Assembly (NCBI GenBank): GCA_011754535.1
Contig: JAAQVN010000001.1
Coordinates: forward strand, 3,224,001 to 3,288,000
Length of the DNA: 64,000 nucleotides
Source: Enterobacter asburiae
Lineage (GTDB): Bacteria > Pseudomonadota > Gammaproteobacteria > Enterobacterales > Enterobacteriaceae
Direction of reading: 5' to 3'
Shown: in pieces, positions 1 through 64,000 of the stretch
How the letters are laid out: each line of letters starts with the position of its first letter
How positions within the stretch are numbered: the first letter of the stretch is position 1
Translations under genes and position numbers: made by a program
Notes under the pieces: generated by a model
What the model was told of the DNA's origin: nothing
Seen by the model: only the letters and a program-made list of their open reading frames with translations
Databases searched by the model: none

Positions 1-1
1 G

Positions 2-1381
2 ATGCAGGAGTGGTTCGAATCCGGCCTGCAGCAGTGGGATATTTCCCGCGATGCGCCGTACTTCGGCTTCGAAATCCCGAACGCGCCGGGCAAATACTTC
101 TACGTCTGGCTGGATGCGCCAATCGGCTACATGGGCTCGTTCAAGAATCTGTGCGACAAGCGGGGCGACACCGTCAGCTTCGACGAATACTGGAAGAAGG
201 ATTCCGACGCCGAACTGTACCACTTCATCGGTAAAGACATCGTCTACTTCCATAGCCTGTTCTGGCCGGCAATGCTGGAAGGCAGTAACTTCCGTAAGCC
301 AACCAACCTGTTCGTACACGGCTACGTAACGGTGAACGGCGCAAAGATGTCCAAGTCTCGCGGGACGTTCATTAAGGCCAGCACCTGGCTGAACCATTTC
401 GACGCGGACAGCCTGCGCTACTACTACACCGCGAAGCTCTCTTCCCGTATCGATGATATCGACCTGAACCTGGAAGATTTCGTGCAGCGCGTGAACGCGG
501 ATATCGTGAACAAGGTAGTGAACCTGGCGTCCCGTAACGCAGGGTTTATCGCCAAACGCTTTGACGGTGTGCTTTCTGCCGAACTGGCCGATCCTGAGCT
601 GTATAAAACCTTCACCGATGCCGCCGCTGCGGTTGGCGAAGCCTGGGAAAGCCGTGAGTTCGGTAAAGCGATTCGTGAAATCATGGCGCTGGCCGATGTT
701 GCCAACCGCTATGTGGACGAGCAGGCCCCGTGGGTTGTCGCGAAACAGGAAGGCCGTGACGCCGACCTTCAGGCAATCTGCACCATGGGTCTGAACATGT
801 TCCGCGTGCTGATGACCTGGCTGAAGCCGGTTCTGCCGCAGCTGGCAGCCCGCACCGAGGCGTTCCTGAATACTGAACTGACCTGGGACGCTATCCAGCA
901 GCCGCTGCTCGGCCACAAGGTGAATACTTTTAAAGCGCTCTATAACCGCATCGAAATGAAGCAGGTTGAAGCCCTGGTCGAAGCCTCTAAAGAAGAAGTG
1001 AAAGCGGCGGCGGCACCGGTAACCGGCCCGCTGGCTGACGATCCGATTCAGGAAACCATCACCTTCGACGATTTCGCGAAAGTCGACCTGCGCGTGGCAC
1101 TGATTGAAAACGCGGAGTTCGTGGAAGGTTCTGACAAGCTGCTGCGCCTGACGCTGGATCTGGGCGGCGAGAAGCGTAACGTCTTCTCCGGCATCCGTTC
1201 AGCCTACCCGGACCCGCAGGTGCTGATCGGTCGTCAGACCGTGATGGTGGCGAACCTGGCGCCGCGCAAAATGCGCTTCGGCATCTCTGAGGGGATGGTG
1301 ATGGCCGCAGGCCCTGGCGGGAAAGATATCTTCCTGTTAAGCCCTGACGAAGGCGCGAAGCCGGGCCAGCAGGTGAAATAA
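2..1381 (+). CDS. metG: Methionyl-tRNA synthetase, C-terminal part (cut by window edge)
   Basis: Charges tRNA-Met with methionine in the cytoplasm. The reading frame is open from the first base, so the 459 residues seen are the C-terminal two thirds of a protein that is about 677 residues in E. coli. The class I signature KMSKS is at fragment residues 115–119, followed by the helical anticodon-binding domain. The last ~105 residues (from about 355) are the OB-fold tRNA-binding dimerisation domain. The gene ends at a strong hairpin terminator. Identity is near certain; only the N-terminal Rossmann part with the HIGH motif is missing because of the window edge. Confidence 0.98.
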
Positions 1382-1382
1382 C

Positions 1383-1413
1383 AAAAAAGCCGGAGATTCT
1401 CTCCGGCTTTTTT
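1383..1413 (+). terminator. Rho-independent terminator of metG
   Basis: A perfect inverted repeat (arms AAAAAAGCCGGAGA and its complement around TTC) begins 2 bases after the metG stop and ends in a run of six T. It is symmetric and so could also stop transcription arriving from the yehS side. Confidence 0.9.
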
Positions 1414-1418
1414 GTTCT

Positions 1419-1451
1419 CCCTCTCCCTGTGGGAGAGGGCCGGGGTGAGGG
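1419..1451. repeat. REP-like intergenic repeat, copy 1
   Basis: CCCTCTCCC-type palindrome (CCCTCTCCCtgtGGGAGAGGG) followed by CCGGGGTGAGGG. Similar units occur at 14328–14360, 16832–16879 and, partially, 39525–39548, all in intergenic gaps. This looks like a dispersed repetitive extragenic palindrome family. Confidence 0.75.
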
Positions 1452-1475
1452 CATCATGCCGCACCCATGCCGCAT

Positions 1476-1946
1476 TTACGCCTTAGGATGATGTACCCGG
1501 TGGGTCAGCCCGCGCAGGAAATTGCGCAGAAACTGGTCGCCGCACTCGCGGTAGTTTTTATGATCCGGCGCGCGCATCATGGCGGTCACTTCCGGTACGG
1601 ATACGCGGTACTTTTGCTCCGTCATGATCGCCACAATATCGTCCGTTTTCAGCGAGAACGCGATACGCAGCTTTTTCAGCACCGTGTTGTTGTTCACGCG
1701 GCGCTCCAGCGCCAGCTCCGGCGCGGCCGGATCTTTGCCACGCTTATCGTAAATGAGGCCGTTCAGGAAACCCGACAGAATGATGTCCGGGCAGCGAACG
1801 AAGCCCTCTTCGTCTTCTTTGGTCATCCAGGTATCGAAACCTGCAGACGTGGATTCCATATCGGACAGTGCAAGAATGCGCACCATGTCGTTATTGTTTG
1901 CTTTCAGGGTGTAGCGCAGGCTACGAAGAATGTCGTTACTTAGCAT
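1476..1946 (-). CDS. yehS: DUF1456 family protein YehS
   Basis: A 156-residue cytoplasmic protein of unknown function, matching the length of E. coli YehS. It has two tandem DUF1456 repeats, visible as the related stretches starting 'SNDILRSLRYTLKANNNDMV' (about residue 3) and 'NNTVLKKLRIAFSLKTDDIV' (about residue 84). The internal ATG at 1946 is chosen because it gives the conserved MLSNDILRS start; the frame itself stays open further upstream. It lies in the same direction as btsR, 46 bp downstream of it. Function is not inferred. Confidence 0.93.
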   Translation of the reverse strand: MLSNDILRSLRYTLKANNNDMVRILALSDMESTSAGFDTWMTKEDEEGFVRCPDIILSGFLNGLIYDKRGKDPAAPELALERRVNNNTVLKKLRIAFSLKTDDIVAIMTEQKYRVSVPEVTAMMRAPDHKNYRECGDQFLRNFLRGLTHRVHHPKA

Positions 1947-1992
1947 AGAGCCTTCGAATGTCGATGATGCAATGGCGCGCAGTGTACCAGTT

Positions 1993-2712
1993 TTACAGGC
2001 CAATCGCCTCTTTCAAACTCTTCAGGTAGCGACGGCTGACGGGGACGGTCTGCCCGGCACGCAGCACCAGCTCGGCCTGGCCGTTATCTTCCAGGCGGAT
2101 CTCCTTCAGGTGCGCCATGTTCACCAGATACTGGCGATGGCAGCGGAGCAGCGGCGTGCGGCTCTCCAGCGTGCGCAGGGTCAGTTCGGTGAACCCTTCG
2201 TTCCCTTCCGCGCTGGTGACAAATACCCCGCTCAGGCGGCTACTGACAAACGCCACATCATCCATCTGCAGAAGATAAATCCGGCTGTGCCCGGTGCAGG
2301 GGATAAATTTCAGCGGCTGCTGGTTCTCCGGCAACAGCGTAACGTCCTGAACGGTTCGCTCCTGGCGTAAACGGCTGAGCGTTTTTTCCAGGCGCTTCTC
2401 TTCAATCGGCTTGAGTAAATAATCAAACGCGTGTTCCTCAAAAGCCTTAACGGCATACTCGTCGAACGCCGTCAGAAACACGATGTAGGGACGATGCTCC
2501 GGGTCGAGCATGCCGACCATCTCCAGCCCGCTGATGCGCGGCATCTGAATGTCCAGGAACAGCACGTCAGGGCGCAGTTTGTGCACCGCGCCGATGGCCT
2601 CAATGGCGTTGGCGCACTCTCCCACAATCTCAATATCTGGCTGCTCCTGCAGCAGAACGCGCAGGTTTTCCCGTGCCAGCGGCTCGTCATCCACAATCAG
2701 CACTCTTAACAT
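1993..2712 (-). CDS. btsR: LytTR response regulator BtsR (YehT)
   Basis: Response regulator of the BtsS/BtsR pyruvate-sensing two-component system, which in E. coli activates the pyruvate importer btsT. The 239 residues match the E. coli length. The receiver domain occupies residues 1–120, with acidic residues D8/D9 and phospho-acceptor D54 in LFLDIQMP. The C-terminal LytTR DNA-binding domain spans about 137–239. It overlaps the end of btsS by 7 bp, so the two are translated from one message. Confidence 0.97.
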
Positions 2713-4391
2713 GCGTTTTCCTCCAGCGGCAGTCGAACGGTAATACGGGTAAATCGGTCGGGCTCACAGGCAACGGTAATGCCACAGTCATCGCCAAAGT
2801 GGGCGCGCAGACGTTTATCCACCAGGCTCATCCCTAAACCGCCGGAGGCGGAAGGCTGGTAAAGCCCGGCGTTATCTTCAATATCCAGCACCAGATGATG
2901 GTTAAAACGGCTGGCGGCGATGGTGACCTCCCCTGTCCCCAGAAGCTGCGAGGTACCGTGCTTGATGGCATTCTCCACAATAGGCTGCAGGGTAAAGGCC
3001 GGAAGATGCTGATGCGCAAGCTCATCCGGAACGGAGAGCGACACCTGCAGACGGGATTGAAACCGCGCCTGCTCAATCTGCAGATAGGCATTCACGTGCT
3101 CAATCTCGTCGGCGAGGGTCACGATCTCAGAGGGCCGCTTCAGGTTCTTGCGGAAAAAGGTCGACAGAAACTGCACCAGCTGAGCGGCCTGATCGCTGTC
3201 GCGGCGGATCACAGCTTTGAGCGTGTTGAGGGCATTGAACAGGAAATGCGGATTGACCTGGGCATGTAGCAGCTTAATTTCAGACTGCGTCAGCAGGGCT
3301 TTCTGCCGCTCATACTGCCCGGCGAGGATTTGCGCGGAAAGAAGCTGGGCTATCCCCTCCCCCAGCGTGCGGTTGATGGAGCTGAACAGACGGTTTTTCG
3401 CCTCATACAGCTTGATGGTGCCCATCACCCGCTGATTTTCCCCGCGCAGCGGAATGACCAGCGTGGAGCCCAGCTTGCACTGCGGGTGCAGCGAGCAGCG
3501 GTAAGGCACTTCGTTACCGTCGGCATACACCACCTCACCCGTTTCAATAGCGCGCAGCGTGTAGGTCGAAGAGATCGGTTTGCCAGGAAGATGATGATCG
3601 TCCCCGGTGCCGGTAAACGCCAGCAGCTTTTCGCGATCGGTAATGGCAACGGCGCCGATATCAAGCTCCTTGTAGAGCACCTGCGCGACCTTCATGCTGT
3701 TCTCTTCGTTAAACCCCTGACGCAGGATCCCTTCGGTCGAGGCGGCAACCTTCAGCGCCGTGGCGGAAAAGGCCGAGGTGTATTTTTCGAACATAGCGCG
3801 CTTGTCGAGCAGAATACGCATAAACAGCGCCGCGCCGACGGTGTTGGTCACCATCATCGGGGCGGCAATACTGCTGACCAGGTGCAGCGCATCCTCGAAC
3901 GGACGCGCAATCAGCAGAATGATCGCCATCTGCGCCATTTCGGCCACAAAGGTAATGGCCCCGGCGGTAAGCGGGCTAAAGACTTTATCCGGGCGACCGC
4001 GCTTAATCATATAGCTGTGCACCAGGCCACCGAGCAGCCCCTCGACGATCGTGGAGATCATGCAGCTGAGCGCTGTCATCCCACCCATGGAATAGCGATG
4101 CAGTCCGCCGGTCAGCCCCACAAGGCCACCGACGACCGGGCCGCCCAGCAGCCCGCCCATCACCGCGCCGATGGCGCGCGTATTGGCAATAGAGTCTTCG
4201 ATATGGAGACCAAAATAGGTCCCCATGATGCAAAAAATAGAGAAGGTGACATAGCAGAGCAGCTTGTGGGGCAGGCGTACGGTAACCTGCATCAGCGGGA
4301 TGAAAAGACGCGTTTTGCTCATCAGCCAGGCAATGACCAGAAACACGCACATCTGCTGAAGCAACAGCAGCACCAGGTTAAACTCGTACAT
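2706..4391 (-). CDS. btsS: Sensor histidine kinase BtsS (YehU)
   Basis: Inner-membrane high-affinity pyruvate sensor kinase that phosphorylates BtsR. It has 561 residues from the ATG at 4391, the start that gives the conserved [14 protein letters not shown]-terminus; upstream in-frame starts would add 24 unconserved residues. About 190 N-terminal residues form the 5TMR-LYT membrane domain. A GAF-like domain follows (about 220–350), then the LytS-type kinase region with the phospho-acceptor box [11 protein letters not shown], and an HATPase domain with IVENAIKHG and GGLGMSLV. It is divergent from mlrA. Confidence 0.97.
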
Positions 4392-4609
4392 ACTCAAAAC
4401 CGCACACGCTAAAAAACGCGTAACATACACGGATGCGGATGAACTTTCTTTGAAGCATCCCAAAAAAGCGTAAAATCGTGTCCGTTATCACACCTTTTTC
4501 TGCATATCGCGCATGCTTCGCATTATTTGCCTAAAAATTAACCACCCCTTCCTGGTTCGGCAAAGTGGGTCTACAGTTAAGCTGGGGACGCGTAAGCCAG
4601 GGGGCAAAT

Positions 4610-5350
4610 ATGGCGCTTTACACAATCGGTGAAGTGGCACTCCTTTGTGATATCAATCCCGTTACCCTACGGGCGTGGCAGCGACGGTATGGATTGCTCA
4701 AACCGCAGAGAACGGACGGTGGTCATCGTCTTTTCAACGATGCCGATATCGACCGGATCCGCGAAATCAAAAGCTGGATCGACAACGGGGTGCAGGTCGG
4801 CAAAGTGAAGTCCCTGCTGAGCCACGACGACCCGGACACACAACATCTCTGGCGTGAACAGCAGGAAACCCTGCTGCGACTCCTGCAGGCCGGTAACCTG
4901 CAGCGCCTGCGCGCCTGGATCAAAGAGCAGGGGCGCGATTATCCGGCGAAAACGCTTATCACCCATCTTTTCATTCCGCTCCGTCGACGCCTGCAGTGCC
5001 AGCAGTCTACCCTGCAGGCGCTGCTCAGCATGCTTGACGGGGTGCTGATTAACTATATTGCCGTCTGTCTTGCCTCGGCGAAGAACAAGGCCGGAAAAGA
5101 TGCGCTGGTGGTCGGCTGGAACGTGCACGATACCACCCGTCTGTGGCTGGAAGCGTGGATCGCCACCCAAAAGGGCTGGCGCGTGGATGTCCTTGCGCAC
5201 TCGCTGGGGCAGCTCAAACCCGAGTTTTTCGACGGCCAGACCCTGCTGGTCTGGTGCGGCGAAGTGCCGTCCGCCTCGCAGCAACAGCTGCTGACGGAAT
5301 GGCGTGAGCACGGTTATCCGGTTTATTCCCTGGGCCCGGATGAACCATAA
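4610..5350 (+). CDS. mlrA: MerR-type regulator MlrA
   Basis: Transcription activator of csgD, hence of curli and biofilm matrix formation in E. coli and Salmonella. The protein has 246 residues (E. coli: 243) from the ATG at 4610. That start gives MALYTIGEVALLCDIN, the beginning of the winged-helix MerR DNA-binding domain (residues 1–70, with RAWQRRYGLLKPQRT). The C-terminal half is a B12-binding-like effector domain without the cobalamin-binding DxHxxG motif. It is divergent from btsS across 218 bp. Confidence 0.95.
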   Translation: MALYTIGEVALLCDINPVTLRAWQRRYGLLKPQRTDGGHRLFNDADIDRIREIKSWIDNGVQVGKVKSLLSHDDPDTQHLWREQQETLLRLLQAGNLQRLRAWIKEQGRDYPAKTLITHLFIPLRRRLQCQQSTLQALLSMLDGVLINYIAVCLASAKNKAGKDALVVGWNVHDTTRLWLEAWIATQKGWRVDVLAHSLGQLKPEFFDGQTLLVWCGEVPSASQQQLLTEWREHGYPVYSLGPDEP

Positions 5351-5419
5351 CGGCATTTAATGGTTCATTAACAGCTGCGCTTCACCGTATAATTGTTCCG
5401 TTAACAACAGGAGCACATG

Positions 5420-5533
5420 ATGAAGGCAACCAAACTCGCCATTATTACCCTTTTTGTCCTGATGGCCGTAAGCGGTATCGGCGGCGTGATGCTGGCCGGG
5501 TACTCGTTTATCGTTCGTGGCGGTGTCGGCTGA
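5420..5533 (+). CDS. yohO: Small membrane protein YohO
   Basis: A 37-residue protein with one hydrophobic segment and a glycine-rich tail ([19 protein letters not shown]), the pattern of E. coli YohO, which also lies between mlrA and yehW. Two adjacent ATGs exist (5417 and 5420). The ribosome-binding site AGGAG at 5409–5413 is spaced 6 nt from the second, which I chose. The last 26 bp overlap the 3' end of yehW on the other strand. Function unknown. Confidence 0.85.
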
Positions 5534-6245
5534 GGTACAGCGCCAGCCGCTCAAAAAGGCGATCGACGACGATGGCTGCCAGCGCGACCAGCACCGCCCC
5601 CTGCACAATATAAGCCGTATTAAACCCGCTTAAGCCGATGATGATCGGCGTTCCCAGCGTATTGGCACCTACCGTAGACGCAATGGTCGCCGTCCCTATG
5701 TTAATAATCACCGACGTGCGGATCCCGGCAATAATAACCGGTGCCGCAAGCGGCAGTTCTACCTTGCGAAGCCGCTGCCAGCGGCTCATCCCCATTCCTT
5801 CCGCCACGCTTAATACAGACGCAGGGACCGCCGCAACGCCCGCCAGCGTGCCCTGGAGAACGGGCAACACGCCGTATAAAATCAGAGCAATAATCGCGGG
5901 CTGCTGACCAAAACCCATCACCGGCACCGCTATCGCCAGCACCGCCACCGGCGGAAACGTCTGCCCAATGGCCGCAACCGTCTCCACCAGCGGACGAAAC
6001 TCCCGGCCCGCAGGTCGCGTGACCGCAATGCCCGCCCCTACTCCCAGCACCACCGCGATGACGCTTGAGAGCGCCACCAGCCAGAGATGCGCCAGGGCGA
6101 GGTTGATAAAGCTCTCCTGCTGATAGACCGGCCGCGGCAGCCCGGGAAAAAGGGCGTTAAACAGCGCCGCGCTGTGGGGCATCAGAAACAGTAAGGCGAC
6201 AAAGAGCGCTGCCAGCCAGAGGAGCGGATCACGCAGTGCCTTCAC
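5508..6245 (-). CDS. yehW: Osmoprotectant ABC transporter permease YehW
   Basis: One of two inner-membrane permeases of the OsmF/YehYXW importer for glycine-betaine type solutes. The 245-residue protein (E. coli 243) has the BPD_transp_1 fold, with the permease loop [21 protein letters not shown] that couples to the ATPase. It overlaps yehX by 17 bp. Its 3' end overlaps the convergent yohO. Confidence 0.95.
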
Positions 6246-7179
6246 GCGTCACCTCCCCGGCCAGCAGATCGCGAAAATGCAGGCTTCCGCACGGCGCGCC
6301 CCGGGCATCCGCCACAGGCAGGACTTCACACCGGCGCGCGACAAACGCGGAGAGGGCGTCCCGCAGGCTCATCTGCTCCTGTAGCGGTTCGCCGCTCACC
6401 GCTGTCTCCTCGGGACGCATATAGTCACCAACCGTCCGCAGTGAGAGCAGCCTCACGCCCAGCTCGCTGCGGCCAAAAAACTCGCGCACAAAGTCGTTCT
6501 TCGGCCAGGTTAATAGCTCAAGCGGCGCGCCCTGCTGCACCACCTCGCCGTGGTCCATCAGCACCAGATGGTCGGCCAGGCGCAGGGCTTCATCAATATC
6601 GTGCGTCACGAGGACGATGGTTCGACCGAGAATGCGGTGAATGCGGGTCATCTCCGCCTGCAGCGCCCCGCGCGTAACCGGATCCAGCGCGCCGAAGGGT
6701 TCATCCATCAACAGCACCTGCGGGTTGGCCGCCAGCGCGCGCGCCACGCCCACGCGCTGCTGCTGCCCACCGGAGAGCTGGTGCGGATAGCGATCGCGCA
6801 GCGCGAGCTCCAGCCCCAGCAGAGACATGAGTTCATCAACGCGGTCAGCGATTTTAGCCCGCGACCATTTCTCCAGCTGCAGCACGGTGGCGATGTTCTG
6901 CGCCACCGTCCAGTGCGGAAACAGGCCGATAGACTGAATGGCATAGCCCATCCGGCGGCGCAGCTCCAGCACCGGCAGGCTGCGGATCTCTTCTCCGGCA
7001 AAGCGGATCAGGCCGCTGTCGTGCTCAACCAGCCGGTTGATCATCTTCAGCGTGGTGGATTTTCCCGAACCCGATGTGCCAATCAGCACGGAAAACGCGC
7101 CCTCGGCAAAGTTCAGGTTCAGGTGGCTCGCCGCCGGGCGACCGGCAAAGGTTTTACTGACATCATGAAATTCAATCAT
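6229..7179 (-). CDS. yehX: Osmoprotectant ABC transporter ATPase YehX
   Basis: Cytoplasmic ATPase of the OsmF transporter, 316 residues. It shows Walker [11 protein letters not shown]-loop ([12 protein letters not shown]), signature LSGGQQQR, Walker B VLLMDEP and switch VTHD. The C-terminal ~60 residues form a CBS-like segment as in other OpuCA-type ATPases, usually an ionic-strength sensor. The ATG at 7179 (MIEFHDVSK) is the family start; the open frame upstream overlaps yehY and is not conserved. It overlaps yehY by 8 bp. Confidence 0.95.
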
Positions 7180-8329
7180 TGGCTCTTCTCCTGAGCAGCG
7201 CGAGCCATAAGGCAAACAGCGCGTCGACGACAACCGCCAGCGCAATGGTGGGAACCACGCCCAATAACACCAGATCGAGGGCGCTGCTCAGCAGCCCCTG
7301 GAATACCAGCGCGCCAAAGCCGCCCGCACCAATCAGCGCGGCAATCACTGCCATGCCGACGGTCTGGACCGCCACCACCCGCAGGCTGCGCAGCAGCAGG
7401 GGCAGCGCCAGCGGAAGCTGAATCCTCCAGAAACACTGTCGCGCGCTCATGCCCATCGCATGGGCGCTTTCCAGCACATCCGGCGCGACCTGGCTTAATC
7501 CCGCGACCACGCCGCGCACCAGCGGCAGCAGCGCATACAGCACCAGCGCGATGAGCGCGGGCGTTAACCCCGTTCCGGCTATGCCGAGCGTTCCCAGCGC
7601 CGGGAATGACTTCACCAGTCCGGCCAGCGGGGCAATCAGCAGGCCAAACAGCGCAACGGAGGGAATCGTCTGGATGACATTGAGCACGGCAAAGACCCCA
7701 CCCTGGCGTGAAGGATGACGATAACACCACATGCCGAGCGGTATCCCAAGCAGCAGAGCCGGGATCAGCGTGCCAAAAAGAATTGTCAGATGTTGCGCCA
7801 GGGCATCATCAAACACCTCCTGACGGTTGGCGTACTCTTTTAACAGCGAGAGATTATTTAGTTCCCCGCTGAACAGCAGGAACAATGGAATGCACCATAT
7901 CTGCGCGTTGAGCACCCAGCGCCAGACGGCGCTGGAGATGAGTCGACGAATGGCATCGCTACTGGCCAGCAGACACAGCGCCAGCCACAGCCAGAGGCCG
8001 CTACCCACCGTGGTTCTCGCCAGCGGACTTTCCGCCGACGCCATATGCGTCGCTGCCTGCCCGGCGCCCCAGAACAGGACGATAAACAGCCCTTCAGCGA
8101 GGAGCAGCGTCAGCCACTGCGCCGTGCGCCCTTGCCAGAGCGACAGTGCAACCCACGCGCCCAGCGCCGCCGCCAGCCACCACGGCGTGAACGCCCACAC
8201 TTCCCAGATATAGCGCCCTTCCCCCGACATCAGGCGGTTAGGCGCGACGTTCACAAACGGTAACGCGACCGCCGCGATGGCCACGCAGGCCAACAGCAGC
8301 AGTACGCGGTTATGACATTTTATTGGCAC
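7172..8329 (-). CDS. yehY: Osmoprotectant ABC transporter permease YehY
   Basis: Second, larger permease of the OsmF importer, 385 residues, the same as E. coli YehY. The N-terminal ~170 residues carry extra membrane segments. The BPD_transp_1 domain follows, with the coupling loop [20 protein letters not shown]. It sits in the osmF–yehY–yehX–yehW operon, 12 bp downstream of osmF. Confidence 0.95.
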
Positions 8330-8341
8330 AGCCCTTTCCCG

Positions 8342-9259
8342 TTACTTCACAAGCCCTTGTTGTTTCAGGAAGTCGGCGGCCACTTTTTTGGCATCCAGTC
8401 CCTCGACGGCAATGCTGGCATTCAGCTGCTGCAGCGTTTTTTCATCCAGCTTTTCGAAGACCGGTTTGAGCCAGTCGGCAATCTCCGGATAGGCTTTCAG
8501 CACCGCCTCACGCACTACCGGGGTCGGGGCGTAAATTGGCTGTACGCCTTTAGGATCGGTCAGGGTTTGCAGGCCGAGCGCCGCTACCGGGCCGTCGGTG
8601 CCGTAGGCCATCGCCGCGTTAACGCCAGAGGTTTGCTGCGCCGCCGCTTTGATGGTTACCGCGGTATCCCCGCCCGCGAGCGAAAGCAGTTGCGCCTGGT
8701 CGAGCTTGAAGTCGTACGCTTTTTCGAACGCGGGTAGCGCGTCAGGACGCTCGATAAACTCCGCGGAGGCCGCAAGCTTAAAATCGCCCTTCTCTTTCAG
8801 ATAGCGGCTGAGATCCGCAAGCGTAGTCAACTTACCTTTCTCCGCCACGTCCTTACGCACGGCGATAGTCCAGGTATTGTTGGCCGGGGCCGGGGTTAAC
8901 CAGACCAGCTTGTTCTGCTCTGCGTCGAGTTTTTTGACTTTTTCATAGCCAGCTTTGGCATTTTTCCATGCCGGATCGTTTTCGTCTTTGAAGAAGAACG
9001 CGCCGTTGCCGGTGTATTCAGGGTAGATATCCAGCTCGCCGGAGGTAATCGCGCCGCGCACAACGGGCGTGGTGCCCAGCTGAACTTTATTGACGGTTTT
9101 CACGCCGTGGCTTTCCAGCACCTGGAGAATAATATTCCCGAGCAGCGCGCCCTCGGTATCGATCTTTGAGCCCACTTTTACCGGCTCCGCCGCCTGTAGC
9201 GGCAGGCTTAGCGCTGCGAGTAGCACCGCAGAAGCTACCATCCCCGTTTTAATCGTCAT
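8342..9259 (-). CDS. osmF: Periplasmic osmoprotectant-binding protein OsmF
   Basis: Periplasmic substrate-binding protein (OpuAC family) of the YehZYXW transporter; in E. coli it is induced by osmotic stress and RpoS. It has 305 residues with a clear signal peptide (about 23 residues, ending LPLQA-AE). The mature part opens with VKVGSKIDTEGALLGNI. It is the first gene of the operon, so the 147-bp gap to bglX should hold the promoter. Confidence 0.95.
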   Translation of the reverse strand: MTIKTGMVASAVLLAALSLPLQAAEPVKVGSKIDTEGALLGNIILQVLESHGVKTVNKVQLGTTPVVRGAITSGELDIYPEYTGNGAFFFKDENDPAWKNAKAGYEKVKKLDAEQNKLVWLTPAPANNTWTIAVRKDVAEKGKLTTLADLSRYLKEKGDFKLAASAEFIERPDALPAFEKAYDFKLDQAQLLSLAGGDTAVTIKAAAQQTSGVNAAMAYGTDGPVAALGLQTLTDPKGVQPIYAPTPVVREAVLKAYPEIADWLKPVFEKLDEKTLQQLNASIAVEGLDAKKVAADFLKQQGLVK

Positions 9260-9366
9260 TCCGCTGTCCTCATTTTTTTATCGCCTTTTTCAGAGGCTTG
9301 AGAGAAAAGCGTAGCTTAAAACGGCGGATTTACCCGGCAAAATGCCTTTTTAGCATAAGGTAAGAC

Positions 9367-9391
9367 GCATCCCCCGGAAGTCGGGGGATGC
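9367..9391. terminator. Hairpin downstream of bglX
   Basis: A 9-bp perfect stem GCATCCCCC/GGGGGATGC with a 7-nt loop, 16 bp after the bglX stop. No T-run follows on the bglX strand, so intrinsic termination is uncertain; it could instead protect the 3' end of the message. Confidence 0.5.
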
Positions 9392-9406
9392 AAAGGGAAG
9401 GAAAGG

Positions 9407-11704
9407 TTACAGCAGCTCGAACTCGCCTTTATTCACGCGGGCGGAATCCACCCCGATAAAGACGTTAAACTTGCCCGGTTCCGCATCATATTTCATCTGC
9501 TGGTTCCAGAACTTCAGCGCGTCCACGTCAATCGGGAAGCTGATGGTTTTGGTTTCGCCAGGTTTAAGATCAACCTTTTCGAAACCGCGCAGCTGCTTCA
9601 CAGGACGGCTCATCGACGCAGTCACATCCTGCACGTACATCTGAATCACCGTTGCCCCTTCGCGCTTGCCGGTGTTGGTCACCTCAACGCTGGCGGTAAC
9701 TTTGCCGTCACGCTTCAGGGTTGGCACCGACATTTTCACGTCAGAGACCTTAAAGGTGGTGTAGCTCAGGCCGTAACCAAACGGATAGAGCGGGCCGTTA
9801 GCTTCGTCGAAGTAACGAGACGTGTACTTGTTCGGCTTGTCGGCGTTGTACGGGCGACCGGTGTTCAGGTGGCTGTAGTAGACCGGGATCTGCCCGACGG
9901 AGCGCGGGAAGGACATAGGCAGCTTGCCAGACGGGTTGTAATCACCAAACAGCACGTCGGCGATGGCGTTACCGCCTTCGGTACCGGCGAACCAGGTTTC
10001 CAGAATGGCGTCAGCCTGCTGGTCCTCTTTCACCAGCGCCAGCGGACGGCCGTTCATCAGCACCAGCACCAGCGGTTTGCCGGTGGCCTTAAGGGCGGCG
10101 ATCAGATCGCGCTGGCTCTGCGGGATGGTGATGTCGGTGCGGCTGGAGGCCTCATGCGCCATACCCTGCGCTTCCCCCACGACCGCGACAACCACATCGG
10201 ACTGCTTCGCGGTGTTGACCGCTTCGTCAATCATCTCCTTCGGCGTACGCGGATCGACCTTAACCGCTTCCTCGTACTGGTTAAGGAACGTGACGATGTC
10301 TTTATCGTCGGTGACGTTCGCCCCTTTGGCGTACACCACTTTGGCGTTTTCACCGACGGCGTTCTTGATGCCGGTCAGGACGGTGACGGACTGATCGGCC
10401 ACGCCCGCAGCAGACCAGCTGCCCATCACGTCGCGCTTGCTGTCAGCCAGCGGGCCGACCACAGCAATGGTGCCAGATTTTTTCAGCGGCAGCGTATCGA
10501 GGCGGTTCTTCAGCAGCACCAGACTTTCGCGCGCCACTTCACGTGCTTCTTTACGGTGCAGGCGGCTTTCGGCGTTGGTATCAGCCGGGTCAGAATCTTT
10601 CGGGCCCAGATGGCTGTACGGATCGTTAAACAGCCCCATGTCGTATTTCACGTTCAGCACGTGGCGCGCGGCATCGTCCAGCTCCGCCATCGTTACCTTG
10701 CCGCTCTTCACCAGCCCCGGCAGGTATTTGCTGTAGTACTCATCGCTCATGCTCATGTTAATGCCGGACTTGAGCGCCACGCGCACCGCGTCTTCCGGGT
10801 CGGACGCCGTACCGTGTTTGATCAGCTCTTTAATCGCGCCGTGGTCGGAAACGGTGATGCCCTTAAAGCCCCACTGGTCGCGCAGGACGTCTTTCAGCAG
10901 CCAGGAATCGGAGGTCGCTGGCGTGCCGTTTAGCGAGTTCAGCGCCACCATCACCGCGCCGCTGCCCGCGTCCAGACCTGCCTTGTACGGCGGCATGTAG
11001 TCGTTAAACAGGCGCTGCGGGCTCATGTCGACGGTGTTGTACTCTTTACCGCCCTCGACGGCGCCGTAGGCCGCGAAGTGTTTGACGCTGGTCATCACCG
11101 AGTAGCGGTCCGCCGGGCTTTTGCCCTGCATCGCTTCCACCATGGTTTTGCCCATCGTGGCCGTTAAAAAGGTATCTTCACCGAAGCCTTCCGAGGCGCG
11201 GCCCCAGCGCGGATCGCGCGAGACGTCCACCATCGGCGCCCAGGTCATGTTCAGGCCGTCGTCCGCCGCTTCATAGGCAGACACGCGCCCGACGGTTTTC
11301 ACCGCGTCGAGGTTAAAGGAGGAGGCCAGGCCGAGGCTGATGGGGAAGACGGTACGCTGGCCGTGCACCACGTCATAGGCGAAGAACAGAGGGATTTTCA
11401 GGCGGCTGAGTTCCATCACCTGATCCTGCATTTTACGGATATCCTGACGGGTGACGGTGTTAAAAATCGCGCCCACCTGGTTCTCTTTGATCATCTCGCG
11501 GATGGCCTCTTTCGGGTTATCCGGGCCGACGCTGATCAGACGCAACTGGCCGATTTTTTCATCGACCGTCATCTTCTTAAGCAACTCCGTGACAAACGCG
11601 TCGCGGGCTTCAGGCGTGAGCGGGTGATTACCAAACAAATCCTCTGCCAGCGCAGGTTGCAGCGCCAGGCTGACGGCAACACCTACAGAACATAGCCATT
11701 TCAT
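9407..11704 (-). CDS. bglX: Periplasmic beta-glucosidase BglX
   Basis: Glycoside hydrolase family 3 enzyme that removes terminal beta-D-glucose in the periplasm. The 765 residues match E. coli BglX. A signal peptide occupies the first 20 residues. The GH3 N-terminal barrel carries the nucleophile region ITVSDHGAI, followed by the GH3 C-terminal domain and a fibronectin-III-like domain (about the last 80 residues). The ATG at 11704 (MKWLCSVG) is taken over an in-frame upstream ATG because it starts the signal peptide. It is divergent from dld. Confidence 0.97.
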   Translation of the reverse strand: MKWLCSVGVAVSLALQPALAEDLFGNHPLTPEARDAFVTELLKKMTVDEKIGQLRLISVGPDNPKEAIREMIKENQVGAIFNTVTRQDIRKMQDQVMELSRLKIPLFFAYDVVHGQRTVFPISLGLASSFNLDAVKTVGRVSAYEAADDGLNMTWAPMVDVSRDPRWGRASEGFGEDTFLTATMGKTMVEAMQGKSPADRYSVMTSVKHFAAYGAVEGGKEYNTVDMSPQRLFNDYMPPYKAGLDAGSGAVMVALNSLNGTPATSDSWLLKDVLRDQWGFKGITVSDHGAIKELIKHGTASDPEDAVRVALKSGINMSMSDEYYSKYLPGLVKSGKVTMAELDDAARHVLNVKYDMGLFNDPYSHLGPKDSDPADTNAESRLHRKEAREVARESLVLLKNRLDTLPLKKSGTIAVVGPLADSKRDVMGSWSAAGVADQSVTVLTGIKNAVGENAKVVYAKGANVTDDKDIVTFLNQYEEAVKVDPRTPKEMIDEAVNTAKQSDVVVAVVGEAQGMAHEASSRTDITIPQSQRDLIAALKATGKPLVLVLMNGRPLALVKEDQQADAILETWFAGTEGGNAIADVLFGDYNPSGKLPMSFPRSVGQIPVYYSHLNTGRPYNADKPNKYTSRYFDEANGPLYPFGYGLSYTTFKVSDVKMSVPTLKRDGKVTASVEVTNTGKREGATVIQMYVQDVTASMSRPVKQLRGFEKVDLKPGETKTISFPIDVDALKFWNQQMKYDAEPGKFNVFIGVDSARVNKGEFELL

Positions 11705-11893
11705 GTTGTTATTCTCTCTCATCAATAACCGTGGGAAGCACCCGGCCAGACCGTGCGAAAAGCGCAGTGTGCCACAAACCCTCTGAACGTTGCAGGGTTA
11801 TTCTCTGATTTTTCTCGTGAATACTCGACCGTTGAACAGTTAATCGCGCTATGCTTTACAGCGAGAAATTTGCCCCACCACAAGGAGTGGAAG

Positions 11894-13642
11894 ATGACTT
11901 CTGTTCGAACTGACGATAACAAGACTTTTATTAACGAACTGTCGCGCCTGGTTGGCTCCTCTCACCTGCTTACTGACCCGGCCAAAACCGCCCGCTACCG
12001 TAAGGGTTTCCGCTCCGGTCAGGGCGAGGCGCTGGCGGTGGTCTTCCCCGGCACGCTGCTGGAGCTGTGGCGCGTGCTGAGCGCCTGCGTTGCCGCCGAC
12101 AAGATTATTTTAATGCAGGCGGCCAATACCGGCCTGACCGAAGGCTCTACGCCGAACGGCAACGATTACGATCGCGATATCGTGATTATCAGTACCCTGC
12201 GCCTCGACAAGCTGCACCTGCTGGACAAAGGCGAGCAGGTGCTCGCGTTCCCCGGCACCACGCTCTACTCCCTCGAAAAAGCGCTTAAGCCGCTGGGACG
12301 CGAACCGCACTCGGTGATCGGATCCTCCTGCATTGGCGCCTCGGTGGTGGGCGGGATCTGCAATAACTCCGGCGGCTCGCTGGTACAGCGCGGCCCGGCC
12401 TACACCGAAATGTCGCTGTTTGCCCGTATCGACGAAAACGGCAAGCTGACGCTGGTGAACCACTTGGGCATCGATCTGGGCGTAACGCCGGAACAGATCC
12501 TCAGCAAGCTCGACGACGACCGTGTGAGGGACGAAGACGTACAGCACGACGGTCGCCACGCGCACGATCACGATTACGTCACCCGCGTGCGCGATATCGA
12601 AGCCGACACCCCGGCGCGCTATAACGCCGACCCGGATCGCCTGTTTGAATCCTCCGGCTGCGCGGGCAAGCTGGCCGTTTTTGCCGTACGCCTTGATACC
12701 TTCCCGGCGGAGAAAAAGCAGCAGGTGTTTTACATCGGCACCAATCAGCCTGAGGTTCTGACGGAGATCCGCCGTCATATTCTCGGTGAATTCACCCACC
12801 TTCCCGTGGCGGGCGAGTATATGCACCGGGACATTTACGACATCGCGGAGCGCTACGGGAAAGACACCTTCCTGATGATCGACAAGCTCGGCACCGACAA
12901 AATGCCGTTCTTCTTCACCATGAAGGGCCGCACCGACGCGATGCTGGAGAAGGTGTCGCTGTTCAAGCCCCACTTTACCGACCGCTTTATGCAGAAGCTG
13001 GGGAACGTTTTCCCTGCGCATCTGCCGGAGCGAATGAAAACCTGGCGTGATAAGTACGAACATCATCTGCTGCTGAAAATGGCCGGGGACGGGATTGCCG
13101 AAGCGCAGAGCTGGCTCACCGAGTTCTTCAAAACCGCCGAGGGGGATTTCTTCGCCTGTACGCCGGAAGAAGGCAGCAAAGCCTTCCTGCACCGTTTCGC
13201 CGCCGCGGGTGCCGCCATCCGTTACCAGGCGGTACATTCCGAAGAGGTGGAAGATATTCTGGCGCTGGATATCGCCCTGCGACGAAACGACACCGAATGG
13301 TTTGAGCACCTGCCGCCGGAAATTGACAGCAAGCTGGTGCACAAGCTCTATTACGGCCACTTTATGTGCTACGTTTTCCATCAGGATTACATCGTCAAAA
13401 AAGGGGTCGATGCACACGAACTGAAGGAGCAGATGCTCGCCCTGCTGCGCGAGCGCGGCGCACAATATCCTGCGGAACACAACGTTGGTCATCTTTATAA
13501 AGCCCCTGACGCACTTAAGCAGTTTTATCGCGAGAATGACCCTACAAACAGTATGAACCCCGGCATAGGGAAAACAACGCGGAAGAAATACTGGCAAGAA
13601 AGTGCAGATGCGGAGCAGCACATAACGCAAGCGTCTGATTAA
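11894..13642 (+). CDS. dld: Quinone-dependent D-lactate dehydrogenase
   Basis: Peripheral membrane flavoenzyme that oxidises D-lactate to pyruvate and passes electrons to quinone. It has 582 residues. The FAD-binding type-4 domain is at the N-terminal part (NTGLTEGSTPNG and SVIGSSCIGASVVGG). The C-terminal membrane-binding domain of Dld follows. The start at 11894 has an AGGAG-like site (AAGGAGTGGAAG) just upstream; the frame remains open further upstream without conservation. Downstream lies a GNAT gene absent from this place in E. coli. Confidence 0.96.
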   Translation: MTSVRTDDNKTFINELSRLVGSSHLLTDPAKTARYRKGFRSGQGEALAVVFPGTLLELWRVLSACVAADKIILMQAANTGLTEGSTPNGNDYDRDIVIISTLRLDKLHLLDKGEQVLAFPGTTLYSLEKALKPLGREPHSVIGSSCIGASVVGGICNNSGGSLVQRGPAYTEMSLFARIDENGKLTLVNHLGIDLGVTPEQILSKLDDDRVRDEDVQHDGRHAHDHDYVTRVRDIEADTPARYNADPDRLFESSGCAGKLAVFAVRLDTFPAEKKQQVFYIGTNQPEVLTEIRRHILGEFTHLPVAGEYMHRDIYDIAERYGKDTFLMIDKLGTDKMPFFFTMKGRTDAMLEKVSLFKPHFTDRFMQKLGNVFPAHLPERMKTWRDKYEHHLLLKMAGDGIAEAQSWLTEFFKTAEGDFFACTPEEGSKAFLHRFAAAGAAIRYQAVHSEEVEDILALDIALRRNDTEWFEHLPPEIDSKLVHKLYYGHFMCYVFHQDYIVKKGVDAHELKEQMLALLRERGAQYPAEHNVGHLYKAPDALKQFYRENDPTNSMNPGIGKTTRKKYWQESADAEQHITQASD

Positions 13643-13754
13643 ACCCTACAGCCAAATTTGAGAGATTGTTTCGCGCGCCGTAATCGTAATAGAGTAGCGT
13701 TCAGTCGCCGGAGAAACCTTTCTCCGGCATTCGATAACGAGGAGCGGGCACGTC

Positions 13755-14309
13755 ATGTCGGCTGTTGATGTTTTATCCGAAACCGAACTGGAAGTGCGCG
13801 ACGCCCTTCCCGATGATGTGCATGCCATCGCAGCCATTTACGCCTGGCATGTGCTTCACGGACGCGCGTCGTTCGAAGAAGTTCCCCCCACCATAGACGA
13901 AATGCGTCAGCGCATGAAAAGCGTGGCCGAGAACGGTTTACCGTGGCTTGTCGGGCTGTACCGCGGGATCGTGGTGGGCTACTGCTACGCCGCCCCTTAT
14001 CGACCGCGACACGCCTATCGCTATACCCTGGAAGAGTCGATTTACGTGGACGCCAGCATGACCGGACGCGGTTTTGGCACCGCCTTAATGAGCGCGCTAA
14101 TCGCACGCTGCGAGCAAGGCCCGTGGCGGCAGATGATTGCCGTTGTGGGAGATGGCAATAATAATGCCGGATCGCTGCGGCTGCATAAAAAACACGGCTT
14201 CGAGATTGTCGGTCAGCTGCGCAGCGTGGGGTATAAGAAAGGCGACTGGCGGGATACGGTGATAATGCAGCGCCCGCTCAACGACGGTGACTGGACGCTG
14301 CCGGAATAA
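13755..14309 (+). CDS. GNAT N-acetyltransferase, phosphinothricin-acetyltransferase-like
   Basis: A 184-residue cytoplasmic acetyltransferase of the Pat/Bar-like GNAT group. The acetyl-CoA loop appears as MTGRGFGTALM (around residues 99–109). Residues such as ASFEEVPPT and the C-terminal motif HKKHGFEIVGQLRSVGYKKGDWRDTV are typical of the group, which acetylates amino-acid analogues such as phosphinothricin or methionine sulfoximine. The exact substrate cannot be told. It sits alone between dld and pbpG, which are adjacent in E. coli. Confidence 0.85.
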   Translation: MSAVDVLSETELEVRDALPDDVHAIAAIYAWHVLHGRASFEEVPPTIDEMRQRMKSVAENGLPWLVGLYRGIVVGYCYAAPYRPRHAYRYTLEESIYVDASMTGRGFGTALMSALIARCEQGPWRQMIAVVGDGNNNAGSLRLHKKHGFEIVGQLRSVGYKKGDWRDTVIMQRPLNDGDWTLPE

Positions 14310-14327
14310 AAGCAGTGCGGTCTGGTG

Positions 14328-14360
14328 CCCTCACCCCGGCCCTCTCCCACAGGGAGAGGG
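14328..14360. repeat. REP-like intergenic repeat, copy 2
   Basis: CCCTCACCCCGG followed by the palindrome CCCTCTCCCacaGGGAGAGGG; it is the inverted orientation of copy 1 at 1419–1451. It lies between the GNAT gene and the shared terminator. Confidence 0.75.
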
Positions 14361-14370
14361 AGAAAACATA

Positions 14371-14405
14371 AAAAACGGTAACATGCGTTACCGTTTTGCT
14401 TTTAC
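14371..14405. terminator. Bidirectional terminator between GNAT gene and pbpG
   Basis: Stem AAAACGGTAAC/GTTACCGTTTT with loop ATGC, with A-rich left and T-rich right flanks. It serves both convergent genes. Confidence 0.85.
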
Positions 14406-15329
14406 CTAATCGTTCTGCGCCGTCGCCATCTGCTCCGCTTTCTGCTTTTTATACGTCAATGCCGCAGCCGGAACGGGCTGCACTTTCCCGGTCTCAATCC
14501 AGGTACGCAGGCGGCTCGCATCCGCAAAGTGGGTATATTTCCCGAAGGCATCCATCACCACCAGCGCCACCGGCTTACCGTTAAAAACCGTGCGCATTAC
14601 CAGACAGTGTCCTGCCGCGTTGGTAAAGCCCGTTTTCGTTAGCTGAATGTTCCAGTTATCCCGGTACACCAGATGGTTAGTATTGCGGAACGGCAGCGTG
14701 TAGGACGGGTTCGCAAAGGTCGCCATCTCTTCACGGGTGGTACTGAGCTGACCAATCAGCGGATATTGTTTGCTGGCAATCAGCAGTTTCGTCAGATCGC
14801 GGGCCGTGGAGACGTTGTTAATCGACAGCCCCGTCGGTTCAACAAAATGGGTATTGCTCATCCCCAGCGCTTTGGCTTTGGCGTTCATCGCGCGGATAAA
14901 CGCGTCGTAACCGCCAGGATAGTGGTGCGCCAGGCTCGCCGCCGCGCGGTTTTCGGATGACATCAGCGCCAGCAGCAGCATATTTTTACGGCTGATTTCG
15001 CTGTTCAGGCGCACGCGGGAGTAGATCCCTTTCATCTCCGGCGTGTGGCTGATATCCACTTTCAGCTTTTCGTCCAGCGGCAGATGTGCATCAAGCACCA
15101 CCATCGCGGTCATTAATTTGGTTATTGAGGCAATAGGGCGCACCAGGTCCGGGTGGCTGGCGTAAATCACCTTATTGGTGTTGAGATCGACAATCATCGC
15201 GCTGCCGGACGCAATTTGCGGCTGGGCAGCAGCGGCGGTCACCGCGGGCGTTTTGGCGACGGCTGGCACAGCAGCTGACGCGCCCAGCAGCAGCGCCAGG
15301 CTAAGTAAAGAGACTCGAAATTTCAGCAT
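14406..15329 (-). CDS. pbpG: D-alanyl-D-alanine endopeptidase PBP7
   Basis: Periplasmic penicillin-binding protein that cleaves D-Ala–meso-DAP cross-links in peptidoglycan. The protein is 307 residues with a signal peptide (cleaved near AVAKT). The active-site motifs are all present: SxxK in [12 protein letters not shown], SxN in SSENRAAA and KTG in LTKTGFTN. The length fits E. coli PbpG (about 310). Confidence 0.96.
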
Positions 15330-15460
15330 GGTGAGACTTCTGATAATTATTCACGCACGTAATGACGTACACCGCCTGTGTCGACGGATAAACACAGGCT
15401 GGCTTCGGCATCATAGCGGTCACCGTGCTTTGTCGCCAGCGGATAATCGTGAACAGATGC

Positions 15461-15490
15461 TGCATTGCTGGCATTTACGCCAGCAATGCA
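15461..15490. terminator. Hairpin downstream of yohC
   Basis: A 12-bp stem TGCATTGCTGGC/GCCAGCAATGCA with a 6-nt loop, 6 bp beyond the yohC stop. No T-run is seen, so it may act as an mRNA-stabilising hairpin or a weak terminator. Confidence 0.5.
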
Positions 15491-15496
15491 GTGAGC

Positions 15497-16084
15497 TTAG
15501 AAGAGACGGTATCCATACCCCCAAAGAATAACCGTCAGCGCCAGTAACGCCTCCAGCACCAGCACCCCGATGGCAAGCGTGGAGCCGGAGAAGCTCAGGC
15601 CCTCTTCTTTGTTGATATTGAGGAAGGTAGGAACGCCCACATACAGCAGATACCCGGTATAAAAGAGGGCAATGGTACCGATCAGCGCGCACAGCCAGAC
15701 CAGTGGATAGAGCGCAACAATACCGCTTAAGAATAGCGGGGTCGCGACGTATCCGGCGAAGATCATACAGTGTGCCAGCGATGGGCGTTGCGGATAGTTA
15801 CGCGCCATCCAGTGAATCACGCGTCCCATAACTGCCACCCCGGCCAGCATCAGGCCATAAAAGAGAATGGCAAGATAGAGCCCGGTAAACCAGGAAAGCT
15901 GCACCACGGTGCCGTCACCGAAGTTCCAGCCAATTTGTGTTGTGCCAATAAACGCGCATATTACCGGCACCGCGGCCATGAGCAGCACATGGTGCGTGTA
16001 ATGATGCGAGACCGTTTCGTTCTCACTTTTGATGACATGCATCTCACGATCGGGATGGGAGAAAAGTCCCCAGACATGGTTCAT
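15497..16084 (-). CDS. yohC: Yip1-family inner membrane protein YohC
   Basis: A 195-residue protein with about five hydrophobic segments (for example HHVLLMAAVPVICAFIG and LYLAILFYGLMLAGVAVMG), the Yip1 family pattern, matching E. coli YohC in size and position. Function unknown. It is divergent from yohD across 157 bp. Confidence 0.92.
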   Translation of the reverse strand: MNHVWGLFSHPDREMHVIKSENETVSHHYTHHVLLMAAVPVICAFIGTTQIGWNFGDGTVVQLSWFTGLYLAILFYGLMLAGVAVMGRVIHWMARNYPQRPSLAHCMIFAGYVATPLFLSGIVALYPLVWLCALIGTIALFYTGYLLYVGVPTFLNINKEEGLSFSGSTLAIGVLVLEALLALTVILWGYGYRLF

Positions 16085-16241
16085 AGCGCCCCCTTGTTGT
16101 CGGCCCGTCAGCGATACCTTAAGTATAATGCAGGCTTTAGATTATTTTATGTACAGTGGGAAATTTCCGTTGATTGCCGCGCTGTTGATTCATGGGGTAT
16201 ATGATTAAACGAGGTACGCAGAGGGAGATAACACTTACGTA

Positions 16242-16814
16242 ATGGATATTAACGCACTCATTGAACAATATGGATATGCCGCGCTGGTCATCGGCAGCGT
16301 GGCGGAAGGTGAAACCATCACGCTGCTAGGGGGCGTCGCCGCGCATCAGGGCTTACTGAAGTTCCCGCTGGTCGTCGCCGCGGTCGCGCTGGGCGGCATG
16401 ATTGGCGATCAGCTGCTCTACTTCCTGGGGCTGCGCTTTGGCCCGACGCTGCTCAAGCGTTTCGCTAAACACAAAAAGAAAATCAACCGCGCGCAGCGCC
16501 TGATCCAGCGCCATCCTTACCTGTTCGTGATTGGCACCCGCTTTATGTACGGCTTCAGGGTTATCGGGCCGATACTGATTGGCGCCAGCCGCCTGCCGCC
16601 AAAAATTTTCCTGCCGCTGAATATTCTTGGCGCGATAGCCTGGGCGCTGATCTTCACGACGCTCGGTTATGCAGGCGGCGAGGTGATTGGCCCGTGGCTG
16701 CATAATCTAGACCAGCACCTGAAGCACTGGGCGTGGTTGATTCTGGTGGTTGTGGCGGTGATTGGGGTCAGGCTGTGGCTGAAGCATCGGGAAAAGGTGC
16801 GGGATGAGGAGTAG
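16242..16814 (+). CDS. yohD: DedA-family membrane protein YohD
   Basis: A 190-residue inner-membrane protein of the DedA (VTT domain) family, whose members act in lipid-carrier flipping, membrane-potential maintenance and antimicrobial resistance. Family hallmarks include GEGETITLLGG-like (SVAEGETITLLGG), the basic-glycine motif GTRFMYGFRVIGPILIGASRLP and the C-terminal membrane helix. The particular role of YohD is not known. Confidence 0.93.
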   Translation: MDINALIEQYGYAALVIGSVAEGETITLLGGVAAHQGLLKFPLVVAAVALGGMIGDQLLYFLGLRFGPTLLKRFAKHKKKINRAQRLIQRHPYLFVIGTRFMYGFRVIGPILIGASRLPPKIFLPLNILGAIAWALIFTTLGYAGGEVIGPWLHNLDQHLKHWAWLILVVVAVIGVRLWLKHREKVRDEE

Positions 16815-16831
16815 CCTGGTGCGGCCTGATG

Positions 16832-16879
16832 CCCTCACCCTAACCCTCTCCCCTTTGGGGAGAGGGCCGGGGTGAGGGG
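16832..16879. repeat. REP-like intergenic repeat, copy 3
   Basis: CCCTCACCCTAACCCTCTCCCCtttGGGGAGAGGG followed by CCGGGGTGAGGG, written here in pieces. The outer arms (CCCTCACC/GGTGAGGG) are themselves inverted, so the whole unit is a long hairpin between convergent yohD and yohF. Confidence 0.75.
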
Positions 16880-16886
16880 AAACCTG

Positions 16887-17651
16887 CTACCTCTCCGGCT
16901 TAAACTGCGGGTTCGCCAGCATAAAGCCCCCGTCGACGATAAACGATTGACCCGTTGTGTAGCTGGCATCGCTGTCGCACAGCCACGCCACCAGGCTGGC
17001 AATCTCTTTGGTATGGCCCGGCCTTGCCAGCGGGATTTCCGGCATTGACCCTTCCTTCACTTCGCTGTCGTCCATATCGTTCATCGGCGTGGCAATGGCA
17101 CCCGGCGCGACGGCGTTCACCAGAATCTTATGCTTAACCAGCTCCATCGCCATGGATTTGGTTAAGCCGCCGAGCGCATGTTTCGCGGCCGTATAGGCGC
17201 AGGCCTCCGGCAGCGGGGTGTGCTCGTGCACCGAGGTGATGTTTACAATCCGCCCCCCTTTCCCCTGCTTCACCATTTGCCGTGCCGCAATCTGTGAGCA
17301 GAGAAACGCGCCATCCACGTCGACGGTAAAAATATTCCGCCAGTCGTCAAACGCCATCTCAAGGAATGGCGCTTTGGTCATCGCTCCGGCATTGTTAACC
17401 AGAACGTCCAGCCGCCCGAAACGCGCAATCAGCGTTTCAATGGCTTCCGCGCCGTCCGGGAGCGTGCTTAAATCAAGATGGATAGCCTCTGCGCGCTGCC
17501 CACGCGCTTCAACCTCACGGCAGGTTTCCAGCGCCCCTTTTTCATCGGAATGCCAGGTGACGCCAATATCAAACCCGCGCTCTGCGAGCATCAGCGCCGT
17601 GGTTTTACCGATCCCGGAATCCGATGCGGTTACAATAGCTACTCTGGTCAT
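16887..17651 (-). CDS. yohF: Short-chain dehydrogenase/reductase YohF
   Basis: NAD(P)-dependent oxidoreductase of the SDR family, 254 residues. The cofactor motif is in VTASDSGIGKTT, NNAG follows, and catalysis is by Ser (NITSVHEH) and YTAAK. The start at 17651 is chosen because AGGAGG lies 5 nt upstream; a GTG two codons earlier overlaps that site. The substrate is unknown; E. coli YohF is described as a putative acetoin-type reductase. Confidence 0.93.
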   Translation of the reverse strand: MTRVAIVTASDSGIGKTTALMLAERGFDIGVTWHSDEKGALETCREVEARGQRAEAIHLDLSTLPDGAEAIETLIARFGRLDVLVNNAGAMTKAPFLEMAFDDWRNIFTVDVDGAFLCSQIAARQMVKQGKGGRIVNITSVHEHTPLPEACAYTAAKHALGGLTKSMAMELVKHKILVNAVAPGAIATPMNDMDDSEVKEGSMPEIPLARPGHTKEIASLVAWLCDSDASYTTGQSFIVDGGFMLANPQFKPER

Positions 17652-17701
17652 ACTCACCTCCTGAAAAACTGCAAAGAGGTAAGTATAGATAATGGCCTTT
17701 T

Positions 17702-19120
17702 TTAGCCCTGGTGATACCCACCGCCCAGCGCTGAGGTCAGCTGCATCGTGGCGTCGAGATACTGGCCTTTCAGCATGACGCCTTCGAGACGTTCTTTCAG
17801 CGCCGGAATTCTGGCTTCGCTGACCCGCGAGCCCGCAATGATACCAGCGCTAAAATGCGCCTGCGCCAGCGCCACCACGCGCGCCGCGTCTTTTTCGACC
17901 TGCTGCTGGTGACGATTTTTTGCCGTCAGGGTTTCAACTTCACTGGCCGTACGCGCCACCTGATTGACGGCTTCGACCACAGCTTTGTTGTAGTTCGCGA
18001 CAGAAAGGTTATTCTGCGCCTGGGCAATATCCAGCCTGGCGTTCAGCCTGCCGCTGTCAAAAATCGGCAGCGTCAATCCGGCGGTCACGCCCATCTGCTG
18101 CGCTGAAGAGCGAAACAGATCGCTCAGATGGAGGGCATCCTGCTGTAAGAACGCCATCAGGTTCACGTCAGGATAGAAAGCCGCTCTGGCGGCATCCACC
18201 TCGCTCATGGAGGCTTCGATATACCAGTGCGCTTCTTGCAGATCCGGACGGCGAGCCAGCAGTTCATAACCGAGCGTCGACGGTAACGAGGCTTCTGCGG
18301 CAGGCAACGGGTGGCGCGTAAGCGTTACGGAGGAAGAATTGGTCAGCGCGACCAGACGCGCCTCGACGGCTTTCATCTTCCCGTTGACTTCTGCCAGCTG
18401 CTCTTCGGTTTTATTGGCGTTGATATCCGTTTCAACACCCTCCACGGAAGAGGTGATCCCGTGCAGATACAGCTCGCGGTCGGCACCAATAATGTTGTCC
18501 TGTTCATGTTTGATCTGCGCGAGAACCTCCCTTGCGGTGGCCTGAGTTTGCCACTCCCAGTAGAGCCGCGCCACGCTGCCGGCCAGCAGCTGGCGGGTCT
18601 GTTCCAGCTCCGCTTTTTGCGCATTCACTTTGCCAATACGCGCTGCGATCCGGTCGCGGTTTTTACCCCACAGATCGAGATCCCAGCCCGCCGTCAGGCC
18701 AAAGGTGCCGTTGGTATACCATGGGCCAGTTGTACCCGCCGCCGGGTCGGTCAGGGCAAACGGCCCCATCAGCCCCTCTGCCGACATTTTTTGCCGTTCA
18801 ACATCCGCAGAAAAATCCATCTGTGGGCCATCGGCTGCGATAGCGGCTCTGGCCTGCGCTTCGGCAAGCGTAATGCGCTGCCGGGCAATTTGCATATCGG
18901 GAGCATCCGCTATGGCTTTGGCAATAAGCGAATTTAACTGCGGGTCGTTATATTCTTTCCACCACTCATTTTTCGGCCAGTCCGCATGACGAAGTTGGGT
19001 ATTAACGGAAGCGGCTGTCGTTTGCGTTTTGATTGGCGACACCGTGGAATGTTCCGGTGCGCACGCAGCCAGCATAAAAATAAGGGGAGCACTCAGAGAT
19101 AAAATAAGAAAACGTTTCAT
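17702..19120 (-). CDS. mdtQ: RND-type outer membrane efflux lipoprotein MdtQ
   Basis: TolC-like outer-membrane factor (NodT/OprM family), 472 residues, with a lipoprotein signal ending in the lipobox LAAC (Cys20). Two OEP repeats with long coiled helices follow. It matches E. coli YohG/MdtQ, which is a broken gene in K-12 but intact here. No periplasmic adaptor or inner-membrane pump gene is adjacent, so partners are unknown. The ATG at 19120 is chosen as the beginning of the signal peptide. Confidence 0.92.
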   Translation of the reverse strand: MKRFLILSLSAPLIFMLAACAPEHSTVSPIKTQTTAASVNTQLRHADWPKNEWWKEYNDPQLNSLIAKAIADAPDMQIARQRITLAEAQARAAIAADGPQMDFSADVERQKMSAEGLMGPFALTDPAAGTTGPWYTNGTFGLTAGWDLDLWGKNRDRIAARIGKVNAQKAELEQTRQLLAGSVARLYWEWQTQATAREVLAQIKHEQDNIIGADRELYLHGITSSVEGVETDINANKTEEQLAEVNGKMKAVEARLVALTNSSSVTLTRHPLPAAEASLPSTLGYELLARRPDLQEAHWYIEASMSEVDAARAAFYPDVNLMAFLQQDALHLSDLFRSSAQQMGVTAGLTLPIFDSGRLNARLDIAQAQNNLSVANYNKAVVEAVNQVARTASEVETLTAKNRHQQQVEKDAARVVALAQAHFSAGIIAGSRVSEARIPALKERLEGVMLKGQYLDATMQLTSALGGGYHQG

Positions 19121-19272
19121 TACGCCATGCACTCAAAAAAATAAAGGCGCAACTTACGCTTGATGACGTTCCATTTTTTAGTAACGCGTGGCAATCCGCA
19201 AATTGTCATACACTTACATAATCGGCAAAATATTCACTGTGTGAATTATTTATATTTAAATATAAGTACCGG

Positions 19273-20205
19273 TTATTTTGACTGTATAACCCGCGCAATA
19301 TCAGCCGACGTTTGCAGCGTACGGATCTCCTGAAATAACCCCAGCGCTTCGCTGTACTCTTTGCGTAAATAACTCAGCCACTGTTTAATTCGCGCGACGT
19401 GATACAAACCGGTGTCGCCCTGCTTTTCCAGACTGCTGTATTTTTGCAGCAGCGTGACGACGTCTGCCCACGGCATCCGCGGCTCGTTATATTTCACTAC
19501 ACGGCTGAGGTTCGGCACGTTCAGCGCACCGCGGCCAATCATCACCGCATCACAGCCGGTAGCGTTCAGGCATGCCTGCGCGCTCTCGTAATCCCAGATT
19601 TCACCATTGGCGATCACCGGAATGGTGAGGCGTTTGCGGATCTCACCGATCGCCTGCCAGTTAATGCGCTCGGCTTTGTAGCCATCGTCTTTGGTGCGGC
19701 CATGCACCACCAGCTCGGTGGCCCCGGCCTGCTGCACCGCATCGGCGATTTCAAACTGCCGCGCGTCGCTGTCCCACCCCAGACGCACCTTAACCGTCAC
19801 CGGCAAATGCGAAGGCACGGCCTCACGCATCGCCTTCGCGCCGCGGTAAATCAGCTCAGGATCTTTCAGCAAGGTCGCCCCGCCGCCGCTGCCGTTGACC
19901 AGCTTCGACGGACAGCCGCAGTTGAGATCCACCCCGTAAGAGCCCAGCTCAACCGCGCGGGCAGCGTTTTCCGCCAGCCACTCAGGATACTGGCCGAGCA
20001 GCTGAATACGCACCAGCGTGCCGGAAGAGGTCCGGCTCTGGTTGTGCAGCTCGGGGCACAGGCGGTAGAAGGATTTTACCGGCAACAGCATATCGACCAC
20101 GCGCAGAAACTCCGTCACGCAGAGATCGTAATCGTTCACCTCGGTCAGAAGCTCGCGCACGAGGGAGTCGAGCACGCCTTCCATTGGAGCCAGTAAAACA
20201 CGCAT
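19273..20205 (-). CDS. dusC: tRNA-dihydrouridine(16) synthase DusC
   Basis: FMN- and NADPH-dependent enzyme reducing U16 of tRNA. It has 310 residues (E. coli 315). The TIM-barrel begins [13 protein letters not shown]. The active-site cysteine is in [10 protein letters not shown] (about residue 98), and the FMN-phosphate loop is in [10 protein letters not shown] and MIGRGAL. The C-terminal helical tRNA-binding domain is present. Confidence 0.96.
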
Positions 20206-20246
20206 AGCAGTACCTGTGAAAAAAGACGCGCTATAGTAGCCGCTCT

Positions 20247-21044
20247 CTATATCGCTGGGAAGCGCTTCTGTTCAGGGAGAAAGTCGGCCGGCGTTGCCCC
20301 GACAATGGCGCGAAACGCCGCCGCAAATGCCGCCTGCCCGGAAAATCCCAGCATCCAGGCCACCTGCTTAACCGGGTATCCGTTGGCGAGCAGGTCCAGC
20401 GAGGCACAAATCCTTGCGCGCTGTCGCCAGGCCCGGAAGCTAAAGCCTGTATCTTTGATAAACGCGCGTGAAAATGTGCGTTCAGACATCGCGGCCTGTT
20501 CCGCCAGACTTTCCATAGAAACATCCCAGAGATTGTTGGCAATGATGTCACAGGCAACGCGATGTAACCGCTCATCAACGGGCATCGGTAATTCGGCCGA
20601 AATCTGCTGTGCCTCGCTGAGGATGTCGAGCAGCAAAACGGCCATGCTGCGCTGACTGGCTGGCCGGTATTGCGCACTGAACAGCCCGGCAATCAGCTCT
20701 TTGAACAACGATGTCGCCATAATCACGTGAACCTCTTCTTTCCGTGTAAAAGGCTCGCATTGCGATATCAGCGCGGGGCTAAACCAGACTGCGCGGAGCT
20801 CCGTGGTGGATAACACGCTGTAGGTGTGTTCCTGAAAGGGAGGGATCCACAGCGCGCGCTGAGGCGGTATGACCCAACGCTTATTGCCAGTTTCGACCAG
20901 CATCACCCCTTTGATGGCAAACAAAAGTTGCCCCTGTGAATGCCGGTGAGGGGGATCCACTTCGCCGCGCGTATAACTAATTGCCCCTCTGGACCATCCG
21001 ATGGCATCGTCGTGAATTGGCGTTTTATCGATAACGGTTGGCAT
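20247..21044 (-). CDS. AraC-family transcription regulator with cupin sensor domain
   Basis: A 265-residue regulator. The N-terminal cupin-like ligand domain includes [19 protein letters not shown] and [10 protein letters not shown]. The C-terminal double helix-turn-helix (about 165–260) contains the recognisable [10 protein letters not shown] and the second HTH around [21 protein letters not shown]. The ATG at 21044 follows a good GGGAGGAATGTGAG site. It is divergent from a glutamine-amidotransferase gene, its likely target. The inducer is unknown. Confidence 0.88.
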
Positions 21045-21103
21045 CTCACATTCCTCCCTTCCTCTTATGATGCTGCTTGTACACGTAACCGGAGAGAGAC
21101 GCA

Positions 21104-21814
21104 ATGCACATTCATTTTATCATTCATGAACATTTCGAAGCGCCAGGCGCCTATGAAATCTGGGGGAAAAATCGCGGCTGTAGCCTGAGCTACTCCAGAG
21201 TTTATCAGGGCGATCCGTTACCCGAAGACCTGGAGAGCACAGACTTGCTTATCATCATGGGAGGCCCGCAGTCACCTGCCACCACGCTTGAGGAGTGCCC
21301 CTGGTTTGATGCGCAGGCGGAAATGCGACTCATCGGCCGCGCAATAGGGGCGGGTAAAACGGTGATTGGCGTTTGTCTGGGCTCGCAGCTTATCGGTGAA
21401 GCGCTGGGCGCAGGGTTTTGCCAAAGCCCGAAAAAAGAGATCGGTAAATTTCCCGTCAGGCTCACAGATGCAGGCAAGGCGAACCCGCTGTTTGAGAATT
21501 TTGGCCTCGAGCTGAGCGTCGGTCACTGGCATAACGACATGCCAGGGTTGACGCCACAGGCTAAGGTGCTCGCTTACAGCGAGGGCTGTCCCCGTCAGAT
21601 CGTGCAATATGGCGAACGGGTTTACGGTTTTCAGTGCCATATGGAACTGACGGCGGAGATCGTTGAGTTGCTGATTGAACATTCGCAGAACGATCTCCGC
21701 CGTGCGGATGAATTTCGTTTTGTCGAAACGGCGGAAAAACTACGCTCGCATGATTATCGCGAAATGAATCAGGTGCTGTTTTCTTTTCTCGATAAACTGA
21801 CCGCCCTGCGCTGA
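21104..21814 (+). CDS. Class I glutamine amidotransferase-like protein
   Basis: A 236-residue cytoplasmic protein of the GATase-1 family, similar in build to GuaA-like stand-alone amidotransferases. The nucleophile elbow is VCLGSQLIGEALG, and the catalytic His is in GFQCHMELT followed by a Glu two residues on. It starts 59 bp from the divergent AraC gene, suggesting a regulated pair. The ammonia or glutamyl acceptor is not identifiable. Confidence 0.87.
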   Translation: MHIHFIIHEHFEAPGAYEIWGKNRGCSLSYSRVYQGDPLPEDLESTDLLIIMGGPQSPATTLEECPWFDAQAEMRLIGRAIGAGKTVIGVCLGSQLIGEALGAGFCQSPKKEIGKFPVRLTDAGKANPLFENFGLELSVGHWHNDMPGLTPQAKVLAYSEGCPRQIVQYGERVYGFQCHMELTAEIVELLIEHSQNDLRRADEFRFVETAEKLRSHDYREMNQVLFSFLDKLTALR

Positions 21815-21962
21815 TGCATTCTCTGGCTCGTCACTTCGCCACCGCACTCCCTTTCCTCTAAACTGTAGCCTGCCCCTGTGCGGTGATACCGGACGTTCCA
21901 TTCCGGAATGTCTGGTATGCTCAAATTTCATGATGTGATCCGTGGCACATTTTTAGGTTTAA

Positions 21963-23085
<1,123 letters not shown>

Positions 23086-23086
<1 letters not shown>

Positions 23087-23156
23087 AATTTGCGATGCGT
23101 CGCGCAAATTTCATTTTGATTTCATAAGTTGCATACATAATGAGAAGTGGATCACA
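23086..23156 (+). promoter_or_regulatory. cdd control region: CytR-type inverted repeat and CRP site
   Basis: An inverted repeat AAATTTGCG/CGCAAATTT (23086–23111) overlaps the yohK stop, and a close CRP match TGAGAAGTGGATCACA lies at 23141–23156. E. coli cdd has the same arrangement and is controlled by CRP and CytR. The function of the left repeat is by analogy. Confidence 0.7.
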
Positions 23157-23215
23157 TATAAAGCCCTGACGGCTCCGTAAACTACCGATCCATTAACCTT
23201 TATGAGGCAAACGCC

Positions 23216-24100
23216 ATGCACCCACGTTTTCAAGCTGCTTTCGCCCAGCTTGCAGAGAATTTGCAGTCAGCCCTTGCTCCCGTTCTGGCAGATGCACACT
23301 TCCCCGCCCTGCTGACCGCGGAGCAGGTCACGGTGCTGAAACAGGCAACGGGACTGGACGAAGACGCGCTGGCTTTCGCACTGCTTCCCCTGGCTGCCGC
23401 CTGCGCGCGGGCCGATCTCTCCCACTTTAACGTCGGGGCCATTGCGCGCGGCGTCAGCGGCACCTGGTACTTCGGCGGCAATATGGAGTTCCTGGGCGCG
23501 ACCATGCAGCAGACCGTTCACGCCGAGCAGAGCGCCATCAGCCACGCCTGGCTGCGCGGTGAGAAAGCCCTGAGCGCCATTACCGTTAACTACACCCCCT
23601 GCGGCCACTGCCGTCAGTTTATGAACGAGCTGAACAGCGGGCTGCAGCTGCGCATCAACCTGCCGGGACGCGCGCCGCACACGCTGGGCGATTACCTGCC
23701 TGACGCCTTTGGCCCGAAAGATCTGGAGATCAAAACGTTGCTGATGGACGAGCAGGATCACGGTTTCGCCCTGTCCGGCGATGACCTGAACCAGGCGGCC
23801 ATTCGCGCGGCGAACAAAAGCCACACGCCTTACAGCAAGTCCCCGAGCGGCGTGGCGCTGCAGTGCCGCGACGGCCGTATCTTCACCGGCAGCTATGCGG
23901 AAAACGCCGCGTTTAACCCAACGCTGCCGCCGCTGCAGGGCGCGCTCAACCTGCTGAGCCTGAACGGCTACGATTATCCGGACATTCAGCGCGCCATTCT
24001 GGCCGAAAAAGCCGATGCGCCACTGATCCAGTGGGATGCCACCGCCGCGACGCTCAAGGCGTTAGGCTGCACGACGATCGACCGCGTCCTGCTGGCATAA
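23216..24100 (+). CDS. cdd: Cytidine deaminase
   Basis: Deaminates cytidine and deoxycytidine to uridines for pyrimidine salvage. It has 294 residues, the two-domain dimeric type of enterobacteria. Zinc and proton-shuttle residues are in VHAEQSA and TPCGHCRQF. The C-terminal half is the inactive duplicated domain. An AGG-containing site precedes the ATG. Confidence 0.97.
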
Positions 24101-24190
24101 ACCTTCCGGCGGACAGAAATGTCCGCCACGTTGCTGAAAAACCCCTCAGTTGAGTCGCTGTTTCTTGCGCTAACCAGGCGGGTAAAGTAG

Positions 24191-24946
<756 letters not shown>

Positions 24947-25048
24947 CCCGCCTTTATACTTTCTTTACGCCGGGCCTGACGCTTTTTATCCCCCCTTTAC
25001 GCCGCCCCCTTTATGCTGAGTTCACTGCCGCTACGGCTTCATTGAAGA

Positions 25049-26455
25049 ATGACTATGAACTCGATAATGAATGCGTTTTTCCTGAAAAGTCTCCGTCCCT
25101 ATTTTAACTTTCCCGGTTTATCGCTTCCTGGCGCACTCAATTCCGGCCTTTGGCTTGATGAAAAAATTGACGCGCTGCAGCACAACGTTTCGGTCGAAGT
25201 CGCGGATTATCTCGAACGTTACCCGCAGACGAAACATATTGACGTTTACCTGAACGATATCAACGGCATTATGCGCGGCAAGCGGCTCCCGGTAGAGAGC
25301 ATGCTGGCGCTGGAAAAAGGCTGTTACTTCCCCCTCTCCGTCTACTCTATGGATCAGAAAGGAAAAATCGCCGCCCCGCTTCATGATGAACCGGACCGAC
25401 TCTGCCTCCCCGTCGCCGGTTCCCTGCGCCCCTGCCCGCAGGATCCGCAGCACAACGCGCAGATCCTGCTGACGATGCAAGACAGCGACGATAAACCCTG
25501 CCCGCTGGAGCCACGAGTCATCCTGCAGAACGTCCTGTCCCGCTTCCACCAGCACGGGCTCTATCCAGTGATTGCTCCGGAAATCGAATTCTATCTGACG
25601 GGACAACGCGATCGGGATCCGCAAAATCAGGGGTGTTTTCATATGGATACCTCAACAACCCATGCGGCACTGTTTGACGAGCTGGAACAGTTGGCGCACC
25701 TTCAGCGCATCCCGCTGTCCGGGATCGTGGCGGAAGCCGAATCCGGTCAGTACGAATTAAACCTGAAGCATAGCCATCGCGTCATTGAGGTCTGCGATAA
25801 CGTGCTTGCCCTGCGCCGAATGACCCGTTACGTAGCCGAAAAGCACGGCCTGCAGGCCAACTTTATGGCTAAGCCTTTCAGCCAGCTGTCCGGCAGCGGT
25901 TTACACTTCCATTTCAGCCTGAATAACAGTCGCGGCGAAAACGTTTTTGCTTCTCCGGTGAACGCGCTTAACAGCATGATGCGTTTGTGCATCGCAGGGC
26001 AGCTGGCGCTGATGCCCGCCTCTATCGCCATCCTTGCGCCGGGCGTCAACGCGTTTCGTCGCCTGCGTAAAAACCTGACGGAACCCGTCTTTAACTCCTG
26101 GGGTTATAACACCCGCTCCGCCGCATTGCGTATTCCCTGCTCGGAGGACAGCAACCGCCGCATTGAGTACCGGCTGGCCGGGGCGGATGCCAATCCCTAT
26201 CTGGTCGCCGCCACGATCCTGACCGGCATGCTGTACGGGCTGGAAAATATCGACGAGGACGATTTGCCTGAACCGCAGCATGATGAACCCGCGCTGCCGC
26301 TGTTTCAGCAGGAAGCAATCGAGACATTTTCCCGCTGTCAGTACCTCACCGACAGCCTGGGTGACGCCTTTTGCGAACAGTGGGTGGCCTGTAAGCTTTC
26401 AGAGCTCGACTGGTTTGAGAGCATTGTGACCCGCGAAGAGTCACATCTGGCGTAG
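25049..26455 (+). CDS. Glutamine-synthetase-family protein (PuuA-like)
   Basis: A 468-residue enzyme of the glutamine synthetase fold. The beta-grasp N-terminal domain contains YLNDINGIMRGKRL. The catalytic domain has EIEFYL, AESGQYELNL, GSGLHFHFSL and RRIEYRLAGADANPYL, matching the metal- and ATP-binding strands of gamma-glutamylamine ligases such as PuuA. It probably joins glutamate to an amine. No puu genes are adjacent. It stands between sanA and the mgl operon, where E. coli has yeiS/preTA. Two closely spaced ATGs (25049, 25055) are possible starts. Confidence 0.85.
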   Translation: MTMNSIMNAFFLKSLRPYFNFPGLSLPGALNSGLWLDEKIDALQHNVSVEVADYLERYPQTKHIDVYLNDINGIMRGKRLPVESMLALEKGCYFPLSVYSMDQKGKIAAPLHDEPDRLCLPVAGSLRPCPQDPQHNAQILLTMQDSDDKPCPLEPRVILQNVLSRFHQHGLYPVIAPEIEFYLTGQRDRDPQNQGCFHMDTSTTHAALFDELEQLAHLQRIPLSGIVAEAESGQYELNLKHSHRVIEVCDNVLALRRMTRYVAEKHGLQANFMAKPFSQLSGSGLHFHFSLNNSRGENVFASPVNALNSMMRLCIAGQLALMPASIAILAPGVNAFRRLRKNLTEPVFNSWGYNTRSAALRIPCSEDSNRRIEYRLAGADANPYLVAATILTGMLYGLENIDEDDLPEPQHDEPALPLFQQEAIETFSRCQYLTDSLGDAFCEQWVACKLSELDWFESIVTREESHLA

Positions 26456-26460
26456 GGCAT

Positions 26461-26485
26461 AAAAAAGCCCGCTCGGTGAGCGGGC
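26461..26485 (-). terminator. Terminator of the mgl operon
   Basis: Stem GCCCGCTC/GAGCGGGC with a short loop, followed on the minus strand by six T; 20 bp after the mglC stop. It also lies just after the convergent glutamine-synthetase-like gene. Confidence 0.88.
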
Positions 26486-26504
26486 CGCGTAACGCGAGGA
26501 GCAA

Positions 26505-27515
26505 TTACTTCTTGCGCGCGTACTTCAGTGAATCCAGCGCCACCGCGAAGATAATGATGGCGCCCTTGATGATGTACTGCCAGTAAGGGTTCACGCCGAT
26601 GTAGGTCAGGCCATAGTTGATGACGGTGAAGATGATCACACCGGTCACCACGCCAAGCACGGTACCCACACCGCCGCTGAACGAGACGCCGCCGACGACG
26701 CAGGCAGCAATTGCATCCAGCTCATACATGAAGCCAAGGTTGTTGGTTGCGGAGCCGATGCGGCCCGCTTCCAGCATTCCACCGAAGGCGTAGAACACAC
26801 CGGACAGCGCGTAAATCATCAGCAGGTTCAGGGCAACGTTTACGCCGGAGACTTTCGCCGCTTCCGGGTTACCGCCGATTGCGAAGATGTTTTTACCAAA
26901 ACGCGTTTTGTTCCACAGGATCCAGACGAACGCCACCGCAATCAGCGCATAGAAGGTGATATACGACAGGCGGAAGCTGCCCAGCGCGATAAACCCTTGC
27001 GTAAAGGTCGAGAAGCCGCTGTCAAAGCCCGAAATCGGTGACGCACCCACAAAGTCGTAGTAGAGGGAGTTGATGCCGTAAACGATGATCATCGTACCCA
27101 GGGTGGTGATAAATGGCGTCACGTTCAGGTAAGCGATGATGATACCGTTAATCAGGCCAATCACCGCCCCGATGGCGCAGACGATCAGAATCACCACGAA
27201 AATCGGCATGGTCGCCATTTCCGGGAACACCTTGTTGGCGTTTTCCATTGATTGCAGCAGGGTTGCCGCAATAACCGCCGCCAGGCCGACCTGACGGCCG
27301 GCAGACAGGTCCGTCCCCTGGGTGACGATAAGGCCCGCCACGCCCAGCGCGATGATGATACGCACGGAGGACTGGGTCAGAATGTTACTCAGGTTCAGCA
27401 GGCTTAAGAACGTAGGGTCCTGGAAAATAATAATGGCCAGCAGGACTAAAAGAACAACGTAAATACCGCCTTCTTTCAGGTAAGTGAGAAAACTTTTTTT
27501 ATTTAACGCACTCAT
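26505..27515 (-). CDS. mglC: Galactose/methyl-galactoside ABC permease MglC
   Basis: Inner-membrane permease of the high-affinity galactose importer MglBAC, 336 residues as in E. coli, with about ten hydrophobic segments of the BPD_transp_2 family (GTDLSAGRQVGLAAV, FAIGGNPEAAKVSGVNV). It is the last gene of the operon, 15 bp after mglA. Confidence 0.97.
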   Translation of the reverse strand: MSALNKKSFLTYLKEGGIYVVLLVLLAIIIFQDPTFLSLLNLSNILTQSSVRIIIALGVAGLIVTQGTDLSAGRQVGLAAVIAATLLQSMENANKVFPEMATMPIFVVILIVCAIGAVIGLINGIIIAYLNVTPFITTLGTMIIVYGINSLYYDFVGASPISGFDSGFSTFTQGFIALGSFRLSYITFYALIAVAFVWILWNKTRFGKNIFAIGGNPEAAKVSGVNVALNLLMIYALSGVFYAFGGMLEAGRIGSATNNLGFMYELDAIAACVVGGVSFSGGVGTVLGVVTGVIIFTVINYGLTYIGVNPYWQYIIKGAIIIFAVALDSLKYARKK

Positions 27516-27530
27516 GAGGAGCCCCTGATC

Positions 27531-29051
27531 TTAAAGGTGCAAAGACGCAAGACGCAAAATTTCGTTTTGCGTTGTCGTTTTGGTGTCAACAATACCGGCA
27601 ACGAGACCATTGCTCATAACCAGAATACGGTCCGTGATCCCTAACAGTTCCGGCATTTCGGAAGAAATAATTATGATCCCTTTATTCTTTTTGGCCAGCT
27701 CGGCAATCAGCTGATAAATTTCAAACTTCGCGCCGACGTCAATACCGCGGGTCGGTTCATCCAGCATCAGAATTTCTGGCTGGGTTAATAGCCAACGGCC
27801 GATAATGACTTTCTGCTGGTTACCGCCGGAAAGCGAACCAATTTGGGTACGGTGGCCCGGTGTTTTCACGCGCATGGAGTCAATTACCCATTGGGTATCG
27901 CTCTTCATGCGGGAGTTATCCAGCAGCCCGACTTTGTTTTTGTAATTACGGATATTAGAGATTAACGAGTTAAAGTTAATATCCAGATAAGCATAAATAC
28001 CGGTCGAACGACGCTCTTCCGTCACCAGCGCAAAACCGTTATTAATGGCTTCGTTGGCATTGTGGTTGTTAATTTTCTTCCCGTGCAGCGTGATGGTGCC
28101 TTCGGCTTTCTCGCGGATGCCAAACAGGGTTTCCACAATGTCGGTACGCTTTGCCCCCACCAGGCCGGCAATGCCCAGAATTTCGCCTTTGTGCAGGTCG
28201 AAAGAAACATCGCGAATGGACGGCTGACGCAACGAGGTCAGATTGCGCACTTCCAGGATCACTTCGCCCGGCCTGTTCTCTTTGTCCGGGAAGCGCTGGT
28301 TCAGAGAGCGGCCGACCATCATGGCGATGATCTTGTCCATGTCCAGCCCTTCCAGCGGCTGCGTTGCAATCCACTGGCCATCGCGCAGGATGGTAATTTC
28401 ATCGCACAGCTGGAAGATCTCTTCCATTTTATGCGAGATGTACACAATGCCGCAGCCGCGATCTTTCAGCTTACGAATAATGGTAAAAAGGTGGTTAACC
28501 TCTTTTTCCGTTAAAGACGAGGTGGGTTCGTCCATGATGACGATTTTCGCGTCGTAGGAGAACGCTTTGGCAATTTCGATCATCTGCATTTGAGAGACGG
28601 ATAATGTCCCCACGCGGGCGCGCGGATCGATATCAATATCCAGCTCATCAAAAATGGCTTTGGTGTCGCGATACATTTTGTCCTGATCGACAAAGACACC
28701 TTTGGTTGGGTAACGACCCAACCACATGTTATCCATCACCGAGCGTTGCAGTACCAGATTTAATTCCTGGTGAACCATTGAGATACCGTTTTCCAGTGCT
28801 TCTTTTGCTGAATGGAAATCGATCTCTTTCCCCTGAAAAAGAATGCTGCCAGAATCTTTTTGATAGATCCCAAAAAGACATTTTAATAATGTTGATTTAC
28901 CCGCACCGTTCTCTCCCATTAATGCATGAATAGAGTGAGGCCGGACTTTTAAATTAACATTATCGAGTGCCTTAACACCGGGAAATGACTTGTTAATACC
29001 GTTCATTTCCAACAAGTATTCACCGGTTGACTGAGTAGTTGTGCTGACCAT
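27531..29051 (-). CDS. mglA: Galactose/methyl-galactoside ABC ATPase MglA
   Basis: Cytoplasmic ATPase with two fused ABC domains, 506 residues as in E. coli. The first domain has [23 protein letters not shown] and [10 protein letters not shown]. The second has the degenerate Walker [10 protein letters not shown], then LSGGNQQK and [11 protein letters not shown], the usual asymmetry of sugar ABC ATPases. The start at 29051 gives [16 protein letters not shown]. Confidence 0.97.
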
Positions 29052-29130
29052 AATTATACCTTGTTGGCCTCGCATATCGCGTTATAAAAGGGCGCAACAG
29101 GTTGCGCCCAGTGAAGACAATGTAGATTGC

Positions 29131-30129
29131 TTATTTACCGATAAACTCAGCCAGGTTGGACTGGTCTACGCCCACGTAAGGCACGCGAACGATTTTGTTG
29201 TCAATTTTCCAGCTGGTGCCATCCGCCGCGCCTTTACCATCGGCGAGGTTTTTCGCCAGATCGAAGGTCGCTTTCGCCTGGTTGTTGGCATCGTTCAGAA
29301 CGGTACCGGCCATCGCGCCAGATTTAACCAGCGCCAGCGCTTCTGGCAGAGCATCCACTCCAAATACCGGGATGGAAGATTTATTGTGGGCTTTGAGCGC
29401 TTCAATTGCACCCATTGCCATCGCATCGTTGTTGGCAATGACGACTTCGATTTTGTTCGCGTTCGGGCCGGACAGCCACGCGTCCATCTTATCTTTCGCC
29501 TGAGCGGTATCCCACATCGCGGTATCTAACGCCAGCTGCTGGGTTTTCAGGCCCTTGTCGTTCAGCTCTTTGATAACGTAAGTGGTACGGGCTTCAGCAT
29601 CCGGGTGGCCAGGCTCACCTTTCAGCAGCACGAACTGAATCTGACCGTCTTTGTTCAGGTCCCAGTTCGGGTTCGCCGCCCAGTGTTTCGCGATCAGATC
29701 GCCCTGAATAATGCCGGACTCTTTGGAGTCAGTACCGACGTAATACGCTTTGTCATAGCTGTCCAGCGCCTTACGGGAAGGTTCTTTGTTGAAGAAGACG
29801 ATTGGCACATTCTGGCCGCGCGCTTTCTCGATAACCGTGCCTGCTGCCGCCGGGTCAACCAGGTTGATCGCCAGAGCCTTAACGCCTTTTGCCAGCAGAA
29901 CGTCGATCTGATCGTTCTGTTTGGACTGGTCGTTCTGGGAGTCATTCATCAGCAGCTGTACGTCTGGCGCTGCTTTCGCATCTTTCTCAATCGCTTTACG
30001 CACAACAGACATGAAGTTGTCGTCGTATTTATAGATGGTCACACCAATACGGGTATCCGCAGCGTGCGCTGCTGCACCAAAAAGCATGCTTGCCATTACA
30101 GCAGACAGGGTCAACACCTTCTTATTCAT
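29131..30129 (-). CDS. mglB: Periplasmic galactose/glucose-binding protein MglB
   Basis: Periplasmic receptor for D-galactose and D-glucose, for uptake and for chemotaxis through Trg. It has 332 residues with a 23-residue signal peptide ending AAHA-AD. The mature protein starts [16 protein letters not shown]. The calcium loop (DLNKDGQIQ) is present. It is the first gene of mglBAC. Confidence 0.98.
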
Positions 30130-30378
30130 GGTATCTCCGGTTTTTTTTATGCAGGGTAGTTCTTGTGAATAACGATCGGCAGGCAGGTGTTAATAAAACG
30201 TTACTGACAGCCGACGTTCACTTATAAAATTTCTATCTTCCGTGGTCGGTAACGCTCCAGAAATGCGTTTTATTCGTTGTTTGCGGCACATTGGCTATAG
30301 TGAAAGTGAATAATCACCGTTACATAGCGTTTCAGCCCCTAAAACGCTGACATCATAGTCAGCGCCTTGTTAAGATAC

Positions 30379-30412
30379 TGTGAATTTACTCACAGATTGA
30401 AAACGGTTACAT
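30379..30412 (-). promoter_or_regulatory. CRP site and Gal operator upstream of mglB
   Basis: A perfect CRP consensus TGTGAATTTACTCACA occupies 30379–30394 and is followed by a Gal-type operator, on the minus strand ATGTAACCGTTTTCAA (30397–30412). They lie about 250 bp before the mglB start in the galS–mglB gap. This arrangement fits catabolite activation and GalS/GalR repression of mglBAC. Confidence 0.8.
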
Positions 30413-30424
30413 CACCTGATGTAA

Positions 30425-31447
30425 TCAGTTAGTGATCGGAACCACAATTTGCCGGGCCGCGACGGAATGACGACGCACCAGCGTCGGCATGAAGCAGTGC
30501 GTTGCCCCTGGATCCAGCAGCCCTGCCGCTCCCTGTAGCGCCAGCTCGGTCGCCAGTTTCGCCATAGAAGCAATGGGATAGCGCACCGTGGTGAGCTGCG
30601 GGTCGGTGTAACGGGCAATCGGAATATCATCGAAACCAATCAATGACAAATGCTGTGGCACCGCAATGCCGTTATCCTTCAGCGCAGTCAGCGCGCCCGC
30701 GGCCATGCTGTCGTTATAGGCAAACACCGCGGAAAGCTGCAGATTTCGGCCCAGCAATTCCACCATTGCCGCTTCACCGCCCTGCATGTCCGGCGTTCCG
30801 GTGCCGATCCAGCTTTCTGATGGCGTAATGCCGTGCTCTTTCAGGGCGTTTTGCCACCCCTCACGCCGCAATGCGTCATCTTCAATTTGATGGCTGGACG
30901 CCAGATAGCCGATCCGCTGATGGCCGTTATTGATCAGCATTTTGGTGGCCATCATGGCGCCGCTGACGTTATCCAGCCCGACACAGCGATGGGCATAGCC
31001 CGGGACGATGCGGTTGATCAGTACCATACCCGGGATCTGCTCCATAAACCCGGCCAGCTCTTCATCGCTTAAGGCTTTTGAGTGAACAATCAGAGCGTTG
31101 CAGCGCTGGCGGATCAGCACTTCAATCGCATAACGCTCCTTTTCCGCCTCGTGATAGCTGTTGCCAATCAGCACATATTTCTGATGCTGCTGGGCGACCA
31201 CATCGACCGCTTTTACCAGCGCACCGAAAAAGGCGTCCGAGACATCCATCACCACCACGCCGATGGTATCGCTGACCTGCGTTGCAAGCGCCTGGGCATT
31301 GGCATTTGGTCGGTATCCGAGCTGGGTCACGGCTTTCATTACGGTTTCACGGGTTTCAGGGCTGACCAGCGCGCTGTTGTTCAGCACGCGGGAGACGGTA
31401 GCCACAGAAACGCCCGCCAGACGGGCGACGTCACGAATGGTGATCAT
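30425..31447 (-). CDS. galS: LacI-family repressor GalS (isorepressor)
   Basis: Galactose/fucose-responsive repressor of the mgl and gal regulon. It has 340 residues. The LacI helix-turn-helix is at residues 1–50 ([21 protein letters not shown]) and the periplasmic-binding-protein-like sugar domain spans 60–330. The ATG at 31447 is the family start; upstream codons are not conserved. It is upstream of and codirectional with mglBAC. Confidence 0.95.
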
Positions 31448-31537
31448 ATTCACCATCCTTCAAAGGATTGCAGCAACTCACAGACACCCCCTGTGTTTAG
31501 CAAGGTGGCTATTTTGGCAGCGAGCGAAAGGGGACTA

Positions 31538-31572
31538 CGTGAAGAAGGTCACACTCATGAAAACGCTTACAT
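31538..31572 (-). promoter_or_regulatory. CRP site and Gal operator upstream of galS
   Basis: CGTGAAGAAGGTCACA (31538–31553) matches the CRP consensus in both half-sites, and ATGAAAACGCTTACAT (31557–31572) matches the Gal operator. They lie about 90–125 bp before galS, implying autoregulation and catabolite control as in E. coli. Confidence 0.75.
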
Positions 31573-31602
31573 CCGTTTTGTTAATGATTGTGATCCAGAT
31601 CG

Positions 31603-32760
31603 TTATCTGGATGTATTATTCAATGATACCCCTGAAGCATGTGCGGTTAACTGACGCCACACCCACTCCAGCGGCCCCTGGCGGAAATAACGCAGCCAGA
31701 TAACAGAAAACGCCAGGTTAACCACCCAGACCGGAATAACAAACGCCAGCAGCCCGAGGCGGTCGAATTTCATAAACAGGCCAAAGCGATAGAAAAGCGT
31801 GGTGCAGAGCAGCGTTTGCAGGAGGTAATTGCTTAACGCCATACGGCCTACGCAGGCCACGGCGCTGACGATCCACAGACGAGAGAGCTGCGGCCAGAAA
31901 CCATAGATCAGCGCCGCATAGCCGATGGTCTGGAACGGCGCGCTGAGCTCACGCGGCACCTGGAGCAGAAACGCGCACCAGCGGTAATCCCAGTGGAGGT
32001 GCCACTGCGCAATCACCGCCGGAAGATTAATCAGCACGCCGATCAGAACCAGCCCCGCCCCGGTGCGGCGGTAGTGACGCAGGCTAAACTCCCCTTTCAG
32101 CCAGCCGGTGCGCATCAGTGACGCCCCCATCAGCATCATGCCCGCCAGCTGCCAGCCATATTGCGCCCCTAGGGCAAGCAGATTGTCGCCCAGCATATCC
32201 GCGCGGTTGCTTATCGCTTCCGTACCGCCTTTCAGCTTCCAGTACTGTTCGTACTGCAGGTTAGCGGCATCCGGGATCCAGGAACGGTTTGTCGCATCAC
32301 CGGAGATCAGCCCCAGCAAAAACAGAACGCAGAGCCCCATGAGATAAAGCATCACGCCGGTGTTAAACAGGCTTTTCACGCTGTGCGCATCGCGAATGAG
32401 CCGCCAGCAGATCAGCCCGACTAACCCATAAGCGAGAAGAATATCACCATCCCAGAAGAACAGGCCGTGGATAAACCCGAGGATGACCAGCAGCGTTAAG
32501 CGCGACTGGATCCAGCGCGTGCCGCGTTTGAGCAGAAGCTGCAGGCCCGCGCCGAACAGCAGCGCAAAAAGCGTGAGGAATTTAACCTGGGCAAACAGAT
32601 CGAGGAGCGCCCACGTCCAGGCATCGCTTCGGGTGATGTCGCCGTACCAGGCGGGATTGAGGTAAGCGGCCTTCGGCAGACCGAAGGCGCTGATGTTCAG
32701 CAGCAGGATACCCAGTATGGCGACGCCGCGGACAAAATCGAGCGTGACGTTTCGCTCCAT
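31603..32760 (-). CDS. yeiB: DUF418-family membrane protein YeiB
   Basis: A 385-residue multi-pass inner-membrane protein. The N-terminal DUF418-associated heparan-alpha-glucosaminide-acyltransferase-like segment contains LDFVRGVAILGILLLNI. The C-terminal DUF418 domain contains GRMALSNYLLQT and GPLEWVWRQLT. Function unknown. It lies 18 bp downstream of folE, as in E. coli. Confidence 0.94.
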   Translation of the reverse strand: MERNVTLDFVRGVAILGILLLNISAFGLPKAAYLNPAWYGDITRSDAWTWALLDLFAQVKFLTLFALLFGAGLQLLLKRGTRWIQSRLTLLVILGFIHGLFFWDGDILLAYGLVGLICWRLIRDAHSVKSLFNTGVMLYLMGLCVLFLLGLISGDATNRSWIPDAANLQYEQYWKLKGGTEAISNRADMLGDNLLALGAQYGWQLAGMMLMGASLMRTGWLKGEFSLRHYRRTGAGLVLIGVLINLPAVIAQWHLHWDYRWCAFLLQVPRELSAPFQTIGYAALIYGFWPQLSRLWIVSAVACVGRMALSNYLLQTLLCTTLFYRFGLFMKFDRLGLLAFVIPVWVVNLAFSVIWLRYFRQGPLEWVWRQLTAHASGVSLNNTSR

Positions 32761-32778
32761 GGTCCCTGCCCTGTTTGA

Positions 32779-33447
32779 TTAGTTGTGGTGACGCACGGCG
32801 CGCAGGAACTCCTGGCGGGTGTTCTGGCTCGATTTAAACAGGCCGCCCAGCGAGGTGGTGGTGGTCGCACTGGTCGCATCACGCACGCCGCGGGCTTTCA
32901 CGCAGTAATGAACCGCGTCAATGGAGACCGCCACGTTATTGGTACCCAGCAGCGTTTGCAGCGCGATCAGGATCTGCTGCGTCAGACGCTCCTGAACCTG
33001 CGGGCGCTGCGCGAAGAACTGCACAATACGGTTGATCTTCGACAGGCCAATCACCGTGTCTTTCGGGATATACGCCACGGTCGCTTTGCCGTCGATGGTC
33101 ACGAAATGGTGCTCGCAGGTGCTGGTCAGGGTGATATCCCGTACTGTGACCATCTCGTCCACCTTCATCTTGTTTTCGATGACGGTAATTTTCGGGAAGT
33201 TGGCGTAATCCAGTCCGGAGAAAATTTCGTCAACGTACATTTTCGCGATACGCTTAGGCGTTTCCATCAGGCTGTCATCGCTCAGATCGAGATTCAGCAG
33301 TTGCATGATCTCGGTCATATGCCCGGAAATCAGTTTCTTACGGGTTTCATTGTCCATATCCTGAACCGGCGGACGCAGTGGCGTTTCAAGACCGCGCGCG
33401 AGCAGGGCTTCGTGGACCAGGGCAGCTTCTTTACTGAGTGATGACAT
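32779..33447 (-). CDS. folE: GTP cyclohydrolase I
   Basis: Converts GTP to 7,8-dihydroneopterin triphosphate, the first step of folate synthesis. The 222 residues match E. coli FolE. Zinc ligands are in TCEHHF and the HYCVKARG cysteine. The start at 33447 ([10 protein letters not shown]) has an AGGAGAAC site upstream. The cytosolic homodecamer is known from the family. Confidence 0.98.
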
Positions 33448-33549
33448 TTTGTTCTCCTGCAGGTGTGGCGTCTTTTGCCCTCGTTGTGGCAAAAGTATGC
33501 GCTCATTGTGCGTGAGGCGACGCACATAATCCAGTATTCACGACGATAA

Positions 33550-34698
33550 TTATTGCAATTGCTGTTGCCTTTCAGCGTGGCGATTCCAGACCAGGGCACC
33601 GGCGACAAACAGCGCAACGCCCGCCAGCCCCAGCGCAGGCTCCAGCCGGTGGGTTAGCCAGGTCGATACCGCCGAGGTCACCGGACCAATCAATTGCCCG
33701 ATGGCATACCCGGTGGTGAGCAGCCCCGCCATATAGCGCGTGTGGTGCGGTGCCAGCTCGCGGCCGTATAAAAGTGAGAGCTGCACCGCGCAGAGGAACC
33801 CGCCTCCCACCAGCAGCCCGCCCGTCAGCAAGCCGCCAATGCCCGGCAGCAGCCAGGCCGCCAGCACGCCAGCTCCCTGTAACCACAGCACGATGGCCAG
33901 CCTGCGGTTAGCCGTTGAGGTGTGGCGCAAAAGAATGCTGAGCGCAATCCCCACCACGGCGGCGGCACCAAAAATTGGCCAGACAAACTGGGCAAACAGG
34001 CTGCCGGGAAAGCGCACTGCCGCCATTTGCGAAAGGAAGGTCGCCGGGAGGATATAGCCAAATCCCGCCAGGCTGTAGCTCCAGACCAGGCGCCTTAAAT
34101 CCGTCGTCAGCACCAGCGGCTCTGGCGCGGTGCCGGGTCGATGAAGCTGCCCGGATCGCGGCAGATAGCGCGCCACCAGCGCAACCAGTACCAGTGCCAG
34201 CACGCCGTAGATTTGCCATGCCGCACCGGCCGAAAGGGATTTCGCCTGAATATAAACCGCGAGCAGGCCGCTCAGGGCGATACCAGCTCCGGGCCCGGCA
34301 AAAACAGCCGCACTAAGCCCGGGTTTACCCAGTTGTCCCAGCCGCTCGTTGGTCCAGGCAGCAATCAGCACCATTGACCAGCCGCTCATGCAGCCAATCA
34401 CAAAGCGCAGCAGGCCGTGCACGACGGCGTTATCAGCCGCGGCGGAGAGCAGGGTCAACGCAACCGCGCCGGTGATGCCAAGCCAGAGTCGCGTTTCAAC
34501 AAAGCGGTGCGCGCGCATGGCATCCCATGCGCCCACCAGATAGCCCAGATAATTCATCGCCGCCACCAGGCCCGCGCTGGTCAGCGTGAGTTGCCCGGCG
34601 GCAATCATCAGCGGCACCTGAGGGGTAAAGGCAAAGCGCCCTATCCCCATCGCCACCACCAGAACGACAAACCCACTAAGCGCAATACGCAGCGCCAT
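33550..34698 (-). CDS. YbfB/YjiJ-family MFS transporter
   Basis: A 382-residue inner-membrane transporter with about twelve hydrophobic segments, starting MALRIALSGFVVLVVAMGIGRFAFTP, the signature opening of the YbfB/YjiJ family. The substrate is unknown. It separates folE and yeiG, which are neighbours in E. coli, so it is probably a lineage-specific gene. Confidence 0.85.
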   Translation of the reverse strand: MALRIALSGFVVLVVAMGIGRFAFTPQVPLMIAAGQLTLTSAGLVAAMNYLGYLVGAWDAMRAHRFVETRLWLGITGAVALTLLSAAADNAVVHGLLRFVIGCMSGWSMVLIAAWTNERLGQLGKPGLSAAVFAGPGAGIALSGLLAVYIQAKSLSAGAAWQIYGVLALVLVALVARYLPRSGQLHRPGTAPEPLVLTTDLRRLVWSYSLAGFGYILPATFLSQMAAVRFPGSLFAQFVWPIFGAAAVVGIALSILLRHTSTANRRLAIVLWLQGAGVLAAWLLPGIGGLLTGGLLVGGGFLCAVQLSLLYGRELAPHHTRYMAGLLTTGYAIGQLIGPVTSAVSTWLTHRLEPALGLAGVALFVAGALVWNRHAERQQQLQ

Positions 34699-34836
34699 GA
34701 CCGCTCCAATTGTTAAAGAAAAGTAAATTTATGATGCAGCATCTCGCCGTTCCGCGAAAGTGAAAGTTGCTCACAGGTAAATGAAAACGCTGTATTATGG
34801 CTCTAATGAATAGCTATTCTCATTAAGGAGCCCTGC

Positions 34837-35664
34837 ATGGAACTGCTCGAAGAGCACCGTTGTTTTGAAGGTCGACAGCAGCGCTGGCGGCACGACTCCA
34901 CCACGCTGAACTGCACCATGACGTTCAGCATTTTCCTGCCGCCGACGGAAAATCCGCCGGTTCTGTTCTGGCTGTCAGGCCTGACCTGCAACGACGAAAA
35001 CTTCACCACCAAAGCGGGCGCGCAGCGTATTGCCGCCGAGCTGGGCATTGCGCTGGTGATGGCTGATACCAGCCCGCGCGGCGATGATGTGGCGGACGAT
35101 GCCGGGTACGATTTAGGTAAAGGCGCCGGATTTTATCTCAACGCCACCGAACAGCCGTGGGCGAGCCATTACCGCATGTACGACTACATTCGCGACGAGC
35201 TGCCTGCGCTGATTAAGGCTGAATTTGCGGTAAGCGACCGCTGCGCCATCAGCGGACACTCCATGGGCGGACACGGGGCGCTCATCATGGCGCTGAAAAA
35301 CCCGGGGAAATACGTCAGCGTCTCTGCGTTCGCGCCGATTGTGAACCCAACGCAGGTGCCGTGGGGACAAAAAGCTTTCACACACTATCTGGGTGAGGAT
35401 GCCGAGAAATGGCAGGAATGGGACAGCTGCGCGCTGATGCTGGCAAGCGATTCGGCGAGCGCGATCCCGATGCTTATCGATCAGGGCAATGCGGATCAGT
35501 TCCTCGCCGGACAGCTACAGCCTGCGGTGTTGGCTGAGGCGGCACGCCAGAAGGACTGGCCGCTGACGCTGCGCATTCAGCCGGGATACGATCACAGCTA
35601 TTACTTTATGGCGTCCTTTATCGAGGATCATCTCCGCTTCCATGCGGAGCATTTGTTTGGGTAA
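34837..35664 (+). CDS. yeiG: S-formylglutathione hydrolase YeiG
   Basis: Esterase that hydrolyses S-formylglutathione in formaldehyde detoxification. The protein has 275 residues and the alpha/beta-hydrolase fold. The nucleophile is in [10 protein letters not shown], an oxyanion region is in [13 protein letters not shown], and His is in PGYDHSYYF. An AAGGAG site lies upstream of the ATG. Confidence 0.95.
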
Positions 35665-35676
35665 GTGCGCGTCATT

Positions 35677-35709
35677 GCCGGGTGGCGGCTTCGCCTTACC
35701 CGGCCTACG
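35677..35709. repeat. Classical enterobacterial REP element
   Basis: GCCGGGTGGCGGCTTCGCC followed by TTACCCGGCCTACG, an imperfect palindrome with the E. coli REP consensus ends. It lies between the convergent genes yeiG and cirA. Confidence 0.85.
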
Positions 35710-35730
35710 TTCGCTTTTACCCTCGTCGCA

Positions 35731-37701
35731 TCAGAACTTATAATCCACGCCCACAAAGTAGCGACGGCCATCTTCCGTGTAGCTGTAATCGTCACGGCTC
35801 AGGTCTTTATCCAGCAGGTTCTGCACGCCCGCGCGCAGCTTCACGCTTTTCGTCGCCTGCCACGCCGCGCCGGTGTTCCAGATGACATAGCCACCCGGCG
35901 TTGGTGCACTGCTGGTCAGCGCGCGCTTCTCGCCGGTGTAATTGCCCTGAACATAGAACGACCAGTCCTGCGTCGCCTTCCAGTCAACGGTCCCGTTAGC
36001 CGTATGGAACGGCAGCTCGGACAGTGGTTTGTTGCCGCCGTTGCTGATATCGCGACCGTCGTTATAGGTGTAGTTCAGCGTCACTTTCCAGTCTTCCGCC
36101 AGCGGGAACTTCACTTCGGTCTCCACCCCACGGATGCGCGCCTTGTTGACGTTGTAATAGCGGAAAATCGGTTCGCCGTCCGCGTTCAGACCAACGTAGT
36201 TAGGGTAGCTCTGCGCCTGTTTTGCATTCGCCGTACGGCTGATGCTGATGCGGTCATCCACGTTATTCTGGAAGGTGGTGACACTGGCCTGCACGCCCTC
36301 TAACCAGCCCTCTTCCCCGCTGTAGTACAGACCGAACTCGAAGCTCTCGCTGGTTTCCGGCTTCAGATCCGGGTTACCGACAATCTCACAGGCGCCGCGG
36401 CACGAGCCGGTGACCCAGTCCGGGCTCAGCTGCAGCAGCGACGGCGCTTTAAACGCGGTTGCCCAGCCCCCTTTCACCGTCACGGTATCCGTCGCGTTAT
36501 AGACCAGATAGGCTCGCGGACTCCAGTGATCGCCGTAGGTATCATGGTCATCCATACGGATGCCGGTGGTCAGCGCCAGCGGCTCAAAGATACGCCATTC
36601 GTCTTCGAGGAACAGCGCATACTGGCTTGTTGACGTACTGCTGCTGGAGCCCCCCGTCAGGTTGACCGGATCTTTCAGCTTATCGTGACGCCATTCGCCG
36701 CCAAAGGTCAGCAGCTGATTAATATCGCCCAGCGGCAGCACGTATTTCCCGTCTACCGCGTTGCTCTCGGAGGTGATGGGATTGCTGTTGCCCGGGTTTT
36801 TGTTATCCACCTTCTCACCGTAAACTTTCAGCTCGCTGTTGCCGACGCCCCAGCGGCCGTTATGGCTGAGAGAGTAGTTCTGACGCTCAAGGCGGTTTTT
36901 GTCGAGGGAGTCTGAATCGCGATCCTGGCGGTCAAAGCCGTAGCCCGCAGTGAAGTCGTGGTTTTCTGTTGGCGTCCAGGCGAATTCCACGTTGGCATCA
37001 CGGCTGGTGAAGCCCTCAATGCGCGGCGTTTCACCGCTCGCCGTGGTGGAGGATTTCTGCTGCCCGTCTTTCTCACGCTTCGCGAGGCTACCGTAGGCTT
37101 TCAGGCCCAGCAGGCCGTCCACCAGCGGACCGCTGGTATAAAACTGACCGTTATACGTGTCGCCACGATCGCGGTGTTCCTGAAGGGTAGAATCCGCGCT
37201 CAGGGTGCCCGTCCACTTCTGGCCGATTTTTTTGGTGATAATGTTCACCACGCCGCCGAGAGCATCAGAGCCGTAGAGAGAAGACATCGGTCCGCGGACC
37301 ACTTCGATGCGTTCGATGGCGTCAACTGGCACCCAGTTAAGGTCGAAATCGTTATGGCGGAAGACCGCGTTGCGTGAGTTTACGCGCTTGCCGTCGATCA
37401 GGATGAGCGTGTAGCTGCTGTCCAGACCGCGAATACTTACCCCTTTACGGTTGTCCCCTTCGCTCGTGAGCTGTACGCCCGGCACATCCCGTAACACATC
37501 TTTCAGGTTCTGAACGGGTTTGCGCTGCAAATCTTCCTGGGTAATCACGCTGATACTTGCCGGTGCGTCTTTCAGGTTTTGCTCGGTCGCGGAGGCCGTT
37601 ACAACCATTGTGTCGCCAGATTCCGCTGCGATGACAGGCAGTGCCAGGGACATTGCGGACGCGCATAGTCCTCCCCTGACGACGGGATTCAACCTAAACA
37701 T
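35731..37701 (-). CDS. cirA: TonB-dependent catecholate siderophore receptor CirA
   Basis: Outer-membrane receptor for ferric dihydroxybenzoyl-serine and catecholates, and for colicin I in E. coli. It has 656 residues. A signal peptide (about 25) is followed by the TonB box region DTMVVTAS, the plug domain (LKDVPGV-like, [18 protein letters not shown]), and a 22-strand barrel ending in the terminal aromatic [10 protein letters not shown] Fur-type site lies upstream, fitting iron repression. Confidence 0.96.
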
Positions 37702-37822
37702 TCCATATCTCCATGAGGTAAATACAACTCAATCAAAAATCATCGCTCACAGTGCCTTGTTGTCCGCCCACATCTGCGGTGGGTCGGTAGCACGCTTATT
37801 TTTTGATAACGATAAAGCAAAC

Positions 37823-37835
37823 GATAATTATTATC
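37823..37835 (-). promoter_or_regulatory. Fur box upstream of cirA
   Basis: GATAATTATTATC is a perfect 6-1-6 Fur palindrome, with related GATAA units at 37805–37816. It lies about 120 bp before the cirA start. Confidence 0.75.
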
Positions 37836-37880
37836 AATTAAATTGTTAAAAATTATATCTGCCGTTCATACTGTGGAGAT

Positions 37881-37907
37881 AAAAAAGCCCGCTCAAGTGA
37901 GCGGGCT
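37881..37907 (-). terminator. Terminator of lysP
   Basis: A 10-bp perfect stem AGCCCGCTCA/TGAGCGGGCT, followed on the minus strand by a T-run, 19 bp after the lysP stop. Confidence 0.88.
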
Positions 37908-37925
37908 GAAAGAGAGGAGGCGCGG

Positions 37926-39395
37926 TTATTGTTTAAATCGTTCCGGGAAATCCATTTCACTGTAGCGAACGAAGCGGGTTCCTTTCGTCAGTTTGTAGCC
38001 GAACCAGATGACCAGGAACAGCGGAATACCAATATAGGTGGCCGTGACGGCACCCCAGTCAATGGTGTCCGCAAGGAAAGCTTCATAGTTCTGTCCCAGG
38101 GTAATAATCAGGCACAGAATGAAGGCAAAAATCGGCCCCAGCGGGAAGAAGCCAGAACGGTACGGGAGGTTATTCAGGTCGTGACCCTGCATAACGTAGC
38201 CACGGCGGAAACGGTAGTGGCTGATGGCAATGCCCAGCCAGGCGATAAAGCCCGTCATGCCGGAGGTATTAAGCAGCCACAGGTACACGGTCTGGTTGCC
38301 GAACATAGAGGTCAGGAAGCAGAGGCCCGCAATGACCGTGGTGGCATACAGCGCGTTACGCGGCACGCCACCGCGGGACAGTTTCGAGAAAATACGCGGC
38401 GCTTTACCGTCGCAGGCCAGGGTGTAAAGCATACGGGTGGACGCGTACATACCGGAATTACCCGCCGACAGCACCGCCGTCAGGATTACCGCGTTCATTA
38501 CCGCCGCCGCAGAAAGCAGGCCAGCGTGCTGGAAGACCAGGGTGAAAGGGCTGACGCTGATGTCTTTGACGTCATTACGCAGCAGGCTTGGATCGGTATA
38601 CGGAATGATCAGGCTGATAATCAAAATAGCGAACACGTAGAACAGCAGAATACGCCAGAACACCTGACGCACCGCGCGCGGAATGTTCTTCTCCGGGTTT
38701 TCGGATTCACCTGCCGCGATACCAATCAGCTCCGTTCCCTGGAAGGAGAAGCCGACAATCATCGCCACGCCAATCATCGCCGAGAAGCCCCCGGCAAACG
38801 GCGCATCGCCTATCGTCCAGTTGCTCCAGCCCGCAGGTTCAGCCCCTTTGAAAATCCCCACGATCATCGCCACACCGACGACGATAAAGATGATGACGGT
38901 TGCCACTTTGATCAAAGAGAACCAGTATTCCGCTTCGCCGAAACCGCGCACGGAGATGTAGTTCAGCAGGAAGATAACGGCCAGGAACAGGGCGCTCCAG
39001 ATCCAGCCCGGCGTGTCCGGGAACCACCAGGTCATCACCAGCTGTGCGGCAACGAGGTCAACGGCGATAGTGACGGCCCAGTTGTACCAGTAGTTCCAGC
39101 CCAGCGCGAAGCCGAAGCCTTCCTCAACGTATTTTTGTCCGTAGGTCGAAAACGAACCTGACACCGGCATGTACGCTGCCAGTTCGCCCAGACTGGTCAT
39201 CAGGAAATAGACCATCAGGCCAATCAGGATATAAGAGAATAATGCCCCACCCGGGCCGGCTGCCGAAATCGTTGCGCCAGAGGCAACGAAAAGACCTGTA
39301 CCGATGGAGCCGCCAATGGCGATCATCGTCAGGTGACGCGCCTTGAGTTCACGACGTAGCGTGGGCGCTTCTGTGGTTTTAGTTTCTGAAACCAT
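37926..39395 (-). CDS. lysP: Lysine-specific permease LysP
   Basis: Proton-coupled inner-membrane lysine importer of the amino acid–polyamine–cation family, 489 residues as in E. coli, with twelve predicted helices. The family opening LKARHLTMIAIGGSIGTGLFVASG is present. In E. coli it also acts as co-sensor of CadC. Confidence 0.97.
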   Translation of the reverse strand: MVSETKTTEAPTLRRELKARHLTMIAIGGSIGTGLFVASGATISAAGPGGALFSYILIGLMVYFLMTSLGELAAYMPVSGSFSTYGQKYVEEGFGFALGWNYWYNWAVTIAVDLVAAQLVMTWWFPDTPGWIWSALFLAVIFLLNYISVRGFGEAEYWFSLIKVATVIIFIVVGVAMIVGIFKGAEPAGWSNWTIGDAPFAGGFSAMIGVAMIVGFSFQGTELIGIAAGESENPEKNIPRAVRQVFWRILLFYVFAILIISLIIPYTDPSLLRNDVKDISVSPFTLVFQHAGLLSAAAVMNAVILTAVLSAGNSGMYASTRMLYTLACDGKAPRIFSKLSRGGVPRNALYATTVIAGLCFLTSMFGNQTVYLWLLNTSGMTGFIAWLGIAISHYRFRRGYVMQGHDLNNLPYRSGFFPLGPIFAFILCLIITLGQNYEAFLADTIDWGAVTATYIGIPLFLVIWFGYKLTKGTRFVRYSEMDFPERFKQ

Positions 39396-39524
39396 GTGAA
39401 AATGCTGTCCATTTAATAAATGAGGCGCGATTGTAGCAGACGATCTCCGTTCCTTCCGGCAGAAATACCCTGTTATAAGAGAGCTTCATGACTCGGCCAG
39501 GATTATAAGTAACGCATTATTTTT

Positions 39525-39548
39525 CCCTCTCCCATTTGGGGTGAGGGG
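39525..39548. repeat. REP-like intergenic repeat, partial copy 4
   Basis: CCCTCTCCCATTTGGGGTGAGGG, a shortened relative of the repeats at 1419, 14328 and 16832; it lies between lysP and yeiE. Confidence 0.6.
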
Positions 39549-39553
39549 CGCTT

Positions 39554-40420
39554 TTACATTTCGCAGTAGCGCAGAAAACGCTGCAACGAGCTGGAAAGGT
39601 GTTTCTGACGATGGTGGATGCACCATAGCGTGCGCACCAGTTTCGGGAGCGGAATGGGAATTTCCACGAGCGATCCGGTCTCCAGCTGTTCGGCAATCAC
39701 CCGCCGGGAAAGACAACTGATGCCCAGGCCATGACGCACCGCGTGCTTGATTGCCTCTGAGTTTCCCAGCTCCATTCCCAGCTGGAAATGCGGCAGATGC
39801 GACAGCAGCAGGTAGTCGACAATCTCACGCGTACCGGAGCCCTGCTCTCGGAGGATCCACTGCGCCTGCGCCAGCCGCTCCAGCGTCACCTCGCCCTGCA
39901 ATAACGACGAGGCCGGAGACGCAAAGACCACCAGCTCGTCTTCCAGCCAGGGCTCGGCAATGATATCGACGTTATGGCAAGGGCCTTCGATAAGACCGAT
40001 ATCCACGCGGAAATCGATCACCGCGTTGATCACGTCCTGGCTGTTGCCCACGCTCATCTCCAGCGGCAGAGTCGGGAAATCCCGACGGTAGCGCGCTATC
40101 ACTTCCGGCAGGATATAGTTTCCGATGGTGCTGCTGGCAAACACGCGGATCGCGCCGTTGTCTTCGCGGAACAGCTGTTCGATTTCGATAGCCTGCTCCA
40201 GCAGCGCCAGCGCGCGCGGGTAAAGCAGGCGGCCATGTTCGTTGACCACCAGACGCTTCCCTACCCTGTCGAACAGCTGAACGCCCAGCTGCCCTTCAAG
40301 ATCGGTCAACGCCGCGCTGACCGCAGACTGCGAGAGCGCCAGCATTTGTGACGCCTGGGTCGTCGAGCCGCTTTTTAGCACCTCGGCAAACACTTCCAGC
40401 TGACGCAATGTAATGTGCAT
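39554..40420 (-). CDS. yeiE: LysR-family regulator YeiE
   Basis: Transcription regulator, 288 residues. The N-terminal winged HTH opens [20 protein letters not shown]. The C-terminal LysR substrate domain runs from about residue 90. In enterobacteria YeiE is linked to sulfite sensing, iron homeostasis and lysP expression. It is divergent from yeiH across 97 bp, a typical LysR arrangement that makes yeiH a likely target. Confidence 0.95.
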
Positions 40421-40517
40421 GTTTGCTTACCACTTATATAGATTAATTATAAGTATATAATCAATTTTATTTTTAAGCCAGAGCGCCGTAACCTTTAGCC
40501 AGACAAAGGAGAAGGTT

Positions 40518-41564
40518 ATGTCAGAAATCACCTTGCAACATCATCGTACAGTGTGGCACTTCGTGCCGGGTCTCGCGCTCAGCGCAGCAGTGACCGCCGT
40601 AGCATTATGGGGCGGTAGCATCCCGGCTATCGCAGGCGCAGGTTTTAGCGCGTTGACGCTGGCCATTTTGCTGGGCATGGTCGTGGGTAATACCGTTTAC
40701 CCGCATATCTGGAAATCCTGCGACGGCGGCGTGATCTTTGCCAAACAGCACCTGCTGCGCCTCGGGATCATTCTTTACGGCTTCCGCCTCACCTTTTCGC
40801 AAATTGCGGACGTGGGTGTGAGCGGAATTGCCATCGACGTCCTGACCCTGACCAGCACCTTTTTACTGGCGTGCTTTATCGGTCAGAAGATCTTCGGCCT
40901 GGACAAGCAAACCAGCTGGCTGATCGGCGCAGGCAGCAGCATCTGCGGTGCGGCGGCAGTGCTCGCGACGGAGCCGGTCGTAAAAGCCGAAGCCAGTAAA
41001 GTAACGGTCGCCGTCGCGACGGTGGTTATCTTCGGTACGCTGGCGATCTTCCTTTACCCCGCGATGTATCCGCTGGTGGCGCACTGGTTTAGCCCGGAAA
41101 CCTACGGCATCTATATCGGTTCGACCATGCACGAAGTAGCGCAGGTGGTGGCGGCAGGTCATGCCATCAATCCGGAAGCGGAAAATGCGGCGGTGATTGC
41201 CAAAATGCTGCGCGTGATGATGCTGGCGCCGTTCCTGATTTTCCTGGCCGCGCGAGTTAAACAGCTAGCCCCGGCTGGCGGCAGCGAGAAAAGCAAAATC
41301 ACCATTCCGTGGTTTGCGATCCTGTTCATCGTGGTTGTCATCTTTAATTCCTTCCACCTGCTGCCGAAAGCGGTGGTGGAGATGCTGGTGACGCTGGATA
41401 CGGTGCTGCTGGCGATGGCGATGGCGGCGCTAGGGGTGACCACCCACGTCAGCGCGCTGAAAAAAGCTGGTGCGAAGCCGCTGCTGATGGCGCTGGTGCT
41501 CTTCATCTGGCTGATTGTGGGCGGCGGTGCGATTAACCTCGCCGTACACAGCCTGATGGCATAA
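40518..41564 (+). CDS. yeiH: UPF0324 inner membrane protein YeiH
   Basis: A 348-residue multi-pass inner-membrane protein of the UPF0324/YeiH family, suggested to be a sulfate or sulfite-type exporter. Conserved GAGSSICGAAAVLATEPVVKA and STMHEVAQVVAAG segments are present. AAAGGAGAAGG precedes the ATG. It is probably controlled by the divergent YeiE. Confidence 0.95.
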   Translation: MSEITLQHHRTVWHFVPGLALSAAVTAVALWGGSIPAIAGAGFSALTLAILLGMVVGNTVYPHIWKSCDGGVIFAKQHLLRLGIILYGFRLTFSQIADVGVSGIAIDVLTLTSTFLLACFIGQKIFGLDKQTSWLIGAGSSICGAAAVLATEPVVKAEASKVTVAVATVVIFGTLAIFLYPAMYPLVAHWFSPETYGIYIGSTMHEVAQVVAAGHAINPEAENAAVIAKMLRVMMLAPFLIFLAARVKQLAPAGGSEKSKITIPWFAILFIVVVIFNSFHLLPKAVVEMLVTLDTVLLAMAMAALGVTTHVSALKKAGAKPLLMALVLFIWLIVGGGAINLAVHSLMA

Positions 41565-41628
41565 ACCATCTCGTCCTTCTCCTGTTAACCCGCTATCATA
41601 AGCGTTTCGGGTTAGCAGGAGTCTTTTT

Positions 41629-42486
41629 ATGAAATATGTTGGAGCGCACGTCAGCGCTGCCGGTGGCCTTGCGAATGCCGCCATTCGCGCCGCCGAAATC
41701 GAGGCGACCGCTTTCGCCCTGTTCACCAAAAACCAGCGCCAGTGGCGCGCCGCGCCGCTCACCGCCGACGTGATTGACGACTTCAAAGCCGCCTGTGAGA
41801 AATACTGCTACGGGCCGGGCCAGATCCTTCCCCACGACAGCTATCTGATTAACCTCGGGCATCCGGTTCAGGAAGCGCTGGAAAAATCCCGAGAGGCGTT
41901 TCTCGATGAAGTGCAGCGCTGCGAACAGCTCGGGCTGACGCTGCTGAACTTCCATCCGGGTAGTCATCTGATGCAAATAGATGAAGACGCCTGTCTGGCG
42001 CGCATTGCCGAATCCATCAACATGACGCTGGATAAAACCAAAGGCGTGACGGCAGTGATTGAAAACACCGCCGGTCAGGGCAGCAACCTCGGCTTCAGGT
42101 TTGAGCATCTCGCGGCGATTATTGACGGCGTGGAAGATAAATCCCGCGTGGGCGTGTGCATTGATACCTGCCACGCGTTTGCAGCTGGCTACGACCTGCG
42201 CACCACCGAGGCGACGAAAAACACGTTTGATGAATTTGAGCGAATAGTCGGCTTTAAGTACCTGCGCGGGATGCACCTGAACGATGCGAAAAGCGCGTTC
42301 GGCAGCCGCGTTGACCGTCACCACAGCCTGGGTGAAGGCAATATCGGCCACGATGCGTTTCGCTTTATCATGCAGGACGCTCGCTTCGACGGTATTCCGA
42401 TGGTGCTGGAAACCATCAATCCGGATATCTGGGCGGAAGAGATTGCCTGGCTGAAGGCCCAGCAAACCGCTGAACAGGCGGCATAA
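41629..42486 (+). CDS. nfo: Endonuclease IV
   Basis: Zinc-dependent AP endonuclease of base-excision repair, 285 residues as in E. coli. TIM-barrel metal ligands are in [30 protein letters not shown] and HHSLGEG. In E. coli it belongs to the SoxRS regulon. It is directly followed by a shared terminator and convergent fruA. Confidence 0.98.
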
Positions 42487-42520
42487 AAAAAGCCGGGTTG
42501 CGTTAGCACCCGGCTTTTTT
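42485..42520. terminator. Bidirectional terminator between nfo and fruA
   Basis: A perfect stem AGCCGGGT... /ACCCGGCT with A-run on the left and T-run on the right, beginning at the nfo stop and ending before the fruA stop. It works for both convergent units. Confidence 0.9.
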
Positions 42521-42532
42521 ATTGCTTACCGC

Positions 42533-44218
42533 TTAAGCTGCTTTTGCCACAACTTCCGCTTCCGGACGTTTCAGCACCGCGTAAGACAGACCCGCCACCA
42601 GCGTACCGGCAATAATCGCCAGCAGATAACCCAGGACCGGGGTGATGGCGCCAGGGATCAGCAGGACGAACAGACCGCCGTGCGGAGCCATCAGCTTCGC
42701 GCCAATCGCCATGGAGATGGCACCCGTTACCGCGCCGCCGACGATACAGCACGGCAGAACACGCATCGGGTCACGCGCCGCGAACGGAATCGCGCCTTCG
42801 GTGATGAAGCATAGGCCCAGCACCAGCGCCGCTTTGCCACCTTCCTGCTGCGCTTTGTCGAACTTACGACGGGCAATAATCGTCGCCAGGCCGAGCGCCA
42901 GCGGTGGCACCATACCAGCCGCCATGATCGCCGCCATCGGCGCGTAGGTCTGGGTACTCAGCAGGCCAACGCCAAACGCGTACGCCGCTTTGTTCACCGG
43001 ACCACCCATGTCGGTACACATCATGCCGCCGAGGATCGCGCCCAACAGCACCGCGTTCGCCGTACCCATGGTTTGCAGCCAGTGGGTCAGACCCGCAAGG
43101 ATGCCCGCAACCGGCTTACCAATCAGGTAAATCATCGCCAGACCGACCACCAGGCTGGAGATCAGCGGAATGATCAGAATTGGCTTCAGCGCTTCCATAC
43201 TCTGCGGCAGCTTCAGCTTCGAGCTAATCAGCTTCGCAACGTAACCGGCGAGGAAACCGGCGATGATACCGCCGATAAAGCCAGAGCCGGTGCTCACCGC
43301 CAGCATACCGCCGATAAGACCCGGGGTCAGACCCGGACGGTCAGCAATAGAGAAGGCGATAAAGCCTGCCAGCACCGGCACCATCAGCGCGAACGCGGAG
43401 CCGCCGCCAATCTGCATTAACGCTGCCGCCAGCGTGCCCTGCTCTTTAAACGCTTCAATACCGAAGGCGAAGGAGAGCGCAATACACAGGCCGCCAGCCA
43501 CCACCATCGGCAGCATGTAGGAGACGCCGGTCAGCAGGTGACGGTATGCGCCCGCAGACTCTTTTTTCCCTTCGGTCGGGGTTTTGGCTGCGCCAGTGGC
43601 CTGATACGGTTTGGCTTCTGCCAGTGCCTTATCAAATTCCTGCGCGGTCTTTTTCAGCGCCAGGCCGGTAGAGGTGCGGTACATCGGCTTGCCGGCAAAC
43701 TTCGCCAGATCCACTTCAATATCTGCCGCCACAATCACCAGATCGGCCTCAGCGACCTCTTCCGGCGTAATGGCATTGCCCGCACCCACGGAGCCACGAG
43801 TTTCAACCTTCACCCACCAGCCGCGTTTTTTCGCTTCGGTTTCAATGGCTTCAGCCGCCATAAAGGTGTGCGCCACGCCCGTCGGGCAGGCCGTGACCGC
43901 AACAACGCGTTTCGGCCCCGATGCCGTAGCCGGAGCCGCCGCGACCGGCGCGCTGTAGACGGTCGCGTGACCTTTCGCTTCGCTCAGGAACAGTTCCGGG
44001 TGTGCCACCGCGCGATTAATATCGCCCAGCCACACTTTTTTGCCGTTCAGGGCGCTGTCAGCGGGGATTTTATCGCCCAGGACAATCGCCAGCTCTGCAT
44101 CGCCTGGGTTATCAATGATGTCCAGGTGTGCTTTTTGTGCCGCCGCGCCCAGCAGGGTCTTCGCCATGTAGGCGCGAGCCTGTCCGAGACCGGAGTCAAT
44201 GATCAGCAGCGTTTTCAT
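42533..44218 (-). CDS. fruA: Fructose PTS enzyme IIBC (FruA)
   Basis: Inner-membrane fructose transporter that forms fructose-1-phosphate, 561 residues (E. coli 563). An N-terminal degenerate IIB' domain comes first. The active IIB domain has the phospho-cysteine in VTACPTGVAHTFMAAEAIE (about residue 112). The IIC membrane domain runs from about 225 to the end. It is the last gene of fruBKA, 16 bp after fruK. Confidence 0.97.
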   Translation of the reverse strand: MKTLLIIDSGLGQARAYMAKTLLGAAAQKAHLDIIDNPGDAELAIVLGDKIPADSALNGKKVWLGDINRAVAHPELFLSEAKGHATVYSAPVAAAPATASGPKRVVAVTACPTGVAHTFMAAEAIETEAKKRGWWVKVETRGSVGAGNAITPEEVAEADLVIVAADIEVDLAKFAGKPMYRTSTGLALKKTAQEFDKALAEAKPYQATGAAKTPTEGKKESAGAYRHLLTGVSYMLPMVVAGGLCIALSFAFGIEAFKEQGTLAAALMQIGGGSAFALMVPVLAGFIAFSIADRPGLTPGLIGGMLAVSTGSGFIGGIIAGFLAGYVAKLISSKLKLPQSMEALKPILIIPLISSLVVGLAMIYLIGKPVAGILAGLTHWLQTMGTANAVLLGAILGGMMCTDMGGPVNKAAYAFGVGLLSTQTYAPMAAIMAAGMVPPLALGLATIIARRKFDKAQQEGGKAALVLGLCFITEGAIPFAARDPMRVLPCCIVGGAVTGAISMAIGAKLMAPHGGLFVLLIPGAITPVLGYLLAIIAGTLVAGLSYAVLKRPEAEVVAKAA

Positions 44219-44234
44219 TATTCCTCTCCTGCTG

Positions 44235-45173
44235 TTAGTTAAAAGGTTTTAAGTCAACGCGCGCCATCATCGCGGCTAACTGGGTACGATCGGTAATACC
44301 GACATTGCTCTGGCTCACGGCCAGGGCTGCAACGGCGGTGGCAAGACGTAACGTATGTTCACTGGATTCACGCATCAGCAGGCCGTAAATCAGGCCGCCA
44401 ACCATGGAATCCCCTGCGCCAACGGTGCTCACAACTTCCATTGACGGCGGTTTAGCAATCCATTCACCTGAAGCGTTAACCCACAACGCCCCTTCTGCAC
44501 CCAGCGAGATCACCACGTGAGCAATACCCTGCTCGCGCAGCGCATGGGCAGCCTCAATCACATCTTTTAATTCCGGCAGCTTACGGCCTGCCCAGATCTC
44601 CAGTTCGCGGCGATTTGGCTTCACCAGCCACGGAGAGGCTTTCAGACCCGCAACCAGCGCGTCGCGGCTGCTGTCGAAGATAATGCACGGGCACTGGCTG
44701 CGCAGGCGCGTCATCCAGTCGGTAAACGCTTCCGGGCTGACGCCGGACGGCAGGCTTCCGCTGACGCACACCATGTCGAACTGACCAAGCCAGGTCAGGG
44801 AGTCGTTAACAAAGCGCTCCCAGTCAGCTGGCGTCACTTCGAAGCCAGAGAAGTTCAGATCGGTCACTTCACCGTCTTTCTCCGTCAGCTTAACGTTGAT
44901 GCGGGTACGGCCCTGCACAACCTGGAAACGGTTGGCAATGCCCAGCTCGCTGAACAGCTGCTGGAAACCATCCTGGTTATCTTTACCCAGGAATCCGCCC
45001 ACGGTGACATCGATACCGAGATCCTTGAGCACTTTCGCGACGTTAATCCCTTTGCCCGCAGCATGCAGGCCAGTGGTACGCACGAGGTTGACTTCGCCGC
45101 GCTCAATTTCCGGGCAAAACCCCACCAGGTCATAAGCCGGGTTCAGCGTAATAGTCGCAACACGTCTGCTCAT
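44235..45173 (-). CDS. fruK: 1-phosphofructokinase
   Basis: Phosphorylates fructose-1-phosphate to the 1,6-bisphosphate. The 312-residue PfkB-family kinase has the C-terminal signature STVGAGDSMVGG with catalytic Asp, and an N-terminal GlyGly region (HAAGKGINVAKVL). Its start overlaps the fruB stop by one base. Confidence 0.97.
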   Translation of the reverse strand: MSRRVATITLNPAYDLVGFCPEIERGEVNLVRTTGLHAAGKGINVAKVLKDLGIDVTVGGFLGKDNQDGFQQLFSELGIANRFQVVQGRTRINVKLTEKDGEVTDLNFSGFEVTPADWERFVNDSLTWLGQFDMVCVSGSLPSGVSPEAFTDWMTRLRSQCPCIIFDSSRDALVAGLKASPWLVKPNRRELEIWAGRKLPELKDVIEAAHALREQGIAHVVISLGAEGALWVNASGEWIAKPPSMEVVSTVGAGDSMVGGLIYGLLMRESSEHTLRLATAVAALAVSQSNVGITDRTQLAAMMARVDLKPFN

Positions 45174-46303
45174 TATGCGCCCTCCCCCAGACCCGCCGCG
45201 ATGGCGTCGCCAATCGCTTTCAGCGCCTGTTCAGCATCTGCACCCTGCGCGGTGAAGCGCAGACGATGGCCTTTCTTCACGCCCAGCGCGACGACTTTCA
45301 TCAGGCTACGGCCGTTGGCCGGTTTGCCCGAACCATCCAGGTTGGTCACGGTAATCTCGCTTTCAAATTGTTTAATGGTGTTGACCAGCATGGTGCCCGG
45401 ACGGGCATGCAGGCCGTGTTCGTTACGCACCACGAACTCGGCGTTCAGCACATCATCGGTGAGTGCGTCGTCACTGGTCAGCAGGGCCAGCACGGTCGCG
45501 GCATCGGCGTTCAGCAGCTTTTCAGCTTTATTGTTGAGCAGCAGATCGCCCAGACGCTTCAGCACCGAAACCGGCTGCTCATCGTTCATCGCCACGGTCA
45601 CCAGCATGGCTGCTGTCTCACCCTCAACGTCGAACGCGGTGGCCGCGCGGCTCACTGCAATCGCGCTGCGCAGGTTGCCCTCAGCGCTGTCGTTCAGCCA
45701 GATACCCTGGCCAAGATTCAGCGGTTTATCGTTAATCACGCGCGTCACAAAGGCGGCATCAGCGGCACCCGCTTCTTTCAGGCGACCCGCGTTCAGCGCC
45801 TGCAGCGTGACCAGGTCGGAGGCCACAACATCCAGCGTCAGCGTGTCGTTATCGAGTTTCAGCGCTTCGCTCTGTTTTTCGCCCATCAGCAACGCACGCA
45901 GCTCTTCAGCAGTCGTTGCAGACTTCAGCTGTTCCGCCACGGAGTCATCGCTCAGGACATGCGTCAGCTGACGCAGCAGGCCTAAGTGTTCGTCGCTACT
46001 GGCCGCGATACCGATAGCCACATAAGCCACCTGGCCGTCGCCCCAGAGTACGCCCTGCGGGAACTGATAAACCTTCACGCCGGTTTTCAGCACCTGGTCG
46101 CGGGTGTCGGTTGTGCCGTGCGGAATGGCAATGCCATTGCCGAGGAAGGTGGAGGTCTGCTGCTCGCGCGCCAGCATACCGTTTACGTAGCCGTCCGCGA
46201 CGTTACCCGCCTGCACAAGGGCAGCGGCAACCTGACGAATGGCCTCTTCTTTATCCCCGGCCTGAGCGCCCGGGTGAATATCCTGAACAGATAACTGGAA
46301 CAT
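45173..46303 (-). CDS. fruB: Fructose PTS IIA–HPr fusion protein FruB
   Basis: Cytoplasmic phospho-carrier DTP, 376 residues as in E. coli. The N-terminal EIIA-Fru domain has its phospho-His in [10 protein letters not shown] (about residue 62). A linking M domain follows, and a C-terminal FPr (HPr-like) domain has its phospho-His in [13 protein letters not shown] (about residue 299). First gene of the operon, controlled by Cra. Confidence 0.97.
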
Positions 46304-46325
46304 GGTTCTCCTCTCCTGCTGAAAG

Positions 46326-46404
46326 TGAATCGTTTCAGCTTACATGAGAAAAAATGCGCTAGCCTGCTCCGTTTTTTTAAACAAGATAGCGCTGAAACGT
46401 TTCA
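46326..46404 (-). promoter_or_regulatory. Two Cra (FruR) operators upstream of fruB
   Basis: A perfect Cra palindrome TGAAACGTTTCA lies at 46393–46404 and a close match TGAATCGTTTCA at 46326–46337, both in the fruB leader/promoter region. E. coli fruBKA has two Cra sites in the same positions. Confidence 0.88.
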
Positions 46405-46501
46405 AAAAGTCTTGCGCTTTCTGCAATGGCTTGCAAGAAAAGTCGTCTTTCCGATATCAGAATTTAGAGATACTGCACATTTCTTCTGCGCTCAGCTGAA
46501 T

Positions 46502-46520
46502 TTTGCTGAAGTTCAGCAAA
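46502..46520. promoter_or_regulatory. Perfect 19-bp palindrome upstream of setB
   Basis: TTTGCTGAAGTTCAGCAAA is symmetric around the central G. Further TTCAGC units occur at about 46527–46541. It is 145 bp before setB and could be an operator; the regulator is not identifiable. Confidence 0.45.
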
Positions 46521-46664
46521 CCAGTTTCAGCTAAGTTCAGCCAGGTGGGGCGTAAGTTGAAATGCCATTTTGATTTTTCGTGGCGTAATTGACTTCACCC
46601 ACTGTTTATTTTTTAGCTGACGGCGTAAACTCCGCCCCTCTCTGCTACTCGCTAATTATAAAAC

Positions 46665-47846
46665 ATGGATAACACCCCTGCGGCCACCGCGCCGAAGCCC
46701 TTTGATTTGACATCAACGGCGTTCCTGATTGTTGCCTTCTTCACGGGCATCGCCGGTGCGTTGCAAACCCCGACGCTGAGCTTATTCCTGACTAACGAAG
46801 TACACGCCCGTCCGGCGATGGTTGGCTTCTTTTTTACCGGAAGCGCCATCATTGGCATTCTCGTCAGCCAGTTTCTCGCCGGTCGTTCCGACCGCAAGGG
46901 AGATCGTAAAAGCCTGATCGTTTTCTGCTGTCTGCTGGGGGTGATGGCCTGCGTCCTGTTTGCCTGGAACCGTAACTATTTCGTTCTGCTGTTCATCGGG
47001 GTTTTTCTGAGCAGCTTTGGCTCAACCGCCAACCCGCAGCTATTTGCCCTCGCCCGCGAGCATGCCGACCATACCGGGCGGGAAGCGGTAATGTTCAGCT
47101 CGATATTGCGCGCTCAGGTGTCGCTGGCATGGGTGATTGGTCCGCCGCTGGCCTACGCGCTGGCGATGGGGTTTGGCTTTACGGTGATGTACCTGAGCGC
47201 AGCGGTCGCGTTTGTGGCGTGCGGCGCGCTGGTGTGGTGCTTTCTGCCGTCAATGCGCAAAGAGCCCAAAGTGGCAACGGGCGTGCTGGAAGCACCGCGT
47301 CGTAACCGCCGCGATGCCCTGCTCCTGTTTGTTATCTGCACGCTGATGTGGGGCACCAACAGCCTTTATATCATCAACATGCCGCTGTTTATTATTGATG
47401 AGCTGCACCTGCCGGAGAAGCTGGCCGGCATTATGATGGGCACCGCCGCGGGCCTTGAGATCCCGACCATGCTTATTGCAGGCTATTATGCGAAGCGTTT
47501 CGGAAAGCGTTTTTTAATGCGCGTCGCGGCCGTCGCCGGGCTGCTGTTCTACGTTGGTATGCTGACGGTGCATACGCCGGGACTCCTGCTGGCCTTACAG
47601 CTGCTGAACGCCATTTATATCGGCATCCTTGCGGGGATTGGCATGCTCTACTTCCAGGATCTGATGCCGGGCCAGGCAGGTGCCGCCACCACCCTTTATA
47701 CTAATACCACCCGCGTGGGCTGGATTATCGCGGGCTCAATGGCCGGAATCGTTGCCGAGATCTGGAACTATCACACGGTATTCTGGATTGCGCTGCTGAT
47801 GTGCACGCTGACGATTGGCTGTCTGGTGAGGATCAAAGACGTTTAA
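46665..47846 (+). CDS. setB: Sugar efflux transporter SetB
   Basis: MFS-family inner-membrane exporter of lactose and glucose type sugars, 393 residues as in E. coli, with twelve predicted helices and the family segment [28 protein letters not shown] between helices 2 and 3. It is the last intact core gene before the island. Its stop overlaps the end of the yeiW remnant by 4 bp. Confidence 0.96.
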
Positions 47847-48040
47847 GGCGCAGTGAGCGCCTCCAGTTCAAGCAGCCAGGTCATCGCCTGCGCGCGCGTG
47901 CTGCCGCACATTTCGGCCGATGGCTGAAGCCCGGAACAGACCTTCGGGCGCAAGGGCGAACCAAAGATCATACACAGGTTGGATTCAGAGAGCTGAACGC
48001 AGCGGGTATTGGCAGGCTTGCCAAAAGTACAATTATTCAT
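47843..48040 (-). pseudogene. yeiW: 3' remnant of yeiW (cysteine-cluster protein), split by the island
   Basis: The 65-codon open frame reads [19 protein letters not shown]... and ends [10 protein letters not shown]. From residue 7 it matches the C-terminal part of the YkgJ/YeiW type zinc/iron-chelating cysteine-cluster protein. The normal protein is about 84 residues, so the missing ~25 residues are exactly the N-terminal part that carries the CGACC cluster. Those codons are replaced by AT-rich sequence from about 48023. The first six residues would come from the element, and an AUG supplied by it may still allow translation. Identification of the family rests on memory of its sequence pattern. 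Confidence 0.75.
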
Positions 48041-48120
48041 TGTTTAAAATTTGCATGTCTGCTGTTAGCATCTGAGCATCAGTTTTTCACTCACTTGCTA
48101 CCCGAAGGTAAGTACGATTA

Positions 48121-50085
48121 ATGAAGCCTAAACTGTATTCATATGTTCGTTTTTCATCAGCTAAGCAACGTGACGGAAACTCACTTGAACGTCAGCAAGA
48201 TACTGCTGCAAAGATTGCTGAACGTTATGATCTTGAGCTGGATAGCACCGCATACCACGATCTCGGCATGTCTGCTTTCAAAGGTAAAAATGCTTATGAA
48301 GGTAAGCTTTCAGAATTCATCTCTCAGATAGGGAAAAAGGTTCCTAAAGGATCATGGTTAGTTGTAGAAAACCTTGACCGCATTAGTCGTGACGATGCCT
48401 GGAGTGCTTTAGACATTTTCAAAAGCCTTCTGAAGAAAGGAATTATCGTTGTAACCGGAATGGATGAGAAAGTTTATAAGTATGCAGATGTAAAGAATAA
48501 TCCAACTGACCTGATCATCTCCCTATTGATGTTCACTCGAGCACACGATGAATCACTGACGAAGAAAAATCGAGTGGAAGCACAAGCTCGTACTCTGATC
48601 AGATATAACCTTTCAAGGCAACCGGGAACAGCAGCAAAAGCAATCGAATCAATCGGGCAAAATGTATGGTGGGTTGATACCAAATCAGGGAACGTTGAGC
48701 CTCACCCTGTTTACTACAATACAGCACAAAAAATAATCGAATTAAAACAGAGCGGCGAAACATTGCTGGGGATCCAGCGGTATCTTAACGAACATTACCC
48801 AGCACCTAAAAAAAGAGTCTATAAAAATCAAGAAGGCAACATACAACCACCAAAAACTGAGAAATGGGGTAAGCACTTACTTAGAACATTTTTGAACCCA
48901 ACGGTTCATGGACAAAAAACCTTTACTCTGGATAAACGGGATGAATCAGGCGCGGTTATTTACGATACTGATACAGATGAGCCTCTTAAAGAAACATACA
49001 CGATCCCAGACTACTACCCTGCCCTGATGTCAGAGATTGATTATCTAACGCTTTCACAGTTAGACCATCACCGCGCTGTCACTCGCAGTTCATTCAATCA
49101 TCCAGAAGGAAATCCTGAACCAGAAATCCCATTACTTTCAGAACTCGGTATACTCTTTTGCGGGAATTGTGGTTCATTCATGTTCAAGTCGGGTTCAAGT
49201 AAGAACAAGTACCGTTATATATGTGGTTCAAAGATTGTTCAGGGTAAACCATGTGGCAAGAAAGGATTCACGTCATATCAGCTTGAACATGCAGTTTTGC
49301 AACTTATCGCCGATCATGTTTGGACTAACCATCTAGAAGATAAAACAGATTGGTATAAATCAGAGATTGCAAAAGAATCAGAGAGAATTGAGAAGCTGCT
49401 TAAATTAGCAATTTTGACAGATGATATTGATGCCCTAGCAGAGCAGATAAACGATCGTAAAAAGATAAAAGCGCAGCTAGAAAATGAGTTCAAACGGTAC
49501 AAGATTAGCAGATCAGAAACCCAAACCTCTGGATGGGAGCAATTTAAGCATTTCGATGTGCACGATACGAAAAATCCTGATCGTAAGCGAATCCGTTTGA
49601 GGGTAAGGCAAGCTATCAAGCGCATCGATTGCTATGACATAAATGATCGATACGGTCACTTTTCAATCTTATTTGCCGACGATAAAAAGCAAAGAATAGC
49701 TATCAAGTTCAACCGCAACCGTTCACCCGGCACCACGTACGTCGAAAGTCAAACGATCAAAAACCATGACCTAATCAAAACGCAAGGGCTTGTACTTCAC
49801 TCTTTCATTGATGAACTTATTGATCCTGAAAAATTTGCCAGTCAGCTCAAGAAGGATCAAGAGGCCAGCATTCTCAAACCTACATTTATAACCGAGCTAG
49901 AGGAAGGCCTACATCAAGAGATAGAAGGTAAAGTTGCAACATATGTGGTTACGAGCAATGAGAGCGGCAAAGCGACCGTAATCATCGATGGAGTTATACA
50001 TGACATTAACTCATTGGAAGATATAGATAAATTCGAAGTTGATAAAAAACATGTTCTACTTAACCCCCAAACAAACCATCGGTAG
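48121..50085 (+). CDS. Large serine integrase
   Basis: Site-specific recombinase of 654 residues, probably the enzyme that inserted the island into yeiW. The catalytic resolvase domain is at residues 1–150, with the nucleophile Ser12 in YVRFSS and the ENLDRISRD motif. The recombinase domain spans about 190–320. A zinc ribbon has Cys at about 347, 350, 368 and 378 (LFCGNCG). A coiled-coil follows (about 410–470), then a long C-terminal extension. AAGGTAAG lies 9 nt before the ATG. An excision-directionality factor was not recognised. Confidence 0.92.
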   Translation: MKPKLYSYVRFSSAKQRDGNSLERQQDTAAKIAERYDLELDSTAYHDLGMSAFKGKNAYEGKLSEFISQIGKKVPKGSWLVVENLDRISRDDAWSALDIFKSLLKKGIIVVTGMDEKVYKYADVKNNPTDLIISLLMFTRAHDESLTKKNRVEAQARTLIRYNLSRQPGTAAKAIESIGQNVWWVDTKSGNVEPHPVYYNTAQKIIELKQSGETLLGIQRYLNEHYPAPKKRVYKNQEGNIQPPKTEKWGKHLLRTFLNPTVHGQKTFTLDKRDESGAVIYDTDTDEPLKETYTIPDYYPALMSEIDYLTLSQLDHHRAVTRSSFNHPEGNPEPEIPLLSELGILFCGNCGSFMFKSGSSKNKYRYICGSKIVQGKPCGKKGFTSYQLEHAVLQLIADHVWTNHLEDKTDWYKSEIAKESERIEKLLKLAILTDDIDALAEQINDRKKIKAQLENEFKRYKISRSETQTSGWEQFKHFDVHDTKNPDRKRIRLRVRQAIKRIDCYDINDRYGHFSILFADDKKQRIAIKFNRNRSPGTTYVESQTIKNHDLIKTQGLVLHSFIDELIDPEKFASQLKKDQEASILKPTFITELEEGLHQEIEGKVATYVVTSNESGKATVIIDGVIHDINSLEDIDKFEVDKKHVLLNPQTNHR

Positions 50086-50132
50086 ACATAGACCTCTCGA
50101 AGAGATATAGCAATCGCTCCGTATCACTTCCA

Positions 50133-50156
50133 AGAAGATTGACTAATCAATCTTCT
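50133..50156. terminator. Hairpin after the large serine integrase
   Basis: A 10-bp perfect stem AGAAGATTGA/TCAATCTTCT with loop CTAA, 48 bp after the integrase stop. The T-content after it is modest, so termination is probable but not certain. Between it and the next gene are two similar TTTTA(T/C)AGATC units (about 50181 and 50213) of unknown meaning. Confidence 0.5.
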
Positions 50157-50325
50157 AGCTTTCCTCGCGCAAGTTGATCGTTTTTATAGATCAATTTTTG
50201 AATATTGATAGATTTTACAGATCGATATAAAATCATGTCTTGCCCACCAGATTTTGCTTCAAAGCCACCAAGTTAAGCCTTCTGGAGGCTCTCCCTTCTT
50301 CACTAGCGCAAGGAAAGCATTAAAT

Positions 50326-51168
50326 ATGAATCAAAGAAAAGTAATCAAAATCATTGTATTGTCCGTAGCGTTGGCTTCGGCTGCTTCTACAGCAGCTTCA
50401 GATAGCCGCAACAACTTCCAGGACATTGATACCGTAGATGATCTTTTGGCTCTTCCAACCAGCAAACTTTGTGTGGACGGTGGGCCTACATCAGATGATA
50501 TAAGGCTCATACTTTTGAATGGAGCTTTAGGGCTACCTATGTACCAAAATGATCCTGTGATGGCTCGTATGATGGTTAATGAACAATCTGCAAATATCAA
50601 AACTCGAATCAAGGAAAAGTGTTCATCCAAGCCGAAAGTTTCATCGCGTAAACTAACAAAAGAAATGCTTAGAAATGAGAATGAAATTTGTAAGCAAGGA
50701 ACACCGACAAAAGACGAAATCAGGGCATATATCAATGAGTCAAAAGATGCAAACATTGATATAGATAAGCAACTTCGAGCTATTCCATATGAATATCGTT
50801 TGATGATGGAAGAAGGTGCAAAGCTAAAGGGTTTAACACTTCGCGAAGTTTTCATAGATGATGTTTCATCTGTTTCAGCAAAAAAATGGCAGGAAACCTG
50901 TCTCAAAATGGCAAAACCAGTTGTAAACAACTCTCAGAAGCCAAAAGCATTCTCCACTTCCGTTTTAACGCAAAAGTACAATGAAGTTGACAGTAAGTTG
51001 AATGAAGTCTGGAAAGCTTTATCATCAGAATCACGTAAAAAGCTGCTGCCCTCACAAAGAAGGTGGATCAAACATCAAGCTTCCTGCAATCAAGATATTC
51101 AATGTTTGATTGACATGACCAACAAACGTATTATTGAACTTGAGGTTGAAAGCAAATATGCTAATTAA
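50326..51168 (+). CDS. Exported protein with C-terminal LprI-like (DUF1311) domain
   Basis: A 280-residue protein with a typical signal peptide (MNQRKVIKIIVLSVALASAASTA... cleaved near residue 24), so it is periplasmic. The last ~64 residues have the LprI/DUF1311 pattern: SKLNEVWKAL, LPSQRRWIKHQASC, paired cysteines and TNKRIIELE. Members include lysozyme inhibitors. The N-terminal half is not recognised. The ATG at 50326 is preceded by AAGGAAAG. It overlaps the next small gene by 11 bp. Confidence 0.75.
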   Translation: MNQRKVIKIIVLSVALASAASTAASDSRNNFQDIDTVDDLLALPTSKLCVDGGPTSDDIRLILLNGALGLPMYQNDPVMARMMVNEQSANIKTRIKEKCSSKPKVSSRKLTKEMLRNENEICKQGTPTKDEIRAYINESKDANIDIDKQLRAIPYEYRLMMEEGAKLKGLTLREVFIDDVSSVSAKKWQETCLKMAKPVVNNSQKPKAFSTSVLTQKYNEVDSKLNEVWKALSSESRKKLLPSQRRWIKHQASCNQDIQCLIDMTNKRIIELEVESKYAN

Positions 51169-51508
51169 CGATTTGTACGTTATATCAAAGAATGATTACC
51201 TAGCCTCTTCATTAGAGAATACTTACAGGGGAAAATACACAATTGGAAGATTTTATCTTACAGATTCTTTCATCATTGAATATATGAAAATTATACATAA
51301 CATAGAGATACCAGACTCATGGGTAAACAGTGGCTTCTCAAGCATATTAGATATCGATAACCGAAAGGTAATTTATATGCAGTGTTGCGATATTCTATCA
51401 AATTGTACTATGAATGAAATCCGTAACGCTGTTAAGTGTCCACCGGGCAATATAAGAATATACCGAAAAGGTGAGTACATTACTAAAATAGACGTTATGA
51501 AAAAGTAA
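51158..51508 (+). CDS. Unrecognised 116-residue protein
   Basis: It starts inside the end of the LprI-like gene (11-bp overlap), so the two are probably cotranscribed. There is no signal peptide or membrane helix. The composition is mixed, with three cysteines (CCDILSNC) and a basic C-terminus ending DVMKK. No family was recognised. A frame start at 51134 is possible but lies further inside the upstream gene. Confidence 0.55.
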   Translation: MLINDLYVISKNDYLASSLENTYRGKYTIGRFYLTDSFIIEYMKIIHNIEIPDSWVNSGFSSILDIDNRKVIYMQCCDILSNCTMNEIRNAVKCPPGNIRIYRKGEYITKIDVMKK

Positions 51509-51745
51509 AAAAACTTTCTTATAAAAAGCACATGAACAAAAAATGTGTAGATCATTGTGATAGGTTCCTTATTAAGAAAAATAATCCAATAATAAGTTAA
51601 AATCTTCGTACGAAGCTTATAGAAAAGTTATTTGATACCTTCTTGAGTAAAATGGAAATCTTGGATCATGCAGGGGGCTGATTTATATATTGCCTTATAC
51701 CTGCATGCCAAAATCTGAACTGAATTTATTAGTGTTAATTTTCCT

Positions 51746-52738
51746 CTATAGCCGATAACAGAAATCAATAATCTCTGAGAAGCTAATTTCCTCTCTCTCT
51801 AGTCTATCCTCAACCCCATTAAGATTAGTTAAACTGGTGAGAAGTTCTGAACCAGAAATCACAATATAAAACTTTGAATTGAATTGTCGACCTATTTTCG
51901 TAAGCTGTTGACCTAACTGTTGCAAAATATTGTCTCGAAATATTATCTGATTTTTCCTAAAGCGTAGCAAACGATGGCAATTGAAAACATCCGAACACAT
52001 CGGTGAATTATATTTCCTTCCATTCCATCCTGTTTCCCGAGTGGCGCGATACAGTACGAAATCATGGGAGTTCTTCCAAACCTTAAAATCAAAGTAATTC
52101 TTTGGTGATGGGTCTTCATACGTGGCTTTAGGAAAAAACCTTACATTATCATATTGATATTTATCCAAGAAAGTCAAAATCCTGTTCTGTTTAGAAAGTA
52201 GTTTTTTTATAATAGCAGGCATAGAGAAGTACATTATCTTATTTTTATCCAACAAACGTAATTCCCTTACATGTTCTTCATCATCACGCCCCCAATATTT
52301 TTCAATTCTTTTTGGCACTAGTTGAATATATTGATTTAGAATTCGAAAAACACCATTCCCGCTAAAATATGCCAAGCGCCTATTATTGCTATCAGTTGAT
52401 TCATGAAGAAAATAGTAGCATTTATTTAATCCAATCAAGGTACGAGCAATTTCTTCAGTCATTTCCCGTATCGTCTCATCAATCGAAGTAGCCCTATGTC
52501 TTGTCTGTGTGTTTCCTAATAACTGTTCCACTAAGTCATTATCATTGGAATCGACAACGAAAATGCGTCCATCTAGATGACGAGACGAATAGAATACCCT
52601 AGAAAAGTCTTCGTCAAACATCCCTCGATGAAAAGTTGGCTGTGTATAACCAGTTCTAATAAACCATGACTCAATAAAATTAGGAAAAACATTATCTATA
52701 TGATAACGCTCATAAGGACCAATTTTGTTAATTTTCAT
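51746..52738 (-). CDS. Unrecognised 330-residue protein, second gene of a two-gene operon
   Basis: A soluble protein without signal peptide or membrane helix. It is rich in aromatic and basic residues (FVLYRATRETGWNGRKYNSP, RVFYSSRHLDGRIFVVDSNDNDL). It begins in the stop of the upstream membrane-protein gene (4-bp overlap), so translation is coupled and the two products likely work together. I could not assign a domain; no obvious nuclease or NTPase motif was found. AT-rich codon use differs from the core genome. Confidence 0.75.
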   Translation of the reverse strand: MKINKIGPYERYHIDNVFPNFIESWFIRTGYTQPTFHRGMFDEDFSRVFYSSRHLDGRIFVVDSNDNDLVEQLLGNTQTRHRATSIDETIREMTEEIARTLIGLNKCYYFLHESTDSNNRRLAYFSGNGVFRILNQYIQLVPKRIEKYWGRDDEEHVRELRLLDKNKIMYFSMPAIIKKLLSKQNRILTFLDKYQYDNVRFFPKATYEDPSPKNYFDFKVWKNSHDFVLYRATRETGWNGRKYNSPMCSDVFNCHRLLRFRKNQIIFRDNILQQLGQQLTKIGRQFNSKFYIVISGSELLTSLTNLNGVEDRLEREEISFSEIIDFCYRL

Positions 52739-55236
52739 TCACACTCCTCCTTAACTAACCGGCTAGCAAGATCAGTAATATGATAATTGATGTCAAAATC
52801 TACGGATTCCAGCAAAGGCAGAATCTGCATTGCGTAAAACAGATGCGATGCGTCAGAATGAGAGCGAATAAATTCTCGAACTATTTTTTCTTTGTGCTGT
52901 GCTCCTCGCCTAACTCCCATGCTTTCACCAAACCCATCAGTTCTTGCTCTATGTTCAAATGCCATTTTCCATTTAGTACGAATAATGTCTCGGGGAGAAA
53001 CTGCGTGACTGAAGTTAAATGGGTCTGAAAGCAATATCATCCTCTTTAAATATTGTTGTTTATCTTGAACTGCATCAATAAAATGGTTGAATTTCTCAAG
53101 TGCTCTTGTTGAAAGGTTAGGGTTTCCGAAGTAACTACCGTAGAGTATTGCAAAACCAAGAATAGAAGCTAGATCATTAAAAACAGTAGAAAATAGATGA
53201 AAACGATATTCGTCATTAACGTCTAACTTAGGGTCTGCAAATTTGACATTAGCAGCCAAAACAGATAATGAAATAAACATTGGGGCAATTTTGTTAAACT
53301 TATCATCATTGTTCTCCTCAAGAGCATGAACACACTCCTCAGCTAACTCAAAGTATATTTGTCCAAAGTGATCGGGTAGATCTTCATTATGTTCAGCTGC
53401 GAAAATATGCCCAATAGCATCATATGACCCAAGCATTTCAATTGCTTCATTTCTTTTTTGGTCTAAACGTTTAGTTAAGTCATGAATAGATACCGATGGG
53501 AAAATATATTGTTTATCTGAGTAATGGTTATAACTTTCATATCGTTTGATTAGACTAGAAATATCTTCAAACCATTTTGGAAGTTTCCAATAGTTGTGTA
53601 AACTCGCAAGCAGTACTTGAGTTGAGCATTCTGGCATTTTCATTTTAGCTAAGGAACTGATGAAATCAGGCACCTTGCTTTCATAAAACTCACAAATCGC
53701 TGGCAATATTTTTTCATATCTTAGCAATAATTTTCGAACTGCCAGTTGTTGAACATATTTTTGTTTAGATAATCTTTTTCCTTCTATTCTTTCTTCAAAG
53801 TCAATGCGATCGATAATAAAAGCCAAATCTACTTGCAAAAAAGCAGGTAATGTTTGTAACGATTTCGTTGTCCATACATCATCATCAAAGAATTTCTTTA
53901 ATTCCACTTCAAATGTTAACATTCGTCTTAATGTTTCAAAACATAGATTGCTACCTAAGGTAGCCCAAGTATCAGCAATCCCTATCTTTGCTACATGATT
54001 TATATCTGGTTTATCGAAATTGGATGATGCAATTGTTTTTTCAATAAGCTTCTTCATTTTATCAAGTTCTTGCATCCCAATATCAAAGTGAAATTGCTCC
54101 GCATAAGTTGATATTCTAGAGGAGAATCTACCAATCAAATCTAAAGCTAACGTAAGATCACAAACCTCTAAAGCTAATTCGATATGCCCGAGCAATCTCT
54201 CAACAATCATAGTTTCTAGCCAATAATAATTGATCCTTTCTTCAAAATTTAATTGACTGCTAGTTTGTAGAGCCATAGAAGTAGCAGTATCACCAGCCAA
54301 GAACCATTGGTTATGCTTCCGCTCCCTAGGAAACCAGTAACTTTGATGATCGATTCTATGCTTCTGGTGTAGATAGTGAAGAAGGAGCGCAGTGTAATCA
54401 TCATTTAAGGCAGGCAGATTATCACCAAGTCCAACTTTCTCGAGTTTCATCCGATCATCTATGTAACATAGCTGCTCAAATGCCAATTTCGCGGCTTTAG
54501 AATGATGATTGGATAATGATATTGAATTCTTAGGGTTAGCAGCACCCTCTATATTGCGTACTATTCGGGGAAGTAATTCAGTTCTAGCTAATTGATTAAG
54601 GTTGAAAAAATTAAAAAGTCTCTGACCTAATGGAAACAATGCCAAAGAACCAATAATGGTTAGAGCCGTTCCAGCGATATAATCAAATAATCCAGGCTCA
54701 ACGCCAAATAACGGCAGAGCTGAAGCACTTAAACAAAACATTGCTGACATAACTAATATTTGTGAATATACACTACCAACTTGCTCAGTTGTCAATAGAT
54801 TAATGATATCTCGTCTTAATCGAGTATATCCAGCACTAAGAATGATACCTATCGTAGCAAAATATATTGAGAAAATGGCGGTAAGTAATTGTGCATATAA
54901 TCGAAGCTGTTCAATGTTGAATTTCTTTTCATCCACCGACAGGGGTTTTAAAAAATCAGCATTGCCACGAATGTAATTTTCAAGCCCTCCCAGTAAAAAT
55001 AATGCTATCGCAACCCATAAGAACGACTTCAAAGTAAGCCAAGTAAATGCTCCAAGAATCTTAGTATTTTCACTGGCTTTAAATACTTGAACTCGACCTT
55101 TATAGGCATTGCGCTCAAAAAAGAAGATAATTCTTTTCAACTCTGCTCGTAACGACCAAAACCACGACTGAGAAATTAGCCATATTTTTATCATATCTAT
55201 CAAGAAACACCTACCTTCTATCTGATTAACATACAA
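52735..55236 (-). CDS. Large membrane protein with helical cytosolic domain, first gene of a two-gene operon
   Basis: An 833-residue reading frame from a TTG at 55236. More likely starts are the TTG at 55203, which has AAGGTAGG 6 nt upstream, or the ATG at 55194. Four hydrophobic segments lie at about residues 62–84, 115–136, 156–177 and 184–205, loosely recalling the DUF2254 type of membrane domain. The remaining ~600 residues are soluble and mostly alpha-helical by composition. No NTPase or nuclease motif was seen. Its partner overlaps it by 4 bp. A two-gene membrane-plus-soluble pair in an integrated island is compatible with a defence function, which is inference only. Confidence 0.75.
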   Translation of the reverse strand: MYVNQIEGRCFLIDMIKIWLISQSWFWSLRAELKRIIFFFERNAYKGRVQVFKASENTKILGAFTWLTLKSFLWVAIALFLLGGLENYIRGNADFLKPLSVDEKKFNIEQLRLYAQLLTAIFSIYFATIGIILSAGYTRLRRDIINLLTTEQVGSVYSQILVMSAMFCLSASALPLFGVEPGLFDYIAGTALTIIGSLALFPLGQRLFNFFNLNQLARTELLPRIVRNIEGAANPKNSISLSNHHSKAAKLAFEQLCYIDDRMKLEKVGLGDNLPALNDDYTALLLHYLHQKHRIDHQSYWFPRERKHNQWFLAGDTATSMALQTSSQLNFEERINYYWLETMIVERLLGHIELALEVCDLTLALDLIGRFSSRISTYAEQFHFDIGMQELDKMKKLIEKTIASSNFDKPDINHVAKIGIADTWATLGSNLCFETLRRMLTFEVELKKFFDDDVWTTKSLQTLPAFLQVDLAFIIDRIDFEERIEGKRLSKQKYVQQLAVRKLLLRYEKILPAICEFYESKVPDFISSLAKMKMPECSTQVLLASLHNYWKLPKWFEDISSLIKRYESYNHYSDKQYIFPSVSIHDLTKRLDQKRNEAIEMLGSYDAIGHIFAAEHNEDLPDHFGQIYFELAEECVHALEENNDDKFNKIAPMFISLSVLAANVKFADPKLDVNDEYRFHLFSTVFNDLASILGFAILYGSYFGNPNLSTRALEKFNHFIDAVQDKQQYLKRMILLSDPFNFSHAVSPRDIIRTKWKMAFEHRARTDGFGESMGVRRGAQHKEKIVREFIRSHSDASHLFYAMQILPLLESVDFDINYHITDLASRLVKEECE

Positions 55237-55537
55237 TTAGCATATCCCAAAAACCACCGAAACCATTAAGGAATCGAGGCACAATATCAAAATTATCAGA
55301 TGATTAAGCAAACCAGTCAAGCAATCCCATGAATCCTTACGTCTACCTCTTTCAATATGGTTATCCCGCATTTATATTAGCAAGAGATTATTTATACTTC
55401 CGTAAGTTCCCCATATTTTTTGAAGCTAATCACTAACTTTAACTTCAGGTGAAACTTTAAAAATCGTTAACACGCTCATGGATATATCATACTGTGATTG
55501 AAAAATTAAACTTTAATGTCTAATATCTAATTTTGAT

Positions 55538-56187
55538 TTAAGAAATTCTATAGCAAGGTCGTATTGAATTTTCCAAGAAAGGAAACTCATATGAACATAA
55601 TGCATCAATCTGTCTTCTTATGTCAGCCTCGCTGTCGGTATGTTTACCTAAACTTAAATAATAATTGTTCCCTTCATGTACAGCATAAATTTTCCAATGC
55701 CCTGTCAGCTTATGCTCATCTGAACAGCGACTCCAGCTATCCATAACTGCTTCATGGGCTACACGCTCCGCATCCTCTTCTGTAAAAAAACGCTCCTCAC
55801 CAGACATCATAGCCTCTGCAACACCCGCTTCTAGCTGTAGAAGCCCATAATTATTCAGTGCAATCATTAGGTTTCGAGCCATGACAGCAATACCTACACC
55901 AAAGTAATGTTTGTGCCACAGTCCCCTTAGATACGGTTTTCTGCTGAAAATTGTAGGCGGCTTAGTCCCGCTTTCACCAAACCGCGAACAACCTTCAAGA
56001 CCCTAAACTACATCAAACACAGTAATAAAATTCTCAGTTCCTGAAACCAAACCAACGTACAGCTGAACCATGATCAGCCCACTCATTCGTTCCAAGATAT
56101 TATCATCAAAGCCAATTTTCTGCATTGCCCCGGTAATTTTATCCGTCACATCAATGTCTCCAGATATGATGCGCTGTTTTTTTTCAT
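55538..56187 (-). pseudogene. Decayed gene of unknown family (frameshift and internal stop)
   Basis: A 114-residue open frame starts at 55882 (MARNLMIALNNYG). Its reading frame continues upstream in phase without any start codon (ending KPYLRGLWHKHYFGVGIAV-MARNL) to a TAG at 56003–56005, and beyond that for another ~57 codons (QRIISGDIDVTDKITGAMQK ... ENFITVFDVV). An ATG at 56187 is followed by eight A, one short of bringing this frame into phase. The simplest reading is one ~215-residue gene broken by a homopolymer frameshift and a nonsense codon. The C-terminal fragment could still be made. Confidence 0.65.
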
Positions 56188-56316
56188 AGCTCTAATCCCA
56201 TGCTAGAAAATTACCTTTCGAAATGTTAATGCAATCAGGATGAGGATGGATACTGGAAACACTAAATCTCTTTAAAAAACTGTGAGCCATTACACATGAC
56301 TCAAATCATTCATATG

Positions 56317-56447
56317 AGTTATATAAACTCTAAATTAATACATTTCGAGGCTTATAGTTCTACGCAACTCAAAATATGTATTAATCGAGTATACCTGATA
56401 AAGACCATGTCACAACGTCTCAATAGGGTTAAATGAAACTCTATTGA
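56317..56447. other. Candidate recombination (res-like) sites upstream of the resolvase
   Basis: Three inverted repeats are grouped before the resolvase gene: GAGTT-ATATA-AACTC (56317–56331), ATTAATACAT (56334–56343) with its complement at 56376–56385, and TCAATAG...CTATTGA (56420–56447). Serine resolvase genes usually have such dyads as their crossover and accessory sites. Assignment is by position only. Confidence 0.45.
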
Positions 56448-56504
56448 CAACAAAACAACGTGATGTATCATTTGGGTATTGATTTTACAGTTAAAAGATA
56501 AACC

Positions 56505-57122
56505 ATGATGAATATCCGTATCTACTGCCGTGCATCAACTGAAGGCCAACATGCTGATCGTGCATTAGTTAGCCTTCGCGAATTTGCGCAAAGCAAAAAC
56601 TGGTCGGTTGCCGGAGAATATATTGATAATGCAAGTGGTGCGAAGCTAGAACGCGTTGAACTCATGCATCTACTGACGGAAGCACAGCCCGGTGATCTAC
56701 TTCTTATTGAATCGATTGACCGTCTTAGTCGTCTTCAACATGAAGAATGGACTGAACTCAAAGCTACGCTGAACAGTAAAAGACTGGTTATTGTATCAAT
56801 GGATTTACCAACAAGCTGGCAGATAGTTGAAATGTCCGGTAACGACCTTACCAGCGGCATTCTTCGGGCAGTCAATGCTATGCTGATCGATATCCTTGCG
56901 ACAATGGCACGTCAAGATTATGAGACACGGCGTAAACGTCAGGCGCAGGGGATCGCGAAAGCAAAACAGGCAGGTTTGTATAAGGGGAAAGAAAAAGATC
57001 TGGAAGCCCGAGCGACAGTTCGCGAAATGCTGGTGCAGAACGTTAAACCAGCTCACATAATCAAAGCGGCGGGTATCAGTCGCGCCACATTTTACCGAAT
57101 CAAGAAGGAGTTAATAAGCTAA
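56505..57122 (+). CDS. Small serine resolvase/invertase
   Basis: A 205-residue site-specific recombinase of the resolvase–invertase group. Catalytic Ser11 is in YCRASTEGQ, the ESIDRLSR motif follows near residue 72, and the E-helix is near 120–145. The C-terminal helix-turn-helix is in HIIKAAGISRATFYRIKKEL. Such enzymes resolve replicon dimers or cointegrates, or invert DNA. The ATG at 56508 is an equally good start. Its 3' end points at the 56-bp palindrome 150 bp away. Confidence 0.9.
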   Translation: MMNIRIYCRASTEGQHADRALVSLREFAQSKNWSVAGEYIDNASGAKLERVELMHLLTEAQPGDLLLIESIDRLSRLQHEEWTELKATLNSKRLVIVSMDLPTSWQIVEMSGNDLTSGILRAVNAMLIDILATMARQDYETRRKRQAQGIAKAKQAGLYKGKEKDLEARATVREMLVQNVKPAHIIKAAGISRATFYRIKKELIS

Positions 57123-57191
57123 TTAGTTTAGCTCGGACTCGAATCGACAGTTTTAGCAGTTAAACTTCAATCAAATCTAAACGCCCACAAT

Positions 57192-57364
57192 AAGTGATGA
57201 GCAGTCAGGCTTCTCTATTGAATAGATTCTAGTTGGTGTCATCACTTAATAATGAAGTGAAGCAGACCAACGAATCGTAACAGGAAAGCCCATTATACAC
57301 GTGTATAATGGGCTTTCCTGTTACGATTTGGCGAACTTCGCTGAAAGTCCGCAGTAAGCGAAGT
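57192..57364. other. Telomere-like region: nested inverted repeats around the 56-bp palindrome
   Basis: This gap between the convergent resolvase and GIY-YIG genes has no gene. Besides the central palindrome it holds TAAGTGATGA (57192–57201) with its complement at 57239–57248, and ACTTCGCT (57335–57342) with its complement AGCGAAGT at 57357–57364. In N15 the telomerase site is likewise flanked by further inverted repeats (telO), so these may be accessory sites; that is inference. Confidence 0.5.
57273..57328. other. Perfect 56-bp palindrome resembling a telRL protelomerase (telomere resolution) site
   Basis: Both 28-nt halves are exactly complementary, with no loop; the axis is between 57300 and 57301. 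The 13 nt next to the axis are GCCCATTATACAC. The N15 telRL half, as I recall it, ends GCCCATTATACGC, so 12 of 13 positions agree, and the N15 site is also 56 bp long. The central hexamer, which TelN-type enzymes cut around, would be CACGTG instead of CGCGCG. The outer 15 nt per arm differ from N15. A terminator is unlikely because there is no loop and no T-run. The core match plus identical size is hard to explain by chance. No protelomerase gene is in the window. Confidence 0.8.
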
Positions 57365-57449
57365 GCAGTGGTCAACAAAAACTGGCCACACCTTTAGTGT
57401 TTCCAGGAGAATCGTTCTGATTCATTCGGCCTCAAGCTACGATTACCTT

Positions 57450-58226
57450 TTAGTAATCGAAATTTGGTGAATACTTCACAGGAGACATTGCCCCTTTCTT
57501 TCTGAGGTCATCAGGGATCTTCTTACCAAGATAGAGCTGTGCAACTTCATGAGATGCCGCGCCTCCCCGAAAACCAAAGCGTGAACTTTGAGTAGCTTCA
57601 AACTCATCATCTTCATCCCATTGGCGCATTTCAGGAAAGTTATCACGGGTAGATTTTAACCACTCATCAGCTATATATACCCCCCTGACAATTCCTTTTA
57701 CTGTAGCCAGGATAACTTCAGCTTTGCTTGCGCGTTCGAGGCTTACACGCCAGCTGAATCGAACTGCATCATAGAGATCAATATCCTTTGAACTTCTGTT
57801 AACAGATATCATCATAGCTTTGTGCTTAAATTCAACTGTCTCAGGCTGGTACAATGCGATTAGTTCTTTGATATGTGCAGCACCATACTCGTTACTGCCA
57901 GCACCATTCATGATGTTGGTCAAACCTGGGTAAGCATCGATTAGAGCAGCCTCCACCTCGTAAGCAGTCTTTTCATCGGCAATACCATGCCGATGGATAA
58001 CATGGATGACCTCCAGACCAGTTAATCTAATCTCACGAAGTTGCTTGAGTTTGTTACTAAGTAGTTCATCATCAGTGGCAGCCACTTCACCGCGCATGTG
58101 AGCAAAAACGCGATTACCTTTCCCCTTACCCACGTAAAAAGTACTGCCATCTCGTGGATCAATCAGTCGATATACATACCACCCAAGATGTTCGATTACT
58201 CCCGGAGGGAACTCATTAATATCCAT
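57450..58226 (-). CDS. LEM-3-like GIY-YIG nuclease-domain protein
   Basis: A 258-residue protein whose N-terminal GIY-YIG domain opens [10 protein letters not shown] (residues 15–24) and [14 protein letters not shown] (30–43), with Arg39 and a Glu near 91 (YEVEAALID) as expected catalytic residues. This spacing is typical of the LEM-3/COG3680 branch, to which eukaryotic ANKLE1 also belongs. It therefore probably cleaves DNA. The C-terminal ~140 residues are not recognised. It ends 122 bp from the telomere-like palindrome and reads toward it. Confidence 0.8.
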
Positions 58227-58254
58227 ATCACAACACCTATCACTTAATTAATGG

Positions 58255-58269
58255 GGTATAAGTTATACC
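58255..58269. promoter_or_regulatory. 15-bp perfect palindrome before the GIY-YIG gene
   Basis: GGTATAAGTTATACC is symmetric around G, 29 bp upstream of the start codon; its position suits an operator. The rest of the 351-bp gap (58227–58577) shows nothing I can name. Confidence 0.4.
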
Positions 58270-58577
58270 TTCTGCTGCCAATTGACAATTTGTAAACTAC
58301 ACAATCCCCCTCCGCCTTTGTCACGTTCTGATAGCATCACCCTCACCAAGTCACTATTTCTGCGCCCCTTTATCCGGGGGCGAGAGTCTTAAAAGGACTT
58401 CCTTTTGACATTATCAAATCACAACAGTGGCATGCGGCGCATATATGTCTTAAAAGCTTGATTTATCATTTCACCAGTGCTATAGCTTCTGATCTACCTA
58501 TTCCTGAAACGAATCAAAACCCATTATTAGGATAAGAGTTTATTAGGGGATTTAAATTATTAGGTAAATATAACCCC

Positions 58578-59459
58578 CTAATCATCAAGAGAATTAATAT
58601 TAGAAATTTTGTTCAACTCTGTCAAAAAGTCTGGCTTATACTTTAGAAGCCACTGTAGGATTTTTGGGTTATCGAGCAGGCTAGTAATATGTGTTTTTAC
58701 AATTACTAACTTGAGGGTGTTCACACCATAAGTCTCCTTGAGTTTCTGCGTGTCAACATGAATTTGAGCCATTTCTCTTTCAAGCCTGTCTAACATCTTT
58801 CTGCGACCAGCAGTATCAGTATCTAAATTTCCAGATGGTCTCATTAACAAATTCGGAGGTGTATTATGAAGCAAAGAAAGTGCAAAATTACTACTGAAAT
58901 TTTCAACATTCATCATTAATTTTGAACACTCAATCTGCCTCATTGGTTTCATTTTCTTCAGAATATAGAATGTTGCTTTAGGGACGTGGTGGTTAGCGAA
59001 TGTATGAATAACCTCGGGAGATATACCATTTAGCACTCTTATTTTTCCTCTAATAGCATCTACCGATATGTTGAGTGCCTGGCCTAATTTTTCGATTGGT
59101 ATTCCGGAATTAAGAGCTTCTTTAATCATTCTCTGCTCTTGTATAATATTTATTCTATTTACTCGGCTATTAGGTGTGAACGTATCATAAACGCTTGATA
59201 TTATACACTTAACTTTACTTTCACCTAAATCTTTCAGAGCCTCAACTCTGAGGTGACCATCAAGAATTTTCATATGATTTTGCACACTATCTATAAAAAT
59301 AACTACAGGTTCTACCAACCCAACCACTTCGAGCGAGGATTTAATCTGCATATACTTTGTGCTTAGCTTAAAGTTAGAAGGAAGGACTTTAGTCTGTATA
59401 AGTGATTCAAGTTTGAAAAAAACCGCGTCATTATGAAAGCAGTAATTAATCATAATCAT
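58578..59459 (-). CDS. ParB/RepB-like protein, third gene of recombinase–ParB–ParB operon
   Basis: A 293-residue ParB-fold protein. The ParB N-terminal nuclease-like domain includes GLVEPVVIFID and KILDGHLRVEALKDLG (the GHR-type box reads GHLR, about residues 73–76). The HTH follows around IPIEKLGQALNISVDAIRGKIRVL. The C-terminal region resembles plasmid RepB-type partition proteins. It overlaps the preceding gene by 4 bp. No ParA ATPase gene is seen, so classical partition is doubtful; a DNA-binding accessory role to the recombinase is possible. Confidence 0.8.
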   Translation of the reverse strand: MIMINYCFHNDAVFFKLESLIQTKVLPSNFKLSTKYMQIKSSLEVVGLVEPVVIFIDSVQNHMKILDGHLRVEALKDLGESKVKCIISSVYDTFTPNSRVNRINIIQEQRMIKEALNSGIPIEKLGQALNISVDAIRGKIRVLNGISPEVIHTFANHHVPKATFYILKKMKPMRQIECSKLMMNVENFSSNFALSLLHNTPPNLLMRPSGNLDTDTAGRRKMLDRLEREMAQIHVDTQKLKETYGVNTLKLVIVKTHITSLLDNPKILQWLLKYKPDFLTELNKISNINSLDD

Positions 59460-60343
59460 AATTCCTCATGTTTACTATTAATTATTAAGTTAACATGCTC
59501 AAGCATACCTTCCTCTTTTACCAACTTCAGGAATCCTCCGTCATTCATAATCTCATTAATTATTTGTTTAGCTAAAATTATATTCCCCTCAACAAACAAT
59601 GCTTTTTTCTTTATTTTTTTATGACTATCAATGTTCTCCTGATAAAGTTTTGTTAGGTCTTCCGTTGTAAGCTCCCTCTTCTTCTTTCCATATCCAAAAC
59701 TTGATCCAATAAAACCTTTCAGACCTTCATTTCTGGCATCAAGAATAGCTCGTATTTTTATAATATCTTTATGCTTTATCTCACCCTTTTCAAAGGCTTG
59801 GACAAAAAGTTCCTGTGCTCCTTGATGGTCTGTTTTAGCAATTTCTACAGCCAGAGAAATTGGTATTTTCCCTGACTCAACAGCAGCGAGTAGTTTGTTC
59901 TCTGCTTTATTAATAAGCATGGTTATACTGCTTATCCACCCATATGAAAACCCCGTAACTGTTGATATTTCTTTATCGGTTAACCCTTCTGCTTTCATCT
60001 CTTTTATTCGATTGAACTGTTCGCCAGCTCTTGGATTAACACGAGCCATATTTTCAATCAAACTCATTAGGTATGCCGTTTCATCATCAATATCGATGAT
60101 GAAAGCCGGGATCATCTCCTCATTTAGATTAATCACAGCCTCAAGTCTCCCCTGACCACATACCAAGGCGTATTCATAATTTTTATCATTAATCCTTCTG
60201 ACAGTAATTGGTTTTCTTAAACCACTTTTATCAATACTTTCAATTATCTCTCTATGTTTGAATTTATTTCTTGAGCGTGGATTTATAATTTTAATTAATG
60301 ATGTTTTTATTAATACAATTACTTCAGGATTGTTATTCATCAT
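59456..60343 (-). CDS. ParB-like protein, second gene of recombinase–ParB–ParB operon
   Basis: A 295-residue protein with a ParB N-terminal domain: IIESIDKSGLRKPITVRR and CGQGRLEAVINLNEE, where GQGR replaces the usual GERR/GHRR box. Next come LMSLIENMARVNPRAGEQFNRI and an HTH around LTDKEISTVTGFSYGWISSI. It overlaps both neighbours by 4 bp (60340–60343 and 59456–59459). It may bind a centromere-like site or help the recombinase. The ENxxR motif supports a true ParB relative. Confidence 0.85.
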   Translation of the reverse strand: MMNNNPEVIVLIKTSLIKIINPRSRNKFKHREIIESIDKSGLRKPITVRRINDKNYEYALVCGQGRLEAVINLNEEMIPAFIIDIDDETAYLMSLIENMARVNPRAGEQFNRIKEMKAEGLTDKEISTVTGFSYGWISSITMLINKAENKLLAAVESGKIPISLAVEIAKTDHQGAQELFVQAFEKGEIKHKDIIKIRAILDARNEGLKGFIGSSFGYGKKKRELTTEDLTKLYQENIDSHKKIKKKALFVEGNIILAKQIINEIMNDGGFLKLVKEEGMLEHVNLIINSKHEEL

Positions 60344-61875
60344 GCTGCCCTCATAGGATAATGAGATAATAAATCTTTTAGAATGTGAAGGTCATCAAAA
60401 CGAAATAACTCGAGTAAAAAACTATTATTCTCTTTCAAAGAAAGGAGGTTTTCTATTTTTTCCAAATGAGGGAGGATGTAATAATCAACAATTTCAGTAT
60501 TACGTTCATTCATTCTCATCACAATGCTGATATCAGGTGATAAGCTTCGCTCCAGTCTAACTATCCAAGTAAGCTTCCCTGACTTCATTGCCTTGCACCT
60601 GGATGGCACGACAGATATCTTAAGGTTACCGTTGATAGATATTAAATTATCAGTAGTCACACTTATATTACTCAAGGCTAAAAAACCATATATCTTTTTA
60701 ATTTCTTCAGAGTGAAACTCACGCAGATTTTTATTAATACGAAGATAAGTATAATCTTTTTCTGGTGTATAGCCTATCAAATGATAGGCATTAATCAAAC
60801 CACCAAAGCGATGTGATATAGTGCAACTCGAAGGTCCCGTTGGATCTTCATTAATAATAAATCCAGAGAGTTTACCATGTTGCCGTAATTTATCCTTCAG
60901 GTAATCTAATATATCATTATCAGAAAGATGGGCACTTCTATTAAAAATAATATGCTGTGCTAATTGAAATATTTCTTCAGAAATTATAGGTTCTAAAAAG
61001 CCTTCGTATTTAACCCATTCACTCTCAGGGTTAATTACCCGCTTGCTTTTCAATTTAGCCGAAGCTTTGTTGTAAATATAGTCCCCAGTCAGTCTTCGAT
61101 TAGTCAATATTGCATGAACCTTACTACGAGTCCACAGCCTAGTCTCACAGCGAGTGCGTTCCTCACGATTAAGGGTTTCAGCGATAAGATATTCATTAAA
61201 AGAATCAAGAATAAAGAGGTTGAATATTTTTTTTATGATGTTTATTTCTTCATTTGGACCATGTACCAAGACGACTCTGTCGGTTTGCAGGCTTTTTCTT
61301 TCTCCCGCTTGGAGTACGAATTTATCTTTCCTTTCACTATCGACTAGTTTGCGTCGCAGCCCATAACCAGGTACCCCTCCCTGATAAAAACCTCTCCGGA
61401 CCAAATTTACATGTCCGGCAAAAACCTTTATAGATAAGTTTCGGCTGTACGCGCCAGCAGCATACCTTAAAGCAGGCAGAGTAAGCATCTGAATTTCAGG
61501 CGAGTTTTCAGGCAGATTTTCTGCACAATAAATGATTTTTACACCATGAAACTTTAGAAGATAACTATAATATCCTGCTTCATCGTTGTCCTGAAACCGT
61601 CCGAATCGGCTGACATCATACACAAGAAGAGCTCCGACGTTTAACTCTCCGGTCACAACGTCTTTGATTAGCCTTTTGAAGTTATCTCTTCCGATAGCAG
61701 AGACACCGCTTTTTCCTTCATCATCATAGATCCTGACAATCTTCATATTGTGATCATCCGCATATTTCTGGATGAATTGGATCTGATTATCAATTGAATA
61801 TTGTTGATGTTCAGTAGACATCCGAAGATAGGCAGCAACTTTAATACTCTGTTTATTATCACTTTTTATGCTCAT
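60340..61875 (-). CDS. Large serine recombinase, first gene of recombinase–ParB–ParB operon
   Basis: A 511-residue recombinase. The resolvase domain (about 10–160) has nucleophile Ser20 in YLRMSTEHQ and the motif DVSRFGRFQ. The recombinase domain (about 180–320) includes GYGLRRKLV and TRSKVHAILTNRRLTGDYIYN. There is no obvious zinc ribbon, and the C-terminal ~200 residues differ from the integrase at 48121. The 4-bp overlap with the first ParB gene implies one transcript and joint function. It may be a mobile module in its own right. Confidence 0.9.
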   Translation of the reverse strand: MSIKSDNKQSIKVAAYLRMSTEHQQYSIDNQIQFIQKYADDHNMKIVRIYDDEGKSGVSAIGRDNFKRLIKDVVTGELNVGALLVYDVSRFGRFQDNDEAGYYSYLLKFHGVKIIYCAENLPENSPEIQMLTLPALRYAAGAYSRNLSIKVFAGHVNLVRRGFYQGGVPGYGLRRKLVDSERKDKFVLQAGERKSLQTDRVVLVHGPNEEINIIKKIFNLFILDSFNEYLIAETLNREERTRCETRLWTRSKVHAILTNRRLTGDYIYNKASAKLKSKRVINPESEWVKYEGFLEPIISEEIFQLAQHIIFNRSAHLSDNDILDYLKDKLRQHGKLSGFIINEDPTGPSSCTISHRFGGLINAYHLIGYTPEKDYTYLRINKNLREFHSEEIKKIYGFLALSNISVTTDNLISINGNLKISVVPSRCKAMKSGKLTWIVRLERSLSPDISIVMRMNERNTEIVDYYILPHLEKIENLLSLKENNSFLLELFRFDDLHILKDLLSHYPMRAA

Positions 61876-63466
61876 ATCGCCAATCCTAACTTCATAGCAT
61901 GTTGTGGGTTCAATTAAAAATTGATCATTTTTTAATCTATTGCAAATTTTTAAACCCAGTAAATCTTCACAAAGGCAAATTCGCTACAAAAAGCCGTTCC
62001 TAGAACAACCAATACTGTTCAAAAACAGCTATCAGACCAAAACATCATCTAAGCTACTGACTTATATGGTCCTGATGGCAGGTAAAATAGTTCACTATGT
62101 TCACAGATCTGATACCTAAGCATCTTGTTTTCGGTAGCAGCAGGCAAAGGATAGTAGGCTATGTGTTGCTGTATCGGGCAGCTTTACATGTCAGAGATGA
62201 TGACTTTATATGCTGATGTTCATGGAATGACTAGATAAGAGAAGATAGAATGCAAAGCTGATAATCGGTGCAACGATGAGGAATCCGGCGTAGTTACCGT
62301 CTGGAGTTCTGTATTTAGTGCACCTGTTCAATGCCGCTCTACATACGGAACATACTTCAGTGGCATTATAGTACCTGTGGTACTACACATTACACACAAG
62401 ATATAATTCGCAACAGCGGTAACGGACCGATCATTATTTATTATCTCGAAACGCCACCATCCCATGATTCACTTATCAACCTGATTTCAGATATCGGAAT
62501 TTCGATATGCGCTTTGTTGTGCAATAACGTTTAACGTTATGGGAAGTTGGCCTTGGTGAACACAAATTTTCATATGCAGAGCTGATTGATTTATGATTCT
62601 ACTCCTGATTAATCGACCGGTAATAGTGACACCGCTAGAGCTATCTCTTTGCCGTTCCTCAGAAGTCGTGTGGGATGTTCAGCCAGAAGGTCAGAAAGAT
62701 CCTTTCGCCAAAGAGAGAAATGAAAAGATCATTGGCGATACCGGAAGCGAGTTATGTAGTCTGCCTTCTCATAATCTTAGGGCGCAAGTCTACCCGATGC
62801 TTGTATCTATACCTCGCTCAAAACAGACAACACGCTTTTTAATCAGATCGCCAAGAATGATCAGGTTGCTGCAAACTGGCCATAACCGAAGATAAAGCAA
62901 AGCTAACGTGTTATTCCCTTTTCTCTTAAAAATCATGTGTGTGGTTAACATTTTTTCGATAGGATTTCAAATCTAAGTCAATAATAAATCTTGACTTTCC
63001 GATTTGACAATGTCCCCTTATCGCTAATATCCTATATGCCAACAACGTAATTTTCACGGGGCGCAGCAACCTCTCCAAGCTGAACCGTGATGCCGGGAAG
63101 TGATGACCTGGTCCAAGGGAGCAAACCTTGCTTCTCGTAGTACACGATGTACTACTCTTTATCCGCAACTCCCTTCTATTGATCCCTTTCTAGATCAGCT
63201 TTCTTGACTTTAACGGTAAACCCTTTGCCTTTATTGCGTCTTGAAATCAGCGAATGAATGATCTTTACAACAATATTTTATTCTTATCACTGATCTGAAC
63301 GATTTTTAAGTCTTTTTTTAGTTTTTTTTCCCCGGAAAGGGGAGAAGGGCAAGAGAAGAAGGGACACCAGTAATATGTTGCATAAATACTACTAACAAAC
63401 TACCGGAAACCCGTGTATAGCAAGGCCTCCAGCCCATTTCACGGTTTTGTAAAAAGAGAATTTAAT
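61876..63466. other. 1.6 kb without a convincing gene
   Basis: Only short frames occur here. The longest (62593–62895, 100 codons) has no visible ribosome-binding site and no family features. On the minus strand, codons up to the stop near 63177 read like the tail of a gene (SRRNKGKGFTVKVKKADLE), but no start is present, so decayed coding DNA is likely. An IR GTAGTAC/GTACTAC lies at about 63137–63155. No tRNA, CRISPR or iteron array was seen. The upstream control region of both flanking units must be here. Confidence 0.5.
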
Positions 63467-64000
63467 ATGAACCTAAAACCACGAAACTTTGATGAAGTCA
63501 TTGAAACTGTATTAGTTGATAAAGGTGTTTGCACATCTGATGTATTGAATAAATATTCAAAAAAAGAGAAACTTTATTATTTCAATCAATTTCTGATCGG
63601 AGCCGTCAACAGGCGAAAGCATCCCAAAGATGAGTACGTTTTCTCACTTTATTCCTATGAAAGAAGAAAACATATACCGAGCGCTTCGAGATTTGAGGAC
63701 ATGATAAAAGATATTCCTTTAATCACAAAAAGTTGTAATTACTGGGCCGATCATTGGGCTAACGGCTATAGAGTGACTAGTGCTGGGTATGACATTTTTT
63801 CGGCATGTTGCAATGCAGTTCCTAGCAAATGTGGTCTCTACAACGAAGGAAAACCATACAACCCACCTCGGAATGGCATACGCTCCCAATTAAAAAATAG
63901 CAATAAATGTTATGTAGAAGTTAAGGTCCCTAAAGAAATTCCTCTTAATGAGATGTCTCTATGGCGATACATGCAGAGACTTAAGCAGAGCGGCAACCAT
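63467..64000 (+). CDS. Unrecognised protein, N-terminal 178 residues (cut by window edge)
   Basis: The frame is open from the ATG at 63467 to the last base. It opens MNLKPRNFDEVIETVLVDKG and contains KKEKLYYFNQFLIGAVNRRK, WADHWANGYRVTSAGYD and a cysteine-containing stretch IFSACCNAVPSKCGLYN. It is rich in Lys, Tyr and Asn, without signal peptide or membrane helix. A weak AGAGA site precedes it. It does not look like the N-terminus of N15 TelN or phiKO2 TelK. It may be a replication or other DNA-processing protein of the island, but nothing seen proves that. Confidence 0.6.
   Translation, partial: MNLKPRNFDEVIETVLVDKGVCTSDVLNKYSKKEKLYYFNQFLIGAVNRRKHPKDEYVFSLYSYERRKHIPSASRFEDMIKDIPLITKSCNYWADHWANGYRVTSAGYDIFSACCNAVPSKCGLYNEGKPYNPPRNGIRSQLKNSNKCYVEVKVPKEIPLNEMSLWRYMQRLKQSGNH

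Follow-up and report, generated by a model that had tools for sequence, protein, structure and literature searches.

The window analysed here, a stretch of 64,000 nt (64 kb) of Enterobacter asburiae DNA, contains a short non-coding cassette with a large palindrome, situated between a gene for a Pin-like serine recombinase and a convergent gene for a LEM-3-like GIY-YIG protein; the coordinates of these features are collected in Table 1. Elsewhere in the window, a large serine recombinase and two RepB/ParB-type proteins are encoded in a run (58578-61875) and another large serine recombinase is found at 48121-50085, and the same genome holds a second, partial Pin-like recombinase gene region (88%; L087, G000 contig 1, 1754767-1755094).

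Table 1. Features of the palindrome-bearing cassette and its neighbourhood (positions in the window)
Feature	Position	Strand	Remark
Pin-like serine recombinase	56505..57122	+	neighbour outside the cassette
Left boundary repeat, degenerate copy of GTCCGCTNTGAGCGANNAGC	57183..57202	+	15/20
Conserved non-coding cassette	57185..57362	+	~178 bp; homology to E. coli copies reaches 57368
Second invariant block TCACTTAATAATGAAG	57242..57257	+	identical in 7/7 aligned rows
Perfect 56-bp palindrome, telRL-like	57273..57328	.	28-nt arms, 0 gap
22-bp core CCATTATAC-ACGT-GTATAATGG	57290..57311	.	part shared with TelN-linked telomere sites
Central hexamer CACGTG	57298..57303	.	N15-type sites: CGCGCG; by analogy (PMC3558466), the stretch expected between the cut positions
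Right boundary repeat	57347..57366	+	17/20
Remnant similar to IS3-family DNA	57363..57445	.	abuts the cassette
LEM-3-like GIY-YIG protein	57450..58226	-	neighbour, convergent with the recombinase

An inverted-repeat search upheld the description of the palindrome in the initial annotation as perfect and loop-free over 56 bp (28-nt arms, loop 0, 100% pairing). Arms of 8 nt are the most that any other loop-free palindrome of the window attains, the maximum over 30 first-order Markov sequences of 64 kb being 10 nt. The core CCATTATACNNNNGTATAATGG occurs only once in the whole 4.96-Mb genome when 3 mismatches are tolerated; in shuffles of the window, at least one match with up to 3 mismatches arose in 3 of 100. 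The palindrome is positioned at about 3.281 Mb, in the interior of a 4.85-Mb contig.

The palindrome had been likened to telRL, the telomere-resolution site of phage N15, and the arms were compared using the N15 letters of locus L041. The window arm equals the N15 arm at 19 of 28 positions and, as had been claimed, at 12 of the inner 13. The claim of equal length holds for the 56-bp palindromic core of telRL (PMC12624138) and fails for perfection, the N15 site being imperfect with mismatches at 2 of 28 positions. Like telRL, the window site is a large palindrome holding CCATTATAC....GTATAATGG; between the presumptive cut positions it has CACGTG and not CGCGCG, and it is carried inside a chromosomal contig and not by a linear phage-plasmid. 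The centres of three sister copies are CACATG (Klebsiella), CATGTG (Kluyvera, same strand) and CAAGTG (virus contig L043), all of them asymmetric.

The palindrome forms the core of a non-coding cassette of ~180 bp that was found at six loci with 79-95% identity over about 160-240 bp: this chromosome, E. coli, Klebsiella variicola plasmids, Kluyvera cryocrescens (L010) and two contigs of a virus collection (L035 and L043), which, to judge from their ORF lists, may be of P2-like and lambdoid phage type. In E. coli, 18 of 5,426 genomes carry it on the chromosome (83-85% identity) at one shared locus, the 1,001-bp surroundings being at least 99.5% identical in 17 of the 18 carriers and matching over 683 bp in the remaining one; the island of one carrier that was opened begins with a tRNA-Leu and an integrase. 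Three Klebsiella variicola plasmids carry the cassette at 79% identity. The present genome was the sole carrier of the full cassette both in an even draw of the family (1 of 392 genomes) and among 394 genomes of the order. A Citrobacter plasmid contains a more diverged, near-perfect palindrome that matches over 52 bp only and has GGGCTTTTCTGTT, and the short stretches that matched the cassette's left half in three genomes of the order (G556, G471 and G527) look like chance.

Comparison of the window with the E. coli copy revealed 32 differences in 184 bp, none of which falls in the inner 42 bp of the palindrome (32 of 142 positions outside it, 22.5%; Fisher P = 1.3 × 10−4). Over the six loci, variable columns numbered 1 of 38 in the inner part, 2 of 4 at the centre, 8 of 14 in the outer arms and 30 of 101 in the flanks; covariation between the arms over seven rows was not significant, with 84 of 500 shuffles reaching the observed value. 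Perfect symmetry is confined to the window copy (3 to 6 of the 28 positions are mismatched at each of the remaining five) and is not a family trait of the cassette. The earlier argument that perfection in the face of SbcCD speaks for selection is weak, because the sister copies are imperfect palindromes and persist as well. These data also bear on the possibility that the palindrome is a dead relic, a fragment of a telomere site captured by accessory DNA and carried passively, which would agree with the altered centre, the asymmetric centres of three sister copies, the absence of an enzyme nearby and the rarity of the full cassette in the family and in E. coli. We regard passive carriage as unlikely, though not negligible, since the inner 42 bp remained the same as in the E. 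coli copy while the rest diverged by 22.5%, and the window copy is a perfect palindrome where its sisters are imperfect.

The pattern used in the search fixed the core only and left the outer 15 nt of the arm free, so that these outer positions constitute a separate test of telomere likeness. Each of the five sister loci has, on one side, an outer arm that equals a telomere arm at 12 of the 15 positions, a level reached by 7 of 20,000 random 15-mers drawn from the fetched loci; the window's own outer arm equals a telomere arm at just 9 of 15, as do 738 of 20,000 random 15-mers. In the E. coli, Klebsiella, Kluyvera and virus-contig copies, one arm starts with AATCAGCACA and equals the best telomere arm at 23-24 of 28 positions. 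When the Klebsiella copy was compared with 50,697 phage records, 11 matches were obtained, the best nine of which were N15/phiKO2-type sites: five are N15 or phiKO2 records in which the stretch is annotated telRL, and in four others, including phage Kpn74 with the best E-value (2 × 10−7), the corresponding stretch is unannotated; the remaining two matches were unrelated. Such E-values overstate the evidence, because a palindrome counts twice in the score. The two arms of the E. coli-type copies are unlike each other at outer positions 6 and 7, where left and right likewise disagree in L029 and L039, both TelN-linked sites. Furthermore, GAAC occupies positions 5-8 of one flank in all six copies and in 5 of 15 distinct telomere flanks; the best match of the copies to telomere flanks is 6-7 of 10, with 7 or more of 10 reached by 960 of 20,000 random sequences, and taken alone this likeness is only weakly suggestive.

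Among 84,980 species genomes, the exact core was found in eight stretches, four of them enterobacterial: one in Pseudocitrobacter, one at each end of a single Pantoea contig (telomere-phage sites) and the Kluyvera cassette, TelN-like genes being present on the Pantoea and Pseudocitrobacter contigs. Three of the other four have imperfect or AT-rich surroundings, and the fourth, in a Bacteroidales metagenome-assembled genome (L007:3169-3190), is a perfect loop-free palindrome of 42 bp with 21-nt arms and the core GCCCATTATACAGCTGTATAATGGGC; tblastn detected no TelN-like gene in the 8-kb stretch around it. The shared core in this palindrome, which we leave unexplained, counts against a telomere reading and is a weakness of it. 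For stretches centred on CGCGCG, a TelN-like gene was present in 19 of 29 (several from the same records), mostly ~180 bp from the core; second telomeres or contig ends may account for part of the remaining 10. CACGTG-centred 18-mers in four virus contigs (L076-L079) were set aside, as they lack the CC...GG extension and have promoter-like or AT-rich surroundings.

Two further observations concern telomere sites in general. A 47-kb Pantoea stewartii contig with a TelN-like gene carries telomere-type cores near both ends (L005:8-29 and L011:6960-6981) with an asymmetric centre (TCGC/GCGA). In four contigs of the virus collection (L014, L025, L032 and L038), a telomere site forms the centre of a perfect palindrome whose arms extend over 2.2-6.8 kb, a structure that perhaps reflects read-through of hairpin ends or replication intermediates.

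A different account of the same stem, less probable but to be taken seriously, makes the palindrome a bidirectional transcription terminator, or a hairpin at mRNA ends, within an intergenic repeat cassette, its telRL likeness reflecting convergence on GCCCATTAT...ATAATGGGC. At four of the six loci (window, E. coli, Klebsiella and L035, not L010 or L043) the cassette lies between convergent genes or ORFs, and the strand with the palindrome folds much more strongly than its shuffles (z = -8.8). The palindrome shares the AAAGCCCATTAT...ATAATGGGCTTT stem with bidirectional intrinsic terminators of the AAAGCCC...GGGCTTT type, and hairpins of this kind (up to 3 mismatches) occur in 10 of 295 genomes of the order, this one included, compared with 1 for a reversed control pattern; an A or T run of at least 5 stands beside the stem in eight of the nine hairpins opened (one per other genome), one of them (L092) has the inner 12 nt exactly, and the diverged Citrobacter palindrome likewise has the motif noted above. 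Given these similar hairpins with their A/T runs and the convergent loci, the inner stem alone is no proof of a telomere. However, the palindrome differs from such terminators in lacking both a loop and A/T runs and in its longer, 28-nt arms; no terminator-like site was called there, GGGC being followed by TTTCC (tail TTTCCTG) with no T-run, and TCAGCACA in the outer arm of the sister copies points, like the best phage matches, to telomere sites. An Rfam search of the region gave nothing above the gathering score and only sub-threshold matches to unrelated families, so that a known RNA family was rejected.

The search for the cognate enzyme was negative. The protelomerase family (PF16684) had no match in this genome (1 of 14 control genomes was positive), in any of 61 genomes of the genus, or in the Kluyvera carrier, the Klebsiella plasmid record and the two virus records, and none of the eight fetched cassette stretches contained a TelN-like gene. 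The E. coli carriers were searched for telN-like DNA rather than with the family profile; the 18 cassette-bearing and 18 telN-bearing E. coli records had no strain name in common (two telN records being nameless), which is uninformative because the expected overlap was 0.06. A working telomere-resolution site of this replicon would have in its favour the perfect palindrome with the telRL core; it is scarcely credible and was rejected, because the genome and genus gave no protelomerase match and the site lies inside the 4.85-Mb contig, and for the same reasons no linear replicon ends at the palindrome in this genome. Both observations that the initial annotation had itself named as telling against its proposal were, formally, made: the protelomerase family gave no match in the genus or in the carriers searched, and the palindrome recurs in unrelated contexts. 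The assignment of the palindrome to the N15-type telRL family in the initial annotation is nevertheless likely, the resemblance extending past the inner core in the sister copies, and a working site in this chromosome is not supported; what remains is a palindrome like a telomere site without its enzyme.

The adjacent gene was considered as a source of function, in that the palindrome might be the recombination site of the Pin-like serine recombinase, a resolvase-family recombinase whose gene ends 150 bp away. We rejected this very improbable relationship on the contexts of the other copies, the annotated E. coli and Klebsiella cassette loci having no such adjoining gene, and on distribution, as the recombinase gene region is present in 5 of 61 genus genomes and the cassette in just one.

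A copy of GTCCGCNNNGAGCGANNAGC, frequently followed by GGAC, stands at either end of the cassette; these repeats have the pattern GTCCGC...GAGCGA...GC, and both are degenerate in the window. Four other genomes of the genus carry the neighbouring recombinase gene, and one of them (G424) keeps the left flank and then shows a single boundary repeat and no cassette match, that is, a one-repeat empty site; in the other three the flank is different. For the six relatives of the right flank that were opened among the matches listed (five plasmids and one other), the homology sets in no more than 8 bp from where the repeat starts in all six, and one of these (L054) also has the left flank in common with the window, with other DNA in between. 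Upstream of the Kluyvera cassette, and separated from it by an ORF, is the E. coli right flank. Matches to the boundary repeat are scattered over 9 of 394 genomes of the order. From this arrangement we infer that the cassette probably moves among accessory regions by insertion or recombination at the GTCCGC...GAGCGA...GC repeats. As an observation in its own right, the hairpin repeat GTCCGC...GAGCGA...GCGGAC is scattered in enterobacteria (L061-L065, L067, L068, L071, L072 and L054-L059), where it marks the edges of accessory segments that have been exchanged in the six opened relatives; no name for it was found in the literature search.

A trace of the core was also detected in a CRISPR array of 18 repeats in a genome of the same family (G315, contig 41, L049:1501-1532), one spacer of which holds a CACGTG-centred core followed by telomere-like sequence. 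The four plasmid matches of this spacer that ranked highest by coverage × identity were Enterobacter plasmids (27/30), and the two that were opened both have the CGCGCG telomere core, one with an annotated protelomerase beside it. The G315 genome had no protelomerase match, and for the protospacer no exact TATAATGGGGTATTTTGATA was present in the virus-contig collection (viral_contigs) and no full match in plasmids. The spacer suggests that such sites may travel on elements that bacteria target.

Known enterobacterial small intergenic repeats and insertion cassettes include ERIC, BIME and BoxC. The present cassette resembles these in being short, non-coding and intergenic with short flanking repeats, and differs in that its core occurs once in this genome and is telRL-like. 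Identity of its boundary repeats with BoxC/TMECO was rejected, as they misfit the consensus given in PMC4666352. With the telRL/tos sites of N15, phiKO2 and similar telomere phages the cassette shares the 56-bp palindrome scale, the CCATTATAC....GTATAATGG core plus GCCCATTATAC, the outer TCAGCACA on one side of five sister loci and GAAC in one flank. In contrast to those sites, it has no protelomerase gene ~180 bp away, is centred on CACGTG instead of CGCGCG, lies inside a large contig here and in plasmids or other virus contigs elsewhere, and is bounded by GTCCGC repeats.

Our best reading is an orphan, mobile telomere-resolution-like site. The cassette recurs at six loci with a conserved inner palindrome and boundary repeats, and the records searched gave no protelomerase match. 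That it stems from telomere sites is likely, judging from its core, from the outer arm in the sister copies and from the best phage matches being N15/phiKO2-type sites. We give roughly even odds to the full statement that the palindrome is the core of a ~180-bp cassette probably derived from telRL of N15-type linear phage-plasmids and carried by a genome with no detected protelomerase. The orphan cassette is the new element; the open-access literature searched yielded no paper on such a telomere-site cassette.

Published experiments indicate how such a site might behave. A chromosomal tos in E. coli allowed linearisation upon N15 lysogeny, and tos alone had no noticeable effect in the same assay (PMC6393302); TelN requires its cognate 56-bp core, and in vivo only cognate ends are protected (PMC12624138); sealing depends strictly on the six bases between the cuts, and TelK cleaves a foreign centre without sealing it (PMC3558466). 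From this behaviour of tos, TelN and TelK it is predicted that the cassette would be silent alone, and bound and perhaps cut on entry of an N15-type phage. A dimer of the incoming phage's protelomerase would bind to the inverted arms and could cleave the six base pairs at the centre; if these were those of N15, cutting would give two sealed hairpins and a linear replicon, and with the CACGTG centre the cut might stay unsealed. As a speculative extension with a slim chance of being correct, enterobacterial chromosomes, plasmids and prophages may share a mobile orphan telomere site that turns the protelomerase of an invading phage against the phage or the host replicon as a decoy or suicide substrate, CACGTG allowing binding and cutting without sealing, so that linear phage-plasmids could not establish.

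Should the cassette prove to be a terminator merely resembling a telomere, it would caution against assigning telomere sites on the strength of a short core. If, on the other hand, phage protelomerases bind the cassette, a carrier infected by a linear phage-plasmid could have its own chromosome or plasmid opened or broken at the site. Linear and circular replicons would then interact in a new way, possibly as a defence, and the finding would bear on the origin of linear bacterial replicons.
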